Part shown: positions 1 through 64,000 of the stretch, one piece after another | Layout of the letters: each line of letters starts with the position of its first letter | How positions within the stretch are numbered: position 1 is the first letter of the stretch | Assembly (NCBI RefSeq): GCF_013283835.1 | Contig: NZ_CP054052.1 | Location: 682,001 to 746,000, forward strand | Reading direction: 5' to 3' | DNA: 64,000 bases | Origin: Poseidonibacter lekithochrous | Lineage (GTDB): Bacteria; Campylobacterota; Campylobacteria; Campylobacterales; Arcobacteraceae | Position numbers and translations under genes: made by a program | The notes under the pieces: model-generated | Told to the model about the DNA's origin: nothing | Database searches by the model: none | Seen by the model: only the letters and a program-made list of their open reading frames with translations

Positions 1-632
1 TTAATCACTGAAATTGTATAGAATGTTTTTGAATTTTTAGCATCTAAAAAGATCGGTAAAATAGGTGCATTAGAGTTTTGTGCAAAGTTTAAAAAACCTT
101 TACTCCATGTTGGGTCTTTTATACCTTTAGATGTAGCTCGACTAACTTCTCCTGCTGGAAAAATGATAATAGCTTCTTCATTGTTTAATGCTTCATATAT
201 CTTTTTGATATCTTTTTTTGATTGTCTAATTTTGTAGTTATCAATTGGAATTAATAGTGAGTTTAATGCCTCAAAACCTACTAAAAAATCATTAGCTACA
301 ATTTTTACATCTTTTCTTACTTGTGAGATAAGTCTTAATAAACAAAGTGCATCTAATCCACCTAAAGGATGGTTCGCAATAATTACAACTTTACCAGAAC
401 TTGGAATGTTTTGTAAGTCATTACTAGATGTAGTATAGTCAAAATCAAAGTAATCTAAAACAGCATCAACAAACTCAAAACCTTTTAGATGAGAGTTTTG
501 TGTTAAAAACTTATTTATAGAATCTTCATGTACTATTTTTTTTGCAACTTTAAATAAAGACTTTTTTAAAAAATTTTGTTTCTTATTTATCTTTGGAAAC
601 TTTTTTTCAATCTCTTTTTGAACATCAATCAT
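1..632 (-). CDS. PlsC-like acyltransferase (hemolysin/OlsA type), 3' end missing
   Basis: Reading inward from an ATG at 630-632 gives 210 codons open to the left edge, so the C-terminus is outside the window. The start has a good ribosome-binding site (AAGGAGAAT). Residues 87-94 read NHPLGGLD, the acyltransferase His-Asp motif in the form typical of the putative-hemolysin/OlsA branch of glycerolipid acyltransferases, and residues 158-165 read FPAGEVSR, the second conserved block. The family transfers acyl groups to lysolipids or ornithine-type lipids at the inner membrane face; the exact substrate cannot be told from sequence. It is divergent from the DUF445 gene, and a repeat-rich spacer lies between them. 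Confidence 0.85.
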   Translation of the reverse strand, partial: MIDVQKEIEKKFPKINKKQNFLKKSLFKVAKKIVHEDSINKFLTQNSHLKGFEFVDAVLDYFDFDYTTSSNDLQNIPSSGKVVIIANHPLGGLDALCLLRLISQVRKDVKIVANDFLVGFEALNSLLIPIDNYKIRQSKKDIKKIYEALNNEEAIIIFPAGEVSRATSKGIKDPTWSKGFLNFAQNSNAPILPIFLDAKNSKTFYTISVI

Positions 633-655
633 ATATTCTCCTTGGTAAAATTGTA

Positions 656-700
656 GTTACCTTTGATTACAAAAAGGTAACAGTAACCTACCTAGGTAAC
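656..700. promoter_or_regulatory. Operator-like cluster of GTTACC/GGTAAC inverted repeats
   Basis: The spacer between two divergent genes holds a perfect 9-bp inverted repeat, GTTACCTTT (656-664) and AAAGGTAAC (673-681), followed by a second symmetric core, TACCTAGGTA (689-698), flanked by GTAACC and GGTAAC. The repetition of the same six bases in both orientations looks like a multi-site binding region for a dimeric regulator. It lies just upstream of the acyltransferase start and upstream of the DUF445 gene promoter. The binding protein is unknown. Confidence 0.5.
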
Positions 701-738
701 CATTCAGACTTTTTTAAAAAGTTTTCTTACGTAAGTTA

Positions 739-747
739 TGCTAAAAT
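739..747 (+). promoter_or_regulatory. Extended -10 promoter of DUF445 gene
   Basis: TGCTAAAAT forms an extended -10 box (TG at 739-740, TAAAAT at 742-747) 30 bases before the start codon, the usual promoter form in Campylobacterota. A 10-bp palindrome CTTACGTAAG (726-735) lies directly upstream. Confidence 0.5.
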
Positions 748-776
748 CCTCTTAATAAAAGAAGGGGATTTTACAA

Positions 777-1481
777 ATGAACAAATCTGACATTACAAAT
801 ATACTTACTGTTTTAATCATGGCTTATGGTTATTCAAACGGTAATGACACAATTTTTGCAATAGGGCTATTTGCACTTAGTGGAGCAGTTACAAATACGC
901 TTGCAATTCACATGCTTTTTGAAAAAGTACCGTATCTTTATGGGTCTGGGGTTATTGAGAGAAAGTTTGGGGCTTTTAAACAATCAATCCATAACTTACT
1001 TATGAATCAGTTTTTTACACCTGAGAACTTAAAAAAGTTTTTTCAAGATGAGGTTGACAGTGCTAAGAGTAAAATTGATTTTGAAAAAGTATTAAACAAA
1101 ACAGATTTTGAACCAGCTTATGATTCATTAAAAAGTGCAGTAATGGAATCATCATTTGGTGGAATGCTTGGTATGTTTGGTGGAGAGGCTGCATTAGAGC
1201 CTTTAAAAGAACCATTTACTAAAAAACTTCAAGCTTCTATTATTGAGATTTCAAATAGTGATTCTTTTCAAGCAGTATTATCTGAGTCATTAAAATCAGA
1301 TGATTTAAGTGAAGATATTCATAAAAAACTATCATCAATTGTAAATAAAAGATTAGATGAGTTAACTCCTATTATGATAAAAGAGATGATTCAAAAGATT
1401 ATCAGAGAACATCTTGGATGGCTAGTAGTTTGGGGTGCTGTTTTTGGTGGACTAATTGGATTTGTTTCAACTTTTCTTTAG
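777..1481 (+). CDS. DUF445 family membrane protein
   Basis: A 234-residue protein with a hydrophobic N-terminus (about 10-48) containing SGAVTNTLAIHMLFE, the conserved DUF445 block, a long helical middle, and a C-terminal membrane segment (about 213-233). DUF445 proteins (YheB-like) are membrane proteins of unknown role. A purine-rich ribosome-binding site (GAAGGGG) precedes the ATG. The gene stands alone between a divergent acyltransferase and a convergent operon, ending at a bidirectional terminator. Confidence 0.8.
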   Translation: MNKSDITNILTVLIMAYGYSNGNDTIFAIGLFALSGAVTNTLAIHMLFEKVPYLYGSGVIERKFGAFKQSIHNLLMNQFFTPENLKKFFQDEVDSAKSKIDFEKVLNKTDFEPAYDSLKSAVMESSFGGMLGMFGGEAALEPLKEPFTKKLQASIIEISNSDSFQAVLSESLKSDDLSEDIHKKLSSIVNKRLDELTPIMIKEMIQKIIREHLGWLVVWGAVFGGLIGFVSTFL

Positions 1482-1500
1482 AAGCCTAATCTAGGCTTCT
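1480..1500. terminator. Bidirectional terminator hairpin
   Basis: AGAAGCCTA and TAGGCTTCT form a 9-bp stem with a 3-base loop between two convergent genes. It overlaps the last base or two of each reading frame. Confidence 0.7.
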
Positions 1501-2236
1501 AATAATTTATATAAAGAAGTAAAGTACCAAGAAGTAAAATTAGAATACCTCCAAGTATCTCTAGAATAAAACTCTTGTTTTCTAGGAAACTATTTGTTTT
1601 TTTATTCAAAGAAATAGATAATATTCCTACTAAAGAAATAGTAAACCCCATACCAATACTCATAGAAATAGCTGCTAATACTCCTAATAAATACTGTTTT
1701 AACATAATACAAAAAAGTACAATAGTCATAACTCCAGGACAGGGAACTACTCCTGCACTAAAAGCAAGTGCATATTTACTTTTGTTTTTTTGAAGTTTTT
1801 GTTCTTTGTGTTTTCTTGAGAGGTAAGAAGATGTAATTATATAAAATCCTACTAGTATAATCATAGCTGCACTTATTTGCATAGTTATTTTAGAATAGTA
1901 ATTAAAGTTTTGTCGAAACATCGATTCTAAAATAAAATATATTCCAAATGTTAAAACAAGTGCTGAAATAGCATGAATTATAGATATTAAATAACCTAAA
2001 GAAAAGGCTTGAGAATAGGCATTTTTAGAAGTTGAAAAATAAAAAGCAACTAATGCTTTTCCATGTCCTGGTCCTGCTGCGTGAATAAGTCCATATAAAA
2101 AAGCTATACTTAAAACAAGTAAGGAAGCTGATAAGGTATTTTCGTCATTTATACTTCTTATTGTTGATGAGATATAACTGTTTATTTGAAATTGATATTG
2201 GATTATTTGTTTGATGAATTCATCATAAAAGTTCAT
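1499..2236 (-). CDS. NicO/RcnA-type nickel-cobalt transporter
   Basis: A 245-residue protein with about six membrane segments. Residues 52-60 (HAAGPGHGK) are the signature of the NicO/RcnA family of Ni/Co exporters, and VPCPG follows at 164-168. E. coli RcnA has a long histidine-rich cytoplasmic loop; here the equivalent loop (about 141-154) is short and lysine-rich, so metal sensing through that loop is absent. It is the last gene of a five-gene minus-strand run, one base after the DUF1007 gene, a very common pairing for this family. Metal specificity is inferred. Confidence 0.82.
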   Translation of the reverse strand: MNFYDEFIKQIIQYQFQINSYISSTIRSINDENTLSASLLVLSIAFLYGLIHAAGPGHGKALVAFYFSTSKNAYSQAFSLGYLISIIHAISALVLTFGIYFILESMFRQNFNYYSKITMQISAAMIILVGFYIITSSYLSRKHKEQKLQKNKSKYALAFSAGVVPCPGVMTIVLFCIMLKQYLLGVLAAISMSIGMGFTISLVGILSISLNKKTNSFLENKSFILEILGGILILLLGTLLLYINY

Positions 2237-2237
2237 G

Positions 2238-2753
2238 TTATTTTACTCCAAAGATAGTTGTTTTTAATTTATTTTGTTTTTCTTTTTTTATTCCATTTAT
2301 TTTTATATACTCTTTTTCAATCATCATTCCTACAAATAAATTTTCATCAAAAAAATCAATTTTCAAGTTTTTTAAATCTATGTTGTTTTGAATATCAAAA
2401 CTATAAATTAGACGATTGTCTTTAATAGATGCTTTAAATATTTTAGGTTCTATTCTTAGTTCTTTTTTATTTGAGTTAACACTCATGTAAAAGTTTTGTT
2501 TTTCAAGTGAGACAAAATAACTATCATAAATATAACTATTTTCATCTTTTTCAAACTTTCCATTTGCATTTTTATCAAGCTCCATAATTAACATCATTGA
2601 TGTCATTTCATCCAGAGTCCATTTGATATTGAATTTTTTTATTTTCTCATCTTTTATTTCAATTGTTGGTTCAACTTCAATAAAAGTATGAGGGTGAGCA
2701 AAGGCTTTTGTACTTATTAAAAATATAAAAAATATTGTGATGAAATATTTCAT
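2238..2753 (-). CDS. DUF1007 family periplasmic protein
   Basis: A 171-residue secreted protein. The N-terminus is a clear signal peptide (about 19 residues, ending KAFA) and the mature protein opens with HPHTF, the hallmark of DUF1007. An EF-hand-like acidic stretch (DKNANGKFEKDEN) follows. I start at the ATG at 2753 because an AGG motif overlapping the upstream stop codon precedes it at good spacing; an upstream in-frame ATG at 2780 lies inside the neighbouring gene and would spoil the signal peptide. DUF1007 genes usually travel with NicO transporters and probably handle metal in the periplasm. Confidence 0.85.
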   Translation of the reverse strand: MKYFITIFFIFLISTKAFAHPHTFIEVEPTIEIKDEKIKKFNIKWTLDEMTSMMLIMELDKNANGKFEKDENSYIYDSYFVSLEKQNFYMSVNSNKKELRIEPKIFKASIKDNRLIYSFDIQNNIDLKNLKIDFFDENLFVGMMIEKEYIKINGIKKEKQNKLKTTIFGVK

Positions 2754-2760
2754 TTCAAAC

Positions 2761-3042
2761 CTAAATAAAAATCTCTGCATTACTTACAATACATTTGCCA
2801 CCGTACTTTTTAATAAAGCTTTTTATTTCATCTTTTATAGTAAAAAATTTATCTTGAGTACAAACTGTAAATATATAATTGTTTGAGAAAACATCAGTAA
2901 TATCGTCACTTGATTTAAGACCATGCCCTCCACAACCTTCTATATCTTTTATAAGAGTATATGCTGTAATACTATTCTTTTTAAAAAGTTCAAGTAATCT
3001 ATTTGTATATGTTGATTCTATTATGATTTCTATTTTTTTCAT
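2761..3042 (-). CDS. PII-like protein, SbtB type
   Basis: A 93-residue protein with the compact beta-alpha-beta pattern of PII signalling proteins. The flexible-loop region (about 34-55) contains GCGGHGLKSS. It lies three bases downstream of the SbtA-like transporter gene, the standard position for SbtB, which binds adenine nucleotides and regulates the transporter. The protein ends at about the last beta strand and lacks the C-terminal CGPEGC redox loop of cyanobacterial SbtB, so redox regulation of that kind is not expected. The assignment rests on fold pattern and context. Confidence 0.75.
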   Translation of the reverse strand: MKKIEIIIESTYTNRLLELFKKNSITAYTLIKDIEGCGGHGLKSSDDITDVFSNNYIFTVCTQDKFFTIKDEIKSFIKKYGGKCIVSNAEIFI

Positions 3043-3045
3043 GTT

Positions 3046-4017
3046 CTAACTCCAAAATGTGTTTATGATGTAATAATATAAAGGGATTCCTATCGTGATA
3101 TTAAAAGGAAAAGTAACTGCCAAACTCAAAGGTAAATACAACCCTGGATTAGCTTGTGGTACTGATAATCGCATAGCAGCTGGAACTGCTATATATGAGG
3201 CTGAACCACTTAAAAGTGCTAAAAGAAATGCATCACCTTTTGAAAGTCCAAAAAAGGAAGCTAAAGCTATAGCAATACTTGCGTTAACTACTGGCATAAT
3301 AAGTGCAAAACTTATTAAAAATAGTCCTGCTTTTTTAAGTTCATATATTTTCCTAGCTGAAACTAATCCCATATCTAAAAGGAAAAAGGCTAAAAACCCT
3401 TTGAATAATGTACCAAAAAGTGGCTCCATTGAATGCCAACCTTTCTGCCCTGTACTCATACCAATAATAAGTGCTCCCATAAGTAGAAAAACAGAAGGGT
3501 TTAAAAAAGCTTCTTTTAAAATCTCATTCCATTTTGTTTTTTCATCACTTGATTCTTTTGTAAATATTGCTGCAAATACAAGTCCTATTACAATAGCAGG
3601 TGATTCCATTAGAGTCATAGCTGCAACCATATATCCACCATATTCTATATTTATAGTTTGTAAGTAGGTAATTCCCGTGATAAAAGTAACTGCACTAATT
3701 GAACCAAAAGTAGAAGCAATGGCTACAGAATTATAGGTATCAAGTTTAGTTTTTAGTATAAAGTAACTATAAATAGGAACTAAAATAGCCATAAAAACAG
3801 CAAGCCCTAATGCTTTTAAAACATCAAAACTAAGCCCACTTTTTGATAACTCATATCCTCCATGTAAACCAATAGCAATAAGTAAATACAATGAAAATAG
3901 TTTTGGTAGGGGTTGTGGTATAGTTAAATCAGATTTTAAAAATACAGCTAACATTCCTAAGAAAAAGAATAATATAGGTGGGTTTAAAATATTTTGTAAA
4001 ACTAAATCTAAACTCAT
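3046..4017 (-). CDS. SbtA-family sodium-dependent bicarbonate permease
   Basis: A 323-residue protein, hydrophobic throughout, with about ten membrane segments in two similar halves. Conserved stretches such as FLGMLAVFLKSDLTIPQPLPK near the start and GSASYIAVPAAMR near the end match the SbtA (formerly DUF897) family, which imports bicarbonate with sodium. The PII-like gene directly downstream supports the call. It follows hisI by four bases, so the two are probably cotranscribed. Carbon-fixing epsilonproteobacteria need bicarbonate for the reductive TCA cycle and for anaplerosis; which applies here is not visible. Confidence 0.85.
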   Translation of the reverse strand: MSLDLVLQNILNPPILFFFLGMLAVFLKSDLTIPQPLPKLFSLYLLIAIGLHGGYELSKSGLSFDVLKALGLAVFMAILVPIYSYFILKTKLDTYNSVAIASTFGSISAVTFITGITYLQTINIEYGGYMVAAMTLMESPAIVIGLVFAAIFTKESSDEKTKWNEILKEAFLNPSVFLLMGALIIGMSTGQKGWHSMEPLFGTLFKGFLAFFLLDMGLVSARKIYELKKAGLFLISFALIMPVVNASIAIALASFFGLSKGDAFLLALLSGSASYIAVPAAMRLSVPQANPGLYLPLSLAVTFPFNITIGIPLYYYIINTFWS

Positions 4018-4021
4018 CTTA

Positions 4022-4372
4022 TTAAATATTTTCCGTATGTTCTTTTTTTGTAACTTCTTCTAAATAAGGTCTAAAAAAACAAGATTTAGCCCCAGTATGA
4101 CATGCTGAGCCTCCAATTTGTTCTACTGTAGTAAGAATAGTGTCATAATCACAGTCTACTTTTAAATCAATTAGTTTTTGTATATGTCCACTGCTTTCAC
4201 CTTTTTTCCATATTCTATTTTTACTTCTTGAAAAGTAGTGAACAATTTTTGTTTCAACAGTTAGGTCTAGAGCTTCTTGATTCATATAACCAAGCATAAG
4301 TATTTCGTTTGTTCCATGCTCTTGTGTAATAACTGGAACTAAACCATTAGATTTTTTAAAATCAATATTCAT
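4022..4372 (-). CDS. hisI: Phosphoribosyl-AMP cyclohydrolase
   Basis: A 116-residue cytoplasmic enzyme that opens the adenine ring of phosphoribosyl-AMP, the third step of histidine synthesis. Recognisable blocks are MLGYMNQEAL near residue 27, FSRSKNRIWKKGESSGH near 48-64, the DCDYD metal/substrate block and the C-terminal SACHTG. Length fits the monofunctional form; there is no HisE domain. It heads the minus-strand operon with sbtA, unusual company for a histidine gene. A 19-bp inverted repeat lies just upstream, shared with divergent pyrC. Confidence 0.95.
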   Translation of the reverse strand: MNIDFKKSNGLVPVITQEHGTNEILMLGYMNQEALDLTVETKIVHYFSRSKNRIWKKGESSGHIQKLIDLKVDCDYDTILTTVEQIGGSACHTGAKSCFFRPYLEEVTKKEHTENI

Positions 4373-4383
4373 ATTTTATCCTT

Positions 4384-4444
4384 TTGCGACTAAGTTGCAT
4401 TTTGGTATCATAGCAAATCACTTTTAAATGCAACTTAGTTGCAA
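4384..4444. promoter_or_regulatory. 19-bp inverted repeat between hisI and pyrC
   Basis: TTGCGACTAAGTTGCATTT (4384-4402) and the complement of its partner (4426-4444) match at 18 of 19 positions, separated by 23 bases. Each arm is itself nearly symmetric: TGCAACTTAGTTGCA (4429-4443) is a perfect palindrome around a central base. This gives two dimer sites in one divergent promoter region, typical of regulator binding rather than termination. The regulator is not identifiable from sequence. Confidence 0.6.
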
Positions 4445-4473
4445 ATGATAATACAAAAAAGGATTTTAATAAT

Positions 4474-5490
4474 ATGAACAGTTTTATAATAAACTCACCA
4501 CTTGATATGCATCTTCATTTAAGGGACGATGATATGCTAAAACTTGTAGGACCATTTACTTCAAGACATTTTTCAGGGGCACTTATAATGCCAAATTTAC
4601 TTCCTCCTCTTACTACAAAAGAAGCTTTATTAGCATATAAAAATAGAATCAAAGAAGCATGTAAAGACGATGAGTTTGAGCCTTATGTAACAATATTTTT
4701 TCAAGTGGATTATTCTTATGAGTTTTTAATAGATATAAAAGATGAGATAATCGCAGTTAAGCTTTATCCATTTGGAGTAACTACAAATTCTGAGACTGGT
4801 GTATCATCTATGGATGTAGAAGTTTTAAGACCAACATTAGAATCAATGTCTAAACTTGGTATTCCTGTATGTATACATGGAGAAACAAAAGGTTTTGTAA
4901 TGGATAGAGAAAAAGAATTTCTACCTATATATGAATCTTTGGCTATTAATTTTCCAGATTTAAAAATCATAATGGAACATATTTCAAGTAAAGAATCAAT
5001 TGAATTACTTAAAAAATATGACAATCTTTATGCAACTCTTACTGTTCATCATTTGATGTTGACTTTAGATGATGTAACAGGTGGTATGCTAAATCCCCAT
5101 GCATTTTGTAAACCAATAGTTAAAAGACCTGAGGATAAAAAAGCTTTACAAGAATTAGCTTTAAATGCATATCCTAAAGTAATGTTTGGTTCAGACTCTG
5201 CACCACATAGAAAAGAAACAAAAGAGTGTGATGATGGAGCTGCGGGAATATTCTCATCTTCTATTGCTTTACAAGCATTAACACAACTTTTTGATGAGAA
5301 TGGAAAACTAGATAATTTAAATGCTTTTATAAGTTTAAATGCACAAAAAATCTATGGATTAAAACCTATTAATAAAAGTATAAAACTAATAAAAAAAGAT
5401 TTTGTAGTTCCATCGCAATATTCTTACAAGGAAGAGAGAGTTGTTCCACTATTTGCAGAACAAACCTTATCATGGAGTATTAATACTTAG
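4474..5490 (+). CDS. pyrC: Dihydroorotase
   Basis: A 338-residue class II dihydroorotase of pyrimidine synthesis, interconverting carbamoyl-aspartate and dihydroorotate. The zinc ligands are visible: HLHLR with His13 and His15, the probably carbamylated Lys96 in AVKLYPFG, His135 in CIHGE, His169 in MEHIS and the catalytic Asp241 in GSDSAPH. Length is normal for the E. coli-like class. An AAAGGA site precedes the ATG. The last four bases overlap the convergent response-regulator gene. Confidence 0.95.
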   Translation: MNSFIINSPLDMHLHLRDDDMLKLVGPFTSRHFSGALIMPNLLPPLTTKEALLAYKNRIKEACKDDEFEPYVTIFFQVDYSYEFLIDIKDEIIAVKLYPFGVTTNSETGVSSMDVEVLRPTLESMSKLGIPVCIHGETKGFVMDREKEFLPIYESLAINFPDLKIIMEHISSKESIELLKKYDNLYATLTVHHLMLTLDDVTGGMLNPHAFCKPIVKRPEDKKALQELALNAYPKVMFGSDSAPHRKETKECDDGAAGIFSSSIALQALTQLFDENGKLDNLNAFISLNAQKIYGLKPINKSIKLIKKDFVVPSQYSYKEERVVPLFAEQTLSWSINT

Positions 5491-6176
5491 TAAATTAATT
5501 TGTATCCAATTCCATATTCATTTTGAATAAGATCTTTTGGTATTTTTTTTCTTAAGTTTTTAATAGTGGTTTTTAATGCTTCATTTTTATCTTCATTAAA
5601 ATCATTCCAAAGTTCTAAACTTAAATCATCATAGCTTAGGATTCTATTTATGTTTTTTATAAAAGTTTGAAATAGTTTATTTTCATTTGGAGTTAAAGTC
5701 ACTATATTAGAATTGTGCTTTAGCTCACTTTTTTCTACATTCCAAAAATAATTATCACTGAAATGAAAATTATTCTCATTTATTACTTTAAAGTCAGTTA
5801 TCTCTTTTTTTAAAAGTAAAATAGTTTCTTCTAAATCTTTTCTATTAAGAGGTTTTATAAGATATTTTGTTAGTTTTAAACTAGTTGATTGTAATACTGT
5901 ATCTATATCAGATTTTGCTGTTAGCATTACTGCTTTTGTATTATGATCCTTTTCCCTTATCTTTTTTAATAGATTAAGTCCATTCATTTTAGGAAGATTT
6001 ACATCAATAAATATAATATCAGGTCTTTTATCTAGGTAAAGAACATATCCATCTTCTGCATTGAATACTGAATCTACATGTTTAAAATATCTTTTAAGTC
6101 TAGCTGTGACTCTTTGATTGATTTCTTTATCATCCTCTATGAATAGAACTTTGTAATCTAATAATTCATTATCCAT
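5487..6176 (-). CDS. OmpR-family response regulator
   Basis: A 229-residue regulator: receiver domain (about 8-120) with the phosphoacceptor Asp58 in FIDVNLPKMNG and the conserved Lys in YLIKPL, then a C-terminal winged-helix DNA-binding domain (about 135-229). It overlaps the end of the upstream sensor kinase gene by 8 bases, so the two are a cognate pair. Targets are unknown. Confidence 0.9.
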   Translation of the reverse strand: MDNELLDYKVLFIEDDKEINQRVTARLKRYFKHVDSVFNAEDGYVLYLDKRPDIIFIDVNLPKMNGLNLLKKIREKDHNTKAVMLTAKSDIDTVLQSTSLKLTKYLIKPLNRKDLEETILLLKKEITDFKVINENNFHFSDNYFWNVEKSELKHNSNIVTLTPNENKLFQTFIKNINRILSYDDLSLELWNDFNEDKNEALKTTIKNLRKKIPKDLIQNEYGIGYKLIY

Positions 6177-8052
6177 TTATATTTTCCTTTTGAAGTTCAA
6201 TACAAAAACAACTTCCATTTTCAATATTATCAATATATAAAGACCCATTCATTTTATTTTCAATAATCATTTTTGCAATATATAAACCTAAACCTGAACC
6301 TTCATTTTTATTTTTTGTTGTATAATAAGCGTTAAATACTTCATCTTTAACGCTTTCTTTTATTCCTCCAGCATTATCACTAATGTGTATTTTAATTGTC
6401 TTTTCATCACTAAATAAATTAATATTTATTATCGGGTTTTCAATTTTTCTTTCAATTAATACATCTTTTGCATTATTAATTATAATCAATAATGTTTGAG
6501 CAATATCACCTTTATTACCTTTTATAAATAGCTCTTTTTCAATATGGTGTTTAATACATATATTCTGATTTTCAAATGTCTTTTGAACAATAGAGATGGA
6601 ATTTAAAAGAATTTTATTTAAAAGAAATACTTCTTCTTTTTTATCAGTAGAAAAAAGATTTTTAAAATCATCTATTGTTGAAGACATATAGTTTGTAGTA
6701 TTTTCTATATGTAATAATTCTTTATCTAATTCTTGTGCATCCATATTTTTATTATTCTTGTATGTAATATCTTCAATAGCCATAACAGAGGCATTAATTT
6801 GAGATAAAGGCTGTCTCCATTGATGAGAAATAAAATCAATAGTTTCACTCATAATATTTATTTTTATAGATTGAACTTTTGTTGCATTTATGGCATCTTC
6901 TTTATCTTTATATACTTGTCTCATTTTGTATGTTAAAAGAATTGAAAATAAAATAGCTTCAATAGCACTTCCAATCATATTTCCATAGAATGTAATTTCA
7001 GTATATGGAAGTTTGGCTCTAAAAAAACTAATTGTAACTATTACACCTATAAAATTTGCACTAAATGCTAACAAAAAAAGTCCACTTAAAGGTAGCTTTT
7101 TAAAATAAATAATTAAACCTATGATAAAAATTGTAAATAAATTTGCAATATAAATAAAAGCTAAGTAACCAGTAACTTTAAATTTTAATTCGTATAAACC
7201 TACTCTTCCTAAAACTTCATATACTAAAGCAATAAGTAATATGAAAACAAAAACATTTAATATTCTATTATAGTTTTTAAATTGTAAAGTATCTTTATAT
7301 ACTGATTGAAAAAATAGAGTTGTAAACATAGGTAGAAAAACCATAAGAACATTTACAAATGCCCCAATACTAAATAAATCAAAATAGTATGCATATCCTC
7401 CATAAACATAAAAACTCCATGTTGCCATTGTTGTAACCAATAATGTATAGTATATATATTCTTTATTTGGAGTGAAAAGATATAAGAATAAATAGTATAT
7501 TCCTAAGGCTAATAAAATTCCAGTTAATATTACTAGAATAGCCGAAGACTTAGCGGCCTTTGCCATTACTTCAATTAAACTTCCATTATTTATTTCATAA
7601 TATATATTTGATCCGGCTGTCATATAAATATAAACTTCTATCTTTTCATTTGGAGAAATTTCATTGTTGTAAAGTAAAATATTTCCAATACGATGTTTAA
7701 CATCTGGATTTTTATATTTATTAAATGAAATATTTTGTTTTACTACTTTATTATTCTTAATTGTAAAAAAATGAACATCTTTCATAATATGAATATTTCT
7801 TAAGGAAAGATAGTTATCTTCTATTTTATTTGTTTTGTTAGTTATATTAACTTTTAGCCATAAAAACTTCTTTTTCCCAAATGTTTCTTTTCTTGAAGTT
7901 GGTAGAAACTCTTTGTCTAAAACTTGACTTATATCTTTATAATGAGTTTTATCGTCAAAAAATGAAACTTTATATTCTGCATGTAGCGAAGTGTAAAAAA
8001 TAAAAAATAATATTAAAAATAAAAAATGTTTATTGACTTTGAAAGTTTTTAT
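6169..8052 (-). CDS. 7TMR-DISM sensor histidine kinase, apparent ATA start
   Basis: The first canonical ATG is at 7785 (538 residues), but the frame stays open to about 8098 and the extra residues make sense. From an ATA codon at 8050-8052 the protein begins with a basic n-region and a hydrophobic stretch (FLFLILFFIFY) ending SLHA, a good signal peptide, then the beta-rich periplasmic DISMED2 domain (FLWLKVNITN, then IHIMKDVHFF). AAAAGG lies six bases before the ATA. The whole would be 627 residues: signal peptide, sensor domain, seven membrane segments, HisKA with HQWRQPL, and an ATPase domain with NNAKD, DNAGGI and GSGLGLY. It may use a rare start, carry a start mutation, or contain a base error. 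Confidence 0.75.
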   Translation of the reverse strand: MKTFKVNKHFLFLILFFIFYTSLHAEYKVSFFDDKTHYKDISQVLDKEFLPTSRKETFGKKKFLWLKVNITNKTNKIEDNYLSLRNIHIMKDVHFFTIKNNKVVKQNISFNKYKNPDVKHRIGNILLYNNEISPNEKIEVYIYMTAGSNIYYEINNGSLIEVMAKAAKSSAILVILTGILLALGIYYLFLYLFTPNKEYIYYTLLVTTMATWSFYVYGGYAYYFDLFSIGAFVNVLMVFLPMFTTLFFQSVYKDTLQFKNYNRILNVFVFILLIALVYEVLGRVGLYELKFKVTGYLAFIYIANLFTIFIIGLIIYFKKLPLSGLFLLAFSANFIGVIVTISFFRAKLPYTEITFYGNMIGSAIEAILFSILLTYKMRQVYKDKEDAINATKVQSIKINIMSETIDFISHQWRQPLSQINASVMAIEDITYKNNKNMDAQELDKELLHIENTTNYMSSTIDDFKNLFSTDKKEEVFLLNKILLNSISIVQKTFENQNICIKHHIEKELFIKGNKGDIAQTLLIIINNAKDVLIERKIENPIININLFSDEKTIKIHISDNAGGIKESVKDEVFNAYYTTKNKNEGSGLGLYIAKMIIENKMNGSLYIDNIENGSCFCIELQKENING

Positions 8053-8234
8053 AGTAGGCCTTTTAATTTGTTTGTTTGATGAACTATATAAAAAAGTTCA
8101 TTATTTTTTCTTTAAATAGTATTTGTTCTTAATAATTAAGAATAAAATATTAAATATGTTAAAATACATTTACTTAAAATAAATAAAGATAAAAAGTTTC
8201 CCTTTTTAGGGTTAGTATTAAGGATTATTAAATA

Positions 8235-8543
8235 ATGGAACAATTAGACGTATTAGTATTATTAGATGTTGGTGGACTTGAAGACAAAGAAAAGTTTGAA
8301 AAACATGTGAAAAAAGAAGGTTTTACAGTAGTTGAGGGTGAAGAGTTTGTATATACTGCAAAATCATCAACTACAACTTTTTCAACTAAAGCATATATTT
8401 TAGAAGTGTTTAGAAAAGGATTAACTAAAAACTCTTTTTCTGATGCTAACTTAGTATTTTTACTTAACGAAACACCTTATCCTCCATACTACTTTGATAA
8501 GGAAACAAACGATTTTGAAGAACTAAAAGAAGAAGCTAAATAG
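8235..8543 (+). CDS. Conserved hypothetical protein upstream of mfd
   Basis: A 102-residue acidic cytoplasmic protein with no signal peptide or membrane segment. I do not recognise a domain. It begins MEQLDVLVLLDVGG and alternates short strands and helices. AAGGA precedes the ATG. Its stop codon shares one base with the GTG start of mfd, so translation of the two is probably coupled. Confidence 0.75.
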   Translation: MEQLDVLVLLDVGGLEDKEKFEKHVKKEGFTVVEGEEFVYTAKSSTTTFSTKAYILEVFRKGLTKNSFSDANLVFLLNETPYPPYYFDKETNDFEELKEEAK

Positions 8544-11530
8544 TGAAAGATATTTATGAGTTTCTAAAAGATTTAAAGAATGAAAAACGATTAAAAGAGT
8601 GTCAACTCTTAATCGTAAATGATGATAAACAAGCTCAAGTAGCTTCTGATATTGTCTCTTTCTTAGGGTTTACTCCTTTTGTGTTATCTGATTTTAGAGC
8701 TAACTTTGGGGATGATTTACTTTCATTCTCTGAAGAACTACAAGATATTACGAGATCTTTAAATGGCTTTTATAACTACAAAAAACAAAATAAAATTCTA
8801 ATCTCACCCGTACGAACTATCTCATACCCAATGCCAAAAGATAAGTGTTTTGATAACTTTGAAATCTCTTTTGCTGATACAATCAATGTAGAAGAGTTAA
8901 AATCAAAACTTTACAATTGGGGTTATTACTTCGTAGATATTGTAACATCTGAGGCAGAAGCTTCTATCAGGGGAGATATTATTGATATTTGTCCACTAGG
9001 GAGTGAATTTGGATATAGGGTTTCATTATTTGATGATGAAGTTGAAAGTATCAGAAAGTTTGATATTGAAGACCAAAAATCTTTCAAAGAAGAGATTGAG
9101 ACTTTTACTATAAGTCCCGCTTTTTTAGCTTTAGATGAAAGTACATATGAGCAGATAAATGAACAAGTTCAAAGTGTAAGCTCTGATGCTTTTATTCAAG
9201 ATATTCACTCACTTGGATTTTGGTACTTAAATGACTTAGGGGAATACTTACCTCAAAATATGAGTTCATTTATCACGCAAGAAGCTTTAGAAGAGTTGGA
9301 TGAAGCTTATGTATTTGAAGAGAAAAGATTAAATAAAGATAAGTTTTTAGCAACACCTCAAATATATAAAGCAAGAGATTATCAAGAAATTGCACCTGCA
9401 AATGTAAAAGAGTTTATCTCTTTCCATGAGGGCAAAAAGATTAATATTATCTCAAGCTCAGAAGCTAAAGTTAAATCTTTTGATTTAGAACTAACTGACG
9501 AGAAAATAAACTATATTTATGAACCATATATTCTAAATCTTGTAGGTGATGATGAAGTTATTATCTCACTTAATAAAGAGATAAAAAAACGAAGAAAAAA
9601 GAAAATTAAACTTGTAATTGATGAATTACAAATGAATGATTTTGTAGTACATGAAAAACATGGTATTGGTCAATATAAAGGTATTGAACCTGTAACTGTA
9701 ATGGGTGCGAAAAGAGACTTCGTAATAGTAATGTATGCAGGGGATGATAAACTTCTAATTCCTGTTGAAAATATAGATACAGTAGATAGGTATGTAGCTG
9801 ATGGTAGCTCATACGCTGTTGTGGATAAACTAGGTAAGGGAAGCTTTGCTAAGTTAAAAGAGAAAGTAAAAGATAAACTATTTGCTATCGCAAATGATAT
9901 TATCAAAATGGCAGCAGCACGTGAGCTTGTAAATGGTATTAAGATTAATACTGATAAACAAGTACTTCAAGACTTCCAAACTCATGCAGGATTTGATTAT
10001 ACAAAAGATCAAAGCAGATCAGTTAGAGAAATATTCTCTGATTTAAGTGGTGGTCGAGTAATGGATAGATTACTCTCCGGAGATGTTGGATTTGGTAAAA
10101 CAGAAGTTGCAATGAATGCATTATTAGCTACTGTTTTAGATGATAAACAAGCTCTATTTATCTGTCCTACTACACTTTTAGCAACACAACATTATCATGG
10201 AATGCAAAAGAGATTTGATGAGTATGGTATTACTATGGCTAAGCTTGATGGTAAAACAAGTGCAAAAGAAAAAACAAGTATTAAAAATGGTCTTGCTGAT
10301 GGTTCAATAAAACTTGTTATTGGAACTCACTCACTACTTTCTGTTAAAACGAATGATTTAGCTTTAGTTGTTATTGATGAAGAACATAAGTTTGGCGTAA
10401 AACAAAAAGAGAAATTAAAAGCTCTAAGAGATGATGTCCATATCTTCTCTATGTCTGCAACGCCAATTCCTAGAACTCTAAATCTAGCACTATCTAAACT
10501 AAAAGGTATGAGTAGTTTACTTACTCCTCCAAGTGAGAGATTAGGTGTGAGAACTTATGTAAAAGAGTATAACGATAAACTAATCAAAGAGATTGTTTTA
10601 AGAGAGAAAAGAAGAGGTGGACAATTGTTTTATGTTCATAATAATATTGCCTCTATTGATGCTAAAAAATCTGATTTAGAAGAGATTATTCCAAATATCA
10701 AAATAGAAGTTATTCACTCGAAAATCAAACCAGCAGATGCAGAAAAGCTGCTAGATAGATTTGAGAATAAAGAGTTTGATATTTTACTTGCTACTTCAAT
10801 TGTAGAATCAGGTCTTCACTTACCAAATGCTAACTCAATTATTATTGATGGGGCAGACAGATTCGGTATTGCTGATTTACACCAATTAAGAGGAAGAGTT
10901 GGAAGAAGTGACAAAGAAGGGTTCTGTTATTACGTAGTAGAAGATAAAAAGAAAATTACTGATGATGCAGTAAAAAGACTTGTAGCCTTAGAGTCTAATT
11001 CTTACTTAGGTTCAGGTACTGCTTTAGCTCACCAAGATTTAGAAATCAGAGGTGGTGGAAATATCGTAGGTGAAGCACAAAGTGGACATATTAAACAAAT
11101 AGGATATGGTTTATATCTTAAGATGTTAGAAGATGCTTTAGCGACTCTAAGTGGTGACACAAAAGAAGAGAATAAAACAGTAGATATTAAACTTGCTATT
11201 TCTGCATTTATTAGTGAAGACTATATAGTAGAAGATAGAGTAAGATTAGAATTATATAGAAGATTATCAAAGTGTAGTGATAAAGAAGCTGTATATGTAA
11301 TAGAAGAAGAAATGGAAGATAGATTTGGTAAGCCAGACCTTCCAACAAGTCAATTCTTAGAATTAATCATGATTAAAATCTTAGGATTACAAAAAGGAAT
11401 AAAAACTATCTCATCTTATGAAATGAATATTACCTTTACAAAGTCTGATGATACAAAAGAGAGTATTAAGTCACCATCAAAAGATGATGATGATATTATT
11501 GCTACTACTTTAAGATACTTAAGAAAATAG
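8543..11530 (+). CDS. mfd: Transcription-repair coupling factor
   Basis: A 995-residue Mfd, somewhat shorter than E. coli (about 1150), as is usual in this phylum. Domains in order: degenerate UvrB-like N-terminal region, RNA polymerase interaction domain (about 350-420, beginning NDFVVHEKHGIGQYKGIE), RecG-like motor with Walker A GDVGFGKTE, Walker B DEEH and SATPIPRTLNL, helicase C domain with QLRGRVGRS, and a C-terminal TRCF domain. It removes stalled RNA polymerase at lesions and recruits UvrA. The start is GTG at 8543, overlapping the preceding stop. Confidence 0.96.
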   Translation: MKDIYEFLKDLKNEKRLKECQLLIVNDDKQAQVASDIVSFLGFTPFVLSDFRANFGDDLLSFSEELQDITRSLNGFYNYKKQNKILISPVRTISYPMPKDKCFDNFEISFADTINVEELKSKLYNWGYYFVDIVTSEAEASIRGDIIDICPLGSEFGYRVSLFDDEVESIRKFDIEDQKSFKEEIETFTISPAFLALDESTYEQINEQVQSVSSDAFIQDIHSLGFWYLNDLGEYLPQNMSSFITQEALEELDEAYVFEEKRLNKDKFLATPQIYKARDYQEIAPANVKEFISFHEGKKINIISSSEAKVKSFDLELTDEKINYIYEPYILNLVGDDEVIISLNKEIKKRRKKKIKLVIDELQMNDFVVHEKHGIGQYKGIEPVTVMGAKRDFVIVMYAGDDKLLIPVENIDTVDRYVADGSSYAVVDKLGKGSFAKLKEKVKDKLFAIANDIIKMAAARELVNGIKINTDKQVLQDFQTHAGFDYTKDQSRSVREIFSDLSGGRVMDRLLSGDVGFGKTEVAMNALLATVLDDKQALFICPTTLLATQHYHGMQKRFDEYGITMAKLDGKTSAKEKTSIKNGLADGSIKLVIGTHSLLSVKTNDLALVVIDEEHKFGVKQKEKLKALRDDVHIFSMSATPIPRTLNLALSKLKGMSSLLTPPSERLGVRTYVKEYNDKLIKEIVLREKRRGGQLFYVHNNIASIDAKKSDLEEIIPNIKIEVIHSKIKPADAEKLLDRFENKEFDILLATSIVESGLHLPNANSIIIDGADRFGIADLHQLRGRVGRSDKEGFCYYVVEDKKKITDDAVKRLVALESNSYLGSGTALAHQDLEIRGGGNIVGEAQSGHIKQIGYGLYLKMLEDALATLSGDTKEENKTVDIKLAISAFISEDYIVEDRVRLELYRRLSKCSDKEAVYVIEEEMEDRFGKPDLPTSQFLELIMIKILGLQKGIKTISSYEMNITFTKSDDTKESIKSPSKDDDDIIATTLRYLRK

Positions 11531-11555
11531 TTCTAGATAAAATATAGGAAAATAG

Positions 11556-12452
11556 ATGAAAAACTTATACCCATACTTTAGTCAAAATCCTTTAGATAGA
11601 TTAGATCAAGTAAGAGCAGATAAAAAAGAGTTTGATAGATTATTAGATGATTCAAATTCTTTATTTCTTGTTTTTGATGATGCTAATATTATTGTAGATG
11701 AGGTAAATAAGAAGTATTTGTTTTCCCAAGATATTTTTGAGAACTATGATGTGAATAAAGAAGAGATAGTTCTTCTTGGTAGTTTTGAGGGTATTACTTA
11801 TTTTGCTTTTACTTTAAAAGATGAACTAAAGAAAGATTTATCAAAAATTCCATTACGAGAGTCTGTAAATCTTGATTTTATAAATGAAGATAAGTTTGGA
11901 ATACTAGCTCAAGGAGCATCTGTTTTAAACTGGCATAACTCTCATAAGTTTTGCTCATCATGTGGAGCTAGTACTTCTCTTACTAAAGCTGGATGGAGAA
12001 GAGATTGTGATGTTTGTAAAACTGAGCATTTCCCAAGAGTTGATTCTGTTGTTATTATGCTTGTAACTTTTGGAGAATATTGTCTTCTTGGACGTGGAGT
12101 TAATTTCAAAGAAGGAAGATACTCTTGTCTTGCAGGTTTTGTTGAGTCTGGGGAGAGTTTAGAAGAAGCAGCAAAAAGAGAACTTTTTGAAGAAGCAGGA
12201 ATTGAAGGTTATGATGTAGAGTATGTAGCCTCTCAACCTTGGCCTTTTCCTTCTACTTTGATGATTGGTATGAGAATGAAAGCAAAAAGCCAAGAGCTTA
12301 ATCTAGACCCTCATGAAATAGCAGATGCTATATGGGTTCATAAAGATGAAATAAAAGATGTCTTATCAAATAAAAAAACTTCTACTTTCACAATACCAGA
12401 TAAAATAGCTATTGCTCGTAATTTACTTGAGGTTTGGATAGAAGAAAAATAA
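11556..12452 (+). CDS. nudC: NAD+ diphosphatase / deNADding hydrolase
   Basis: A 298-residue Nudix enzyme that splits NAD(H) and removes NAD caps from RNA. A four-cysteine zinc ribbon lies near 130-152 (CSSCG then CDVCK). The Nudix box runs from GFVESGESLEEAA to REL-EEAGI, and SQPWPFPSTLM is the NudC-specific SQPWPFPxS motif that separates it from other Nudix proteins. It follows mfd by 25 bases with an AGGA site. Confidence 0.94.
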   Translation: MKNLYPYFSQNPLDRLDQVRADKKEFDRLLDDSNSLFLVFDDANIIVDEVNKKYLFSQDIFENYDVNKEEIVLLGSFEGITYFAFTLKDELKKDLSKIPLRESVNLDFINEDKFGILAQGASVLNWHNSHKFCSSCGASTSLTKAGWRRDCDVCKTEHFPRVDSVVIMLVTFGEYCLLGRGVNFKEGRYSCLAGFVESGESLEEAAKRELFEEAGIEGYDVEYVASQPWPFPSTLMIGMRMKAKSQELNLDPHEIADAIWVHKDEIKDVLSNKKTSTFTIPDKIAIARNLLEVWIEEK

Positions 12453-12468
12453 AACAAGGAAAGTTAAT

Positions 12469-12963
12469 ATGTTAGAGATTATTCAAAATACACCAATATG
12501 GGTATTTATTCTTTTTGTATTTTTAGTTTTTCTTGGACTTTTGCAAACAAAAGATAAAAAGTTATCTATAAATAAGATTCTTATTTTTCCTGCTATTATG
12601 CTTCTTTTATCATATTTAGGAGTAGTTAGTGCTTTTGGATTTGATATTCAAAGTAATATTTCTTATTTATTAGGTTTAGGTATTGGAGTTTATTTATCAT
12701 ATTTTTTTAAAATTCCTAGAAAAAGTACTTATGATTTAAAAGAAGGACTATTTTTTATAAAGGGTAGTTTTCTACCTTTTTATTTAATAATGAGTATTTT
12801 TCTTCTTAAGTATTATGTGGGTGTTGTAACAGCAAAAGAATTAGAATTTATACATGATTTATCATTTGTAGTATTGATTTCTTTATTTTATGGTTTATTC
12901 TCAGGAGTCTTTTTGGGAAGGTTATTAGTCTTATTAAAAATAAAAAAGGGAAAGGATAATTAA
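12469..12963 (+). CDS. Small membrane protein, DUF6622-like
   Basis: A 164-residue protein with four or five membrane segments and the opening NTPIWVFILFVFLVFLGLLQ, which resembles the DUF6622 family (function unknown). An AAGGA site precedes the ATG and the gene follows nudC by 16 bases. Its last codons form one arm of the downstream terminator. Confidence 0.7.
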   Translation: MLEIIQNTPIWVFILFVFLVFLGLLQTKDKKLSINKILIFPAIMLLLSYLGVVSAFGFDIQSNISYLLGLGIGVYLSYFFKIPRKSTYDLKEGLFFIKGSFLPFYLIMSIFLLKYYVGVVTAKELEFIHDLSFVVLISLFYGLFSGVFLGRLLVLLKIKKGKDN

Positions 12964-13052
12964 ATCCTTTCCCTTTTTTTATGATTTTAATTTTAGGAGA
13001 GTTTATAAAATCAATATTAATACATCAAACTAGTTCGCGCTAATTTAATTAT
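12938..13052 (-). ncRNA. Candidate small RNA, array unit A
   Basis: From a predicted start about 7 bases after the -10 box, the RNA would begin with a 10-bp hairpin (ATTAAATTAG with CTAGTTTGAT, loop CGCGAA), pass through an A/U-rich linker, present CUCUCCU (complement of 12995-13001), and end at the strong hairpin followed by T6. It is the best terminated of the four units. No open reading frame of note is present on this strand. No expression evidence is available. Confidence 0.5.
12942..12980. terminator. Strong bidirectional terminator
   Basis: GGGAAAGGAT (12948-12957) pairs with ATCCTTTCCC (12964-12973), with A6 before and T7 after, so it works in both directions. On the plus strand it ends the nudC-membrane-protein transcript; on the minus strand it would end small-RNA unit A. 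Confidence 0.85.
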
Positions 13053-13058
13053 GAAAAC

Positions 13059-13089
13059 AGTATAAATAAAAATAATGTGGTTTTAGTGT
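13059..13089 (-). promoter_or_regulatory. Promoter and upstream element of array unit A
   Basis: On the minus strand a TATACT box occupies 13064-13059. A 20-bp upstream element spans 13089-13070, carrying CAC and, ten bases nearer the box, ACA. The same layout, with identical distance, recurs in units B, C and D. Confidence 0.5.
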
Positions 13090-13108
13090 GTATAGATAAA
13101 AAATGGAT

Positions 13109-13157
13109 AATGTTACAACAAAATGGGGTTCATTGGCTATATGATTGTTGTAACATT
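13109..13157. repeat. Perfect 13-bp inverted repeat with 23-base loop
   Basis: AATGTTACAACAA (13109-13121) and TTGTTGTAACATT (13145-13157) are exact reverse complements. The element sits between units A and B and belongs to neither. On the plus strand a TATAGA box at 13091-13096 lies just before it and a hairpin with T6 (13187-13211) after it, so it could be the 5' stem of a separate plus-strand RNA. It could also be an operator. Confidence 0.5.
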
Positions 13158-13183
13158 TCCATCTCTTTAGAAATCATTAATCT

Positions 13184-13277
13184 GTTAAAGAAGGAAATCT
13201 TTGCCTTTTTTCAATCAAGGAGAAAAGAAAGCATTATTTATAATATTTAATAAGCTAGTTCGCATTCTAACTTACTA
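13184..13277 (-). ncRNA. Candidate small RNA, array unit B
   Basis: The predicted RNA has a 10-bp 5' hairpin (AGTAAGTTAG with CTAGCTTATT, including G-U pairs, loop AATGCGAA), then UUUUCUCCUU (complement of the AAGGAGAA at 13217-13224) and a final hairpin (13187-13194 with 13204-13211). Its anti-Shine-Dalgarno stretch is the shortest of the four, and the minus strand lacks a T-run after the last hairpin, so this unit may be decaying. Confidence 0.4.
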
Positions 13278-13283
13278 GTTATT

Positions 13284-13314
13284 ATTATAAATAAAAAAAA
13301 TGTAAAGATGGTGT
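13284..13314 (-). promoter_or_regulatory. Promoter and upstream element of array unit B
   Basis: TATAAT at 13289-13284 on the minus strand, with the 20-bp element at 13314-13295 containing CACCA and ACA at the shared spacing. Confidence 0.5.
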
Positions 13315-13346
13315 ATTGTCTTACTTTTTACGAATTTCTGCAAATG

Positions 13347-13457
13347 GGGAAAGGGAAGGAAGCACCACTTTCCCTTTCAAATTTAATTTAGGAGGAGTTT
13401 GAAGAAAGCAGAAATCGCAATACTTCACAATAAATTAACTCTCGCTAACTTATCTCT
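13347..13457 (-). ncRNA. Candidate small RNA, array unit C
   Basis: The predicted RNA starts with an 8-bp hairpin (ATAAGTTA with TAATTTAT, loop GCGAGAGT), then shows ACUCCUCCU (complement of 13390-13397, a full anti-Shine-Dalgarno core), and ends in a hairpin made by GAAAGGGAA (13349-13357) and TTCCCTTTC (13370-13378). The hairpin is followed by C-rich rather than T-rich sequence on this strand. The plus strand could be read as AGGAGGAG plus a TTG-started 23-codon frame, which I consider less likely. Confidence 0.5.
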
Positions 13458-13463
13458 GAAAAG

Positions 13464-13494
13464 ATTATAAAAGTAAAATGTGTCAAAATAGTGT
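13464..13494 (-). promoter_or_regulatory. Promoter and upstream element of array unit C
   Basis: TATAAT at 13469-13464 on the minus strand; the upstream element at 13494-13475 reads ACACTATTTT then GACACATTTT, a clear 10-base direct repeat. One-turn direct repeats are the usual target of OmpR-type response regulators. Confidence 0.55.
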
Positions 13495-13562
13495 TAAAAA
13501 ATATGATTTAAAAAGAATTTTAAAATTTATGAAAAGATAATATATTAATTGATTAGTTAAGT

Positions 13563-13688
13563 TGAAAGAAGAAGTAGAAAGTAGCACAAATACTTTCTCT
13601 TCTTTTATTACCAAGGAGGAGTATAAAGAAAACTATATGGGTCTATATGTCTTCAGTTCTAAACTGATATGCTGTTTAGCTAACTCTG
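13563..13688 (-). ncRNA. Candidate small RNA, array unit D
   Basis: The predicted RNA carries a 5' hairpin (CTAAAC with GTTTAG, plus AGTT with AACT across a 2-base bulge), then UUUUCUUUAUACUCCUCCUU (complement of 13614-13633) and a long hairpin at 13564-13606 (AGAAAGTA with TACTTTCT, AAAGAAGA with TCTTCTTT, one bulge). The anti-Shine-Dalgarno stretch is complementary to the leuL translation start region at 56811-56827. The unit begins 62 bases after the stop codon of the upstream nuclease-fold gene. Confidence 0.5.
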
Positions 13689-13694
13689 AGTAAC

Positions 13695-13725
13695 ATTATA
13701 TATTTTCAAAGTGTGTTAATGGTGG
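13695..13725 (-). promoter_or_regulatory. Promoter and upstream element of array unit D
   Basis: TATAAT at 13700-13695 on the minus strand and the 20-bp element at 13725-13706 (CCACCATTAA then CACACTTTGA), at the same distance as in the other units. Confidence 0.5.
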
Positions 13726-13749
13726 GTTATTTGATAAATATAAAAGAAA

Positions 13750-14751
13750 TTACAAAAATTCTAGTTCACATACCACTTGAGCATGATCACTTTTTAGTAA
13801 TGAACCATCTGGATTATCTTTTAAATGTCCATCCAAAATCTCATAATTACTTATTTGAGCAATTCTATCTTTGTTCTTTTTATTAAAATCATTTGAGATA
13901 AATATATAATCTAAAACATTGCCTTTTCCCGCAAAATGACTAGTAGCAGGTCTTTTTGGATCTTTAGCTTCTGGATGTGGATTATAGACTTTTTTATCAT
14001 GTTGATGATAAGCATCAACTAATGTGAATGTTTCTTTTCTATTTTTATCGTGATACTTATTGTTTGTAAGTGCTTCAATTGTTATTGAAAATTCTTTGTC
14101 ATTTAAATCACACATTAAAACAGAAGCTTTGTTTTTTTGTTTTTTAATATCAAAAAATAGTGATGATGCTTCACATAATCTTTGTTTTAATGCTTTTGAG
14201 TATTTATCTTTTAAAGCTTTATCTACTTGTTCTTTTTTCTGCTCTAATGTATGTGATTTATTAAATACATATTCAAATTCATTTAATCTATTTGATTTTA
14301 GATGACAGATATAAAAAGTTGTATCTATTCCATTTGGTAGAGTAATATTTGCTTTTATAGGAATTCTAGCAAATTTAAAAAAGCCTTCAAAGTAGTGTTT
14401 CTTTAGACTTGGAATATGTGCTTTTACTTCTTGGATATTTGTAATAGGATGCTTTGATGCAATTGCAACAGTAGTACTTACAAAAACTTTTTTATTTTCA
14501 TCTTTTGTTTTTGCAAAATCAACAGTTTGAAAAAACTCAAATCCTAATTCATTCATTAGTATTTTTAAAGCATCTCTTGAGAATACTTCTTGGAAACCAA
14601 TAATATCACAGTTCATTGATAATACTTGTTTTTTAATCCAAGCTTTTTTTTCTTCCCATTGTTCATTATTGAACTTCTCTTTTTTTGTGTACCATGAATA
14701 TGGCGGTTCTACAAACTGAAATAAATTAAATGTTCCTACTCTTATTTTCAT
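13750..14751 (-). CDS. Endonuclease/exonuclease/phosphatase-fold protein
   Basis: A 333-residue cytoplasmic protein of the EEP superfamily (DNase I-like fold), divalent-metal phosphodiesterases. Visible motifs: TFNL near residue 7, the metal ligand Glu55 in GFQEVF, a late MCDLND and the C-terminal KSDHAQVV with the catalytic His. There is no signal peptide. The substrate, nucleic acid or phosphoinositide-like, cannot be decided. It is divergent from a flavoprotein gene; the small-RNA array follows on the same strand. Confidence 0.82.
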   Translation of the reverse strand: MKIRVGTFNLFQFVEPPYSWYTKKEKFNNEQWEEKKAWIKKQVLSMNCDIIGFQEVFSRDALKILMNELGFEFFQTVDFAKTKDENKKVFVSTTVAIASKHPITNIQEVKAHIPSLKKHYFEGFFKFARIPIKANITLPNGIDTTFYICHLKSNRLNEFEYVFNKSHTLEQKKEQVDKALKDKYSKALKQRLCEASSLFFDIKKQKNKASVLMCDLNDKEFSITIEALTNNKYHDKNRKETFTLVDAYHQHDKKVYNPHPEAKDPKRPATSHFAGKGNVLDYIFISNDFNKKNKDRIAQISNYEILDGHLKDNPDGSLLKSDHAQVVCELEFL

Positions 14752-14800
14752 AAACGCAGTATATCCAAATATTCAACAATCTTTGGTTATTATTGCACCC

Positions 14801-16039
14801 ATGAATACAAATTATGATGTAATAGTTGTAGGTTCTGGTGGCGCAGGAATGATTGCTGCCATAACTGCAAGAAAACAAGGCAAAAACGTACTACTTTTAG
14901 AGAAACTACCAAGCTTAGGTGCAAAATTAAAAGCTACTGGTGGTGGAAAATGTAATCTTACTAATACTTTGAGTACTGAAGATTTTATGACTTCATTTGG
15001 AAGAAATGGAAGATTTATGACAACAGCAATTGGCATGTTGAACAAAAAAGATTTATTAGAATTTTTTTTAAGTATTGGAGTTGAAACTGATACTAAAGAT
15101 GGTTTTAGAATATTTCCAAAAAGCCATAGCTCAGCTACAATTATCAAAGCTTTACATGCTGAATTAAACAGATTAGAAGTAGATATTTTATGTGATATGA
15201 AAGTAGAAAGATTACTTTTTGATGGACAAAGTATAACAGGTGTTCAAACTACAAATGAAAAGTTTGATGCTCCTAATGTTATTGTTGCTACTGGTGGATT
15301 AGGTTTTCCTATGCTTGGAGCAAATGGTGATGGTTATGAGTTTGCAAAAGAAGTAGGTCATAAGGTTACAGACCTTTATCCTGCTATGCTTCCTGTCTAT
15401 GTGAAAGAAAAATGGGTAGCAGATTGTACTGCTGATACTATTGCTAAAGCTATTGTAAAAATTGATTTGAAAAAAGCTAAGAAATTAAAAGCAGTTGGGG
15501 ATTTGATTTTTACATCAAAAGGTTTAAGAGGTCCAGTTATTTTAGACTTTTCACGAGAAATCACACCTTTATTAGAAAAATATGATGAAGTTCCACTTCT
15601 TATAAATATGGTAAAAGGTAAAAGTGAAGACGATATATTCCAACATCTTAAAAAACAAGCTTCTTTAAAACCAGATGCAAATGTAGTAGAGCTAATTAGC
15701 TCTTTATTGCCAGCTTCTGTATCAAATGCTTTATGTTTAGAAGTTGGTGCAGATATTAGTAAAAAATTCAAAGATCAAAGTGGACAGGTAAGAAATGATC
15801 TAGTAAAAATTGTATCTAGTACTCCTTTAACTGTTACAGAATCAGTAGGTTTTAAAAAAGCTATGATTACAAGAGGTGGGGTTAGTCTAAAAGAGATTAA
15901 TCCAGAAACTATGCAAAGTAAAATTATCGATGGTTTATACTTTTGTGGAGAAGTTATGGATTTAGATGGACCTTGTGGAGGATATAATCTTCAATGGTCT
16001 TTCTCTAGCGGTAATCTTGCAGGACATTTATACAAATAG
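14801..16039 (+). CDS. HI0933/YhiN-family FAD-dependent oxidoreductase
   Basis: A 412-residue flavoprotein. Residues about 5-20 (DVIVVGSGGAGMIAA) are the FAD-binding dinucleotide fold, KLKATGGGKCNLTN is the family signature, and CGGYNLQWSFSSG closes the FAD site near the C-terminus. The family's substrate is not established. I choose the ATG at 14801; a TTG 18 bases upstream is in frame but adds residues before the FAD fold. A second member of the same family lies at 23631, so the window carries two paralogues. Confidence 0.85.
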   Translation: MNTNYDVIVVGSGGAGMIAAITARKQGKNVLLLEKLPSLGAKLKATGGGKCNLTNTLSTEDFMTSFGRNGRFMTTAIGMLNKKDLLEFFLSIGVETDTKDGFRIFPKSHSSATIIKALHAELNRLEVDILCDMKVERLLFDGQSITGVQTTNEKFDAPNVIVATGGLGFPMLGANGDGYEFAKEVGHKVTDLYPAMLPVYVKEKWVADCTADTIAKAIVKIDLKKAKKLKAVGDLIFTSKGLRGPVILDFSREITPLLEKYDEVPLLINMVKGKSEDDIFQHLKKQASLKPDANVVELISSLLPASVSNALCLEVGADISKKFKDQSGQVRNDLVKIVSSTPLTVTESVGFKKAMITRGGVSLKEINPETMQSKIIDGLYFCGEVMDLDGPCGGYNLQWSFSSGNLAGHLYK

Positions 16040-16060
16040 CAAAAACTGCTATTTGTATAT
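16028..16060. terminator. Bidirectional terminator between convergent genes
   Basis: TACAAATAGCA (16031-16041) pairs with TGCTATTTGTA (16047-16057) around a 5-base loop, with further A-T pairs on both sides. It overlaps the ends of both convergent genes. Confidence 0.75.
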
Positions 16061-17167
16061 TATTGTTTGTGGTTTAAAAACAGCCCAAGCAAACCAAAAG
16101 TGACTACCATGAACTACAGTTTTTAACTGAGTCCCTTTTAGCTCACCTTCTATTGCTTTTCCAAAAATATTCCATTTTGAATTTGTCTGTTTATCATAAT
16201 ATGCATCTTTATAATAAAAATCATAAACTTTACCATCTATATTTCTATCATAAATAACTACACTACCTGTATCTTTAGATTTTGAAATAACTTTATCATC
16301 CAATGCTGAAGCAATTTGGTCTTTATAAAAAAGTGTTAATTTCTTATTTTCAAATTCATCATTTATGACTTTTTTATCCCTAAGAATTTTATATGAGTAT
16401 GCTTTGTCTTTGTTATTTAGACTAACTGTTGCTACTCTTCTCATTGGGGCTAATCTAGGATCTATATCGTCCTTAATCATAAATGGGGATTGATTGATAT
16501 CGTCATAACCACTATAAGGATTATTTCCATATTCTCTAAAATATCCAGTCTCTTTTGATAAAATTTCTGTGTTTGGATAGTGGGTTTTTATATCTTCAAA
16601 ACTAACAATAGAAGAATTAATAGTCTCTAATTCTGTATCTATTAAATCACCTACTATTGCTTTTCCAGTAAATTGTTGCCACAAAGATTCACTTTGTCTA
16701 TCATACATTACTAAGTCAGAATTCCGAAGTAAACCTGATGTTCCAAAATCATAAGTTTTTCCATCTATATCTCTGTTGAAAACTATAGAAGCATTACATA
16801 ATGGACAGAATGTAACTACAATATTTTTATCTGATATTGTGTCATTTACTATTTCATGCCATATTAAAATTTGGATTGGATAAGCTTTTGTTTTGTCTTT
16901 TATTCGAACAAAAATTAAAGGCTCATTATCTTTTATCCAAGAAGATGCTTCTTTCATATTTTGGAATTTTGGTTTATCAATTGGAGGAATTCCATCTCGA
17001 AGTGGACCACCATTTAAAAGTTCATCGTACTCAATGCTATGTTTTTCCCAATTAGTTTTCCATGCAAAAGAGTGAAACTTTAATGAAAAACTTCTTGCAT
17101 CATGGGCATTTAGAGTAGAGGATAAGATAGAGTTTACTAATAAAAGTAAGAAAACTAATATTTTCAT
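16049..17167 (-). CDS. DUF3179 domain protein, secreted
   Basis: A 372-residue protein with an N-terminal signal peptide (about 1-21), so it acts outside the cytoplasm. The body matches DUF3179: GIPPID, AYPIQILIWHEIVND, then TFCPLCNAS with Cys121 and Cys124, and two repeats of a GKTYDFGTSGLL / GKVYDFYYKD block. The function of the family is unknown; the CxxC suggests metal binding or redox activity. AAGGAG precedes the ATG. Confidence 0.85.
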   Translation of the reverse strand: MKILVFLLLLVNSILSSTLNAHDARSFSLKFHSFAWKTNWEKHSIEYDELLNGGPLRDGIPPIDKPKFQNMKEASSWIKDNEPLIFVRIKDKTKAYPIQILIWHEIVNDTISDKNIVVTFCPLCNASIVFNRDIDGKTYDFGTSGLLRNSDLVMYDRQSESLWQQFTGKAIVGDLIDTELETINSSIVSFEDIKTHYPNTEILSKETGYFREYGNNPYSGYDDINQSPFMIKDDIDPRLAPMRRVATVSLNNKDKAYSYKILRDKKVINDEFENKKLTLFYKDQIASALDDKVISKSKDTGSVVIYDRNIDGKVYDFYYKDAYYDKQTNSKWNIFGKAIEGELKGTQLKTVVHGSHFWFAWAVFKPQTIIYK

Positions 17168-17229
17168 TTTAAACTCCTTCTTTTTCTTATTATAAGACCT
17201 TAATATAAAGAGTTTATGAAGATATTAAA

Positions 17230-19341
17230 TTAGTTTGTTCTTACAGTATTTCTTCCTTCATTTTTTGCTTTGTATAAAGCTTCATCTGCTAGTTTATATA
17301 AGTTTGCACTATCATGGATATTTTTACCTTTTCTTACCACTAATCCAATTGATACAGTTAAATAATCAGCTACTTTACTTGTTTTATGTTCAATTCTTAG
17401 CTTTTCAACATCTTTACGAAGAAGTTCTGCAAATCTTAATGACTTTTCTTCATCTTCTGCTGTAAATACTAAACCAAACTCTTCTCCACCTAGTCTAAAG
17501 GCACAATCGCTTATTCTATTACTATGGCTTTTTAGAACTTTTGCAAACTCTTGTAATGCCTCATCTCCAGCTTTATGTCCATAAGTATCATTGTAGTTTT
17601 TGAAATAATCAATATCCATCATCATAAAAGATAGATATAAATCCCCTCTAATAGATCTGCTAATTTCATTTTCTATTACTTGGTTAAAAAATCTTCTATT
17701 ATTTAGTTTTGTCAATTCATCTGTGATTGATAAAAACTCAACTCTTTTTTTATCAGAAATATCTTGACTGATTGCTGTATATCCAATAATTTTTTCATTT
17801 TCAAATTCTGGTTGAATAAATGTTTCTACCCAATATGTACCACCAATCTTATTTTTATTTCTTATCTCACCATACCAAGTATTTCCATTTTGAATATCAA
17901 TCCACATATCTTTAAAAATACCAGAGTTCATTTTATGGTGTTTTACGACATTGTGGTTTTGTCCTAGTAATTCACTCTCTTTATATCCTGAGATTTTGCA
18001 GAATGCTTCACTTACACTTGTGATATAACCTTTTTCATCTGTTGAAGAAATAATTACATTTTCATTTACAATTTTAATATATCTTTGTAGTTTCATCTCT
18101 GTTTCATTTCTTGATAGTAGTATTTTATTAAGACTTTTTCCTAATATTTTGAATTCAAGATATGTAAGTTTATCCGTATCCATTTTTTTATAGTTTTTTG
18201 AAGCTAATTTAAATGACTTAATTAAATTTGATATGTTTTTATCTAGATGTAAAGACATTTTTCGTGATATATAATAAATCATAAATAGTAAAATTAGGAA
18301 ACTGAATACAATAGTACTAATTTGATTTAAAATATTTTTTGTATATTTCTTTTCTCTTTCAATAATATCTTGGTCAATTTGATCAATATATACACCAGTT
18401 CCTATAATCCAGTCCCATTTCTCATATTTTTTAACAAAAGCTAATTTTTTATACTCTTTAAGTGTATTTAGTTTTTTAAACTTATAAAAGAAATATCCAC
18501 CTTCTTTATTTTTAATTGCATTTAATTGTTCTTTATACAGTTCGTCATTTGGATAGTCTTTTGCATGAGGAAGTTTTACTCCGTCAAATACTAAAGCTTT
18601 TTTATCTAGTCTATTTACAAAAATATAACCATTTTTACCAAATCTAACTGTTGAAATATCTTTCAAAATATTATCTTTTATATGTTCTTGCATATCGTCT
18701 ATGTACTCACCCGTACCAATATGCCAATCAAAAGCTTTGATGTTTTTTACATAAGTGATTTTTTTGTACTCTTTTTTATTTGTTGAATTAGGTTTTACAA
18801 AATATGTTTCTAAAAAACCTTCTTCTTTTTCTTTTGCAATTTTTATTTGTTCTCTTACAAAATATTTACCTGATAAGTCTTTTTTATTTAATATATTTAT
18901 ATTTTCATGTAGTTTAGAAATTTTATTAAAAAGTATTGCTTTTCCGTCGTTTCTATTAATAAAATAGTAAGAGTTTTTTTCTTGATAATGTATATCTTTT
19001 AAAGTTGTAAGGATGATATCTTTTATTTGATTTTCACTCATAATAGCTTTGTTTTTTTCATAAATAGTATTAGCAATACTATAAGCTATATTTACTCTAT
19101 CTTTTAGTTTGTCTTTTATTTGATTGTTTATTATTGTTTCTTTTGCAGAAATTGTATTGAATACTTTATTTACTTCATTTTTTATTTCATTTTTTTTGAA
19201 TTCTATATAGTCATTTTTTATTAGTTTTGTTTCATCTTTGAATATTTTATATTGGAATATTATTGAAATTAGAAAAGCAATTAAAGTTGAGATAAATGCA
19301 ACAAAAAAGATTGCTCTTGCAGTTAAGTTTGATAACTTCAT
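17230..19341 (-). CDS. Double-Cache, PAS, GGDEF diguanylate cyclase
   Basis: A 703-residue membrane sensor. A membrane segment at about 9-31 is followed by a periplasmic region (about 35-335) with two similar Cache modules, each with GTGEYID or GTGVYID at its end and FVNR/FINR earlier, then a second membrane segment (about 337-358), a PAS domain (about 420-530, with GYKESELLGQNHNVVKH) and a GGDEF domain (about 545-700) with the active GGEEF motif. It probably makes cyclic di-GMP in response to a small ligand. No EAL domain is present. The long AT-rich spacer upstream shows no obvious partner gene. Confidence 0.9.
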   Translation of the reverse strand: MKLSNLTARAIFFVAFISTLIAFLISIIFQYKIFKDETKLIKNDYIEFKKNEIKNEVNKVFNTISAKETIINNQIKDKLKDRVNIAYSIANTIYEKNKAIMSENQIKDIILTTLKDIHYQEKNSYYFINRNDGKAILFNKISKLHENINILNKKDLSGKYFVREQIKIAKEKEEGFLETYFVKPNSTNKKEYKKITYVKNIKAFDWHIGTGEYIDDMQEHIKDNILKDISTVRFGKNGYIFVNRLDKKALVFDGVKLPHAKDYPNDELYKEQLNAIKNKEGGYFFYKFKKLNTLKEYKKLAFVKKYEKWDWIIGTGVYIDQIDQDIIEREKKYTKNILNQISTIVFSFLILLFMIYYISRKMSLHLDKNISNLIKSFKLASKNYKKMDTDKLTYLEFKILGKSLNKILLSRNETEMKLQRYIKIVNENVIISSTDEKGYITSVSEAFCKISGYKESELLGQNHNVVKHHKMNSGIFKDMWIDIQNGNTWYGEIRNKNKIGGTYWVETFIQPEFENEKIIGYTAISQDISDKKRVEFLSITDELTKLNNRRFFNQVIENEISRSIRGDLYLSFMMMDIDYFKNYNDTYGHKAGDEALQEFAKVLKSHSNRISDCAFRLGGEEFGLVFTAEDEEKSLRFAELLRKDVEKLRIEHKTSKVADYLTVSIGLVVRKGKNIHDSANLYKLADEALYKAKNEGRNTVRTN

Positions 19342-19578
19342 ACTCTTGCCTTTGCTGTGTTAAAGGTCAGTATACAACAAAATAATATCTATTACAATAA
19401 AAGAATAGCAATTTTGCTACGCAAAATATGAACTTAAGGGAAATGTATAATAATTACACATATAGAAATAATATTTTTATGTATAAACATAAATAATTAA
19501 ATGAGAAATCTTGATTTGAATTAATACATAATTAACATATATTTGTTATATTAAGACAAATTATAATCAAGGATATCC

Positions 19579-20079
19579 ATGAAACTAAAAAGTTTACTTT
19601 TATTAATTGCTAGTGCTAGTACAATTTACGCATCTTCTATTACAGTTAAGAATGCTTATGTAAGAGCAACACCGCCAAGTCTTCCAAATAGTGCTGCATT
19701 TATGGAATTACATAACTCTTCAGATAAAGATATTTCTGTTATGAGTGCTTCTTCAGATGCTTCAAAAGTTGCTGAATTACATACTCATGATATGAAAGAT
19801 GGTGTAATGATGATGTATCAAGTACCAAAGATTGATATTAAAGCTAACTCTTCTACTACATTAAAACCAGGTGGTTTTCATGTAATGTTACTTGGATTAA
19901 AAACTAAACCATTAAAAGAAGAGATGAATGTAGAAATTAATTTAAATCTTTCAAATGGACAAACTTTAAAAGTATTTGCTCCTGTAAAAAAAGTAATGGC
20001 TGGAATGAAAATGGGTCATGGAATGAATAAAAAGAGTTCTGGTATGTCTTGTGGCGCTGGAAAATGTGGATCAAAATAA
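19579..20079 (+). CDS. PCuAC-type periplasmic copper chaperone
   Basis: A 166-residue secreted protein with a signal peptide (about 1-18). The copper motif H-x10-M-x21-H-x-M is complete: His68, Met79, His101 and Met103. A C-terminal tail (about 143-166) rich in Met, His, Cys and Gly (KMGHGM, SCGAGKCG) probably binds extra metal. Such proteins deliver Cu(I) to cytochrome oxidase, usually with Sco. It heads a run with an unknown protein and Sco. Confidence 0.92.
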   Translation: MKLKSLLLLIASASTIYASSITVKNAYVRATPPSLPNSAAFMELHNSSDKDISVMSASSDASKVAELHTHDMKDGVMMMYQVPKIDIKANSSTTLKPGGFHVMLLGLKTKPLKEEMNVEINLNLSNGQTLKVFAPVKKVMAGMKMGHGMNKKSSGMSCGAGKCGSK

Positions 20080-20088
20080 GACAAAACT

Positions 20089-20556
20089 ATGAATAAAATG
20101 TTAATTGTTCAAATTACTGTAATTCTTTCAATTGTTGGAGCTTATTTTTTTGTTGATTTTAATGAAGTATATAATTCAATAAAAGGTGATGTACAATATA
20201 GTATTCAAGATAGTAATTGTGATTTAAAAAAAGGTCCGTGTGAAGTAACTGTAAAAGATGGAACAAAGTTTGAATTAGAGATTTTTCCAAAACATATTCC
20301 CTTAATGGAAAATATTAAATTTAGAGTGACAAGCTCTAATGATAAATTAGATGATTTAAATATCAATGTTTACTCTACTAATATGATGATGGGATATTTC
20401 AATTTAAAGTTTGAAAATCTTGGAAATGGACTTTATGAAACAAAAGGTACATTACCAACTTGTCCTGTTGGAAATATGGAGTGGAATGCTGATATTGATA
20501 TAGATAAAATGAGCGAAAGAATTGGAGCAAGATTCCAATTTAAAACTACAAGGTAA
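20089..20556 (+). CDS. Membrane-anchored periplasmic protein between PCuAC and Sco genes
   Basis: A 155-residue protein with one N-terminal membrane anchor (about 4-22) and a beta-rich periplasmic domain. It has paired cysteines (SNCDLKKGPCE near 44-53) and TCPVGNMEW near the end. The Cys and Met content and the position between two copper-delivery genes suggest a role in oxidase copper assembly, but I do not recognise a named family. Confidence 0.75.
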   Translation: MNKMLIVQITVILSIVGAYFFVDFNEVYNSIKGDVQYSIQDSNCDLKKGPCEVTVKDGTKFELEIFPKHIPLMENIKFRVTSSNDKLDDLNINVYSTNMMMGYFNLKFENLGNGLYETKGTLPTCPVGNMEWNADIDIDKMSERIGARFQFKTTR

Positions 20557-20560
20557 TACA

Positions 20561-21130
20561 ATGAAAAAAGTAATAAACTATTTAGCCTCTGCTTTAATTG
20601 CAATTGGTATAATTTTTATAGCAAAACCTTATATTGATAACTATAATGATAAAAAACAGTATGACTTTACTGTAACATCAAAAACTGGTGATTTAACATT
20701 AGATTCATATAATGGAAAAGTTTTAGCTATTTATTTTGGATATACATATTGTCCTGATGTTTGCCCAACTTCATTAAGTACTTTATCTACTGCATTAAAT
20801 GGCTTTTCAAAAGATCAATTAGATAGTTTTGAAGGTTTATTTATTTCTGTTGATCCAGATAGAGATAAACTTGAAGCCTTAGATGAATATGCTAGTTATT
20901 TTCATCCTACATTTAAGGGTGCTACATCTAATAAAGAAAATTTAGATGATATTGTAAATAGATATAAAACTTATTATAAAAAAGTAACTTTAGAAGGTTC
21001 ATCAATGGATTATTCAGTTGCTCATACTTCTTATATTTATATTTTTGATAAAAATGGAAACTTTTACAAAAAAGTTGACCACTTTACAAACCCAGAAGAA
21101 TTAAACAAAGTATTAAAAGCTCTTTTATAG
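20561..21130 (+). CDS. Sco1/SenC/PrrC-family copper protein
   Basis: A 189-residue thioredoxin-fold protein anchored by one N-terminal helix (about 7-21). Cys64 and Cys68 in YCPDVCPTS and His155 in VAHTSY are the three Sco copper ligands. Sco proteins deliver copper to the CuA or CuB site of cytochrome oxidase. I start at the ATG at 20561, preceded by AAGG overlapping the previous stop; an upstream ATG at 20522 lies inside the preceding gene. Confidence 0.93.
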   Translation: MKKVINYLASALIAIGIIFIAKPYIDNYNDKKQYDFTVTSKTGDLTLDSYNGKVLAIYFGYTYCPDVCPTSLSTLSTALNGFSKDQLDSFEGLFISVDPDRDKLEALDEYASYFHPTFKGATSNKENLDDIVNRYKTYYKKVTLEGSSMDYSVAHTSYIYIFDKNGNFYKKVDHFTNPEELNKVLKALL

Positions 21131-21173
21131 AGTTTTTAATATTTACTTTCAAAATCCCTCTCTATTAAAGTTA

Positions 21174-21218
21174 CGTTAATATAAAATTTAAATTTCGTTA
21201 AAAACTACATGTCATAAT
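21174..21218 (+). promoter_or_regulatory. Promoter with CGTTAA direct repeats before spy-like gene
   Basis: Two CGTTAA hexamers (21174-21179 and 21196-21201) lie 22 bases apart, two helix turns, just upstream of an extended -10 box (TG at 21210-21211, CATAAT at 21213-21218). This is the expected layout for activation by an OmpR-type regulator, and one is encoded two genes downstream. Confidence 0.45.
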
Positions 21219-21247
21219 TTTCTTATCAAAAAACAAAAGGATAGAAA

Positions 21248-21703
21248 ATGACAAAGTCATCAAAAGTATTAACAGGTTTAGTTTTAAGTTCATTATTAGC
21301 AACAGGACTTTATGCTTCATGCAATAATAAAAAATCACATGAAATGATGAATCAACACAGCTCAATGAAAATGATGAAAAAATCGTCTCATCATGGAAAA
21401 ATGATGTTTAAAAGTATTTTAAAAGATTTAAATTTAACAGCTGAACAAAAAACACAAATCAAAGAAATTGTAAAAACATCAAAATCAAAACGTCAAGGTA
21501 TGAATACGGCATTTTCTAAATCATCTTTTGATCAAAATGAGTTTATAAAAATTATGTCTGAAAAAAGAGATAATATGATAAAATCTAAAGCTGAAATGAT
21601 TAGTAAAATTCATGCAGTATTAAATGCAAAACAAAAAGAACAATTTAAAGTTTTACTTGATTTAAAAGCTGAAAAAATGCAAAGTAGATATAACAAAGGA
21701 TAA
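21248..21703 (+). CDS. Spy/CpxP-like periplasmic protein
   Basis: A 151-residue secreted protein (signal peptide about 1-23). Two LTxxQ-type motifs are present, LTAEQ at 63-67 and LNAKQ near 130, as in Spy, CpxP and ZraP. The segment 30-53 is rich in Met and His (HEMMNQHSSMKMM, HHGKMM), pointing to metal binding. Such proteins act as periplasmic chaperones or as metal-responsive brakes on a sensor kinase. A two-component pair follows within four bases. Confidence 0.85.
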   Translation: MTKSSKVLTGLVLSSLLATGLYASCNNKKSHEMMNQHSSMKMMKKSSHHGKMMFKSILKDLNLTAEQKTQIKEIVKTSKSKRQGMNTAFSKSSFDQNEFIKIMSEKRDNMIKSKAEMISKIHAVLNAKQKEQFKVLLDLKAEKMQSRYNKG

Positions 21704-21706
21704 ATT

Positions 21707-22387
21707 TTGATAAAAATTGCGATGGTAGAAGATGACATAGAATTAGCAGATGTTTTAACCCAATATCTAAAGCAATTTAATATCGAAGTTACAAATTATG
21801 AAGAGCCTTTTTTGGCTCTTTCTTCATTAAAAGTAAACAAATTTGATTTAGTAATTTTAGATTTAACTCTTCCTGGAATGGATGGGTTAGATGTATGTAA
21901 AATAATTGTAAAAGATTTTGATATACCTATTATTATCTCAAGTGCTAGATCTGATATTACTGATAAAGTTACAGCTTTACAATTAGGAGCTGATGACTAC
22001 TTACCTAAACCTTACGATCCAAGAGAATTAGAAGTTAGAATAAAAACAATCTTACGAAGATTTAATCATTCTAATATTGTTGAAAAAGAGGATAATAATA
22101 AAATCTTTAATCTTGATGTAGAGAAAAAAGAGATTACAAAAAATGGAAATTATGTTAAACTAACAGCAGCAGAGTATGAAGTTTTATCTTTGATGTTAAA
22201 ACGAGAAAACTTTGTTATTTCTAGAGAAGAAATCTTTGATAATTCAGATTTATTAAATCAGGATTATGAGAATTCTGGCTCATTAGCAGTTATTATTAAC
22301 AGAATTAGACATAAAATTGAAGATAATCCAAAAGAACCTAAATATCTTCAAACAATCAGAGGAATGGGGTATAAATTTTCACAATGA
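21707..22387 (+). CDS. OmpR-family response regulator
   Basis: A 226-residue regulator with a receiver domain (Asp52 in ILDLTLPGMDG, Lys in YLPKPYDP) and a winged-helix DNA-binding domain (about 130-226, ending QTIRGMGYKF). The start is TTG at 21707, three bases after the upstream stop and preceded by AAAGGA. The kinase gene overlaps its stop by four bases. With the Spy-like gene upstream it resembles Cpx or ZraSR-type envelope/metal stress systems. Confidence 0.92.
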   Translation: MIKIAMVEDDIELADVLTQYLKQFNIEVTNYEEPFLALSSLKVNKFDLVILDLTLPGMDGLDVCKIIVKDFDIPIIISSARSDITDKVTALQLGADDYLPKPYDPRELEVRIKTILRRFNHSNIVEKEDNNKIFNLDVEKKEITKNGNYVKLTAAEYEVLSLMLKRENFVISREEIFDNSDLLNQDYENSGSLAVIINRIRHKIEDNPKEPKYLQTIRGMGYKFSQ

Positions 22388-23628
22388 ATAAATCATCAAT
22401 ATTTTTCACAATTACAGTAAGTTTTATCATATCAATTATTTTAGTAATTACAAGTTTTATTGTATTAATGACATATAATTATAATATACAAGAAAAAGCA
22501 CTTTTTGATAGGTATATACCTATTGTTAAAAAAATAATGTTAAAACATCATCGTGGTGCTCTAAACTACAAATTTGCAAAGAGTTTAGAAGAACTTGATT
22601 ATACGATGCTTATCAAAAAAGGCAATATAAATGCAATTACTTATAATCCTAAAACAAAAGTATTAATTGAGCGAAAATCAAGAGAGCGAAACTCTGTATT
22701 TAGAGTATTAGAGCTAAACGATAGAAACTATATTTATATGAAGAAAAAAGGGAAAACCCTTTTAATTAGAGATAATAGACCAGCAGGTGAAAATAGTAAT
22801 TTATATATTATTTCAGTTTTTGCAATTGTAATAATAACAATTATATTAATGTATTTAATTACATATAGAAAACTAATGCCATTAAGAATATTAAAAGACA
22901 AAGTTAAAACCCTTGGGGATGAAAACTTTGACTTTGAATGTTGTAATACAGAAGCCAAAGATGAAGTATCACAGCTTGGTATGGAGTTTAAAAAAGCAGC
23001 TTTAAAACTTAAAAATGTAAAAGAATCAAGAAATGTATTTATTAGAAATATAATGCATGAGTTAAAAACACCAATTACAAAAGGTAAGTTCTTAGCTGAG
23101 ATTGAAAGAAATGATGCTAATGATGAAAAACTAAAAGAAGTATTTTTACGATTAGAATCACTGATCAATGAATTTGCATCTATTGAAGAACTTATTTCAT
23201 CTACAAAAAATGTAGAAAAGAATTTCTATTTTACTGATGATGTTATTGATAATGCAAAAGATATTTTAATGGTAGAAGATGATGCTGTAATTTTAAAATG
23301 TGAAAACAAAAAAATTGATGTAAACTTCAAATTATTCTCAATTGCAGTAAAGAATTTAATTGATAATGCTATTAAGTATTCATCAGATAAGAAAGTAACT
23401 ATTAAAAATAATGAAGATGATCTTATCTTTGAAAATGCAGGAAAACATTTAGAACATCCACTAGAAGATTATTTTGAACCATTTTTTACACACCAAGACT
23501 CTTCTAAAGATTCTTTTGGGTTAGGTTTGTATATAGTTCGAAATATTTTAGAAGCAAATAACTATACATTAGAATATGAATATGACTATGAAAATGGTCT
23601 GAATAGGTTTATTTGTAAAAAGGATTAA
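22384..23628 (+). CDS. ArsS-like sensor histidine kinase
   Basis: A 414-residue inner-membrane kinase: membrane segments at about 8-30 and 140-160 flank a short periplasmic domain (about 31-139), then HAMP, the HisKA box with His225 in HELKTPITKGKF, and an ATPase domain (NLIDNAIKYS, FGLGLYIV). The TKGKF extension after the H-box is typical of the ArsS family of Campylobacterota (acid response in Helicobacter). No obvious metal-binding cluster is seen in the sensor region. Confidence 0.9.
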   Translation: MNKSSIFFTITVSFIISIILVITSFIVLMTYNYNIQEKALFDRYIPIVKKIMLKHHRGALNYKFAKSLEELDYTMLIKKGNINAITYNPKTKVLIERKSRERNSVFRVLELNDRNYIYMKKKGKTLLIRDNRPAGENSNLYIISVFAIVIITIILMYLITYRKLMPLRILKDKVKTLGDENFDFECCNTEAKDEVSQLGMEFKKAALKLKNVKESRNVFIRNIMHELKTPITKGKFLAEIERNDANDEKLKEVFLRLESLINEFASIEELISSTKNVEKNFYFTDDVIDNAKDILMVEDDAVILKCENKKIDVNFKLFSIAVKNLIDNAIKYSSDKKVTIKNNEDDLIFENAGKHLEHPLEDYFEPFFTHQDSSKDSFGLGLYIVRNILEANNYTLEYEYDYENGLNRFICKKD

Positions 23629-23630
23629 AA

Positions 23631-24779
23631 ATCTACGATATAGCTATTATTGGAGCAGGAGCAAGTGGTTTGATGCTTGCCTCTTCATTAGATAAAAAAG
23701 AATTTAAAAATATTTGTTTAATAGATACAAATGCAAAAGTTGGAGCAAAGATTAAAATCTCTGGTGGAGCTAAGTGTAATATTACAAATGAACTAGTGAC
23801 AGAAAAAAACTACTTAGGTGATAGATCTTTTGTAAAAGAACTTCTCAAAAATTATACAAAAGATGACTTATTAAAATTTCTAAATAAAAACAATGTCTTT
23901 CCTAAACTAAATCCAAAGATTGTAAAAGGTACTTACTTTTGTAATTCTTCTCAAGATGTTGTAGATATGTTTACAAAACTAACAACACATGTGAAAAAAT
24001 ATTTAAATACGAAAGTTGTAGATGTTGAACATAATAAAGTATTTAAAATAAAAACAGCCAATGGAACTATTGAAGCTAAAAAATTAGTAGTTGCAAGTGG
24101 TGGTTTATCTTTTGCAACACTTGGAGCTTCTTCTATTGCTTATGATATAGCTAGAAAATTTGGACACACTATTGAAAAACTAGAACCAGCACTTGTTGGT
24201 TTTACAGTTCAAAAAGATCAATTCTGGTTCAAAAATCTTTCAGGAGTTTCTACTTATGTGAATACTTTTGTAGAGGGTAAAAGATTTGAAGGTTCAATGT
24301 TATTTGCTCACAAAGGTTGTTCTGGTCCAGTTATATTAACTACATCTTTATATTGGAAAAAAGGAAAACTAGCAATTGATTTCCTACCTAATAAAAAAAT
24401 AGAAAACTTACTAAAGGGAAATAGAAAAATATCTTCAGCCCTTCCTTTTGCCAAAAGATTTACTCAAGAGTTTTTAAAATCAATTGATGTAGAAGATAAA
24501 GCAATATCATCATTAAGTGAAGAAGAAAAAACTAAATTAAAAATGTTGAAATATTATGAGTTTGCACCTGCTGGTAATTTTGGTTATACAAAAGCAGAAG
24601 TAACAAAAGGTGGAATCTCCACTGAAGAAATAAACCATAATAACTTTGAGAGTTTAAAACAAAAAGATTTATATTTTCTTGGTGAATGTCTTGATATTAC
24701 TGGTGAACTAGGTGGTTTTAACTTCCAAATAGCATTTTCATCAGCTGTTACATGTGCAAGAAATATTAATAAAAGTTAA
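23631..24779 (+). CDS. HI0933/YhiN-family flavoprotein, apparent ATC start
   Basis: The FAD-binding fold (YDIAIIGAGASGL) lies upstream of the first canonical start (TTG at 23670), so the true start must be earlier. In frame there is no ATG, GTG or TTG before it back to the preceding gene. The best candidate is ATC at 23631, with AAAAAGGA ending six bases before it; this gives 382 residues with the fold at its usual distance from the N-terminus. Other family marks are ISGGAKCNITN near 40 and GGFNFQIAFSS at the end. A rare start, a start mutation or a base error are all possible. Confidence 0.75.
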   Translation: MYDIAIIGAGASGLMLASSLDKKEFKNICLIDTNAKVGAKIKISGGAKCNITNELVTEKNYLGDRSFVKELLKNYTKDDLLKFLNKNNVFPKLNPKIVKGTYFCNSSQDVVDMFTKLTTHVKKYLNTKVVDVEHNKVFKIKTANGTIEAKKLVVASGGLSFATLGASSIAYDIARKFGHTIEKLEPALVGFTVQKDQFWFKNLSGVSTYVNTFVEGKRFEGSMLFAHKGCSGPVILTTSLYWKKGKLAIDFLPNKKIENLLKGNRKISSALPFAKRFTQEFLKSIDVEDKAISSLSEEEKTKLKMLKYYEFAPAGNFGYTKAEVTKGGISTEEINHNNFESLKQKDLYFLGECLDITGELGGFNFQIAFSSAVTCARNINKS

Positions 24780-24854
24780 AAAATTTAACTAAAAAAGTTA
24801 CCCCTAAAGATACACTTGCTACAATTGCCAAAACTAAAAGAGTCAAGGAATATT

Positions 24855-25679
24855 TTGAGAGTAGCATTTATTGGTGATATTGTAGGTCGTCCAGGTAGAA
24901 AAATAATTAAAGAAAATTTAGCAAAAATTAGAGATGAATATAATATTGATTTTGTAATAGCAAATGCAGAAAATGCAAGTCACGGTTTTGGATTAACTGT
25001 AAAGAATTGTGATGAGTTGTTAAAAGCTGGTATTGATGTAATTACAGGTGGAAATCACTCTTTTGATAAGAAAAAAGATATGTTTGTTCTACTTGAAACT
25101 AAAGCTGTTTTAAGACCTGATAATTATCCAGAAGGACTAGCAGGTTCTGGTGTAAAAATCTGTGATATAGAAACAGAAGATGGAATTGAAAAACTTGCTG
25201 TTATAAATCTAATGGGACAATTTGCAATGCCAACAGTTGAAAATCCATTTAACTGGGCTAAGAAATTAGTAAACGAACTTCATGAACAAGATGTAAAAAA
25301 TATTTTTATTGATTTTCATGGGGAAGCTACTAGTGAAAAAAGAATAATGCTAATGATGTTCAAAAACCTTGTAAGTGGTATTTGTGGTACTCATACTCAT
25401 GTTAGTACTGATGATTTACAAATTATGGATAACACTGCTTATCTTACTGATATTGGTCTTACTGGATGTAGAGACAATGTTATTGGAATGGATTCATATG
25501 TTCCAATTCAAAAAGCTTGTACTGGTATAGGTGGGCATTTTGAAGTACCAAATAACTGTAAGTCAATATTACAAATGATGGTTATTGATATTGAAGAGGG
25601 AAAAGCTAAAGATGCTTTTAAAATCAAAAAACTATGTAATCAAAGTGAATATATTATAACTAAGGCTATGATTGATTAA
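24855..25679 (+). CDS. TIGR00282-family metallophosphoesterase
   Basis: A 274-residue protein of the YmdB-like phosphodiesterase family. The metal centre is visible: FIGDIVGRPGR at the N-terminus, NAENASHGFG, GGNHSFDKK near 67-75, the late DFHGEATSEK and GTHTHV. Family members hydrolyse cyclic nucleotides. The start is TTG at 24855, preceded by AAGGA, which places FIGD at its usual distance; an in-frame upstream extension lacks conserved residues. Confidence 0.88.
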   Translation: MRVAFIGDIVGRPGRKIIKENLAKIRDEYNIDFVIANAENASHGFGLTVKNCDELLKAGIDVITGGNHSFDKKKDMFVLLETKAVLRPDNYPEGLAGSGVKICDIETEDGIEKLAVINLMGQFAMPTVENPFNWAKKLVNELHEQDVKNIFIDFHGEATSEKRIMLMMFKNLVSGICGTHTHVSTDDLQIMDNTAYLTDIGLTGCRDNVIGMDSYVPIQKACTGIGGHFEVPNNCKSILQMMVIDIEEGKAKDAFKIKKLCNQSEYIITKAMID

Positions 25680-26313
25680 TATTGATAATTCTTATGACTT
25701 ATTGGTTTATCTAAAGAATCAAGATTTAATAGATGAAAATCTTGAATACTGGTGGCCAAATAATAATAAATTTGAAATATTAATAGGTGCTATATTAACC
25801 CAAAATACAAAATGGCTTAATGTAGAAAAATCCTTAGAAAATCTTAGAGAAGAAGAACTTTTAAGTTTAGAGGCTTTAAGTACTGCTCATTTAGAAACAC
25901 TAATTTTAGCCATTACTCCAAGTGGTTTTAAAAACCAAAAATCTGTACGATTAATACAATTAGCAAAAAATATAATTGAAGAATATGATACTTTTGAGAA
26001 CTTCTGTAAAGGTACTAATAGAGAGTGGTTATTGAAACAAAAAGGTATTGGTCCTGAAACTGCTGATGCAATTTTGTGTTATTCTTGTAGACAAGATTAT
26101 ATGGTTGTTGACTCTTATACAAATAGATTAGTTAAAAGATTTGGATATGAGTTTGAATCATATGACGAGCTGCAAGCTTGGTGTGAATATGGAATTAATG
26201 AAAATTACGATAAAATTGCTAAACTTTATGGTTATGAGATCTCTATAAACAAGCTATATGCTAGATTTCATGGCAAAATTGTCGAGTTTATGAAACGCAA
26301 TCGCAAGGGTTAA
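25672..26313 (+). CDS. MagIII-type 3-methyladenine DNA glycosylase
   Basis: A 213-residue HhH-GPD protein of the endonuclease III superfamily. The helix-hairpin-helix is KQKGIGPETADAIL, the catalytic aspartate is in VVDSYTNR, and the conserved LYARFHGKIVEF tail matches Helicobacter pylori MagIII as I remember it. The four-cysteine iron-sulfur loop of Nth is absent, as expected for MagIII. It would excise 3-methyladenine. The TTG start at 25672 overlaps the preceding gene by eight bases. Confidence 0.85.
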   Translation: MINIDNSYDLLVYLKNQDLIDENLEYWWPNNNKFEILIGAILTQNTKWLNVEKSLENLREEELLSLEALSTAHLETLILAITPSGFKNQKSVRLIQLAKNIIEEYDTFENFCKGTNREWLLKQKGIGPETADAILCYSCRQDYMVVDSYTNRLVKRFGYEFESYDELQAWCEYGINENYDKIAKLYGYEISINKLYARFHGKIVEFMKRNRKG

Positions 26314-26316
26314 TTG

Positions 26317-27108
26317 ATGATTATAATTCCACAGACTAAAGGTGGTGTAGGTAAGTCTACAGTTGCTATGCAAGTTATCGCGCCTTATCTTTATAAGAAG
26401 CATGGTAAAAAAGTAACATACATCGAAATTGATGATGAAAATAACGACAGTCAATCTTTTACAAGAACTGAAATTGTTAATAAAAGAATGTTAGGAACTA
26501 ATAGATTAACTGAATTAGATGAGTTAATCTTAATGGATGATAATCACGAGGTTATTGTTGATGTAGGTGGAAACAAAACATCAACACTAGTTTTAGATGA
26601 GATCAAAAAAGTTGGTTCTTTTGGTAATGTTAAATGGGTTATTCCTTTAGGTGATGGTGAGCTTGATGGAAAAAATGCAATTGCAACTATGAAAAGAATT
26701 AAAAAGATTGAACAAAATCCAGAGGAAAATGTAATCTTTGCTTTAAATAGATCTATTTCTATGGATGAAGATTATTATCAAGAACAATTTATTAACTTTT
26801 TTGGACATAAATATTTAGATTCAAATTCAGTTATTTGTGATTTTGTAAAAGATCCAAAATATTTCCCTGTTAAAAACGATAAAGTAATTACAATGAGTAG
26901 ATACTTAGGTTCAACAGTTTGGGAAATGGCATATAATAACACTGATTTTGCTGCTAAAGCTATACAAGCTAAAGAGTTAGGTGATATTGAAAGCGCTAGA
27001 AAATATCTATTTTTTAGAAGAATACAAACTGAAGCAAAAGATTATGTAATCAATACATTAAATAGAATTTTTTGTGATTTAGATCAGTGGATAGATATTA
27101 AAAAATGA
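26317..27108 (+). CDS. ParA/MinD-like P-loop ATPase
   Basis: A 263-residue ATPase with the deviant Walker A motif KGGVGKST at 8-15, including the signature lysine of the ParA/MinD class, and VDVGG as the switch region. I start at ATG 26317; TTG at 26314 is also possible. No parB and no parS-like repeats are adjacent. Instead a small coiled-coil membrane protein overlaps its end by four bases, so the pair may position some cargo other than the chromosome. The cargo is unknown. Confidence 0.8.
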   Translation: MIIIPQTKGGVGKSTVAMQVIAPYLYKKHGKKVTYIEIDDENNDSQSFTRTEIVNKRMLGTNRLTELDELILMDDNHEVIVDVGGNKTSTLVLDEIKKVGSFGNVKWVIPLGDGELDGKNAIATMKRIKKIEQNPEENVIFALNRSISMDEDYYQEQFINFFGHKYLDSNSVICDFVKDPKYFPVKNDKVITMSRYLGSTVWEMAYNNTDFAAKAIQAKELGDIESARKYLFFRRIQTEAKDYVINTLNRIFCDLDQWIDIKK

Positions 27109-27374
27109 GTGATATGAGTTTTAAACAGGCTAAAGAGCTTGTTGAACGAATGGAATTCTCAGAAATTGCACTAAAAAAAGCAGTTTCAAATTTAGAAAAA
27201 TCTTCAAAAACTTTTAATAAGTCTTCTAATAACTTCGAAAAGACTTTATTACAACAAGAAGATATTATGAGAAAAATTCCTGATACAAACAGGAAGTTTT
27301 CTTATTTACTTTTGGCAGTTGCTGTAAATTTAGGTTTTATTTTAGGCCTAGTAATTGGAAAATTTGTTTTATAA
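27105..27374 (+). CDS. Small coiled-coil protein with C-terminal membrane anchor
   Basis: An 89-residue protein: a predicted helical, heptad-like region (about 5-58, including the Ser/Lys/Asn-rich LEKSSKTFNKSSNNFEKTL) followed by one membrane helix (about 65-87). No family is recognised. Its ATG lies in the stop region of the ParA-like gene (ATGA overlap), indicating coupled translation and probably joint function. Confidence 0.75.
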   Translation: MSDMSFKQAKELVERMEFSEIALKKAVSNLEKSSKTFNKSSNNFEKTLLQQEDIMRKIPDTNRKFSYLLLAVAVNLGFILGLVIGKFVL

Positions 27375-27401
27375 AAATTAGTAATTAGGATTAGAAAAAG
27401 A

Positions 27402-28112
27402 ATGGGTAAACAAGAAAAAATTGTATCAATGTTCAATGATATCGCTGGAACTTATGATGTAGCAAATAGAGTTTTATCAATGGGAATTGATAAATCATGG
27501 AGAAACAAAGCTTGTAATAAAACTTTTGAGCTTTACAATAACAATAAAATCGAAAAGATTGTAGATGTTGCTTGTGGTACAGGTGATATGATTATGTTCT
27601 GGAAACAAATTGCAAAAGAGAATAATATTGATTTAGAAAACATTGTTGGTGTAGATCCAAGTGTTGGAATGATGGAAGTAGGAAAGAAAAAACTTCCTGA
27701 TGTTGATTTTATTGAAGCCTTTGCAACTGAAATGCCATTAGAGGACTCTTCTGCTGATATTATTTCTATCTCTTATGGAATTAGAAATGTAGTTGAGAGA
27801 CAAGAAGCTTTTGATGAATTTGCAAGAGTTCTTAAAAAAGATGGACTTGTAGTAATTTCAGAGTTTACAAAAAATGAAAAAACTAATCCATTAGATTACT
27901 TAACTGATTTTTATATGAATAAAGTTTTGCCAGTTCTTGGTGGAATGATTTCAAAAAATAAAGAAGCTTATACTTATTTACCAAACTCAATTGATGAATT
28001 TTTAACTAAAGATAACTTATGTAAAGAGTTAAAACAAGCAGGTTTAGAGCCTGTACATGTTAAATCATTCTCAATGAATATCTCAACACTAATTATCGCA
28101 AGAAAAATATAA
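27402..28112 (+). CDS. ubiE: Demethylmenaquinone C-methyltransferase
   Basis: A 236-residue SAM-dependent methyltransferase for the last step of menaquinone synthesis. It has FNDIAGTYDVANRVLSMGID near the N-terminus, the SAM-binding VDVACGTGDM near 51-60, and ISYGIRNV in the catalytic region, all typical of UbiE/MenG. Menaquinone is the usual quinone in this phylum. Confidence 0.94.
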   Translation: MGKQEKIVSMFNDIAGTYDVANRVLSMGIDKSWRNKACNKTFELYNNNKIEKIVDVACGTGDMIMFWKQIAKENNIDLENIVGVDPSVGMMEVGKKKLPDVDFIEAFATEMPLEDSSADIISISYGIRNVVERQEAFDEFARVLKKDGLVVISEFTKNEKTNPLDYLTDFYMNKVLPVLGGMISKNKEAYTYLPNSIDEFLTKDNLCKELKQAGLEPVHVKSFSMNISTLIIARKI

Positions 28113-28139
28113 TTTTTTCTTGCATAAGCTAGGACACTT

Positions 28140-29393
28140 ATGAATTCTCCTATTTCTGTATCTTCTTTAAATGCACAAATTAAATCTCTTTTAGAAACAA
28201 CTTTTATTCAAGTTTATGTTGAAGGTGAGGTTTCCAATCTTACTTATCATAATTCAGGACATATCTATTTTTCTGTAAAAGATAAAAGTTCAACAATCTC
28301 ATGTGTGATGTTTAGAGGAAATGCTAAATATTTAAAATTTCAGCTTGAAGTAGGGCAAAAGATTGTTATAACTGGTAATCTTACTGTTTATGCTCCAAGA
28401 GGGAATTATCAATTATTATGTAATAAGATTGAACCCTCAGGTCAAGGCGCTTTAGCTCTTGCTTTTGAGCAGCTAAAAAATAAACTAGAAGAGAAGGGAT
28501 ATTTTAATCCTGAAATAAAAAAACAACTTCCTAAATATCCTAAAAAAATTGCCTTAGTAACATCAGCAACTGGTGCTGCAATTGAAGATATGAAAAAAGT
28601 TGCATCTCATAGATGGCCTTTAGTAGAATTTATTTTAGTTCCTGCACTTGTTCAAGGTGAAGGTGCCGCTTTTGATATTTCTAATTCTATAAAATATGCA
28701 GATAATTTAAACTGCGATATTATGATTGTAGGACGTGGTGGAGGAAGTATAGAAGACTTATGGGCTTTTAATGAGGAAATAGTTGCTAATGCTATTTATG
28801 AAGCTTCTACACCTATTATTTCAGCTGTAGGACATGAAGTTGATTATCTTATTTCTGATTTTGTATCTGATGTAAGAGCTGCAACTCCTTCTAATGCTGT
28901 TGAAATTGCATTACCAGATATTAATGAACATAGAATTTATCTTGATTCTTTAGCTAATGAATACAATAATAAAATTAAAACGATTTTTTATAATAAAGAA
29001 CAAGATGTATTTAATTTAAAAAGATTATTTGAACAAAACTCAATAGAATCAAAATTTAATTTTATTACTTCAGAAATCAAATTTTTAAGAAGCTCTTTTG
29101 ATAATGATATATCTCAAAAGTTAATTAAAGCAAATAATGATTTAGATTTATTAAAAAGAACATTTCAAAATAATTCTGATCAAGTTTTAACTCAGGCTCA
29201 AAATCAAATAACATTATTAAAAAATAGTTTTGAATTAAATCATCCAGATAAAAAAGATAAAAAAGGTTTTGTTCAAATAACTAAAGATAATAAAATAATA
29301 TCTCTAGAGAATCTAAGTACTAATGATGTAATTTCCCTACAAACTCCTAAATATATTGCTATGTGTACCATTAATGAAGTAAAAAAACAATAA
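28140..29393 (+). CDS. xseA: Exodeoxyribonuclease VII large subunit
   Basis: A 417-residue XseA: N-terminal OB-fold (about 1-100, with VEGEVSNLTYHNSGHIYFSVKD), then the nuclease domain with VTSATGAAIEDM, GRGGGSIEDLWAFN and SAVGHEVDYLISDFVSD, and a long helical C-terminus. It degrades single-stranded DNA from both ends with XseB, which is not in the window. Confidence 0.95.
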   Translation: MNSPISVSSLNAQIKSLLETTFIQVYVEGEVSNLTYHNSGHIYFSVKDKSSTISCVMFRGNAKYLKFQLEVGQKIVITGNLTVYAPRGNYQLLCNKIEPSGQGALALAFEQLKNKLEEKGYFNPEIKKQLPKYPKKIALVTSATGAAIEDMKKVASHRWPLVEFILVPALVQGEGAAFDISNSIKYADNLNCDIMIVGRGGGSIEDLWAFNEEIVANAIYEASTPIISAVGHEVDYLISDFVSDVRAATPSNAVEIALPDINEHRIYLDSLANEYNNKIKTIFYNKEQDVFNLKRLFEQNSIESKFNFITSEIKFLRSSFDNDISQKLIKANNDLDLLKRTFQNNSDQVLTQAQNQITLLKNSFELNHPDKKDKKGFVQITKDNKIISLENLSTNDVISLQTPKYIAMCTINEVKKQ

Positions 29394-29546
29394 TTTTTTA
29401 AGTTTAGAAAAGATAAAATAAATCTAAATTGAATTGTAATACACAAATATAATTTGTAGTTTACATAGAAGAAGGAAACCAAATTAGTGTTTTCTTAAAA
29501 CTCTTTATTAAAAATTGGCAAATGTGCATTAAAAAAAGGAATATTT

Positions 29547-30023
29547 ATGGATAACAGAGAAAAAGTAATTGATTATGCTAATACAAGTGAATTTATGACT
29601 TTTGAGTTAGGTGCAATGAAATATGCTATTGAACTACCTAAAATTAGAGAGATATTAACTTATCCAGAAATTATTACTACATTACCAAATATTTCAGAAT
29701 GGGTAAAAGGTCTTATTAACTTAAGAGGTGAAGTTGTACCTATTTTAGATATTAGAATTAAGTTTAACACTAGTGAAAGTGTATATGATGAAAATACATC
29801 TGTTATTGCTGTAATTACAGAAGATAGTAGAATGGTTGGAATTGTTGTTGACTTAGTTGATGATGTACAAAGACTTGATACAAGTACTCTAGCACCTGTT
29901 TCAGAGATGGGTTCAGCAATTCCTGCTAAATACCTAAAAGGTTATGTTAGATTAGATAATAATGAAATGTTAGTTGTTATGGATATTGAAAAAGTTGTTG
30001 CGAAAGAAGAGTTACAAGACTAA
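29547..30023 (+). CDS. cheW: CheW chemotaxis coupling protein
   Basis: A 158-residue CheW-domain protein linking chemoreceptors to CheA. Conserved blocks are the PEIITTLPNISEWVKGLINLRGEVVPILDIR segment (about 47-77) and the VGIVVDLVDDV strand. It begins a three-gene run with two receiver-domain proteins, without cheA in the window. Confidence 0.93.
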   Translation: MDNREKVIDYANTSEFMTFELGAMKYAIELPKIREILTYPEIITTLPNISEWVKGLINLRGEVVPILDIRIKFNTSESVYDENTSVIAVITEDSRMVGIVVDLVDDVQRLDTSTLAPVSEMGSAIPAKYLKGYVRLDNNEMLVVMDIEKVVAKEELQD

Positions 30024-30037
30024 TTATTGGAAATAAA

Positions 30038-30427
30038 ATGCAAGAAAAAATAGAAAAATTAAGATCACTAAAGTTACTATTTGTTGAAGATGAACAAGAT
30101 TTATTAGATATTATTAGTGGAGCTTTAGTTAAATTAAAAGCGAACTTCCTTACTGCGAATAATGGGGTTGAAGCTTTAGAAAGATTAGAAGAGAACTCTG
30201 ATATTGATGCTGTTATTACAGATATTAATATGCCTTATATGAATGGTTTAGAAATGATAAAAAACATGAAAGAAAGAGGTTTAGATATACCTATTATTGT
30301 CATGTCAGCTCATACAGAAACTGAATATTTAGAAAAAGCTAAGGAGTTTGGAGTTGATGAATATATTTTAAAACCATTTGATTTTATTAAATTTATTGAC
30401 CTAATTACAAGTATGGAAATAAAATAG
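30038..30427 (+). CDS. Stand-alone receiver domain protein
   Basis: A 129-residue CheY-like protein with Asp62 in VITDINMPYMNG and the conserved Lys in YILKPF. It has no output domain. It lies between cheW and a larger RR-PAS protein with short spacers, suggesting one transcript. An N-terminal segment of about ten residues precedes the fold. Confidence 0.87.
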   Translation: MQEKIEKLRSLKLLFVEDEQDLLDIISGALVKLKANFLTANNGVEALERLEENSDIDAVITDINMPYMNGLEMIKNMKERGLDIPIIVMSAHTETEYLEKAKEFGVDEYILKPFDFIKFIDLITSMEIK

Positions 30428-30431
30428 TTTC

Positions 30432-31790
30432 ATGTCTTCAATAGATAAAAAACTGTTAAAAAGATTACAGATTCTATATGTAGAAGATGATCTTGTTGTT
30501 CGAAATGAACTAGAACAATTACTTTCAGGTTTCTTCTCTAAAGTTTTTACTGCTAGTAATGGTAGAGAAGGACTAGATACTTATCTAGAAAACAAAGATG
30601 AAATAGATATTATTTTAACTGATATTAATATGCCTATTATGAGTGGTATTGATATGGTTAAATATATAAGAGAAAAATCCCCTCAAATTCCCGTAATAGT
30701 TGCTACGGCACACTCTGATTCAGAATATTTATCTGAATCAATTAAACTAAAAGTTCAAGATTATATTAACAAACCTGTAGATGTTAGAAACTTACTTAAA
30801 GTTATGAATGAATTAGCAAGTGTAATGTATCAAGAATTTATGTTAGAACAACAAACAAAAGAGTTAGAGCAATATAAAGAAGTTATTGATTCTAATAACA
30901 TTGTTGTTAAAACAGATATTCATATGAATATAACTTACGTAAATGAGCTTTTCTGCCAAATTACAGGTTATGATAAGGATGAACTTTTAGGAGAAGAATT
31001 TAAGGTTCTAAGACATCCTGATGCCTCATTAGATATATATACTAATATGTATGCAAAAGTTCTAAATAATAAACCTTGGCATGGGGTATTAAAAAATATT
31101 ACAAAAGAACATGGAATTTATACAACTGATGCATATGTAATAAATACTCTTGATGATGAAGGTGAAATTACAGGTACTATTTCTATTCAAAGAGATATTA
31201 CTGATGAAGTAAATAAAAAAAGAGATATTCAATTAGCATTAATGAAAGATAAAAGTGATATTTTTATCCGAAGTAAAGAAGGTTCTGCTGAGCAAAATAT
31301 AATTATTCGAGAATTAAAAGATCAGCTTGAAAATGCTAAAAATGATTTAAAAAAATCTGAAATTAATAGTGAAAAATATATATATTCTGTTGAAAAATAT
31401 ACTATTGAGAATAAACATCTAAGAAATGAATTATCTACATATAAAAAGAATGAATCTAAAAAAGATTTAGCTCTAAAAGTTTCAAAAGAAAATGCTGATT
31501 TAAAATATCAATTAAAAAAATTAAAAGAAGAATTAGCTAATACTAAAGAATCAAAAGAAAAAGAGATAAAACAGTTAAATGCAAATTCTAGAATTGAGAT
31601 TGAAGATTTAGAAGAGCAATTACGAAATATTACTGAAAAATATGAATGTGTTGAAACAGATGAAGTATTAATTCAGAAGTTAGAATATTGGAAAGAAAAA
31701 GCACAAGAAGAAGCTAATAGAGTTGAGAGTTTAGAGAAACAAATTGTAGCACATGGTGACAAAGCTTTTATGAGTAAAATATTTGGTTAA
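30432..31790 (+). CDS. Receiver-PAS protein with long coiled coil
   Basis: A 452-residue protein: receiver domain (about 10-130, Asp64 in ILTDINMPIMSG), PAS domain (about 145-260, with ITYVNELFCQITGYDKDELLGEEF), then a helical coiled-coil region (about 285-440). There is no kinase, cyclase or DNA-binding output, so it is probably a scaffold or adaptor. It starts five bases after the preceding receiver gene. Confidence 0.87.
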   Translation: MSSIDKKLLKRLQILYVEDDLVVRNELEQLLSGFFSKVFTASNGREGLDTYLENKDEIDIILTDINMPIMSGIDMVKYIREKSPQIPVIVATAHSDSEYLSESIKLKVQDYINKPVDVRNLLKVMNELASVMYQEFMLEQQTKELEQYKEVIDSNNIVVKTDIHMNITYVNELFCQITGYDKDELLGEEFKVLRHPDASLDIYTNMYAKVLNNKPWHGVLKNITKEHGIYTTDAYVINTLDDEGEITGTISIQRDITDEVNKKRDIQLALMKDKSDIFIRSKEGSAEQNIIIRELKDQLENAKNDLKKSEINSEKYIYSVEKYTIENKHLRNELSTYKKNESKKDLALKVSKENADLKYQLKKLKEELANTKESKEKEIKQLNANSRIEIEDLEEQLRNITEKYECVETDEVLIQKLEYWKEKAQEEANRVESLEKQIVAHGDKAFMSKIFG

Positions 31791-31815
31791 AGAAACAAGT
31801 TAAACTTGTTTCTTT
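31789..31815. terminator. Bidirectional terminator
   Basis: AAAGAAACAAG and CTTGTTTCTTT form an 11-bp stem around a five-base loop, followed by ATTTA on the plus strand, between two convergent genes. Confidence 0.75.
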
Positions 31816-32344
31816 ATTTAATAGTAATAGATAGTATTTTTTGATCTACTAGTGGTTTATCACCACCACTTCTTCCCGCTGTTGGAGAATTTTCAATTTT
31901 TTTAACATTTTCATAACCTTTTGTAACATATCCAAAAATAGTATGTCTTCCATTTAACCAATAAGTTGCTGCTGTTGTAATAAAAAATTGACTTCCATTT
32001 GTATTTCTACCTGAGTTTGCCATTGCTAAAACACCTGGTTTATCAAATAGTGCTTTTGATGAAAATTCATCTTCAAAAGCTTTACCCCAAATTGACTCAC
32101 CACCTCTACCAGTGCCTGTTGGGTCACCACCTTGGATCATAAAGTTTTTAATAACTCTGTGAAAAATTAAACCATTATAGTAACCATTTTTTGCGTGAGT
32201 AACAAAATTCTCAACTGCCTTAGGAGCTAGATCAGATCTTAACTCAACTTCAAAATTTCCTTTTGTTGTTTCAAAAACTGCTGTTGGATTAGCTGCTTCT
32301 AAAAGTAACATAAATGAACAAAGAATAAAAAATATTTTCTTCAT
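31814..32344 (-). CDS. Cyclophilin-type peptidyl-prolyl isomerase, exported
   Basis: A 176-residue protein with a signal peptide (about 1-17) and a complete cyclophilin domain: FHRVIKNFMIQGGDPTGTG, then NTNGSQFFIT and NGRHTIFGYV, covering the catalytic Arg and the proline-binding pocket. It should speed proline isomerisation in periplasmic proteins. Confidence 0.93.
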   Translation of the reverse strand: MKKIFFILCSFMLLLEAANPTAVFETTKGNFEVELRSDLAPKAVENFVTHAKNGYYNGLIFHRVIKNFMIQGGDPTGTGRGGESIWGKAFEDEFSSKALFDKPGVLAMANSGRNTNGSQFFITTAATYWLNGRHTIFGYVTKGYENVKKIENSPTAGRSGGDKPLVDQKILSITIK

Positions 32345-32441
32345 ACATAGCCTTTATATGTAAAATAGTATGAATTTAGTATATTATTTTAGATTTAAAT
32401 GAAAATTAAAATTAGTTTTTTATTAAAATTTAATAAATCTG

Positions 32442-32450
32442 TGTTAAAAT
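32442..32450 (+). promoter_or_regulatory. Extended -10 promoter
   Basis: TGTTAAAAT (TG at 32442-32443, TAAAAT at 32445-32450) lies 46 bases before the 2Fe-2S protein gene. Confidence 0.45.
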
Positions 32451-32495
32451 TCGCTGATTTATTATAAATATACAATTTTATATAAGGATAAAAAT

Positions 32496-32858
32496 ATGAG
32501 TATGCCATCAATTCCGCAACCAACGTTTTACATTTTCAAGTGTGAGCAAGCATCACCACCTGGGATGCCAAAACCTTCATGTGTAAATGAAAATACTAGA
32601 GACTTATTTAATCATACTGCACAATCAATGATGCAGAAGGGATTGATGGGACCTGTTCAAGTTGTAAGAACATCATGTTTAGGTAGATGTCAAATGGGAC
32701 CAGTAATGCTGGTAGAGCCTGGGCATCACATGTACTGTCAGTTATCTAAGGAAAAAATAGATAGAATAATTGAAGAACATATATTAGGTGGAAGCCCTGT
32801 TGAAGAGTATTTAATACCAGAACAGTTTTGGGGCGAAGCTGCAAATTTAGGAAGTTAA
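32496..32858 (+). CDS. Thioredoxin-like [2Fe-2S] ferredoxin protein
   Basis: A 120-residue protein with four cysteines in the order expected for thioredoxin-like 2Fe-2S ferredoxins: Cys16, Cys29, Cys61 and Cys65, the last pair in [10 protein letters not shown]. It probably transfers electrons; the partner is unknown. It precedes panD by 16 bases. Confidence 0.85.
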
Positions 32859-32874
32859 AAGAGGAATTAAATAT

Positions 32875-33258
32875 ATGACATTTGACATGCTATATAGTAA
32901 AATTCATAGAGCAACTGTTACGGATGCTAATTTAAACTATGTTGGATCAATTACAATCGATGAAGACTTAATGAAAGCTTCTCATTTAAGAGTAGGGCAA
33001 AAAGTTGAGATTGTAAATGTAAATAATGGCGAAAGATTTGCTACTTACGTTATCAAAGGTAAGGCAGGTAGTAAAGATATGTGTTTAAATGGAGCTGCTG
33101 CTAGAAAAGTAGAAATTGGCGATAAGATTATTGTTATTGCTTATGCTTCATATAATGAATCTGAATTAGAAGATTATAAACCAACAGTTGTAATTGTTGA
33201 TGATGAAAATAACATCGATATGATTACAAATGAACTTGTGGGGTCTGATCATGTTTGA
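32875..33258 (+). CDS. panD: Aspartate 1-decarboxylase
   Basis: A 127-residue pyruvoyl enzyme that makes beta-alanine for pantothenate. The self-cleavage site is Gly24-Ser25 in NYVGSITID; Lys9 and Tyr-containing blocks such as GERFATYVI and LNGAAARKV are in place. Length is normal. Confidence 0.96.
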
Positions 33259-33571
33259 TGGAATAGATATGAAAAATCTTGATTTAAACTCTATGATGAA
33301 ACAAGTTCAAGATATGGCGGATAATGCTAAAGAAGAAAATTCTAACAGAATATTCACATCAAAAGCTGGTGGGGGAATGGTAGAAATTTCTATTAATGGT
33401 AATTCTGAAGTTATTGATTTACAAATTGATGACTCATTACTAGAAGATAAAGATTCATTACAAATATTACTAATTTCAGCTATGAATGATGTAATTAAAC
33501 AATCAGACGAAAACAAAAAAATGATGGCTATGAATATGATGGGTGGAATGAACCCATTTGGTCAAAAGTAG
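33251..33571 (+). CDS. YbaB/EbfC-family nucleoid-associated protein
   Basis: A 106-residue DNA-binding protein: N-terminal helix with [18 protein letters not shown], the strand region [19 protein letters not shown], and a C-terminal helix ending in a Met/Gly-rich tail. I use the ATG at 33251, which overlaps the panD stop; ATGs at 33230 and 33269 are also in frame. Confidence 0.87.
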
Positions 33572-33574
33572 AAT

Positions 33575-34435
33575 ATGAAAGAAATATTAAACCAATTCGA
33601 AGATTACTTATTAAGTAATCTTCCTCAATCAAAATCAATTCACCCTTATTTCGAAGATGCTTTAGGGGATATGTTAAAAGCTGGCGGAAAAAGATTTCGA
33701 CCAATGCTTTTACTTTCTGTTGTAAAATCAAATAAAAGCTTATTGTTATCAAATTCAATGCCTGTAGCTCTTGGATTAGAAATGTTACATACATACTCTC
33801 TAGTTCACGATGATTTACCTGCTATGGATAATGCTGATTTAAGAAGAGGTTTTCAAACACTTCATAAAAAGTATGATGAAGTAACTGCTATTTTAGTTGG
33901 GGATGCTTTAAATACAGAAGCCTTTAATCAAATATCTAATGCACCTTTGCACAATGATGTAAAAATTGATTTAATTAAAACTCTAAGTTCTGATGGTGGA
34001 ATAAATGGAATGATTATAGGTCAAGCAATTGATTGTTATTTTGAAAATCAAAAACTTGAGCTATCTCAACTTGAATTCTTACATATTCATAAAACTGCTA
34101 AGTTAATCGCCGCATCTTTAAAAATGGGTGCAATTATAAGTGAATATGATTTAGAAACTCAAGAAAAACTTTATTCTTTTGGAATTGATTTAGGTTTATT
34201 ATTTCAAATTCAAGATGATATTATTGATGAAACTCAATCTAGTGAAGAAGCTGGAAAAACTACACAAAATGATGAATCTAAAAACTCTTTTGTTAATTTA
34301 TTAGGTCTTGATGGAGCTTTTAAATCAGCAAATGATTTAGCTTCAAAATGTGAAGAAACTCTAAATACACTTGATTTAACACTTAAAAACTCTCTTGAAG
34401 AGTTACTTTTAAAATATATAAATAGACATAAATAA
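33575..34435 (+). CDS. ispA: Short-chain polyprenyl diphosphate synthase
   Basis: A 286-residue isoprenyl synthase, probably farnesyl/geranyl diphosphate synthase. The first aspartate-rich motif is DDLPAMD at 79-85 with the two-residue insert typical of bacterial FPP synthases, followed by LRRGFQTLH; the second is DDIIDET near 214. GGKRFRPML binds substrate. Chain length is inferred. Confidence 0.9.
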   Translation: MKEILNQFEDYLLSNLPQSKSIHPYFEDALGDMLKAGGKRFRPMLLLSVVKSNKSLLLSNSMPVALGLEMLHTYSLVHDDLPAMDNADLRRGFQTLHKKYDEVTAILVGDALNTEAFNQISNAPLHNDVKIDLIKTLSSDGGINGMIIGQAIDCYFENQKLELSQLEFLHIHKTAKLIAASLKMGAIISEYDLETQEKLYSFGIDLGLLFQIQDDIIDETQSSEEAGKTTQNDESKNSFVNLLGLDGAFKSANDLASKCEETLNTLDLTLKNSLEELLLKYINRHK

Positions 34436-34453
34436 GAGTTTTTTAAACTCTTA
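34433..34453 (+). terminator. Hairpin after ispA
   Basis: TAAGAGTTT and AAACTCTTA pair around a TTT loop, followed by GTCTTTTTAA. The ispA stop codon forms part of the stem. Confidence 0.65.
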
Positions 34454-34473
34454 GTCTTTTTAACTCAATCTGC

Positions 34474-34502
34474 TTGACAATTAAACAAAAATTATATAAA
34501 AT
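34474..34502 (+). promoter_or_regulatory. groES-groEL promoter
   Basis: TTGACA (34474-34479) and TAAAAT (34497-34502) are separated by 17 bases, one of the few promoters here with a good -35 box. The CIRCE operator begins at the next base. Confidence 0.8.
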
Positions 34503-34529
34503 TTAGCACTTAAAAAATAAGAGTGCTAA
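34503..34529. promoter_or_regulatory. CIRCE operator (HrcA site)
   Basis: TTAGCACTT, nine bases, GAGTGCTAA: eight of nine positions of the left arm and all of the right arm match the CIRCE consensus. It overlaps the expected transcription start of groESL, so HrcA repression with heat release is expected. A further half-site TTAGCAC follows at 34531. Confidence 0.93.
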
Positions 34530-34576
34530 TTTAGCACGTATAAATAAAATTAATAAAACTTGATAAAGGAAATACT

Positions 34577-36473
<1,897 letters not shown>

Positions 36474-36500
36474 TAAGACTTTTAGTCTTATTCAAGCCTA

Positions 36501-36527
36501 TGTGTTTCTCGATTTTCGAGAAACACA
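36501..36527 (+). terminator. Hairpin after groEL
   Basis: TGTGTTTCTCGA and TCGAGAAACACA form a perfect 12-bp stem with a TTT loop. A smaller hairpin (TAAGAC with GTCTTA) precedes it at 36473-36490. No strong T-run follows. Confidence 0.65.
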
Positions 36528-36549
36528 CTCATTTACTTCTATATTTTTA

Positions 36550-36849
36550 TTATAAACAACTAATACCATTTTTATAAATTAAAAAATCATTTATCACTTC
36601 TTGTCTTGAATCTTTTAAGAACTTTCTTATTTCATTTGATAACTTCATTTTTTCTTTTTTATTTAGGTCTTCAAATGATATTTTAATTGAACCTGATTGT
36701 AAAGTAATTATGTTATAGCCTTTACTTGAAAAGTATTTATTAGCTAAATTAGCAAAAGGATGAAAAATTTCAATACTATTAAAAGTTGGTTCCGCTGGTA
36801 AAAACTCAAATCCTACAAAAGTATCTTTTTCAAAAGTTCTTTGTGTCAT
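36550..36849 (-). CDS. Hypothetical protein
   Basis: A 99-residue cytoplasmic protein of unknown function, beginning MTQRTFEKDTFVGFEFLP. I start at 36849 because AAGGG lies eight bases before that ATG; an in-frame ATG at 36918 has no ribosome-binding site. It is divergent from the AraC-family gene, so it may be that regulator's target. Confidence 0.6.
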   Translation of the reverse strand: MTQRTFEKDTFVGFEFLPAEPTFNSIEIFHPFANLANKYFSSKGYNIITLQSGSIKISFEDLNKKEKMKLSNEIRKFLKDSRQEVINDFLIYKNGISCL

Positions 36850-36968
36850 AATATTACCCTTAAGTTTTTTTATTAGTATAGACAAATCAAGAATTTTATT
36901 CTCTATCTTATATTTCATTTTTATTATCTTATATTGCTTATATTCTTATCTTGTGTTATAGTAAAGTT

Positions 36969-37838
36969 ATGAAAAGAGATACAAAACACCAAAGAGCACA
37001 AATAGTAAATAAAACTTTAAACTATATATATAGATATATTAATACAGATATTTCTTTAGATGAACTAGCAAAATTAAATAGTGTTAGTAAATACCATTTT
37101 CATAGAATATTTAAAGAAGAAACAGACGAGAATATTTTTGAAAAAATCACTTCGATCAGGCTTCAAAAGGCAGCAAACCTTCTTATTACTGATAATTATT
37201 CAACAATCACTAATATTGCTAACTCTTGTGGTTATGCTTCTCACACTTCATTTATTAAAGCATTTAAAAAACGTTTTACATACACTCCTAGTCAATGGAG
37301 AAAAGGTGCTTTTAAAAACTTTACTAAAAACAAATTCGATATAAATGAAGAAACAATAAAAAATTTTGAGGGTTTAGAACCAAAAATAAAAGTTATCCCA
37401 CAAAAGACATGTGCATATATTAGATTAAAAGGTTATAACGAAGCAAATCTTATAAAAGTATGGCAAAGACTATTGGCATTTGAATATCAAAGTGATCTAA
37501 AAAATAGTACGCAAATTGGAATTTACCATGATAGTACTATTATGATTCCATATGATGAGTGTAATTATATTGCAGCACTTGAAGTTGATGATAATTTTGA
37601 GTCTACTAACTCAATAAGTAAATTAAAGATTTATGAGTCTTTATGTGCAGTTTTTCATTATGAAGGCAAATATGGAGATATAGAAAGACTTATGATATAT
37701 ATTTATCAATATTGGATGCCAAATAGTGGATATGAAGTTGTAACTTTACCTGCATATGCAGTATTTTCTAAAAACCACTATTTAGAAGAGAATGATACTT
37801 TTAGTTTAGATTTTTATGTTCCAATTAGAGTTGTTTAG
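36969..37838 (+). CDS. AraC-family regulator with GyrI-like domain
   Basis: A 289-residue regulator: two helix-turn-helix motifs (about 20-105; DISLDELAKLNSVSKYHFHRIF, then NIANSCGYASHTSFIKAFKKRFTYTPSQWR) and a C-terminal GyrI-like/SbmC ligand-binding domain (about 118-289). I use the ATG at 36969; an earlier in-frame start adds a few unconserved residues. Such proteins often sense small amphipathic compounds. Confidence 0.87.
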   Translation: MKRDTKHQRAQIVNKTLNYIYRYINTDISLDELAKLNSVSKYHFHRIFKEETDENIFEKITSIRLQKAANLLITDNYSTITNIANSCGYASHTSFIKAFKKRFTYTPSQWRKGAFKNFTKNKFDINEETIKNFEGLEPKIKVIPQKTCAYIRLKGYNEANLIKVWQRLLAFEYQSDLKNSTQIGIYHDSTIMIPYDECNYIAALEVDDNFESTNSISKLKIYESLCAVFHYEGKYGDIERLMIYIYQYWMPNSGYEVVTLPAYAVFSKNHYLEENDTFSLDFYVPIRVV

Positions 37839-37861
37839 TAATGAGATTACTGTAAAACTAA

Positions 37862-38018
37862 AAAAGGGGAAAGACACCTGTCTTTCCCCTTTTTTTATGT
37901 GATTTAAATATATTCCGATACATTTAAATATTACTATATAGTAAATTAATTTGATAATTTTACAACAATGTTAAGTGAAAGTCCTTCGTGTCATTAGCAC
38001 CTCCGTTTTACTTTTGCT
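37862..38018 (-). ncRNA. Candidate small RNA or mini-ORF transcript
   Basis: On the minus strand an extended -10 box is followed by a strong Shine-Dalgarno GGAGGTG (38004-37998), an ATG at 37994 with a seven-codon frame (MTRRTFT, stop at 37971), an AT-rich stretch and a strong terminator. The predicted transcript is about 155 bases and stands alone between the convergent AraC gene and the end of the kinase operon. It may encode the heptapeptide, or use the ribosome-like site for regulation. Confidence 0.5.
37866..37896. terminator. Strong bidirectional terminator
   Basis: GGGGAAAGACA and TGTCTTTCCCC form an 11-bp stem with a CC loop, flanked by A-run and T7. It ends the AraC gene on the plus strand and the candidate small RNA on the minus strand. 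Confidence 0.9.
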
Positions 38019-38024
38019 ATTGAC

Positions 38025-38033
38025 ATTATAACA
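38025..38033 (-). promoter_or_regulatory. Extended -10 promoter of candidate small RNA
   Basis: TGTTATAAT on the minus strand, an ideal extended -10 box for this phylum, 37 bases after the kinase stop codon. Confidence 0.6.
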
Positions 38034-38069
38034 TTATTTTAACTGAAGAAAAAATAAAACGAAAAAAAA

Positions 38070-39599
38070 CTACTTATTTAACAAGGGTAATTTAATAGTA
38101 AAACAAGCTCCGCTGTAACTTGAATTTTCTTTTTTATATGCAATATTTTTAACTTCTATTGAACCTTCCATACTGTCATTTATAATTCTATGAGTCATGA
38201 AAAGCCCTAATCCCGTACCTTGTGCATTATGTTTTGTGGAAAAATATGGCTCAAATAATTTGTCAATAATTTTATTTTCAACACCTTTTGCATTATCATA
38301 AATTTTTAAATATCCATATTTATCATCTTTATTTAATTCTATAAATATTTTTTTATCTTCGATATTTTTTTCTATTAAAGCATCTTTTGCATTTGAAATT
38401 ATATTAACAATTGCTTGAATTAACTCATTTGGATAACCTTTTAGTACAATATCTTCAGAATTATTCTCTATATGAATTTGAATATGATGTGTTTTTATTA
38501 TTCCATCTAGTAGTGTTAAGTCTTTTTGAATAATATCTTGTAGGGAAAATACTCTTTTTTCTTTATCATCTTTAATAAAGTTTTTAAAGTCATCAATAGT
38601 TTGTGATAAGTGATTTGTTGTATGAACTATTTGATCCACTGATTCATTAAAAAAATCATCTGTTAATCTGTCTAGTTCTTTATATAGTTTCATACCACTA
38701 GCCGTTGTACAGATAATACTTAGTGGCTGTCTCCATTGATGTGCTATATTTGCAATCATTTGACCCATATCAGCCATTTTTGCTTGTCTTGCTAATAATC
38801 TATCTTTTTCTTTTAAGTTAGAGATATCAATAATTGTAGAAATTCTTCTTTTTTTATTATCTAATAAAATTGACTGCCCACTTGCAAATGCAGGAAAAGA
38901 AGAACCATCTTTTTTCTGAAAGTTAATTTCATATGTTCTTAATTCATCATGGTTTAAATTAATTAATACTAAATCCTTACTGTCATTAGCAATTAAATCT
39001 AATAAGGGTTTCCCAATAATTTCATTTTTGTTTTCATAACCAAGTAAAGACATTCCTAAAAGATTAACGTTTCTACATATGAAGTTTTCATCAGAGATTA
39101 TAATTCCCTCTGTTAGGGCATTAATAATTCTTTCAATTTCATCATGTTTTTCTTCTAATTGGATATTTTTATTTTCTAACTCTTTTTTTGCTTTTTCAAG
39201 TTTATAATTTGTTTGGCTTAATAAAGTAGTATCATAAACATAAACAATTGCAATTTCTTCTTCTAAATCAAAAGGAGAAATAGTGATACTTTGTTGCATA
39301 TTATAAAAAATAGAGTCTGTGATTTTATTTAGTTTTACATCAAATAAAAACCTATTTTGTTCTGTATTGTAAAAAGTAGATGAGTTTAGTTTTAGACTTG
39401 TTTTTACTTTTCTTTTTAAAATCTTTATATTTATATTAGGATAAAAATCAACTATATTTTTATCTATGATTTCTTCAACTTTTATTTTTGTATGAATTTC
39501 AAGCCATCTATTCCATAATTTAACATTTAGGTCTTTATCAAGTAATAAAATACCACTATTAATACTTTCGCAGATTAGATTAAATTTATCGTTGTACAT
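38070..39599 (-). CDS. Soluble PAS sensor histidine kinase
   Basis: A 509-residue kinase without membrane segments: PAS-like domain (about 5-120, with GILLLDKDLNVKLWNRW), coiled coil, second PAS (about 155-265), HisKA with AHQWRQPLSII (His near 293) and ATPase domain with NIISNAKDALIE, DNAKGV and GTGLGLF. It is third in an operon after a CheY-like and a CheC-like gene, so it probably phosphorylates that CheY. Confidence 0.9.
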   Translation of the reverse strand: MYNDKFNLICESINSGILLLDKDLNVKLWNRWLEIHTKIKVEEIIDKNIVDFYPNINIKILKRKVKTSLKLNSSTFYNTEQNRFLFDVKLNKITDSIFYNMQQSITISPFDLEEEIAIVYVYDTTLLSQTNYKLEKAKKELENKNIQLEEKHDEIERIINALTEGIIISDENFICRNVNLLGMSLLGYENKNEIIGKPLLDLIANDSKDLVLINLNHDELRTYEINFQKKDGSSFPAFASGQSILLDNKKRRISTIIDISNLKEKDRLLARQAKMADMGQMIANIAHQWRQPLSIICTTASGMKLYKELDRLTDDFFNESVDQIVHTTNHLSQTIDDFKNFIKDDKEKRVFSLQDIIQKDLTLLDGIIKTHHIQIHIENNSEDIVLKGYPNELIQAIVNIISNAKDALIEKNIEDKKIFIELNKDDKYGYLKIYDNAKGVENKIIDKLFEPYFSTKHNAQGTGLGLFMTHRIINDSMEGSIEVKNIAYKKENSSYSGACFTIKLPLLNK

Positions 39600-39602
39600 G
39601 AA

Positions 39603-40220
39603 TTAAAACTCGTCTAAAATTTTATTTATAGCTTTTTTAATATATAAAATTGATTCATCAGTTGCTAGCATTAATAATTGCCCATGAATATTTTGTTCTG
39701 CAAATTTTAATTCAGTTGCAATAATAATCACTTGACCATAATTTTCAATCATATTATCTTCAAGTTCATTAGCATCTTTAATTACAGTAATTGAGGGAGG
39801 TGCAAAAGTTGCATAAGAGTTCATTTCACTTATAAGAGAACTAATAGTTGTTGATGATAATATATTTGTAATTTCCAAAACAACATCACTTATTTCTTCA
39901 TTTGATAATTCACCATCATGAACTAAATCAAACTCTTTTGTCATATTTGTAGCAGATTCTTTATTTACAATAAAAAGGTTTTCTCCATTAAAGTCACCAT
40001 TTATTAATTGTGAACATACAAAATAATCTGAACCATCTAGTTGATTATTCAAATATTCTTTTAGTTTTTTTACATCAATAACTTTAATATTTGGTATTGC
40101 TAATGTAGCAAAAGCATCTATAATATCTGCAATTGCTGAACTAGCTGAACCATAAGCAATATTCATTAATTCTTGAAGACAATCTCTTTCATCTTCATTT
40201 AATTGAATATTATAGTTCAT
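39603..40220 (-). CDS. CheC/CheX-family phosphatase
   Basis: A 205-residue protein with ERDCLQELMNIAYGSASSA near the N-terminus (the CheC-type E-x2-N helix with Glu16 and Asn19) and a second, related DVVLEITNILSSTTIS block near 109 where Glu and Asn recur. Both sites look able to dephosphorylate a receiver. It overlaps the preceding CheY-like gene by 11 bases and precedes a kinase by three. Confidence 0.87.
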   Translation of the reverse strand: MNYNIQLNEDERDCLQELMNIAYGSASSAIADIIDAFATLAIPNIKVIDVKKLKEYLNNQLDGSDYFVCSQLINGDFNGENLFIVNKESATNMTKEFDLVHDGELSNEEISDVVLEITNILSSTTISSLISEMNSYATFAPPSITVIKDANELEDNMIENYGQVIIIATELKFAEQNIHGQLLMLATDESILYIKKAINKILDEF

Positions 40221-40578
40221 TGTTGAATCTTTTTAATACTTCTTTCATACTTTCTGGATTAACTGGTTTTTTAATAAAACCTAAGGCACCTAAACTAGAA
40301 ACTTTTTCCATTGAGCCTTTTTGAATATCAGCAGAAATAACAATTACTTTTGCTTTATTATTAATATTAATAATTTTTTCTAGTGCTTCAAAGCCATCCA
40401 TAATTGGCATTGTTAAATCTAAAAAAACTAAATCTGGATTTTCTTTTTCATAATTTTCAACTGCTTCTAAACCATTTGAAGCCTCGATAATTTGGTCTTC
40501 TTCTGGTAACAGTTGCTTTAATGTTCTTATTACTAATTTTCTAGCAATTTTTGAATCATCTGTAACTAAAATTTTCAT
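40210..40578 (-). CDS. CheY-like response regulator
   Basis: A 122-residue single receiver domain with Asp54 in VFLDLTMPIMDG and the conserved Lys in FIKKPVNP. First gene of a receiver-phosphatase-kinase operon, so a complete phosphorylation and dephosphorylation cycle is encoded together. Confidence 0.9.
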   Translation of the reverse strand: MKILVTDDSKIARKLVIRTLKQLLPEEDQIIEASNGLEAVENYEKENPDLVFLDLTMPIMDGFEALEKIININNKAKVIVISADIQKGSMEKVSSLGALGFIKKPVNPESMKEVLKRFNNEL

Positions 40579-40742
40579 TAATAACCTTACATAACTTAGT
40601 AATAATAGTTTATCATAAGTTATTTAAAACTTAAAGCTTTAAGAATAGATATCATTAAAAATTTTATAATTTGAAATATCTTTAAATCTTATTTGTAACT
40701 ATGCTTTGATAGAATGTGTAAAATTAAAGCCTTGGATTAGAA

Positions 40743-41516
40743 ATGAAAGAAAAATTAATTGAGATTGTAAAAGAAGCTGGTGAGATTTTAAAAGATGGAT
40801 ATTTCTCAAAAAAAGATGTTACTTTTAAAGCAACAAAAGACATGGTTACAAAATATGATGTAGCTGTAGAAAACTTTTTGAAAAAAAGATTTTTAGAAGA
40901 GTTTAGAGATTTTAATGTAATTGCAGAAGAATCAGATAATACAGATTTAGAATTTAATAATTCAATTATTGTAGATCCAATTGATGGAACAACAAATTTT
41001 GTAAATAAAGTACCTCATACTTGCATTTCTGTTGGGGTTTATAAAGATAAAAAACCATTTATAGGAATAGTATATAATCCAATTTTAGATGAATTATATA
41101 CAGCTGTTGTAGGTGAGGGTGCTTATTTAAATGATGAAAAAATCCAAGTTAGTGATGAAAACGATTTCCAAAAATCTCTTTTATCTACGGGTTTTCCTTA
41201 CAGTAATGCAACAAATCAAGATGATTTAAATGATGTAATTAAAAAAATGAAAGACATATTACCAAGATGTCAAGATATCAGAAGATTAGGTTCTGCTGCA
41301 ATTGATTTATGTTTTGTAGCACGTGGTACTTATGAAGGTTATTATGAAATGAATTTAAAAGCATGGGATGTAAGTGCTGGTTTAATTATTTTACAAGAAG
41401 CTGGAGGAGTGGTAACAACACTAGATGGTAGTGATTATACATTATTTGAAGACAAATATATTGTTGCTTCAAATAATCATATTCATGATGAATTAATATC
41501 TAGTCTAAATCTATAA
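40743..41516 (+). CDS. suhB: Inositol monophosphatase family protein
   Basis: A 257-residue metal-dependent phosphatase. Metal ligands are in AEESD (near 65), VDPIDGTTNFV (about 79-89) and the late WDVSAGLIILQEAGG. The substrate may be inositol phosphate or another sugar phosphate; the symbol is by family resemblance. The 3' end overlaps the convergent gene by 17 bases. Confidence 0.87.
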   Translation: MKEKLIEIVKEAGEILKDGYFSKKDVTFKATKDMVTKYDVAVENFLKKRFLEEFRDFNVIAEESDNTDLEFNNSIIVDPIDGTTNFVNKVPHTCISVGVYKDKKPFIGIVYNPILDELYTAVVGEGAYLNDEKIQVSDENDFQKSLLSTGFPYSNATNQDDLNDVIKKMKDILPRCQDIRRLGSAAIDLCFVARGTYEGYYEMNLKAWDVSAGLIILQEAGGVVTTLDGSDYTLFEDKYIVASNNHIHDELISSLNL

Positions 41517-42111
41517 AATACTCATTTTGTAAATGTTCCAGAGAATTCTGGTGCATTTGCATATATTTATTATCTATGTCTTTATTACATTTGTAAAACT
41601 CAATTCCATTTATTATTTTAACTATTGAAAAATCTTTTTTATCTCCATAAGGACTTAACTCTTCAAACATTTCTATATATTTGTCTTGATAATTATTAAG
41701 TGAATTATCATGGAAGTTTTCTCTAAAAGTAGAATTATTTATAATTTCAATTTTGTTTTCACTTTCATCATTAACAGCAGGACATAAGGTATCAATATAA
41801 ATATTATTATCTATGTGACTACTTAAAGGATAGTTTTTACAAATTGAAGATCGTTTATCATAAATACTGCATTTTGAATCTTCTAGAAATCGACAAAAAT
41901 CTTTTCCATTTGTTAGTAAAATTACTGGTTTTATATATCCAAGTTCTCCAAAAAGAAATAGAATTGGATAGTTTTCATATACCCCTTCAAAATCACTTAG
42001 AATTATTTGGGCATAAATTGTTCCTTTTCTTCCATCACAGCAGTTAGCTTCACATGAAGCACAAGAAGAAAAAGTATATTTTTGATTAAGTGTTGTTACA
42101 AATTGTTTCAT
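41500..42111 (-). CDS. YkgJ-type cysteine cluster protein
   Basis: A 203-residue protein with CASCEANCCDG (about 17-27), then FCRFLEDSKCSIYDKRSSICKNYP (about 72-95), the cysteine arrangement of the YkgJ/UPF0153 family, thought to bind zinc or an iron-sulfur centre. The C-terminal 80 residues lack known features. Confidence 0.82.
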   Translation of the reverse strand: MKQFVTTLNQKYTFSSCASCEANCCDGRKGTIYAQIILSDFEGVYENYPILFLFGELGYIKPVILLTNGKDFCRFLEDSKCSIYDKRSSICKNYPLSSHIDNNIYIDTLCPAVNDESENKIEIINNSTFRENFHDNSLNNYQDKYIEMFEELSPYGDKKDFSIVKIINGIEFYKCNKDIDNKYMQMHQNSLEHLQNEYFIDLD

Positions 42112-42228
42112 GACTATTTTTATAATATTAAAATTAAAAAAGCACTTAAAATAAAAATTTATTTAAAACAAATTCCTTATCTCTAATAATATTAACTATT
42201 ATCAAGCATTTTTTTAGCAACTTTTAAA

Positions 42229-42234
42229 TATAAT
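42229..42234 (+). promoter_or_regulatory. -10 box of glmS
   Basis: TATAAT 35 bases before the glmS start, in an AT-rich spacer with no clear -35 box. No glmS ribozyme-like structure is apparent. Confidence 0.45.
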
Positions 42235-42268
42235 CTTGGATTAAAAATTTAGTATAAGGTATTTATTA

Positions 42269-44071
42269 ATGTGTGGAATTGTTGGTTATGTAGGTAAAAA
42301 TGATACGACTAAAATACTTCTTGAAGGACTAAAAGAACTTGAATACAGAGGTTATGATTCTGCTGGAATTGCAGTTTTAAACAATGATAAAATTGATGTA
42401 TTCAAAGCTTTAGGAAAACTTCATAATTTAGAAGAAAAAGTATCATCTAGTGCTACATCTGACTATATCTTAGGTATTGGTCATACAAGATGGGCAACTC
42501 ATGGGAAGCCAACTGAGTTAAATGCTCACCCACATTTGGGAGAATACTCTTATGTAGTTCATAATGGAATTATTGAAAACTATAAAGAACTAAAAGATGA
42601 ATTAATAAATAAAGGTCATAAATTTGTATCTCAAACAGATACAGAAGTAATTGTTCATTTATTTGAAAATTATAATAATGACTTAAACGATACAACAAAA
42701 GCTTTTGAAGCAACAATAGCAAAATTAGAAGGTGCATTTTCAATTCTTTTAATTACAAAAGCAGATCCTTCTAAAATCTTCTTCTTTAAACATGGAAGCC
42801 CATTAATTGTGGCACGTGGTAAAGAAGAGAATGAAGCTTTATTCTCTTCATCTGATGCTCCATTAATTGGCCTTGCTTCTGATGTAGTTTATTTAGAAGA
42901 TGGAGTTGGTGGTGTAGTTACAAATGGAAATATTGAATTTTTCACTGATGATTATTCATGGTCAACACTTCCAACGTCTAAGCAATTTGCACAAAAAGAT
43001 GGGTTTAGATTCTTTATGGAAAAAGAGATTTATGAACAAAGTGATGTTGTAAGTGATTGTATGCTTGGAAGAATTCAAGATGAAGAGATTTTATTTGATG
43101 AAATTAATGAGTCTTTAATTGATGGAATTAATGAAATAAAAATTTGTGCATGTGGAACTTCTTATCATGCAGGATTAACAGCTTCATATCTTTTTGAAAG
43201 ACTATCAAAAGTTAAATGTAATGTAGAAATTGCAAGTGAATTTAGATATAAAGATCCTTTATTAACAAAAGATACTTTGTTTATAGTTATTTCTCAAAGT
43301 GGTGAAACAGCAGATACTTTAGAAGCTTTAAAAATGGCAAAAAACGCCGGTTTAAAATCTATTGTTGTTTGTAATGTTGATAACTCATCAATGACAAGAA
43401 CCGCAGATGCTACAATTTTAACAAGAGCAGGAATTGAAAAAGGTGTTGCTTCAACAAAAGCTTTTTCAACTCAAACTGTAGTTTTATGGATGTTAGCTTT
43501 ATATTTTGCAAAAGCAAAAAAAGTAATAACAAGTGAAAAACTAGAATCTGAAATTCATGCATTAAGAGAAGTTCCTCAATCTTTAATTATTGATGATAAA
43601 ATGCATGAGAAAACAAAAAGATTATCCAAAAGGTACCTACATGGTCATGGTTTCTTCTTTATTGGGCGGGATGTATTTTTCCCTCTTGCTTTAGAAGGAG
43701 CTTTAAAGCTTAAAGAAATTTCATATTTACATGCTGAGGGTTACCCAGCAGGTGAAATGAAACATGGTCCAATTGCATTAGCTGATCCAGAGCTATTTAC
43801 AATTGCACTTATGCCACAAAATTTACTTTACGATAAAATAAAATCAAATGTTGAGGAATTAAGTGCTAGAGATAGTACTATTTGTTCTATATCACCGCTT
43901 GACTTTGAATTAAGTGATGACTTTATAAAAACTAAGAAAACTGATCATTATATGTTAGAATTTTTTGAAATGTTAGTTGCTTTACAGCTTCTATCTATGG
44001 AAATATCAGTTAGACTAGGAAATGATGTTGATATGCCAAGAAACTTGGCAAAATCAGTAACTGTAGAATAA
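42269..44071 (+). CDS. glmS: Glutamine-fructose-6-phosphate aminotransferase
   Basis: A 600-residue enzyme making glucosamine-6-phosphate for peptidoglycan and lipopolysaccharide. Cys2 (MCGIVGYVG) is the glutaminase nucleophile after Met removal; HTRWATHGKP and the GIIENY block complete that domain. Two SIS isomerase domains follow (CGTSYHAG, SQSGETADT) and the C-terminus ends DVDMPRNLAKSVTVE, as in all GlmS. Confidence 0.97.
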   Translation: MCGIVGYVGKNDTTKILLEGLKELEYRGYDSAGIAVLNNDKIDVFKALGKLHNLEEKVSSSATSDYILGIGHTRWATHGKPTELNAHPHLGEYSYVVHNGIIENYKELKDELINKGHKFVSQTDTEVIVHLFENYNNDLNDTTKAFEATIAKLEGAFSILLITKADPSKIFFFKHGSPLIVARGKEENEALFSSSDAPLIGLASDVVYLEDGVGGVVTNGNIEFFTDDYSWSTLPTSKQFAQKDGFRFFMEKEIYEQSDVVSDCMLGRIQDEEILFDEINESLIDGINEIKICACGTSYHAGLTASYLFERLSKVKCNVEIASEFRYKDPLLTKDTLFIVISQSGETADTLEALKMAKNAGLKSIVVCNVDNSSMTRTADATILTRAGIEKGVASTKAFSTQTVVLWMLALYFAKAKKVITSEKLESEIHALREVPQSLIIDDKMHEKTKRLSKRYLHGHGFFFIGRDVFFPLALEGALKLKEISYLHAEGYPAGEMKHGPIALADPELFTIALMPQNLLYDKIKSNVEELSARDSTICSISPLDFELSDDFIKTKKTDHYMLEFFEMLVALQLLSMEISVRLGNDVDMPRNLAKSVTVE

Positions 44072-44079
44072 TAATCGAC

Positions 44080-44112
44080 TTGCTGTTGTATTTGTTATTT
44101 TTTTAACAGCAA
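44080..44112 (+). terminator. Weak hairpin after glmS
   Basis: TTGCTGTT and AACAGCAA form an 8-bp stem around a 17-base T-rich loop between glmS and metK. It may terminate or attenuate; no T-run follows. Confidence 0.35.
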
Positions 44113-44168
44113 AAATGTAATTAAAAATAATGGAAAACAAAAATGGAAAACCTAGAAGGAAAACAAAG

Positions 44169-45377
44169 ATGGAAAACAAAAAACAATATTTATTCACTAG
44201 TGAAGTAGTAAGCCCAGGACACCCTGATAAGTGTGCTGATATTATTGCTGATTCAATTGTTGATAAACTAATTATTGAAGATAGTGAAAGTAGAGTTGCT
44301 TCAGAAGTATTTGTTGCAGGAAAAAACATCGTAATCGGTGGAGAAGTTAAATCAAACTGCAAGTTATCTAATGAAGAGTATGAAACACTAGTTAAAGACG
44401 CATTAGCGAAAATTGGTTACGATGGTAAATCAGCTTTTACTAAAGAACAATGTTTACACCCAGATGACGTAAATGTACAAGTATTATTAAATCAACAATC
44501 TCCTGATATTAATCAAGGTGTTGATCAAGAATCTGGTGAAATAGGTGCTGGAGATCAAGGTATCATGTTTGGATTCGCTTCAACTGAAACTGCTGATTTC
44601 ATGCCTGCTGCTATTACTTATGCAAGAATGTTAAGTGATAAAGTATATAATTATGCTTTAAATCATAATCATAAGTTAGGTGTTGATATTAAAACACAAG
44701 TTACTGTTGATTATGGAACAAAAGCAAACTTTGAAAATTGTAAGCCTCAAAAAATTCATACTATAGTTGTTAGTGCACCATCTGTTGATGGTATGCCAAT
44801 TACAGAAGTTCGAGAATTAATCCAAGGATTAATTGATGATACTGGACTTCCAGTAGATATGTATAATAAAGAAGATACAATTATTCACATTAACCCAACA
44901 GGTAGATATGTTAATCATTCATCATTACATGATTCAGGACTAACAGGAAGAAAACTAATTGTTGATTCATTTGGTGGATATGCACCTATTGGTGGTGGAG
45001 CTCAAAGTTCAAAAGATTATACAAAAGTTGATAGATCAGGATTATATGCTGCTAGATGGTTAGCAAAACATATTGTTGCTGCTGGTCTTGCTGGAAAAGC
45101 AAATGTTCAAATTTCTTATGCAATTGGTGTAGCTAAACCAACATCAGTGGCAGTAGATACAATGGGAACATATACAAAATATGATGATGATAAATTATCA
45201 GAATTCGTTTCTAATGAATTTTCTTTAACTCCTAAATGGATTACAGATAAATTTAATTTAGATAAACCAAGTGAAGAATCTTTCCTTTATGCAGATGTTG
45301 CATCAAGAGGACAAGTTGGTCAAAGTGACTATCCTTGGGAAAAATTAGACGAATTAGAAAAATTTAAAAATTTATAA
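44169..45377 (+). CDS. metK: S-adenosylmethionine synthetase
   Basis: A 402-residue enzyme making SAM from methionine and ATP. Motifs: GHPDKCADIIADSI near the N-terminus, GAGDQGIMFGFA and GGGAQSSKDYTKVDRSGLY. I start at 44169 (AAGGA ten bases before it), which places GHPDK normally. An in-frame ATG at 44130 would add 13 Asn/Lys-rich residues. The nine bases ATGGAAAAC occur three times here (44130, 44143, 44169), a small duplication of the start region. Confidence 0.95.
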   Translation: MENKKQYLFTSEVVSPGHPDKCADIIADSIVDKLIIEDSESRVASEVFVAGKNIVIGGEVKSNCKLSNEEYETLVKDALAKIGYDGKSAFTKEQCLHPDDVNVQVLLNQQSPDINQGVDQESGEIGAGDQGIMFGFASTETADFMPAAITYARMLSDKVYNYALNHNHKLGVDIKTQVTVDYGTKANFENCKPQKIHTIVVSAPSVDGMPITEVRELIQGLIDDTGLPVDMYNKEDTIIHINPTGRYVNHSSLHDSGLTGRKLIVDSFGGYAPIGGGAQSSKDYTKVDRSGLYAARWLAKHIVAAGLAGKANVQISYAIGVAKPTSVAVDTMGTYTKYDDDKLSEFVSNEFSLTPKWITDKFNLDKPSEESFLYADVASRGQVGQSDYPWEKLDELEKFKNL

Positions 45378-45396
45378 ATTATAAAAAGGCTTAGAT

Positions 45397-46266
45397 ATGG
45401 ATTTAAAGAATTTATTTAGCAAAATTTCTTTTGACAGCGGTTCAAAAGAACAACCTACTAAAAAAGATGCTCCTTCTCACTGGGTTAAATGTCCAGAGTG
45501 TAGTGCACTGATGTTTTTTAAAGAGGTTGAACATCAAGATAACATTTGTCCAAAATGTAACTTTCATATGAGAGTTGGGGCAAAAAGAAGAATAGAGATA
45601 TTAACTGACAAAGATAGTTTTGTTGAATATGATGCTGATTTAAAACCAAACGATCCTTTAAAATTTGTTGATAAAACTTCATATAAGAAAAGAGTTGAAC
45701 AAGCTGTTAAAAAAACAGGTAGAACTTCATCAGTAGTTAGTGGTGAAGGTACTATTAATGATTTAGCAGTACAAATTGTTGTATTTGATTTCTCATTTAT
45801 GGGTGGTTCATTAGGTTCAGTTGAAGGTGAGAAAATTGTTAGAGCAGTTAATCGAGCAATTGAAAAACATCAAGGTTTAATTATCGTTTCTGCTTCTGGA
45901 GGAGCTAGAATGCAAGAGTCTACTTTCGCTTTAATGCAAATGGCTAAGACATCTGCTGCATTAAAAAGATTAGATCATGCTAAGCTTCCTTATATTTCTG
46001 TATTAACGGATCCTACTATGGGTGGTGTATCTGCATCATTTGCATTCTTAGGTGATATTATTATGGCAGAACCAGGTGCTTTAATTGGATTTGCAGGTCA
46101 AAGAGTTATTAAACAAACTATTGGTGCAGATTTACCTGAAGGGTTCCAAAGAGCTGAGTTCTTACTTGATAAGGGTTCAATTGATATGGTAGTTAATAGA
46201 TCAGAAATGAAAGAAACATTATATGATTTATTAAAAATGTTCAAAAAAGAGAAAATTGCTAATTAA
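45397..46266 (+). CDS. accD: Acetyl-CoA carboxylase carboxyltransferase beta subunit
   Basis: A 289-residue subunit for malonyl-CoA formation. The N-terminal four-cysteine zinc ribbon is CPECSALMFF and CPKCNFHM (about 29-53); the crotonase-fold domain has GGSLGSVEGEK, SASGGARMQES and DPTMGGVSASFA. AccA is not in the window. It shares the TAATG junction with the next gene. Confidence 0.96.
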   Translation: MDLKNLFSKISFDSGSKEQPTKKDAPSHWVKCPECSALMFFKEVEHQDNICPKCNFHMRVGAKRRIEILTDKDSFVEYDADLKPNDPLKFVDKTSYKKRVEQAVKKTGRTSSVVSGEGTINDLAVQIVVFDFSFMGGSLGSVEGEKIVRAVNRAIEKHQGLIIVSASGGARMQESTFALMQMAKTSAALKRLDHAKLPYISVLTDPTMGGVSASFAFLGDIIMAEPGALIGFAGQRVIKQTIGADLPEGFQRAEFLLDKGSIDMVVNRSEMKETLYDLLKMFKKEKIAN

Positions 46267-46874
46267 TGTTTAGTAATTTTGAGGAGGCTTTAGGTTTTAA
46301 ACTTGAAGTCTCTAATCTTCTTTATGTCTTATGTGATTATGAGACTCTTCTTAAAAAAAATATTTCCCTTGATGAATTTGTAATACTTTGTAAAAATAAT
46401 AATGTAAAACTAATTCAATATAGAGATAAAATATCATCAATTGAAGAGCAAAAAAACAATCTTTTGTTTCTAAAATCAAATTTAGATATACCAATAATTA
46501 TTAACGATAAAATCGAATTAATAGATTATGCTTGCGGAGTACATTTAGGTCAAGAAGATTTTGACAAAATACACTCAGATAAATCTTTAGCTATTAAATT
46601 AATTAGAAGAAAAATTGGAAATAAATTGTTAGGTTTGTCTACTCATAATGAGTTAGAGATTCTAGAAGCAAATGATTTAGATTTAGACATGATAGGTTTA
46701 GGTGCATATAAAAATACCAATACAAAAGATGTATCTACTGTATTGGGAAATAAAATATCATATTTAGCCAAAATATCTAAACATCCAGTTTGTGCAATTG
46801 GTGGGGTTAAGAAAGAAGATAAAATAGAAAACATTACATTTAATGTTGTAGGATCGGGATTTTATGAAAATTAA
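46266..46874 (+). CDS. Thiamine phosphate synthase-like protein
   Basis: A 202-residue TIM-barrel protein of the ThiE/TenI family. Substrate-binding blocks are visible: LIQYRDK near 50, IINDKIELIDYACGVHLGQED (about 77-97), LSTHN and GLGAYKNTNTK, and AIGGV near the end. It may act as ThiE, though the leading region is atypical. Overlaps of one and eleven bases with accD and rlmH show close translational coupling. Confidence 0.8.
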   Translation: MFSNFEEALGFKLEVSNLLYVLCDYETLLKKNISLDEFVILCKNNNVKLIQYRDKISSIEEQKNNLLFLKSNLDIPIIINDKIELIDYACGVHLGQEDFDKIHSDKSLAIKLIRRKIGNKLLGLSTHNELEILEANDLDLDMIGLGAYKNTNTKDVSTVLGNKISYLAKISKHPVCAIGGVKKEDKIENITFNVVGSGFYEN

Positions 46875-47319
46875 TATTTATGCTATTATTAAACCTTCAA
46901 GAGATGATTTTGATACTTTAATAAAGGAATTTATTAAAATGTCTTCTAAATATGCAAAAGTTGAAGTTCACTATATTTTTAATAAAAATATAGCAAAAGC
47001 TCAAACAATTGGACAAAAAGAAGCACAACAATCTTATAGTGATGTTTATGAACCTTTGCTAAAAGGTTATAATATTGCCTTAGATGTTTTAGGAAAAAAA
47101 GTTGATTCTTACAAATTTGCAGATTTAATAGATGGTAAAAATGTAATAAATTTTTTTATTGGTGGTGCCTTTGGATTCCAGCGGGAGTTTTTAAAGAAAT
47201 GTGATAGTATAATATCTCTTAGCGATTTAACGATGGCTCATAAAGTTGCAAATGTTGTCTTGACTGAACAGATATTCAGGGCACTTGCAATAAAAAATAA
47301 CCATCCATATCATAAATAA
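46864..47319 (+). CDS. rlmH: 23S rRNA pseudouridine-1915 N3-methyltransferase
   Basis: A 151-residue SPOUT methyltransferase. The knot region has NFFIGGAFGF and SLSDLTMAHKVANVVLTEQIFRA near the C-terminus, ending NHPYHK, the RlmH hallmark. It modifies helix 69 of the large ribosomal subunit. Confidence 0.93.
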   Translation: MKINIYAIIKPSRDDFDTLIKEFIKMSSKYAKVEVHYIFNKNIAKAQTIGQKEAQQSYSDVYEPLLKGYNIALDVLGKKVDSYKFADLIDGKNVINFFIGGAFGFQREFLKKCDSIISLSDLTMAHKVANVVLTEQIFRALAIKNNHPYHK

Positions 47320-47335
47320 TTTATTATATTTTTTG

Positions 47336-47341
47336 TATAAT
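47336..47341 (+). promoter_or_regulatory. -10 box of dksA-like gene
   Basis: TATAAT 28 bases before the GTG start, preceded by a T-rich run as is usual for promoters in this phylum. Confidence 0.5.
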
Positions 47342-47369
47342 GGCAAAATTTTAATTATAAGGGAATGAT

Positions 47370-47723
47370 GTGGCTAACGCGAAACAGATCGAAGAATTAA
47401 AGCAAGTACTATTAGTAAGAAAAGAGACTATTACAAATAGTATTAATGACAGTCGTGAGAGTATTGACTCTTTAAAAAACTCAGAGTGTAATGATGAGTT
47501 TGATTATGCAGAAGTTTCTAGTGATTCTTTTAAAGAAGGTATCATTGCGAATCAGCAAATTAAAGAGCTTGAAGAAATCGATGAAGCATTAAAAAGAATT
47601 CAAGTTGGAACATATGGTGTTTGTGATATGTGCGACGAATCAATTGCAATTGGTAGATTAAGAGCAAAACCATTTGCAAAGTTTTGTACACCTTGTAGAG
47701 AGATTTACGAAGTAGAAAAATAG
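47370..47723 (+). CDS. DksA/TraR-family zinc-finger protein
   Basis: A 117-residue DksA-like protein: N-terminal coiled coil (about 5-75) and a four-cysteine zinc finger, CDMCDESIAIGRLRAKP then CTPC (about 87-112). It binds RNA polymerase through the secondary channel in the stringent response. It is shorter than E. coli DksA (151), as in Campylobacter. Start is GTG. Confidence 0.9.
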   Translation: MANAKQIEELKQVLLVRKETITNSINDSRESIDSLKNSECNDEFDYAEVSSDSFKEGIIANQQIKELEEIDEALKRIQVGTYGVCDMCDESIAIGRLRAKPFAKFCTPCREIYEVEK

Positions 47724-47738
47724 TAAAAAGGATATAAG

Positions 47739-48752
47739 ATGGGTTTTAAGAAGTATGTTGTTTTTTCTATATTATTTATTGTAGCAATGTATGGCTATGT
47801 ATTTAGTTTAGAATTAGGGGATTACAAGGTTACAATACTTGATATCTCTTTAGCTTTACCAGTTGCTGTATGGATTATAGTACCAGTAGTATTATTATTT
47901 ATTGCTACAATTGGTCATATATTATTTTATGGTTTAATAAGTGTATTTAAACAAAGAGCAATAAATAAAGATAGTGAAATGATGCTTTCTTTACTTAAAT
48001 CTAATTTATTAGAAAAAAGTTTTAATAAAAGATTTAAAACAAAAGCCTTCAAAAGCTTGTCTTCAATTCTAGGTCAATTCCAATTGAGTGTTAAAGATAA
48101 TACATTCTCTTCAACTGATGAAGAATTAAACAAAATAGTTGCAAGTATTCAAGATATAAAAGTTGGAAAACACATTAATGATAAGTCATTAAAATTAAGT
48201 GAGATTTCTTCATTAGCTAATCAAAATATGATTAATAAAGTTAATGAGCAAATTGATTTTGCAGTTGATGTATTAAAGAAAACAGAAAACTATTCAGCTG
48301 AAGTTGTTAATCAAGCATTTAAAAATGTTTTAAGAGATAAAACAATGACAACTGTAAAAAAACTTTATAAAAATATCAAATTAGATAAAGAGTTAGCTAA
48401 ATTATTATTTGAGAAAGATGCTGCAAATAATGAATTTGGATTTACATCTGAAGAGATATTAAAAATCGTTAAAGATTTAAATTACACTAATGAAGATTAC
48501 TTATCATTAGCTAAGAATTATGAAACAATTTTACAACCAGATCAGATTATTGCATTATTTGAAAAGTTATCAACAGAATTAGACGAAGCAACACCTGCAT
48601 ATTTACATGTGTTATTTGAATATGAAATGATTGAAAAAATTAGAGAAGTAGTAGCGCCTTCAGCAGAGGGTGAGTTAACTGCATATAAAGCACTTTTAGA
48701 TTTAAAAGAAGCTGGAAAACACTACGACTTAGAGTCGATCTCTTATAAATAA
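47739..48752 (+). CDS. Membrane-anchored helical protein of unknown function
   Basis: A 337-residue protein with two N-terminal membrane segments (about 6-24 and 38-65) and a long soluble, mostly helical cytoplasmic part with Lys/Glu-rich segments. I do not recognise a domain. Its stop shares a base with the dus start, so it is translated with the housekeeping run. Confidence 0.8.
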   Translation: MGFKKYVVFSILFIVAMYGYVFSLELGDYKVTILDISLALPVAVWIIVPVVLLFIATIGHILFYGLISVFKQRAINKDSEMMLSLLKSNLLEKSFNKRFKTKAFKSLSSILGQFQLSVKDNTFSSTDEELNKIVASIQDIKVGKHINDKSLKLSEISSLANQNMINKVNEQIDFAVDVLKKTENYSAEVVNQAFKNVLRDKTMTTVKKLYKNIKLDKELAKLLFEKDAANNEFGFTSEEILKIVKDLNYTNEDYLSLAKNYETILQPDQIIALFEKLSTELDEATPAYLHVLFEYEMIEKIREVVAPSAEGELTAYKALLDLKEAGKHYDLESISYK

Positions 48753-49684
48753 TGGAAAAAAAGATTGATTTTAGCAAGCCCCTTGTGGTGCTTGCGCCAC
48801 TTGCTGGTTATACTGATTTACCTTTTAGATCAGTAGTTAAAAAATTTGGTGCAGATATTACTGTTTCTGAAATGATCTCTTCTAATGCTTTAGTTTACAA
48901 ATCTGAAAAAACACTTCGAATGATAGAAAAATCTCCATCTGAAGATCCATATATTGTACAAATTGCAGGAAACAATGCTGATTTAGTAAAAGAAGCAGTT
49001 CTTATTTTAAATGATATTCCGGGAATTGATGGTATTGATTTAAACTGTGGCTGTCCTGCGCCTAAAGTATTTTCACATGGTTCAGGTTCAAATCTTTTAG
49101 GAGATTTAAATAAATTAGAAGAAATTTTATCAACAGTAAAACAGTATTCAAATAAACAGTACACAACTGCAAAAGTAAGAATTGGAGTTAATGATAAAAT
49201 TCCAGTTGAAATTGCAAAGGCAGTTGAAGCTTGTGGTGTAGATTATGTTGCAGTTCATGGTAGAACAAGAGCGGGAAAATATAAAGCTCCTGTTGATTAT
49301 GATGCAATCAAAGCAATGAAAGAAGCTGTAAATATTCCAGTTATTGCCAATGGTGATATTAAAGATTATGAAAAAGCTAAAGAAGTATTAGAATATACAA
49401 AAGCTGATGGAGTTATGATTGGTCGTGGCGCTATTGGTAAACCTTGGGTATTTTATCAATTAAAACATGGTATTGATGATATTTCTGAAGAAAAGAAAAA
49501 AGAGATCATTTTAGAGCATTATGATGCTGTATTACAGTTCCATGGAGTACATGGTACAGTAATGTTTAGAAAACTATTACATTCTTACTCAAAAGGCTAT
49601 ACGGGTGCTCATGAATTCAGGGATTTAATCAATAAAATTTCTGATCCAAAAGTAATGAGAGACATGATAGAAAACTTCTTTTAA
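48752..49684 (+). CDS. dusB: tRNA-dihydrouridine synthase
   Basis: A 310-residue flavoprotein reducing uridine in tRNA. FMN-site and catalytic motifs: LAPLAGYTDLPFR, GIDLNCGCPAPKVF (catalytic Cys near 101), VAVHGRTRAGKY and ANGDI, then GVMIGRGAIGKPW. The subfamily is closest to DusB by pattern; the letter is less certain than the family. Confidence 0.92.
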   Translation: MEKKIDFSKPLVVLAPLAGYTDLPFRSVVKKFGADITVSEMISSNALVYKSEKTLRMIEKSPSEDPYIVQIAGNNADLVKEAVLILNDIPGIDGIDLNCGCPAPKVFSHGSGSNLLGDLNKLEEILSTVKQYSNKQYTTAKVRIGVNDKIPVEIAKAVEACGVDYVAVHGRTRAGKYKAPVDYDAIKAMKEAVNIPVIANGDIKDYEKAKEVLEYTKADGVMIGRGAIGKPWVFYQLKHGIDDISEEKKKEIILEHYDAVLQFHGVHGTVMFRKLLHSYSKGYTGAHEFRDLINKISDPKVMRDMIENFF

Positions 49685-49776
49685 GCCCTTTTAATAGTAA
49701 TCAAAAAATTATTTAGATAAAATATCTTATTTTATATAAAATGTATTAATTTTATATAGTTCAAAAAAGGATATAT

Positions 49777-50592
49777 TTGTCTGAATATTACTACGAATTA
49801 ACAATAAAACCTATGAAAAACTATGAACTTTTTCTGGAATTATTAACATCTCTAACTAATCAAGCCATTGAAGAAGACAACGGTACTTTAATTGCAAGAA
49901 GTGAAGAAGATTTATCAAATGTTGAATTTGGTATAACTCAATTTGCTCAAGCATTAGATACTGAATGTGAAACTAAATGTGAAAAAAAAGAAAATATTGA
50001 TTGGATTAAACAATATCAAGAATCAGTAAAATCTGTTGAAATTGGAAACTTTTTTATTAGACCATCTTGGGAAGAAAAAAAAGAAGATAAAATTGATATT
50101 ATTATCGATCCAGCATTATCTTTTGGATCAGGACATCACGAAACTACATCATCTTGTGTACAAGCAATTGATACTTATGTAAATGAAGGTTCTACTGTTT
50201 TAGATGTAGGTACTGGAAGTGGTATCTTAGCTATTGCAGCTGCTAAAAAATCTTGTAAAGTAGATATATGTGACACTGATGAAGTTTGTATTACTGATAC
50301 TACTTCAAATTTCAAATTAAACAATGTTTCTTTTGATGGATCATGGATTGGTTCAGCTAATAGTGCTTCTAAAAAGTATGATGTAGTTATTGCAAATATT
50401 GTTGCAGACGTATTAACTATGATTGCAAGTGATTTGAAGAAGTGTTTAAATGAAAATGGTATTTTAATTATTTCAGGTATTTTAGATAAACACATTGATA
50501 GAGTTAAAAATAAATTTAAAGATTTAGAACAACTAGAATTAATTCATAAAAATGAATGGGTTTCAGTTGTCTATAAAAATAAGGAGTCTTAG
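49777..50592 (+). CDS. prmA: Ribosomal protein L11 methyltransferase
   Basis: A 271-residue SAM methyltransferase for L11. The N-terminal recognition part includes IDWIKQYQESV; the SAM site is VLDVGTGSGILAIAAAK (about 147-163), and SFGSGHHETT and NIVADVL are PrmA-specific. Start is TTG at 49777 with AAAGGA upstream. Confidence 0.93.
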   Translation: MSEYYYELTIKPMKNYELFLELLTSLTNQAIEEDNGTLIARSEEDLSNVEFGITQFAQALDTECETKCEKKENIDWIKQYQESVKSVEIGNFFIRPSWEEKKEDKIDIIIDPALSFGSGHHETTSSCVQAIDTYVNEGSTVLDVGTGSGILAIAAAKKSCKVDICDTDEVCITDTTSNFKLNNVSFDGSWIGSANSASKKYDVVIANIVADVLTMIASDLKKCLNENGILIISGILDKHIDRVKNKFKDLEQLELIHKNEWVSVVYKNKES

Positions 50593-50595
50593 TTT

Positions 50596-52665
50596 ATGAA
50601 TAATAAACAACAAAACAACAATAATAATGGTGGAAACAATAATAATTTTTTTAATAATAATCCATTATTAGTTTTTGTAATTTTTTCAATTGTAACAATT
50701 TTTGCATTTAAAGCTATTTTCCCAGAAGATCAAATGGGTTCAAATGGTTCTAATTCACAAGTTCAAGCTTTTGGATCATCAAAAAATAAAACAATTGCAT
50801 ATTCTGATTTAAAGAAGTTAATTACTTCTGGTCAAATTGAATATGTTGGTATTGGAAATACTCAAATTAGAGCTATTTCAAAATCAGCTGGACAAGTTAC
50901 AGCGTATACTGCTAGAAGAGTAATCCCAGATGATACTTTAATTCCTCAATTAGAAAAAGCTGGAATTAATTATGGTGGAATTAATGAAGAGAATGTTTTA
51001 GCTGATATTTTATTTGGTTGGGTTTTACCTATTTTCATTTTCTTTGCTATCTGGATGTTTATTGCTAAAAGAATGCAAAAATCAATGGGTGGTGGTTCAG
51101 GAGGAATCCTTGGAATTGGATCTTCTAAAAAAATGATCAACTCTGAAAAACCAAATGTTAAATTTGCTGATATGGCTGGAAATAAAGAAGCAAAAGAAGA
51201 AGTACAAGAAGTTGTAGATTTCTTATCTGATCCAGAAAGATATGTAAAACTTGGTGCTCAAATTCCTAAAGGTGTTTTATTAGTAGGACCTCCAGGAACT
51301 GGTAAAACATTACTTGCTAAAGCAGTTGCTGGTGAAGCTGATGTTGAATTCTTATCTGTATCTGGTTCTGCATTCATTGAAATGTTTGTTGGTGTTGGTG
51401 CTTCAAGAGTTAGAGATTTATTTGAGCAAGCTAAAAAATCTGCTCCTGCTATTATCTTTATTGATGAAATTGATGCTATTGGTAAATCTAGAGCATCTGG
51501 TGGACCAATGGGTGGTAATGATGAAAGAGAACAAACTTTAAATCAATTACTAGCTGAAATGGATGGTTTCTCAACAGAAGCTGCTCCGGTTATTGTATTA
51601 GCAGCTACAAATAGACCAGAAGTTCTAGATCCTGCATTATTAAGACCAGGTAGATTTGATAGACAAGTTTTAGTTGATAAACCTGATTATGAAGGTAGAA
51701 TTGAAATTTTAAATGTTCATATCAAAGAAGTTAAACTTGGTAAAAATGTTGATTTAAAAGAAGTTGCTAAAATGACTGCTGGTTTAGCTGGTGCTGATTT
51801 AGCAAATATCATTAATGAAGCAGCATTACTTGCAGGTCGTGCTAAAAAAGATCAAGTTGATCCAAGTGATTTCAAAGAAGCAGTTGAGAGACAAATTGCT
51901 GGTTTAGAGAAAAAGTCTAGAAGAATTTCTCCTAAAGAGAGAAAAATTGTAGCTTATCACGAATCAGGACATGCTTTAATTGCTGAAATTACTAAAGGTG
52001 CTAAGAAAGTAAATAAAGTATCTATTGTTCCAAGAGGACTTGCTGCTTTAGGTTATACTTTAAATACTCCAGAAGAAAATAAATACTTAATGCAAAAACA
52101 TGAGTTAATTGCTGAAGTAGATACATTACTTGGTGGACGAGCTGCTGAGGAAGTATTTATTAATGAAATTTCAACTGGTGCAGGGAATGACCTTGAGAGA
52201 GCTACTGATATTATTAAATCAATGGCTTCTATTTATGGAATGAGTGATGTTGCTGGTCTTATGGTTTTAGAAAAAAGACAAAACCAATTCTTAGGTGGTC
52301 AAACACAAAAAGACTTCTCTGATGAAATGGCTAAAAATCTTGATGATCATGTTAAGACAGTTCTAAATGAAAGATATGAAGTTGTTTTAGATGCTTTACG
52401 AAACCATAAAGAAGCAATTGAACAGATGACAGCTGAGTTACTTGAAATAGAAGTTATTTCGGGTGAAAGAGTAAGAGAAGTTATCAAAGAAAATGGCGGA
52501 GTTGTTTTCGAAGATGAGGATTTACATTCTGACTCAATTAAAACTGAGGATTCAGAAACAAAAGAAACTACTGAGGAAACTAAATTTTCAGAAGAAACTA
52601 CAAAAGAAGAAGAGTCTGTTGATGTAGATGCAGATTCATCTTCAGAAGATGAAACAAAGAAATAA
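50596..52665 (+). CDS. ftsH: ATP-dependent zinc metalloprotease FtsH
   Basis: A 689-residue membrane AAA protease. Two membrane segments (about 24-41 and 135-156) flank a periplasmic domain; the AAA module has Walker A GPPGTGKT, Walker B IFIDEIDAIG and the SRH; the protease has HESGHA. The first 23 residues are unusually asparagine-rich (runs of four or five) and the C-terminus is a long Glu/Ser/Thr acidic tail (about 640-689). The ribosome-binding site overlaps the prmA stop. Confidence 0.97.
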   Translation: MNNKQQNNNNNGGNNNNFFNNNPLLVFVIFSIVTIFAFKAIFPEDQMGSNGSNSQVQAFGSSKNKTIAYSDLKKLITSGQIEYVGIGNTQIRAISKSAGQVTAYTARRVIPDDTLIPQLEKAGINYGGINEENVLADILFGWVLPIFIFFAIWMFIAKRMQKSMGGGSGGILGIGSSKKMINSEKPNVKFADMAGNKEAKEEVQEVVDFLSDPERYVKLGAQIPKGVLLVGPPGTGKTLLAKAVAGEADVEFLSVSGSAFIEMFVGVGASRVRDLFEQAKKSAPAIIFIDEIDAIGKSRASGGPMGGNDEREQTLNQLLAEMDGFSTEAAPVIVLAATNRPEVLDPALLRPGRFDRQVLVDKPDYEGRIEILNVHIKEVKLGKNVDLKEVAKMTAGLAGADLANIINEAALLAGRAKKDQVDPSDFKEAVERQIAGLEKKSRRISPKERKIVAYHESGHALIAEITKGAKKVNKVSIVPRGLAALGYTLNTPEENKYLMQKHELIAEVDTLLGGRAAEEVFINEISTGAGNDLERATDIIKSMASIYGMSDVAGLMVLEKRQNQFLGGQTQKDFSDEMAKNLDDHVKTVLNERYEVVLDALRNHKEAIEQMTAELLEIEVISGERVREVIKENGGVVFEDEDLHSDSIKTEDSETKETTEETKFSEETTKEEESVDVDADSSSEDETKK

Positions 52666-52675
52666 ATAACTATCG

Positions 52676-52705
52676 AAGTAAATAAAGCTTGTTCTTTATT
52701 TACTT
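52676..52705 (+). terminator. Terminator after ftsH
   Basis: AAGTAAATAAAG and CTTTATTTACTT pair around a six-base loop, followed by a T/C-rich run. Confidence 0.75.
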
Positions 52706-52824
52706 CTCTTTCTAAAAAAATTATCAATATCTTCTTTTAATATAAAACAATAAGCAAAATCACATTATTATATATTTATATAAACAAAATATTTTCTATA
52801 TATTTGTTAAGGATTATATAAATA

Positions 52825-55413
52825 ATGAAAAACTTCTCCATAAAAATTAAACTTATTATAATTTTTATTTTAATAAAAATAATCCCTTTATTAATAATTA
52901 CATATATCTCATATGAAGGTATTCTAAAATTAGATAAATATCTTAATACAAATGTAAAATATCTATTTAATCAAAGTAAAGAAATTATTATACGAACTGC
53001 TGACGCTTCTATAAATGATAGTATTAAAAATCTCGATAAAAAATCACAACTTACAATGGAGAGAATATCTTATGAAATAGCTAATAATTTAGCTGACTTT
53101 TTATATCAAAGAGATGAGGATATTACATTTTTATCAAAACTGGATTTAAATCAAAAAATATTAGAAAATTTTTATGAAAGTAAAAACCGTAATATTATTA
53201 CTCATGGTAAATATAAATATGATGAAAAGAGTAGTATCTGGATAAGTAATGAAAAAATTCAAAGTACAAAAAGAGAAGAGTTTGAAATACTTGATGATAA
53301 TAAAAGAAATTTTAATTTTACAGACCCTCAGAATCTTAAGCTTAAAAAAATGCCAATTTATAAAGAAGTGGTTTATTTTGATTTAAAAGGTAATGAAATA
53401 TATAAGGTTTCAAGTATTAATAAGAAGTTATTGAATATCTCGATAAAAACAAATACTTATATTAATTCAGAAGAATATTTTAATAAAATTAAGACTTTAG
53501 AAAAAGATAATATTTATGTTTCAAATGTAATTGGAGAGTATGTACCAAGTAAAATAATTGGTAGTTTTACAAAAGAAAAAGCTAAAAAATCTAATATTAA
53601 CTTTGAACCACAAAAGAGTGCCTATGCTGGAACAGAAAATCCCTTAGGTAAAAAATTCGAAGCAATTATTCGATATATAAAACCTATTTACAAAGATAAT
53701 AAGAAAATTGGATACATATCATTAGCATTAGATCATGAACATGTTATGCAGTTTACAGATACTTCTAACCCAACATCTTCTAATATTAAACAAAATATAT
53801 CTGATGCAAGTAAAGGTAATTACGCTTTTATGTGGGATAATGAAGGTCGTAATATTTCTCATCCTAGGGATTATTTTATTGTTGGTTATGATTCTAGTAC
53901 AGGTAAACCTCAAATGCCTTGGTTAAGTGCTAAAACAAATAAAGAGTTTGAAGCTTCAAATCAGAATATTAATGAATTTTTAAATAATTATAAGACTTTT
54001 GATAATCAAAGTTTAAAAGAAAAACCAAATATAAAACAATTAAAAGAAAAAGGTTATGTAGGTTTAGATTGTAGATATTTAAATTTTGCACCTCAATGTC
54101 AAGGTTGGATGCAGGTAACACAAAATGGAGGATATGGATCTTTTTTAATTTATTGGAGTAATGTTTGGAAATTAACAACTGCTGCGACAATACCATATTA
54201 TACGGGACAATATGCTAATAGTAAAAGAGGTTTTGGATTTATAACAATTGGAGCTAATGTTGAAGAGTTTCATGCCGCTGCAAATAAAACAAAAGTTGAT
54301 GTTAATAAAATATTAGAAGAACAATCTAATAAAATGAAGATGATAATAAATGACAATGAATTACAAATTGAAAAAGTGATTATGTCTTTATTAAATGAAT
54401 TAACTATTGTAACAATATTAATGCTTCTAATTATTATTGTAATTGCCTTATGGTTATCAAGTTATATTAGTAAAAAAATTGAAAAACTTTTAATTGGAAC
54501 TACTCAATTTGCCAATAATGACTTAGATTATAGAATTAAAATAACTTCTCAAGATGAAATTGGGAAATTAGAAAAATCCTTCAATACTATGGCAATCAAA
54601 ATTCAAACTTTACTTGAAAAAGAAAAAAAATTAAATGAAAGTCTTGAACAAAAAGTTGAAACTGAAATTAAAAAACAAAGAGAACAAGAACAAATATTAA
54701 TACAACAATCTAGATTTGCAAGTATGGGGGAGATGATTGGTAATATTGCACATCAATGGAGACAACCACTAAATGCATTAGGTCTTGTTATTCAAAATAT
54801 TCAAGTCTCATATAAAATGGGAGATTTAGATGAAAAGTTTTTAGATAACTCTGTAAAAAAAGCAAATTTACTTACCTCTTCAATGTCAAATACTATTGAT
54901 GACTTTAGAAGTTTTTTTAAAACAAATAAGATAATAGAACAATTTGATCTTCATGATTCAATTGAGGATAGTTTGGAGTTAATAGAATCAACATATAATT
55001 ATCATGAGATTAAACTTGTTAAAAATTATTTGGATAAACATATAATTATTAATGGTTATAAAAATGAATTCTCACAAGCTTTATTAAATTTATTGAATAA
55101 TGCAAAAGATGCACTTTCAAATATTGACTTAGAAAATAAAGAAGTTGTAATATCTTTATATATTGAAAATAATAATGCTATTATTGATATATCTGATAAT
55201 GCGGGTGGAATACCTGCTTTAGTTATAGATAAGATATTTGATCCCTATTTTACCACAAAAGAAGAAGGTAAAGGAACAGGAATTGGTCTTTATATGAGTA
55301 AGGTAATTATAGAAAATAATATGAATGCAAAACTTATTGCAAAGAATGAAAATAAGGGTGCTTTATTCAAAATAATTATTCCAATACAAGATAATGCCGA
55401 AAATAAAAATTAA
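52825..55413 (+). CDS. Large periplasmic-sensing histidine kinase
   Basis: An 862-residue kinase. One membrane segment (about 8-30), a very large periplasmic sensor (about 35-525), a second segment (about 532-553), HAMP (about 555-605), coiled coil, HisKA with IAHQWRQPLNAL (His near 646) and ATPase domain (LLNNAKDAL, DNAGGIP, GTGIGLYMS). The sensor has Cache-like features and an unusual C-terminal part with two cysteines (LDCRYLNFAPQCQGW), which may form a disulfide. The following RR-PAS-GGDEF gene is its likely partner. Confidence 0.88.
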   Translation: MKNFSIKIKLIIIFILIKIIPLLIITYISYEGILKLDKYLNTNVKYLFNQSKEIIIRTADASINDSIKNLDKKSQLTMERISYEIANNLADFLYQRDEDITFLSKLDLNQKILENFYESKNRNIITHGKYKYDEKSSIWISNEKIQSTKREEFEILDDNKRNFNFTDPQNLKLKKMPIYKEVVYFDLKGNEIYKVSSINKKLLNISIKTNTYINSEEYFNKIKTLEKDNIYVSNVIGEYVPSKIIGSFTKEKAKKSNINFEPQKSAYAGTENPLGKKFEAIIRYIKPIYKDNKKIGYISLALDHEHVMQFTDTSNPTSSNIKQNISDASKGNYAFMWDNEGRNISHPRDYFIVGYDSSTGKPQMPWLSAKTNKEFEASNQNINEFLNNYKTFDNQSLKEKPNIKQLKEKGYVGLDCRYLNFAPQCQGWMQVTQNGGYGSFLIYWSNVWKLTTAATIPYYTGQYANSKRGFGFITIGANVEEFHAAANKTKVDVNKILEEQSNKMKMIINDNELQIEKVIMSLLNELTIVTILMLLIIIVIALWLSSYISKKIEKLLIGTTQFANNDLDYRIKITSQDEIGKLEKSFNTMAIKIQTLLEKEKKLNESLEQKVETEIKKQREQEQILIQQSRFASMGEMIGNIAHQWRQPLNALGLVIQNIQVSYKMGDLDEKFLDNSVKKANLLTSSMSNTIDDFRSFFKTNKIIEQFDLHDSIEDSLELIESTYNYHEIKLVKNYLDKHIIINGYKNEFSQALLNLLNNAKDALSNIDLENKEVVISLYIENNNAIIDISDNAGGIPALVIDKIFDPYFTTKEEGKGTGIGLYMSKVIIENNMNAKLIAKNENKGALFKIIIPIQDNAENKN

Positions 55414-55477
55414 TTAATAAATATTCTCTTAATATAAATGTAGTTAAAATAATTATATATAAATAAAAAGATTACAT

Positions 55478-56758
55478 GTGAAAAAAATTAACAAAGAACT
55501 TTTATCAAATCTTACTGTGCTTTATGTTGAAGATGAAGAAATGATCAGAGATGAAATCTGCTATTTTTTCAAAAAATATGTAAAGAATTTCCATGTAGCA
55601 AAAAATGGATTAGAAGGATTAGATTCATATTTAGAATATAAACCTGACTTAATCATAACAGATATCCAAATGCCTAAAATGAATGGCTTGGAAATGCTGA
55701 AAAAAATTGAGAATAAAAATATACCCGTAATTATCACTACTGCATATTCTGATATAGATTACTTTTTAAAAGCAATAGAATTAAATGTTAATAAATTTGT
55801 AATTAAACCAATAGATTTAATGGAATTAGTTTTTGCTATTCAAGACTGTGTAATATCTGATCATATGCAAGATAAATTATTTGAAAAAGAAAACTTACTA
55901 AGAATTGTTGATGAAAATGTTTTAATTTCAATTACTGATAGTAAAGGTAATATAATCGACGCAAGTCATGCATTTTGTGAGTTTGTTGAATATACAAAAG
56001 ATGAATTAATTGGAAAAAGTCATAGTATTTTAAAACATGAAGATACTCCATCCCATTTTTATGAAAAAATGTGGGAAAAAATAACTTCTGGAAATGTATT
56101 TAAATCTGAGATTAGAAATAGAAAGAAAAATGGTGATATTTATTGGGCAAATCTTACAATAACACCTGTATTCAAAGAAGATAAAATTGTTAACTTTACG
56201 GCAATTAGACAGGATATTACAAGTGCTAAAAAATTAGAGTTATTATCAATAGAAGATGATCTAACAAAACTTTATAATAGAAGATATTTTAATAAAATTA
56301 TTGATAAAGAAATAAGAAGAGTAAAAAGAGATAACTCAATATTAAGTTTACTTACTTTAGATATTGATTATTTTAAAAAATATAATGATACTTATGGACA
56401 TCCTCAAGGAGATAAGGCTTTAATTGAAGTTGCTAGGGTTTTAAAAGAATCAACACTTCGAGCTACTGATTACTCTTTTAGAATGGGTGGAGAAGAGTTC
56501 TCAATAATTTTCTCTGGTGTTGAAATAGAAGAGTCTCTTCATTATTCACAAGAAATAGTAAAAAAAATTGAATCATTACATCTTGAACATACTACTAACA
56601 TAGCAAGTAAATATCTTACTATCTCAGCTGGATTAATTGTTTTAAATAGTGATGAATTAGATAGTGTAGAGTCTTTATATAAATATTCAGATGAAGCTTT
56701 GTATGAAGCAAAAGTTAAAGGTAGAAATCAAGTAGTATTATCAAAAAACTCAAAATAA
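55478..56758 (+). CDS. Receiver-PAS-GGDEF diguanylate cyclase
   Basis: A 426-residue cytoplasmic enzyme: receiver (about 10-125, Asp62 in IITDIQMPKMNG), PAS (about 143-258, including a YWANLTITPVFKE strand) and GGDEF (about 270-423) with the active MGGEEF motif. It would make cyclic di-GMP when phosphorylated. The start is GTG at 55478. It lies 64 bases after the large kinase, its probable phosphodonor. Confidence 0.9.
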   Translation: MKKINKELLSNLTVLYVEDEEMIRDEICYFFKKYVKNFHVAKNGLEGLDSYLEYKPDLIITDIQMPKMNGLEMLKKIENKNIPVIITTAYSDIDYFLKAIELNVNKFVIKPIDLMELVFAIQDCVISDHMQDKLFEKENLLRIVDENVLISITDSKGNIIDASHAFCEFVEYTKDELIGKSHSILKHEDTPSHFYEKMWEKITSGNVFKSEIRNRKKNGDIYWANLTITPVFKEDKIVNFTAIRQDITSAKKLELLSIEDDLTKLYNRRYFNKIIDKEIRRVKRDNSILSLLTLDIDYFKKYNDTYGHPQGDKALIEVARVLKESTLRATDYSFRMGGEEFSIIFSGVEIEESLHYSQEIVKKIESLHLEHTTNIASKYLTISAGLIVLNSDELDSVESLYKYSDEALYEAKVKGRNQVVLSKNSK

Positions 56759-56761
56759 CTC

Positions 56762-56791
56762 TTGACAAAACAGTATAAATTAATTATACTG
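56762..56791 (+). promoter_or_regulatory. leu promoter with overlapping palindrome
   Basis: TTGACA (56762-56767) and TATACT (56785-56790) are exactly 17 bases apart. CAGTATAA (56771-56778) and TTATACTG (56784-56791) form a perfect 8-bp inverted repeat covering the spacer and -10 box, a position suited to a repressor. Confidence 0.75.
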
Positions 56792-56821
56792 CCTATACTT
56801 TAAAAAATTCGAGGAGTACAA

Positions 56822-56899
56822 ATGAAAATATTTAATTTTTCTAATAACCATTTCATCAAAAGTGTTAATACTCTTCTACTACTTACAAAATCTCTCTAA
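56822..56899 (+). CDS. leuL: Leucine leader peptide
   Basis: A 25-codon frame with a strong GAGGAG site seven bases before its ATG. Codons 18-21 are four consecutive leucines (CTT CTA CTA CTT) and the last codon is also leucine, in a frame lying between a good promoter and leuA. This is the classical design of an amino-acid attenuator, where ribosome stalling at scarce leucine lets transcription continue into leuA. A weak hairpin (TCTAATT with AATTAGA, 56895-56912) overlaps the stop codon, and an A/T palindrome (56961-56980) follows; which one terminates is not clear. Confidence 0.75.
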   Translation: MKIFNFSNNHFIKSVNTLLLLTKSL

Positions 56900-56960
56900 T
56901 TATTAAATTAGACTTTATATTTTACAAAATAATCACAAATAAATAACAGCTACAGTTTTT

Positions 56961-56987
56961 CTTTTTTTATATAAAAAAAGATATAAT
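56961..56987 (+). promoter_or_regulatory. A/T palindrome and second -10 box before leuA
   Basis: A 20-bp perfect palindrome (C, T7, ATAT, A7, G; 56961-56980) is followed by TATAAT (56982-56987), 28 bases before leuA. It may be part of the attenuator or an internal promoter. Confidence 0.4.
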
Positions 56988-57014
56988 ATTACACATTTTA
57001 AAGGGTACATAACA

Positions 57015-58568
57015 ATGGATAAAAATAGAATTATAGTATTTGATACGACATTAAGAGATGGTGAGCAATCTCCTGGTTGTTCTATGAACACAGAAGAAAA
57101 AATCAAAGTTGCATTACAATTAGAAAAATTAGGTGTTGATGTAATTGAAGCAGGTTTTGCTGCTGCATCTCCTGGAGATTTTGACGCAGTTTCTAGAATT
57201 GCTGAGCAAGTTAAGAACTCATCAATCTGTTCATTATCAAGAGCAATTGAAAATGATATTAAACAATCAGGTTTAGCAGTTTCAAAAGCTCCATTACATA
57301 GAATTCATACATTTATTGCTACTTCACCAATTCACATGAAATATAAATTAAAAATGAGTGAAGCAGAAGTTATCAAAAGAGCAGTTCATGCAGTTGAATA
57401 TGCAAGAACATTTGTTGATGATGTTGAGTTTTCATTAGAAGATGCAGGTAGATCTGAAATTCCATTTATGAAAGAAGTAATGGATGCCGTAATTGCTGCT
57501 GGTGCTTCAACAATTAACTTACCTGATACAGTTGGATATAGATTACCACATGAATTAGGTGCAATGGTAAAAGAATTATCTGATTTTGCAGGTGATAGAG
57601 CAATTATTTCTGTACATAACCATAATGACTTAGGATTAGCAACTGCAAATACTTTAGCATCAGTAATGAACGGTGCTAGACAAATTGAAGTTACAATGAA
57701 TGGTTTAGGTGAGAGAGCTGGAAATTCTGCTTTAGAAGAGGCTGTAATGGCTATTAAAACTAGAAAAGATGCTTTTGGTGAATTATATACAGGGATTAAT
57801 ACTCCTGAGTTATATCCAACTTCTAGATTAGTTGCAACTATTACAGGTGTTGAACCACAACAAAATAAAGCAATTGTTGGTAAAAATGCATTTGCACATG
57901 AAAGTGGAATTCACCAAGATGGTATGTTGAAAAATAATGAAACATACGAAATTATGAGACCAGAAGATGTAGGTGTATTTAAAGAATCTACATTAATCTT
58001 AGGAAAACATTCAGGTCGTGCTGCATTTAGAGACAAAATCGAACATTTAGGTTTTGATAAAGTTTCTGATGAAGAATTAAATGCTGCTTTTGAAAGATTC
58101 AAAATTTTAGCTGATAAGAAAAAAGATGTTACTGATGATGATATTAGAATGTTAATCACAGATGAATCATTAAATCAAGACAAAACTTATGAATTAGTTG
58201 GATTACAAATCTCTGACTGTTCAAACGGTATGCCAATGGCAGCTGTATCTATAAAACATAACGATAGCGTAATGCAAGATGCAAATATCGGTGATGGTAC
58301 AATGGATGCTATCTTTAAAACTATTGATAGATTAACTGGTATTACTGGTGAATTAAATGATTATAAAGTAACTTCTGTATCTGAAGGTAAAGATGCATTA
58401 GCAAAAGTAACTACAAGAGTTACATTTGATAAGAACTCTCCTTCATTCGTAGGACATGGATTAAGTATTGATACTATGTTAGCAACTGCAAAAGCTTATT
58501 TAGGTTCTGTTAATTCATACATTTCTCAAAAAGAAAGACTTTCTAAAAGTACTGAACACCAAGTATAA
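57015..58568 (+). CDS. leuA: 2-isopropylmalate synthase
   Basis: A 517-residue enzyme committing 2-oxoisovalerate and acetyl-CoA to leucine synthesis. The catalytic barrel has [15 protein letters not shown] near the start, the metal-binding [12 protein letters not shown], and [16 protein letters not shown]; the C-terminal domain (about 390-505) is the leucine-feedback regulatory domain. Regulation by the upstream leader peptide is expected. Confidence 0.96.
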
Positions 58569-58574
58569 GAAATT

Positions 58575-58598
58575 GTAAAGTAGTTTTTACTACTTTAC
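58575..58598 (+). terminator. Hairpin after leuA
   Basis: GTAAAGTAG and CTACTTTAC form a 9-bp stem with a T-rich loop, six bases after the leuA stop. No T-run follows. Confidence 0.6.
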
Positions 58599-58728
58599 GA
58601 TTACAACTCACATTAAAAATCAAAAAAATAACTTATTAAATTCCTATTATTCAGCAAAAAATGAGTAAAATATCTATATCTAACTAAAACTGTTTATGTT
58701 TTAGAACACATTAGGAGATGTAAAATAT

Positions 58729-60753
58729 ATGATGCAATTTAACTTCTTTTTGAAGCTATTAAAGGAATCGTTTAGGGATTTAATCCCAATTGTTGTAGTG
58801 ATACTGTTTTTTCAATTAGCAATTATCCAAGCTGTACCTGAGGGGTGGGTTAGCACGGCAATTGGTTTATGTATTGTAGGTGTTGGTCTTGCAATATTCT
58901 TACAAGGTTTAGAGATAGGGATTTTCCCAGTTGGTGAAGGTTTAGCAAGGGATTTTGCTAAGCATGGAACTATGTTATGGGTATTATTCTTTGGATTTTT
59001 AATTGGATTTGGTACTACAATTGCAGAACCTGCTCTTGCAGTTATTGCTGATAAGGCTGCTTCTATATCAAGTGGAAGAATAGATGCTACTATTCTGCGA
59101 ATGGTTGTTGCTGGATCGGTTGGATTTGCTATATTCTTAGGGGTTTTTAGAATATACAAAGGTCACCCAATCCATTACTACATTATTACTGGATATTTAT
59201 TAGTTGTAAGTGTTACTTTCTTTGCACCACAAGAAATTATTGGTTTAGCATACGATTTAGGTGGAGTTACTACGTCAACTGTAACCGTACCATTAGTTGC
59301 TGCACTTGGTATTGGTTTAGCTTCTACAATTAAAGGTAGAAATCCTGTAATTGATGGATTTGGTCTTATTGCTTTTGCTTCATTAACACCTATGATTTTT
59401 GTACAGATTTATGGTATTGCTGTATATAATCTTGTAGATGCTAAGGATGTTGTGGGTGTTGTTGTTGAAGCTACTGTTTCTTCTAATACAACAATTTCTA
59501 TATCTTCAGTACTTTCTGGAATTGCATCTGTTGTAAAAGATGTTGCGCCTATTTTATTTATTATTCTTTTCTTCCAATATGCTGTATTAAAAAAGAAAAT
59601 TGATAATATTAAAACTGTATTCTTAGGATTTGGACTTGTAATCATTGGATTATATGCATTTATTCTTGGACTTGAAATGGGTCTATTCTCACTTGGTGAG
59701 ACAATGGCATATCAATTAACAAAATCTGATTCTGTAATGATGATTTATGCATTTGCTTTTGCAATTGGTTTCTCAACTACAATGGCAGAACCAGCTTTAA
59801 TGGCAATTGCAAAAAAAGCAAAAGATATTTCAGATGGTAAGATCAATGATTTTGCATTAAGATTATTTGTTGCAGCTGGTGTTGCAATAGGTATTGCTTT
59901 AGGTGCATTTAGAATTGTTGATGGTGGACATATTCACTACTACATTATTGTTGGATATTTAACTGTAATTATTCTTACTTTTATTGCTCCAAAATACATT
60001 ATTCCAATTGCATACGATTCAGGTGGGGTTACTACTTCAACTGTAACAGTTCCATTAGTTGCAGCTCTTGGTATTGGACTTGCTACAAATATTGAAGGAA
60101 GATCTCCTTTAATTGATGGATTTGGTCTTATTGCTTTTGCATCATTATTCCCAATGATTACTGTAATGATTTATGGTATTTTAACTGAGAAATTTGGTGT
60201 TAAATCTGATACTCAAATTGAAGAAGAAGAGTTATTAAAAGATACTTTAATTGATGCTGAAAATATGGATTTAGCAACTGTTAATATTGATGGATCTCAT
60301 GTTAGACACTCTTTATCTTTAGAGTTCTCAGCAGTAGTTATTATTGTGCCAGTTGATAAAAAACTTGATGCAATTTCAGCAGCTCATAAAGCTGGTGCTT
60401 CAGGAGTTACTGTATTAAGAGCTGATGGTATTGGTCTTGAAGAAATGGATAACTTCTTTAGAACATCATTTGAAGCTAATGATACATTGTTATTATTTTT
60501 ATTACCAAAATATTTAGTAAATGAAGTTATAAAATCAATTATTCATTCTCTTCACCTTACTACAAGTGGTAAAGGGGTTGCTTTTGCATTCCCATTAACT
60601 CATATGAAAGGTATCTCTTTATCTAAAGAAGATATTTTTAAAGAAGAAGCTTATCAAGTAAATTTAAATAAAGAAGAACCAATGTCTTGCGTTGGTGATG
60701 ATTTGGACAGTGAACCTCATGATTCAAACAAAGAACCTTCAAAGTCTAAGTGA
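58729..60753 (+). CDS. Two-repeat DUF1538 transporter with C-terminal PII-like domain
   Basis: A 674-residue membrane protein made of two DUF1538 repeats (about 1-235 and 260-500). Each repeat contains GTTIAEPAL or STTMAEPAL, HYYI, and GGVTTSTVTVPLVAALGIGLA followed by DGFGLIAFASL. The soluble C-terminus (about 520-640) resembles a PII (GlnB) domain: a strand VVIIVPVDKKLDAISAAHKAGASGVTVL, a flexible loop, and a final LPLT-like segment. The substrate is unknown. The PII part suggests control by nucleotide or carbon/nitrogen status within the same polypeptide. Confidence 0.8.
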   Translation: MMQFNFFLKLLKESFRDLIPIVVVILFFQLAIIQAVPEGWVSTAIGLCIVGVGLAIFLQGLEIGIFPVGEGLARDFAKHGTMLWVLFFGFLIGFGTTIAEPALAVIADKAASISSGRIDATILRMVVAGSVGFAIFLGVFRIYKGHPIHYYIITGYLLVVSVTFFAPQEIIGLAYDLGGVTTSTVTVPLVAALGIGLASTIKGRNPVIDGFGLIAFASLTPMIFVQIYGIAVYNLVDAKDVVGVVVEATVSSNTTISISSVLSGIASVVKDVAPILFIILFFQYAVLKKKIDNIKTVFLGFGLVIIGLYAFILGLEMGLFSLGETMAYQLTKSDSVMMIYAFAFAIGFSTTMAEPALMAIAKKAKDISDGKINDFALRLFVAAGVAIGIALGAFRIVDGGHIHYYIIVGYLTVIILTFIAPKYIIPIAYDSGGVTTSTVTVPLVAALGIGLATNIEGRSPLIDGFGLIAFASLFPMITVMIYGILTEKFGVKSDTQIEEEELLKDTLIDAENMDLATVNIDGSHVRHSLSLEFSAVVIIVPVDKKLDAISAAHKAGASGVTVLRADGIGLEEMDNFFRTSFEANDTLLLFLLPKYLVNEVIKSIIHSLHLTTSGKGVAFAFPLTHMKGISLSKEDIFKEEAYQVNLNKEEPMSCVGDDLDSEPHDSNKEPSKSK

Positions 60754-61048
60754 TAGTATTAATACAGGGGAACCTGTATTAATCTATTTTTCCGGAGAAA
60801 ATTGTTCAGTTTGTAAGGTCTTAAAACCTAAAATTGAAGAATCTATTAAATCAAACTTTTCAAAATTTACAATGTATGAGGTTAAAACTGATATACATAA
60901 AGAAATCACAAGTCATTTTACGGTATTTTCTATACCTACTATATTGGTATTCTTTGATAAAAAAGAGTTTTTCAGAAAAGGCAGAAACCTATCTGTACCT
61001 TTATTTATTGAGGAAATTAGAAGACCATATAATTTAATGTGCGAGTAA
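60719..61048 (+). CDS. Thioredoxin-like protein
   Basis: A 109-residue thioredoxin-fold protein with the active-site pair in CSVC (ENCSVCKVLKP) and the cis-proline in FSIPTILVFF. No signal peptide, so cytoplasmic. The ATG at 60719 lies inside the last 35 bases of the preceding gene, in another frame, giving coupled translation; TTG at 60692 is an alternative. Confidence 0.82.
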   Translation: MIQTKNLQSLSDSINTGEPVLIYFSGENCSVCKVLKPKIEESIKSNFSKFTMYEVKTDIHKEITSHFTVFSIPTILVFFDKKEFFRKGRNLSVPLFIEEIRRPYNLMCE

Positions 61049-61054
61049 AATAAA

Positions 61055-61480
61055 ATGAAAAGAACTCTTCTTATTTTTCTTATTTTATTTATAGCAATGC
61101 AATTGATTCAGTCTGAACAATCAAATGTTGCTATAAATAAAAGTAAAGAAATTCAAGCCCCAGAAAATATTATGACTTTATTAAAAACATCTTGTTATGA
61201 TTGTCATTCAGATGAAGTTAATTGGCCATGGTATTCAAATGTTGCACCCTTTTCTTGGGTTATTAGTGAACACGTTAATAGTGGAAGAAAGTGGTTGAAT
61301 TTTTCTGTTTGGGAAGATTACACAGAAGAAGAGAAAAAGAAAAAAATGAAAGGTATTTATAGAACAGCTTATGCTGTAATGCCTTTACAGTCTTATATAT
61401 GGTTACACGAAGAAGCGGATCTTACTAAAGAGCAAAGGAAGCTAATTCGAAATTGGACAGGAGTTAGGAAAAGCAAGTGA
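61055..61480 (+). CDS. Haem-binding domain protein, CxxCH type
   Basis: A 141-residue protein with an N-terminal signal/anchor (about 1-18) and one haem c attachment site, CYDCH, followed by SDEVNWPWYSNVAPFSW and a conserved IWLHEEADLT segment, as in the Haem_bd (PF14376) family. Its role is unknown, probably periplasmic redox. Its last four bases overlap the start of the mutS-like gene. Confidence 0.85.
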   Translation: MKRTLLIFLILFIAMQLIQSEQSNVAINKSKEIQAPENIMTLLKTSCYDCHSDEVNWPWYSNVAPFSWVISEHVNSGRKWLNFSVWEDYTEEEKKKKMKGIYRTAYAVMPLQSYIWLHEEADLTKEQRKLIRNWTGVRKSK

Positions 61481-64000
61481 GAGAAGAAGTTCAAGCCCTA
61501 TTAGATGATAAAAAATCTTTATTAACAATAACATATTTTAAACTTCAACAACTTTTTGAAAAAAAGTATGGTGAGAATACAGTAGTTCTTATGGAAATAG
61601 GAACATTTTTTGAAGTTTATGAAGTTAATAATGACGAAGAACAAATTGGTAAAGCAAAAGAAATTGCTGAACTATTAAATATTCAATTAACTAGAAAGAA
61701 TAAAACAATTCTAGAAAACTCAAAAGAAAACCCAATAATGGCAGGAGTTCCTGCAATTTCCCTTGAAAAACATCTTTCAAGAATTATTTCAGAGCAAAAA
61801 TATACAGTTGTAATTATTAAACAAAGAGGTTTACCTCCAAAAGTTAGCAGATATCTAGATACAGTTGTATCTCCTGGAACAAACTTTGATTTTGTATTAG
61901 ACCAAGATGAAAATAATATTACTTCTTTAGTGGTTGAACAAATTAAAGGTATTTATTTAGTTGGATACTCTGCTATTGATGTAACAACTGGAAAATGTTA
62001 TTACAATGAAATTCATGGAACAAGTGAAGATAAGTTTTATGCTTTAGATGAAGTATTTAATTATATGAATATGCATAAAACAAATGAAGTAATTGTATCT
62101 TTTGCTGATAAAACTATTAATGAAAAAGAAGTTATTGATTATTTAGAATTAAAACTGAAAACTTTTCATTTAGGATCTTTTAGACCTAAAATTAATTATC
62201 AAAATGAACTATTTAAAAATGTGTTTGATATTCAATCTTTATTAACAGCAATTGAGCATTTAGATATGGAACGAGTTCCCTTGTCAACTGAATCACTTGC
62301 TGTGTTAATTGATTTTGTAATAGGGCATGATTCAAATATCATACAAAAACTTTCACTTCCTCAAAAATTAGATGTAAGTAAATATATTTATTTAGGTAAT
62401 AACGCCTTAGAGCAGTTAAATGTAATTGAAACTAGTCATAATCCATCATTGATTAAACTAATGAATAATACATCAACAGCAATGGGGAAAAGACTTTTAA
62501 AAGAAAGACTTACTCACCCTGTAAAAGATTCAAAAGAGATATTAAGAAGATTTAATTTATCAAAAGAGTTGTTTGATTATCATGGTCCAATTGAGAATGA
62601 GTTAGCGAATATTTATGATATTGAAAGACTTACAAGAAGAATAAAATTAGCTAGACTTCATCCTTTTGAATTAAATTATCTTTATGACTCATTACTTAGT
62701 ATAAAAGAAGTAGTTACATTTATGGAGAATTATAAGTTTTTAACTCCTCCTTGCTCTTCTGCTGAATTATCACTATTTATTCAATCAATTGATTCTACAT
62801 TTGATTTAAGTATTTCTGGAAAGTATATGCTTAAAGATGTAGAAGCAAATATGGTTTGCAAAGGTATTAATACTCAAATCGATGAATTAAGTTCTCAAAA
62901 TAGTGTATTACGTTCTAAACTTGAACTTTTAAGGCTTCATGTTTTAGGTTTTCTAAATGCTTCTGAAGATTCTAATTTTGTAAATATTAATAGATTAGAT
63001 AAAGAAGGTTTCTTCTTAACTATGACAAAAAATAGATACAACTTAATAAAAGAAGACTTACAAAATTCTCATATTATTATAGATGATGATTTACTTTTAT
63101 TCAAAGATTTCACTGTAAAAGTACAAACAAACTCTGTTAAGATTTTTTGTAAACTTACTGATTCTGTAAGTGATAAATATGTACATAATCTTAAGAAAAT
63201 TGTTGAATTAAATAAATTAGTATTTAAAGAAAAATTAGCAGAATTTGAAAAGAAGTTCTCATTATTACTAGAAGAATTAGTTCAGTTTATTGCGGAAGTT
63301 GATTTAACAGTTTCTAATATTAAAACAGCAAAAAAATATAATTATGTTTGTCCTAAAATTGTAAAAACAAAAGATGAAGAAAACTTCATTGAATTAATAG
63401 ACTTAAGACACCCAATTATTGAAGCAAATGAAGAACAAGGTATTTATGTACCTAATGATATTATCTTAGGAGAATTGTCTTATGCTTCAAAAGAGTATAA
63501 AGATAATGTGATTATTAAAAATTCAAACCCAATTAATACTAAAAACAATAATATGCACGGAGTATTATTATATGGTATTAACTCTTCTGGTAAATCTTCA
63601 TTAATGAAATCAATTGGTATTGCAGTTATTTTAGCTCAAGCTGGATTTTATGTACCGTGTAAATCTATGAGATTCTCAATTTTTGATGCAGTGTATACAA
63701 GAATATCTGGAGCTGATAATATTGCTAAAGGTTTATCTTCTTTTGCCGTTGAGATGTTAGAATTAAAAAATATATTTAACAGAGCTACTAAAAATTCCCT
63801 TGTTTTAGGTGATGAAATCTCACATAGTACCGAGACAATGAGTGGATTATCTATTGTTGCTAGTGCTATTTTAAAACTCGCAAAACTAGAGTCTATTTTT
63901 GTATTTGCTACACATTTACATCAATTACCAGAGTTACCAGAAATTGAACGACTTAAAAATATAATTTCACTTCATTTATCTGTAATGTATAAAGATGATG
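61477..64000 (+). CDS. MutS homologue, possibly MutS7, 3' end missing
   Basis: 841 codons are visible before the window ends. The N-terminal mismatch-recognition domain is present with GTFFEVYE (Phe44, Glu46, the mismatch-wedge positions), so this is not MutS2. Connector, lever and clamp regions follow, then the ATPase with Walker A GINSSGKSS near 700, SSFAVEM and Walker B GDEIS near 779. The MutS7 subfamily, reported from marine epsilonproteobacteria, giant viruses and octocoral mitochondria, fits the phylum and carries a C-terminal HNH nuclease, which would lie beyond the window. The start is GTG overlapping the previous stop (GTGA). Confidence 0.88.
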   Translation, partial: MREEVQALLDDKKSLLTITYFKLQQLFEKKYGENTVVLMEIGTFFEVYEVNNDEEQIGKAKEIAELLNIQLTRKNKTILENSKENPIMAGVPAISLEKHLSRIISEQKYTVVIIKQRGLPPKVSRYLDTVVSPGTNFDFVLDQDENNITSLVVEQIKGIYLVGYSAIDVTTGKCYYNEIHGTSEDKFYALDEVFNYMNMHKTNEVIVSFADKTINEKEVIDYLELKLKTFHLGSFRPKINYQNELFKNVFDIQSLLTAIEHLDMERVPLSTESLAVLIDFVIGHDSNIIQKLSLPQKLDVSKYIYLGNNALEQLNVIETSHNPSLIKLMNNTSTAMGKRLLKERLTHPVKDSKEILRRFNLSKELFDYHGPIENELANIYDIERLTRRIKLARLHPFELNYLYDSLLSIKEVVTFMENYKFLTPPCSSAELSLFIQSIDSTFDLSISGKYMLKDVEANMVCKGINTQIDELSSQNSVLRSKLELLRLHVLGFLNASEDSNFVNINRLDKEGFFLTMTKNRYNLIKEDLQNSHIIIDDDLLLFKDFTVKVQTNSVKIFCKLTDSVSDKYVHNLKKIVELNKLVFKEKLAEFEKKFSLLLEELVQFIAEVDLTVSNIKTAKKYNYVCPKIVKTKDEENFIELIDLRHPIIEANEEQGIYVPNDIILGELSYASKEYKDNVIIKNSNPINTKNNNMHGVLLYGINSSGKSSLMKSIGIAVILAQAGFYVPCKSMRFSIFDAVYTRISGADNIAKGLSSFAVEMLELKNIFNRATKNSLVLGDEISHSTETMSGLSIVASAILKLAKLESIFVFATHLHQLPELPEIERLKNIISLHLSVMYKDD

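Follow-up and report, generated by a model that had tools for sequence, protein, structure and literature searches.

Most of what is known about control by small RNAs in Campylobacterota comes from Helicobacter pylori and Campylobacter jejuni. Elsewhere, the CcsR or cuckoo RNAs carry an anti-Shine-Dalgarno (anti-SD) motif. In Rhodobacter sphaeroides, RNase E releases CcsR1–4 from a single transcript, which is made from an RpoH promoter and includes the DUF1127 gene ccaF1 (PMC10253847, PMC8625941). The LhrC1–5 RNAs of Listeria monocytogenes form a multicopy family of ~111–114 nt, each with a 5′ stem-loop, a single-stranded stretch and a terminator; their redundant CU-rich motifs block a Shine-Dalgarno site, and their expression requires the response regulator LisR, with Hfq being dispensable (PMC4132741, PMC5880928). 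CJnc230/FlmE of C. jejuni, a 98-nt RNA in which two stem-loops flank a single-stranded CCUU anti-SD sequence, acts at the ribosome-binding site to repress flgM and Cj1387c; its gene is single-copy, lies downstream of flgE, has been reported from Campylobacter only and is transcribed in an RpoN- and RpoD-dependent manner (PMC11187230). Neisseria NgncR_162/163 are described as homologous sibling sRNAs with overlapping roles (PMC9973317). Stav 2019 screened Arcobacter sp. L and did not name the majority of its intergenic motifs (PMC6429828); our literature search found no Arcobacter sRNA of the kind described below.

We analysed a 64-kb stretch (hereafter, the window) of the closed 3.57-Mb genome of Poseidonibacter lekithochrous, in which an array of four minus-strand units, D, C, B and A in the direction of reading, occupies the whole gap separating two convergent genes. 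The units are very probably paralogous sRNA genes. An earlier reading made from the sequence only had picked out four units in this gene-free stretch, and that observation is confirmed. The features of the locus are as follows.

12469–12963, plus strand: gene for a DUF6622 membrane protein (PF20327), the convergent neighbour.
12940–13052, minus strand: unit A, predicted sRNA; 5′ hairpin 13049–13024, ACTCTCCT at 13002–12995, terminator 12979–12942.
13059–13092, minus strand: unit A promoter; repeat TACACACTAAAACCACAT and −10 box TATACT (13064–13059).
13098–13277, minus strand: unit B, predicted sRNA; 5′ hairpin 13277–13248, TTCTCCTT near 13223–13217, terminator 13157–13109, TTTTTT 13103–13098.
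13284–13316, minus strand: unit B promoter; repeat AATACACCATC/TTTACATTTTT and −10 box TATAAT (13289–13284).
13346–13457, minus strand: unit C, predicted sRNA; 5′ hairpin 13454–13429, ACTCCTCCT at 13398–13390, then a purine/pyrimidine hairpin.
13464–13498, minus strand: unit C promoter; repeat TTAACACTATT/TTGACACATTT and −10 box TATAAT (13469–13464).
13562–13688, minus strand: unit D, predicted sRNA; 5′ hairpin ~13685–13655, ACTCCTCCT at 13622–13614, purine/pyrimidine hairpin ~13604–13567, without a clear T-run.
13695–13732, minus strand: unit D promoter; direct repeat TAACCCACCAT/TAACACACTTT and −10 box TATAAT (13700–13695).
13750–14751, minus strand: the exo gene, encoding an Exo_endo_phos protein (PF03372); upstream neighbour and synteny anchor, past whose 3′ end the sRNA of relatives sits.

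An ACAY element begins exactly 14 nt ahead of every −10 box, confirming the identical spacing that had been noticed from the sequence. On both strands of the 64 kb, the motif ACAY-N10-TATAHT has four sites, and all four are the −10 boxes of the array. When the intergenic region of the array was resampled with a Markov model, none of 5,000 trials produced at least three such sites. Resamples of the whole window contain ~3 sites per 64 kb, and at least three on one strand within 800 bp arose in 2 of 400. This spacing is thus far from chance, as resampling rarely or never reproduces the cluster. A generic sigma-70 scan found no excess of promoter-like sites over shuffles. The ACAY element belongs to a direct repeat with an 11-bp period: lag-11 identity reaches 0.47 for the four promoters of the window versus 0.35 in shuffles (1 of 1,000 as high) and 0.53 in promoters of genus-mates (0 of 1,000 as high), and the value for all promoters pooled was matched by none of 1,000 shuffles. 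The genus-mate promoters carry four consecutive repeats, ATTAACAAATT, GTTTACAATCT, CTTTACAAACT and ATTAACACTAA. Response regulators of the OmpR/PhoB family typically bind direct repeats of 11-bp period adjoining the −10 box, and the repeats are most likely the expected site of a putative regulator of this type. A search of the literature for a precedent in a DccR direct repeat found none.

All four predicted RNAs have a 5′ hairpin followed by a CU stretch. The sequence-only reading had given the four units the same parts throughout, which holds for promoter, 5′ hairpin and CU stretch, but the purine/pyrimidine hairpin is confined to A, C and D. Unit A has what is, on paper, a textbook sRNA layout, with the loop CGCGAA in its 5′ hairpin, ACUCUCCU presented by the loop of the second hairpin, and a terminator that could act in both directions. 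The segment 12942–12979, an inverted repeat of 16 bp without mismatch that has a T-run on each strand, is a predicted two-way terminator for unit A and the DUF6622 gene. In unit B, the loop of the 5′ hairpin contains GCGAA, UUCUCCUU follows, and the RNA would extend to ~180 nt, ending in a long, strong stem of a kind other than purine/pyrimidine. This terminator and its TTTTTT had been overlooked when unit A was named as the only one with a clear T-run. Units C and D contain ACUCCUCCU and then the purine/pyrimidine hairpin, lacking a good T-run. A T-run lies ~45 nt beyond the unit C hairpin (13302–13295), where any hairpin is negligible (z 0.5), and for this reason the 3′ end of unit C is uncertain, possibly lying as far away as ~13295; that of D is likewise loosely placed. 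Of the two units suggested to represent read-through or decay, B and C, B is thus not obviously decayed. Folding z-scores are −7.1 for A, −7.6 for the B terminator, −3.1 for the B body, −2.6 for C and −1.7 for D, the last barely better than shuffles. The CU motif is predicted to be more exposed than the RNAs as a whole, with unpaired fractions of 0.98 in A, 0.92 in C, 0.67 in D and 0.56 in B, versus a whole-RNA average of 0.40–0.43.

Close relatives keep one copy at the corresponding place, which argues that the RNA family is real. Each of the seven genus-mates with the exo gene carries one unit past it, on the matching strand and with the parts in matching order (promoter, 5′ hairpin, CUCCU(CCU), terminator), and most of the seven have CUCC twice, ahead of and within the terminator hairpin. 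The assembly of the closest genus-mate (G005) is without the exo gene and hence outside this count. In the sister genus (g5, L025), the only unit carries ACTCCTCCTT, like unit D of the window, and ACTCCTCCT of units C and D is identical to the motif of that copy. In ~10 Aliarcobacter genomes, a unit with CUCUUCCU, CUCUCCUA or CUCCUUCC lies at the corresponding place and strand; an Aliarcobacter MAG is a relative of the window genome at ~66% protein identity. The site lacks a unit in the other family genomes inspected. In one Aliarcobacter genome (G032, L028), a transposase-like gene occupies the sRNA site downstream of the exo gene. In two Aliarcobacter-type genomes (L030 and L036), an apparent second unit stands behind the first; a hairpin loop of this unit holds CCUCCUAA, a separate terminator ends it, and the two units look like an independent two-member array. 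Unit number, a comparison that had been suggested at the outset, is thus one at this site in relatives, with an apparent two in L030 and L036, and the four-member array was seen only in P. lekithochrous among the genomes compared.

The suggested covariance search likewise found the unit in relatives. A model (R2) built from sister-genus and Aliarcobacter sequences only, with no window sequences, has unit C as its top match (E 0.0017) on both strands of the 64 kb, with D (0.015) second and A (0.019) third; its best match off the array in the window has an E of 0.66, and unit B was not recovered. Elsewhere, R2 places three genus copies next-best in their loci and clearly recovers a distant copy from another genus (L099). 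The helices are 90.6% paired versus 58–64% after sliding, and both-sided changes exceed those in shuffles. Model R1, run on 397 genomes of the class, gave no match outside Arcobacteraceae, and Rfam gave no family in the window at the gathering score and nothing relevant at permissive thresholds. Weak model matches were rejected as further copies, being mostly ordinary terminators behind genes, with L099, which has the full layout, as the exception. Also set aside was DNA similarity of the whole array within the genus, which returned short AT-rich matches only, some in coding sequence; such similarity is misleading because the RNA diverges fast, and synteny succeeded instead. Agreement of the promoter motif, the R2 ranking and synteny in relatives marks the unit as a conserved sRNA gene, and the idea of paralogous, separately promoted genes is borne out by shared promoters, conserved synteny and a model built without the window. 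We therefore describe a real sRNA family of Arcobacteraceae, apparently undescribed and multiplied in P. lekithochrous.

A search for TATAAT followed by CTCCTCC at sRNA distance revealed that Aliarcobacter conserves a second sRNA, which has other neighbouring genes. It consists of a GCGA-loop hairpin, UUUCUCCUCCUA and a strong terminator, with GTTAAC/GGTTAAT half-sites upstream, and its shortest forms are only ~75 nt. It is widespread in Aliarcobacter, where it sits upstream of other genes, and is also present in genus-mates, an additional genus and the window genome, as follows.

~1474507–1474385 of the window genome (L200, G000:C1), minus strand: second locus, of UCUCCUCCUA or CUCUCCUA type, half-sites upstream.
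L116–L131, L146, L147, L165–L177 and L185–L187: second-locus copies in relatives, with UCUCCUCCUA or CUCUCCUA.

The window genome therefore holds a fifth copy. A model of the second locus (R3) did not single out the array when run on the window. The distribution argues that the family may generally possess CUCC-bearing sRNAs, with the window array as the most multiplied case seen. In another genus, four loci (L139, L140, L145 and L148) have a large hairpin, AUAUAAUGAAACUUG...CAAGUUUCAUUAUAU, whose loop presents UUCUCCUCCUAA, between a gene for an RND-type transporter and one for an RNA-binding protein. On the reverse strand of L144, near 1078, an RNA candidate has two GCGAA-loop hairpins ahead of UUUCUCCUCCUA. 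Loops with GCGA are also found in units A and B, in the genus copies and at the second locus.

What might the exposed CU stretch do? In the window, AGGA stands ahead of 20 of 58 ORFs, versus 1.6 expected, and AGGAG ahead of 6, so an exposed CUCC can cover ribosome-binding sites in use. Being accessible and complementary to the Shine-Dalgarno motifs of the genome, the CU motif plausibly blocks ribosome binding. Few targets would match CUCCUCC over its full length, since the complete AGGAGGA precedes ATG at 52 places in the genome versus 40 in a reversed control, barely above background. Many Aliarcobacter copies have CUCUUCCU as their motif, partly paired (unpaired 0.36–0.49), which weakens the anti-SD reading for those copies. 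Among the candidate targets inspected, a gene of cbb3-oxidase type (PF00115, L261; ccoN) would pair with unit C at 13 of 14 positions, with an energy of −19.7 kcal/mol, and three genus-mates have its AGGAGGAGATTGATG without change; because candidates were preselected for AGGAGGA, this gene is a lead and not a target list. Hfq was not detected in the window genome by a search in which positive controls succeeded.

Other explanations of the array differ in how well they fit these observations. In an AT-rich genome whose generic sigma-70 sites do not rise above shuffles, promoter-like sites and CU tracts could pile up fortuitously, but this is extremely improbable, being refuted by the R2 ranking, the four-of-four promoter motif sites, the resampling and the syntenic conservation. 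It is also very unlikely that the units are cis elements, attenuators, coding leaders of a neighbour or small ORFs on either strand. Plus-strand ORFs of 43–57 codons in the array region, and the placement of the second locus in Aliarcobacter, would suit such roles; nevertheless, the three genes left of the array lie on the strand opposite to its units, and no reading frame common to units or relatives was found, conservation having fallen instead on the hairpins and CUCC. The same two observations lend indirect support to the trans action that had been proposed for these RNAs.

Decay of part of the array is a doubtful alternative, in which only some units work (A, possibly B) and C and D are deteriorating duplicates without functional terminators. 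Missing T-runs and weak folding speak for it, but both units keep the promoter and an intact ACTCCTCCT, identical to the single sister-genus copy, and they match a model made from other genera better than any other sequence in the window does, as would be unexpected of decayed copies. Similarly improbable, in our view, is that the RNAs are real but bind a protein, acting through CUCC or the GCGAA loops as a sponge for an RNA-binding protein or the 30S subunit. Repetition of the CU motif within some genus units, before and inside the terminator hairpin, and recurrence of the GCGA(A) loop would be expected of a sponge. By contrast, the CU motif complements Shine-Dalgarno sequences in use, known RNAs of such layout target mRNAs (PMC4132741, PMC11187230), and the repeated GGA motifs that a CsrA-type sponge requires are not a shared feature of the units.

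We thus favor, as a likely explanation, a separately transcribed paralogous sRNA family with 11-bp-repeat promoters and a CU stretch that would block Shine-Dalgarno sites, anti-SD action being the most likely mechanism and itself probable. Transcription, the regulator, mRNA pairing and translational repression are steps we infer in the following form. Each unit would be transcribed from its own sigma-70-type −10 box, with an OmpR/PhoB-family response regulator binding the direct repeats ahead of each box. Each RNA would then expose CUCC or CUCCUCC between a 5′ and a 3′ hairpin, and pairing of this stretch with AGGA or AGGAG of target mRNAs could keep ribosomes off. Having several diverged copies with a shared promoter type could provide both a higher dose and a wider target range. 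A bolder and rather unlikely extension is that four tandem genes and one dispersed gene form a five-gene, Hfq-independent family of diverged anti-SD RNAs under one response regulator, and that this family would brake, in graded fashion, a common set of mRNAs with strong Shine-Dalgarno sequences, notably ccoN. If so, one signal would lower respiratory-chain synthesis, and expansion of the array would raise the dose. More broadly, an Arcobacteraceae family with a promoter signature and one multiplied lineage offers a tractable case for studying the evolution of copy number and divergence among sRNAs, and the means by which anti-SD RNAs become specific without Hfq, the usual helper.

Searches for sequence homology of the array to LhrC, FlmE or CcsR found none; hence, we liken the array to these systems in its proposed action and do not count it as a member of any. 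With CcsR, to which the array was originally compared, the window units share four homologous small RNAs in tandem and an anti-SD motif. They differ in having four −10 boxes of their own and an upstream PF03372 gene rather than DUF1127, and Rfam, at gathering and permissive thresholds, yielded no match to a described CcsR/cuckoo family model. NgncR_162/163, likened here by description rather than by sequence, are a pair versus four units. The claim that Campylobacterota have nothing like the array needs qualification, as FlmE shares with the window units both the phylum and a two-hairpin anti-SD build (PMC11187230). Nevertheless, FlmE is a single-copy gene in an unrelated place, downstream of flgE, whereas the window units lie downstream of an exo/endonuclease-family gene, without synteny. 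By analogy, FlmE is the closest counterpart within the phylum. LhrC resembles the window units in being a two-hairpin RNA of ~110 nt whose single-stranded parts hold CU-rich motifs, and the genus copies also carry the motif in the terminator loop. LhrC comprises five near-identical copies with UCCC in a Gram-positive bacterium, whereas the window units are diverged and carry CUCC(UCC); no Rfam match links the two, and R1 is confined to Arcobacteraceae among 397 class genomes. Where LhrC has LisR, the window units have 11-bp repeats before each −10 box and a putative OmpR-type regulator. Judged by such analogies, the multicopy arrangement has its nearest working counterpart in LhrC rather than in CcsR.
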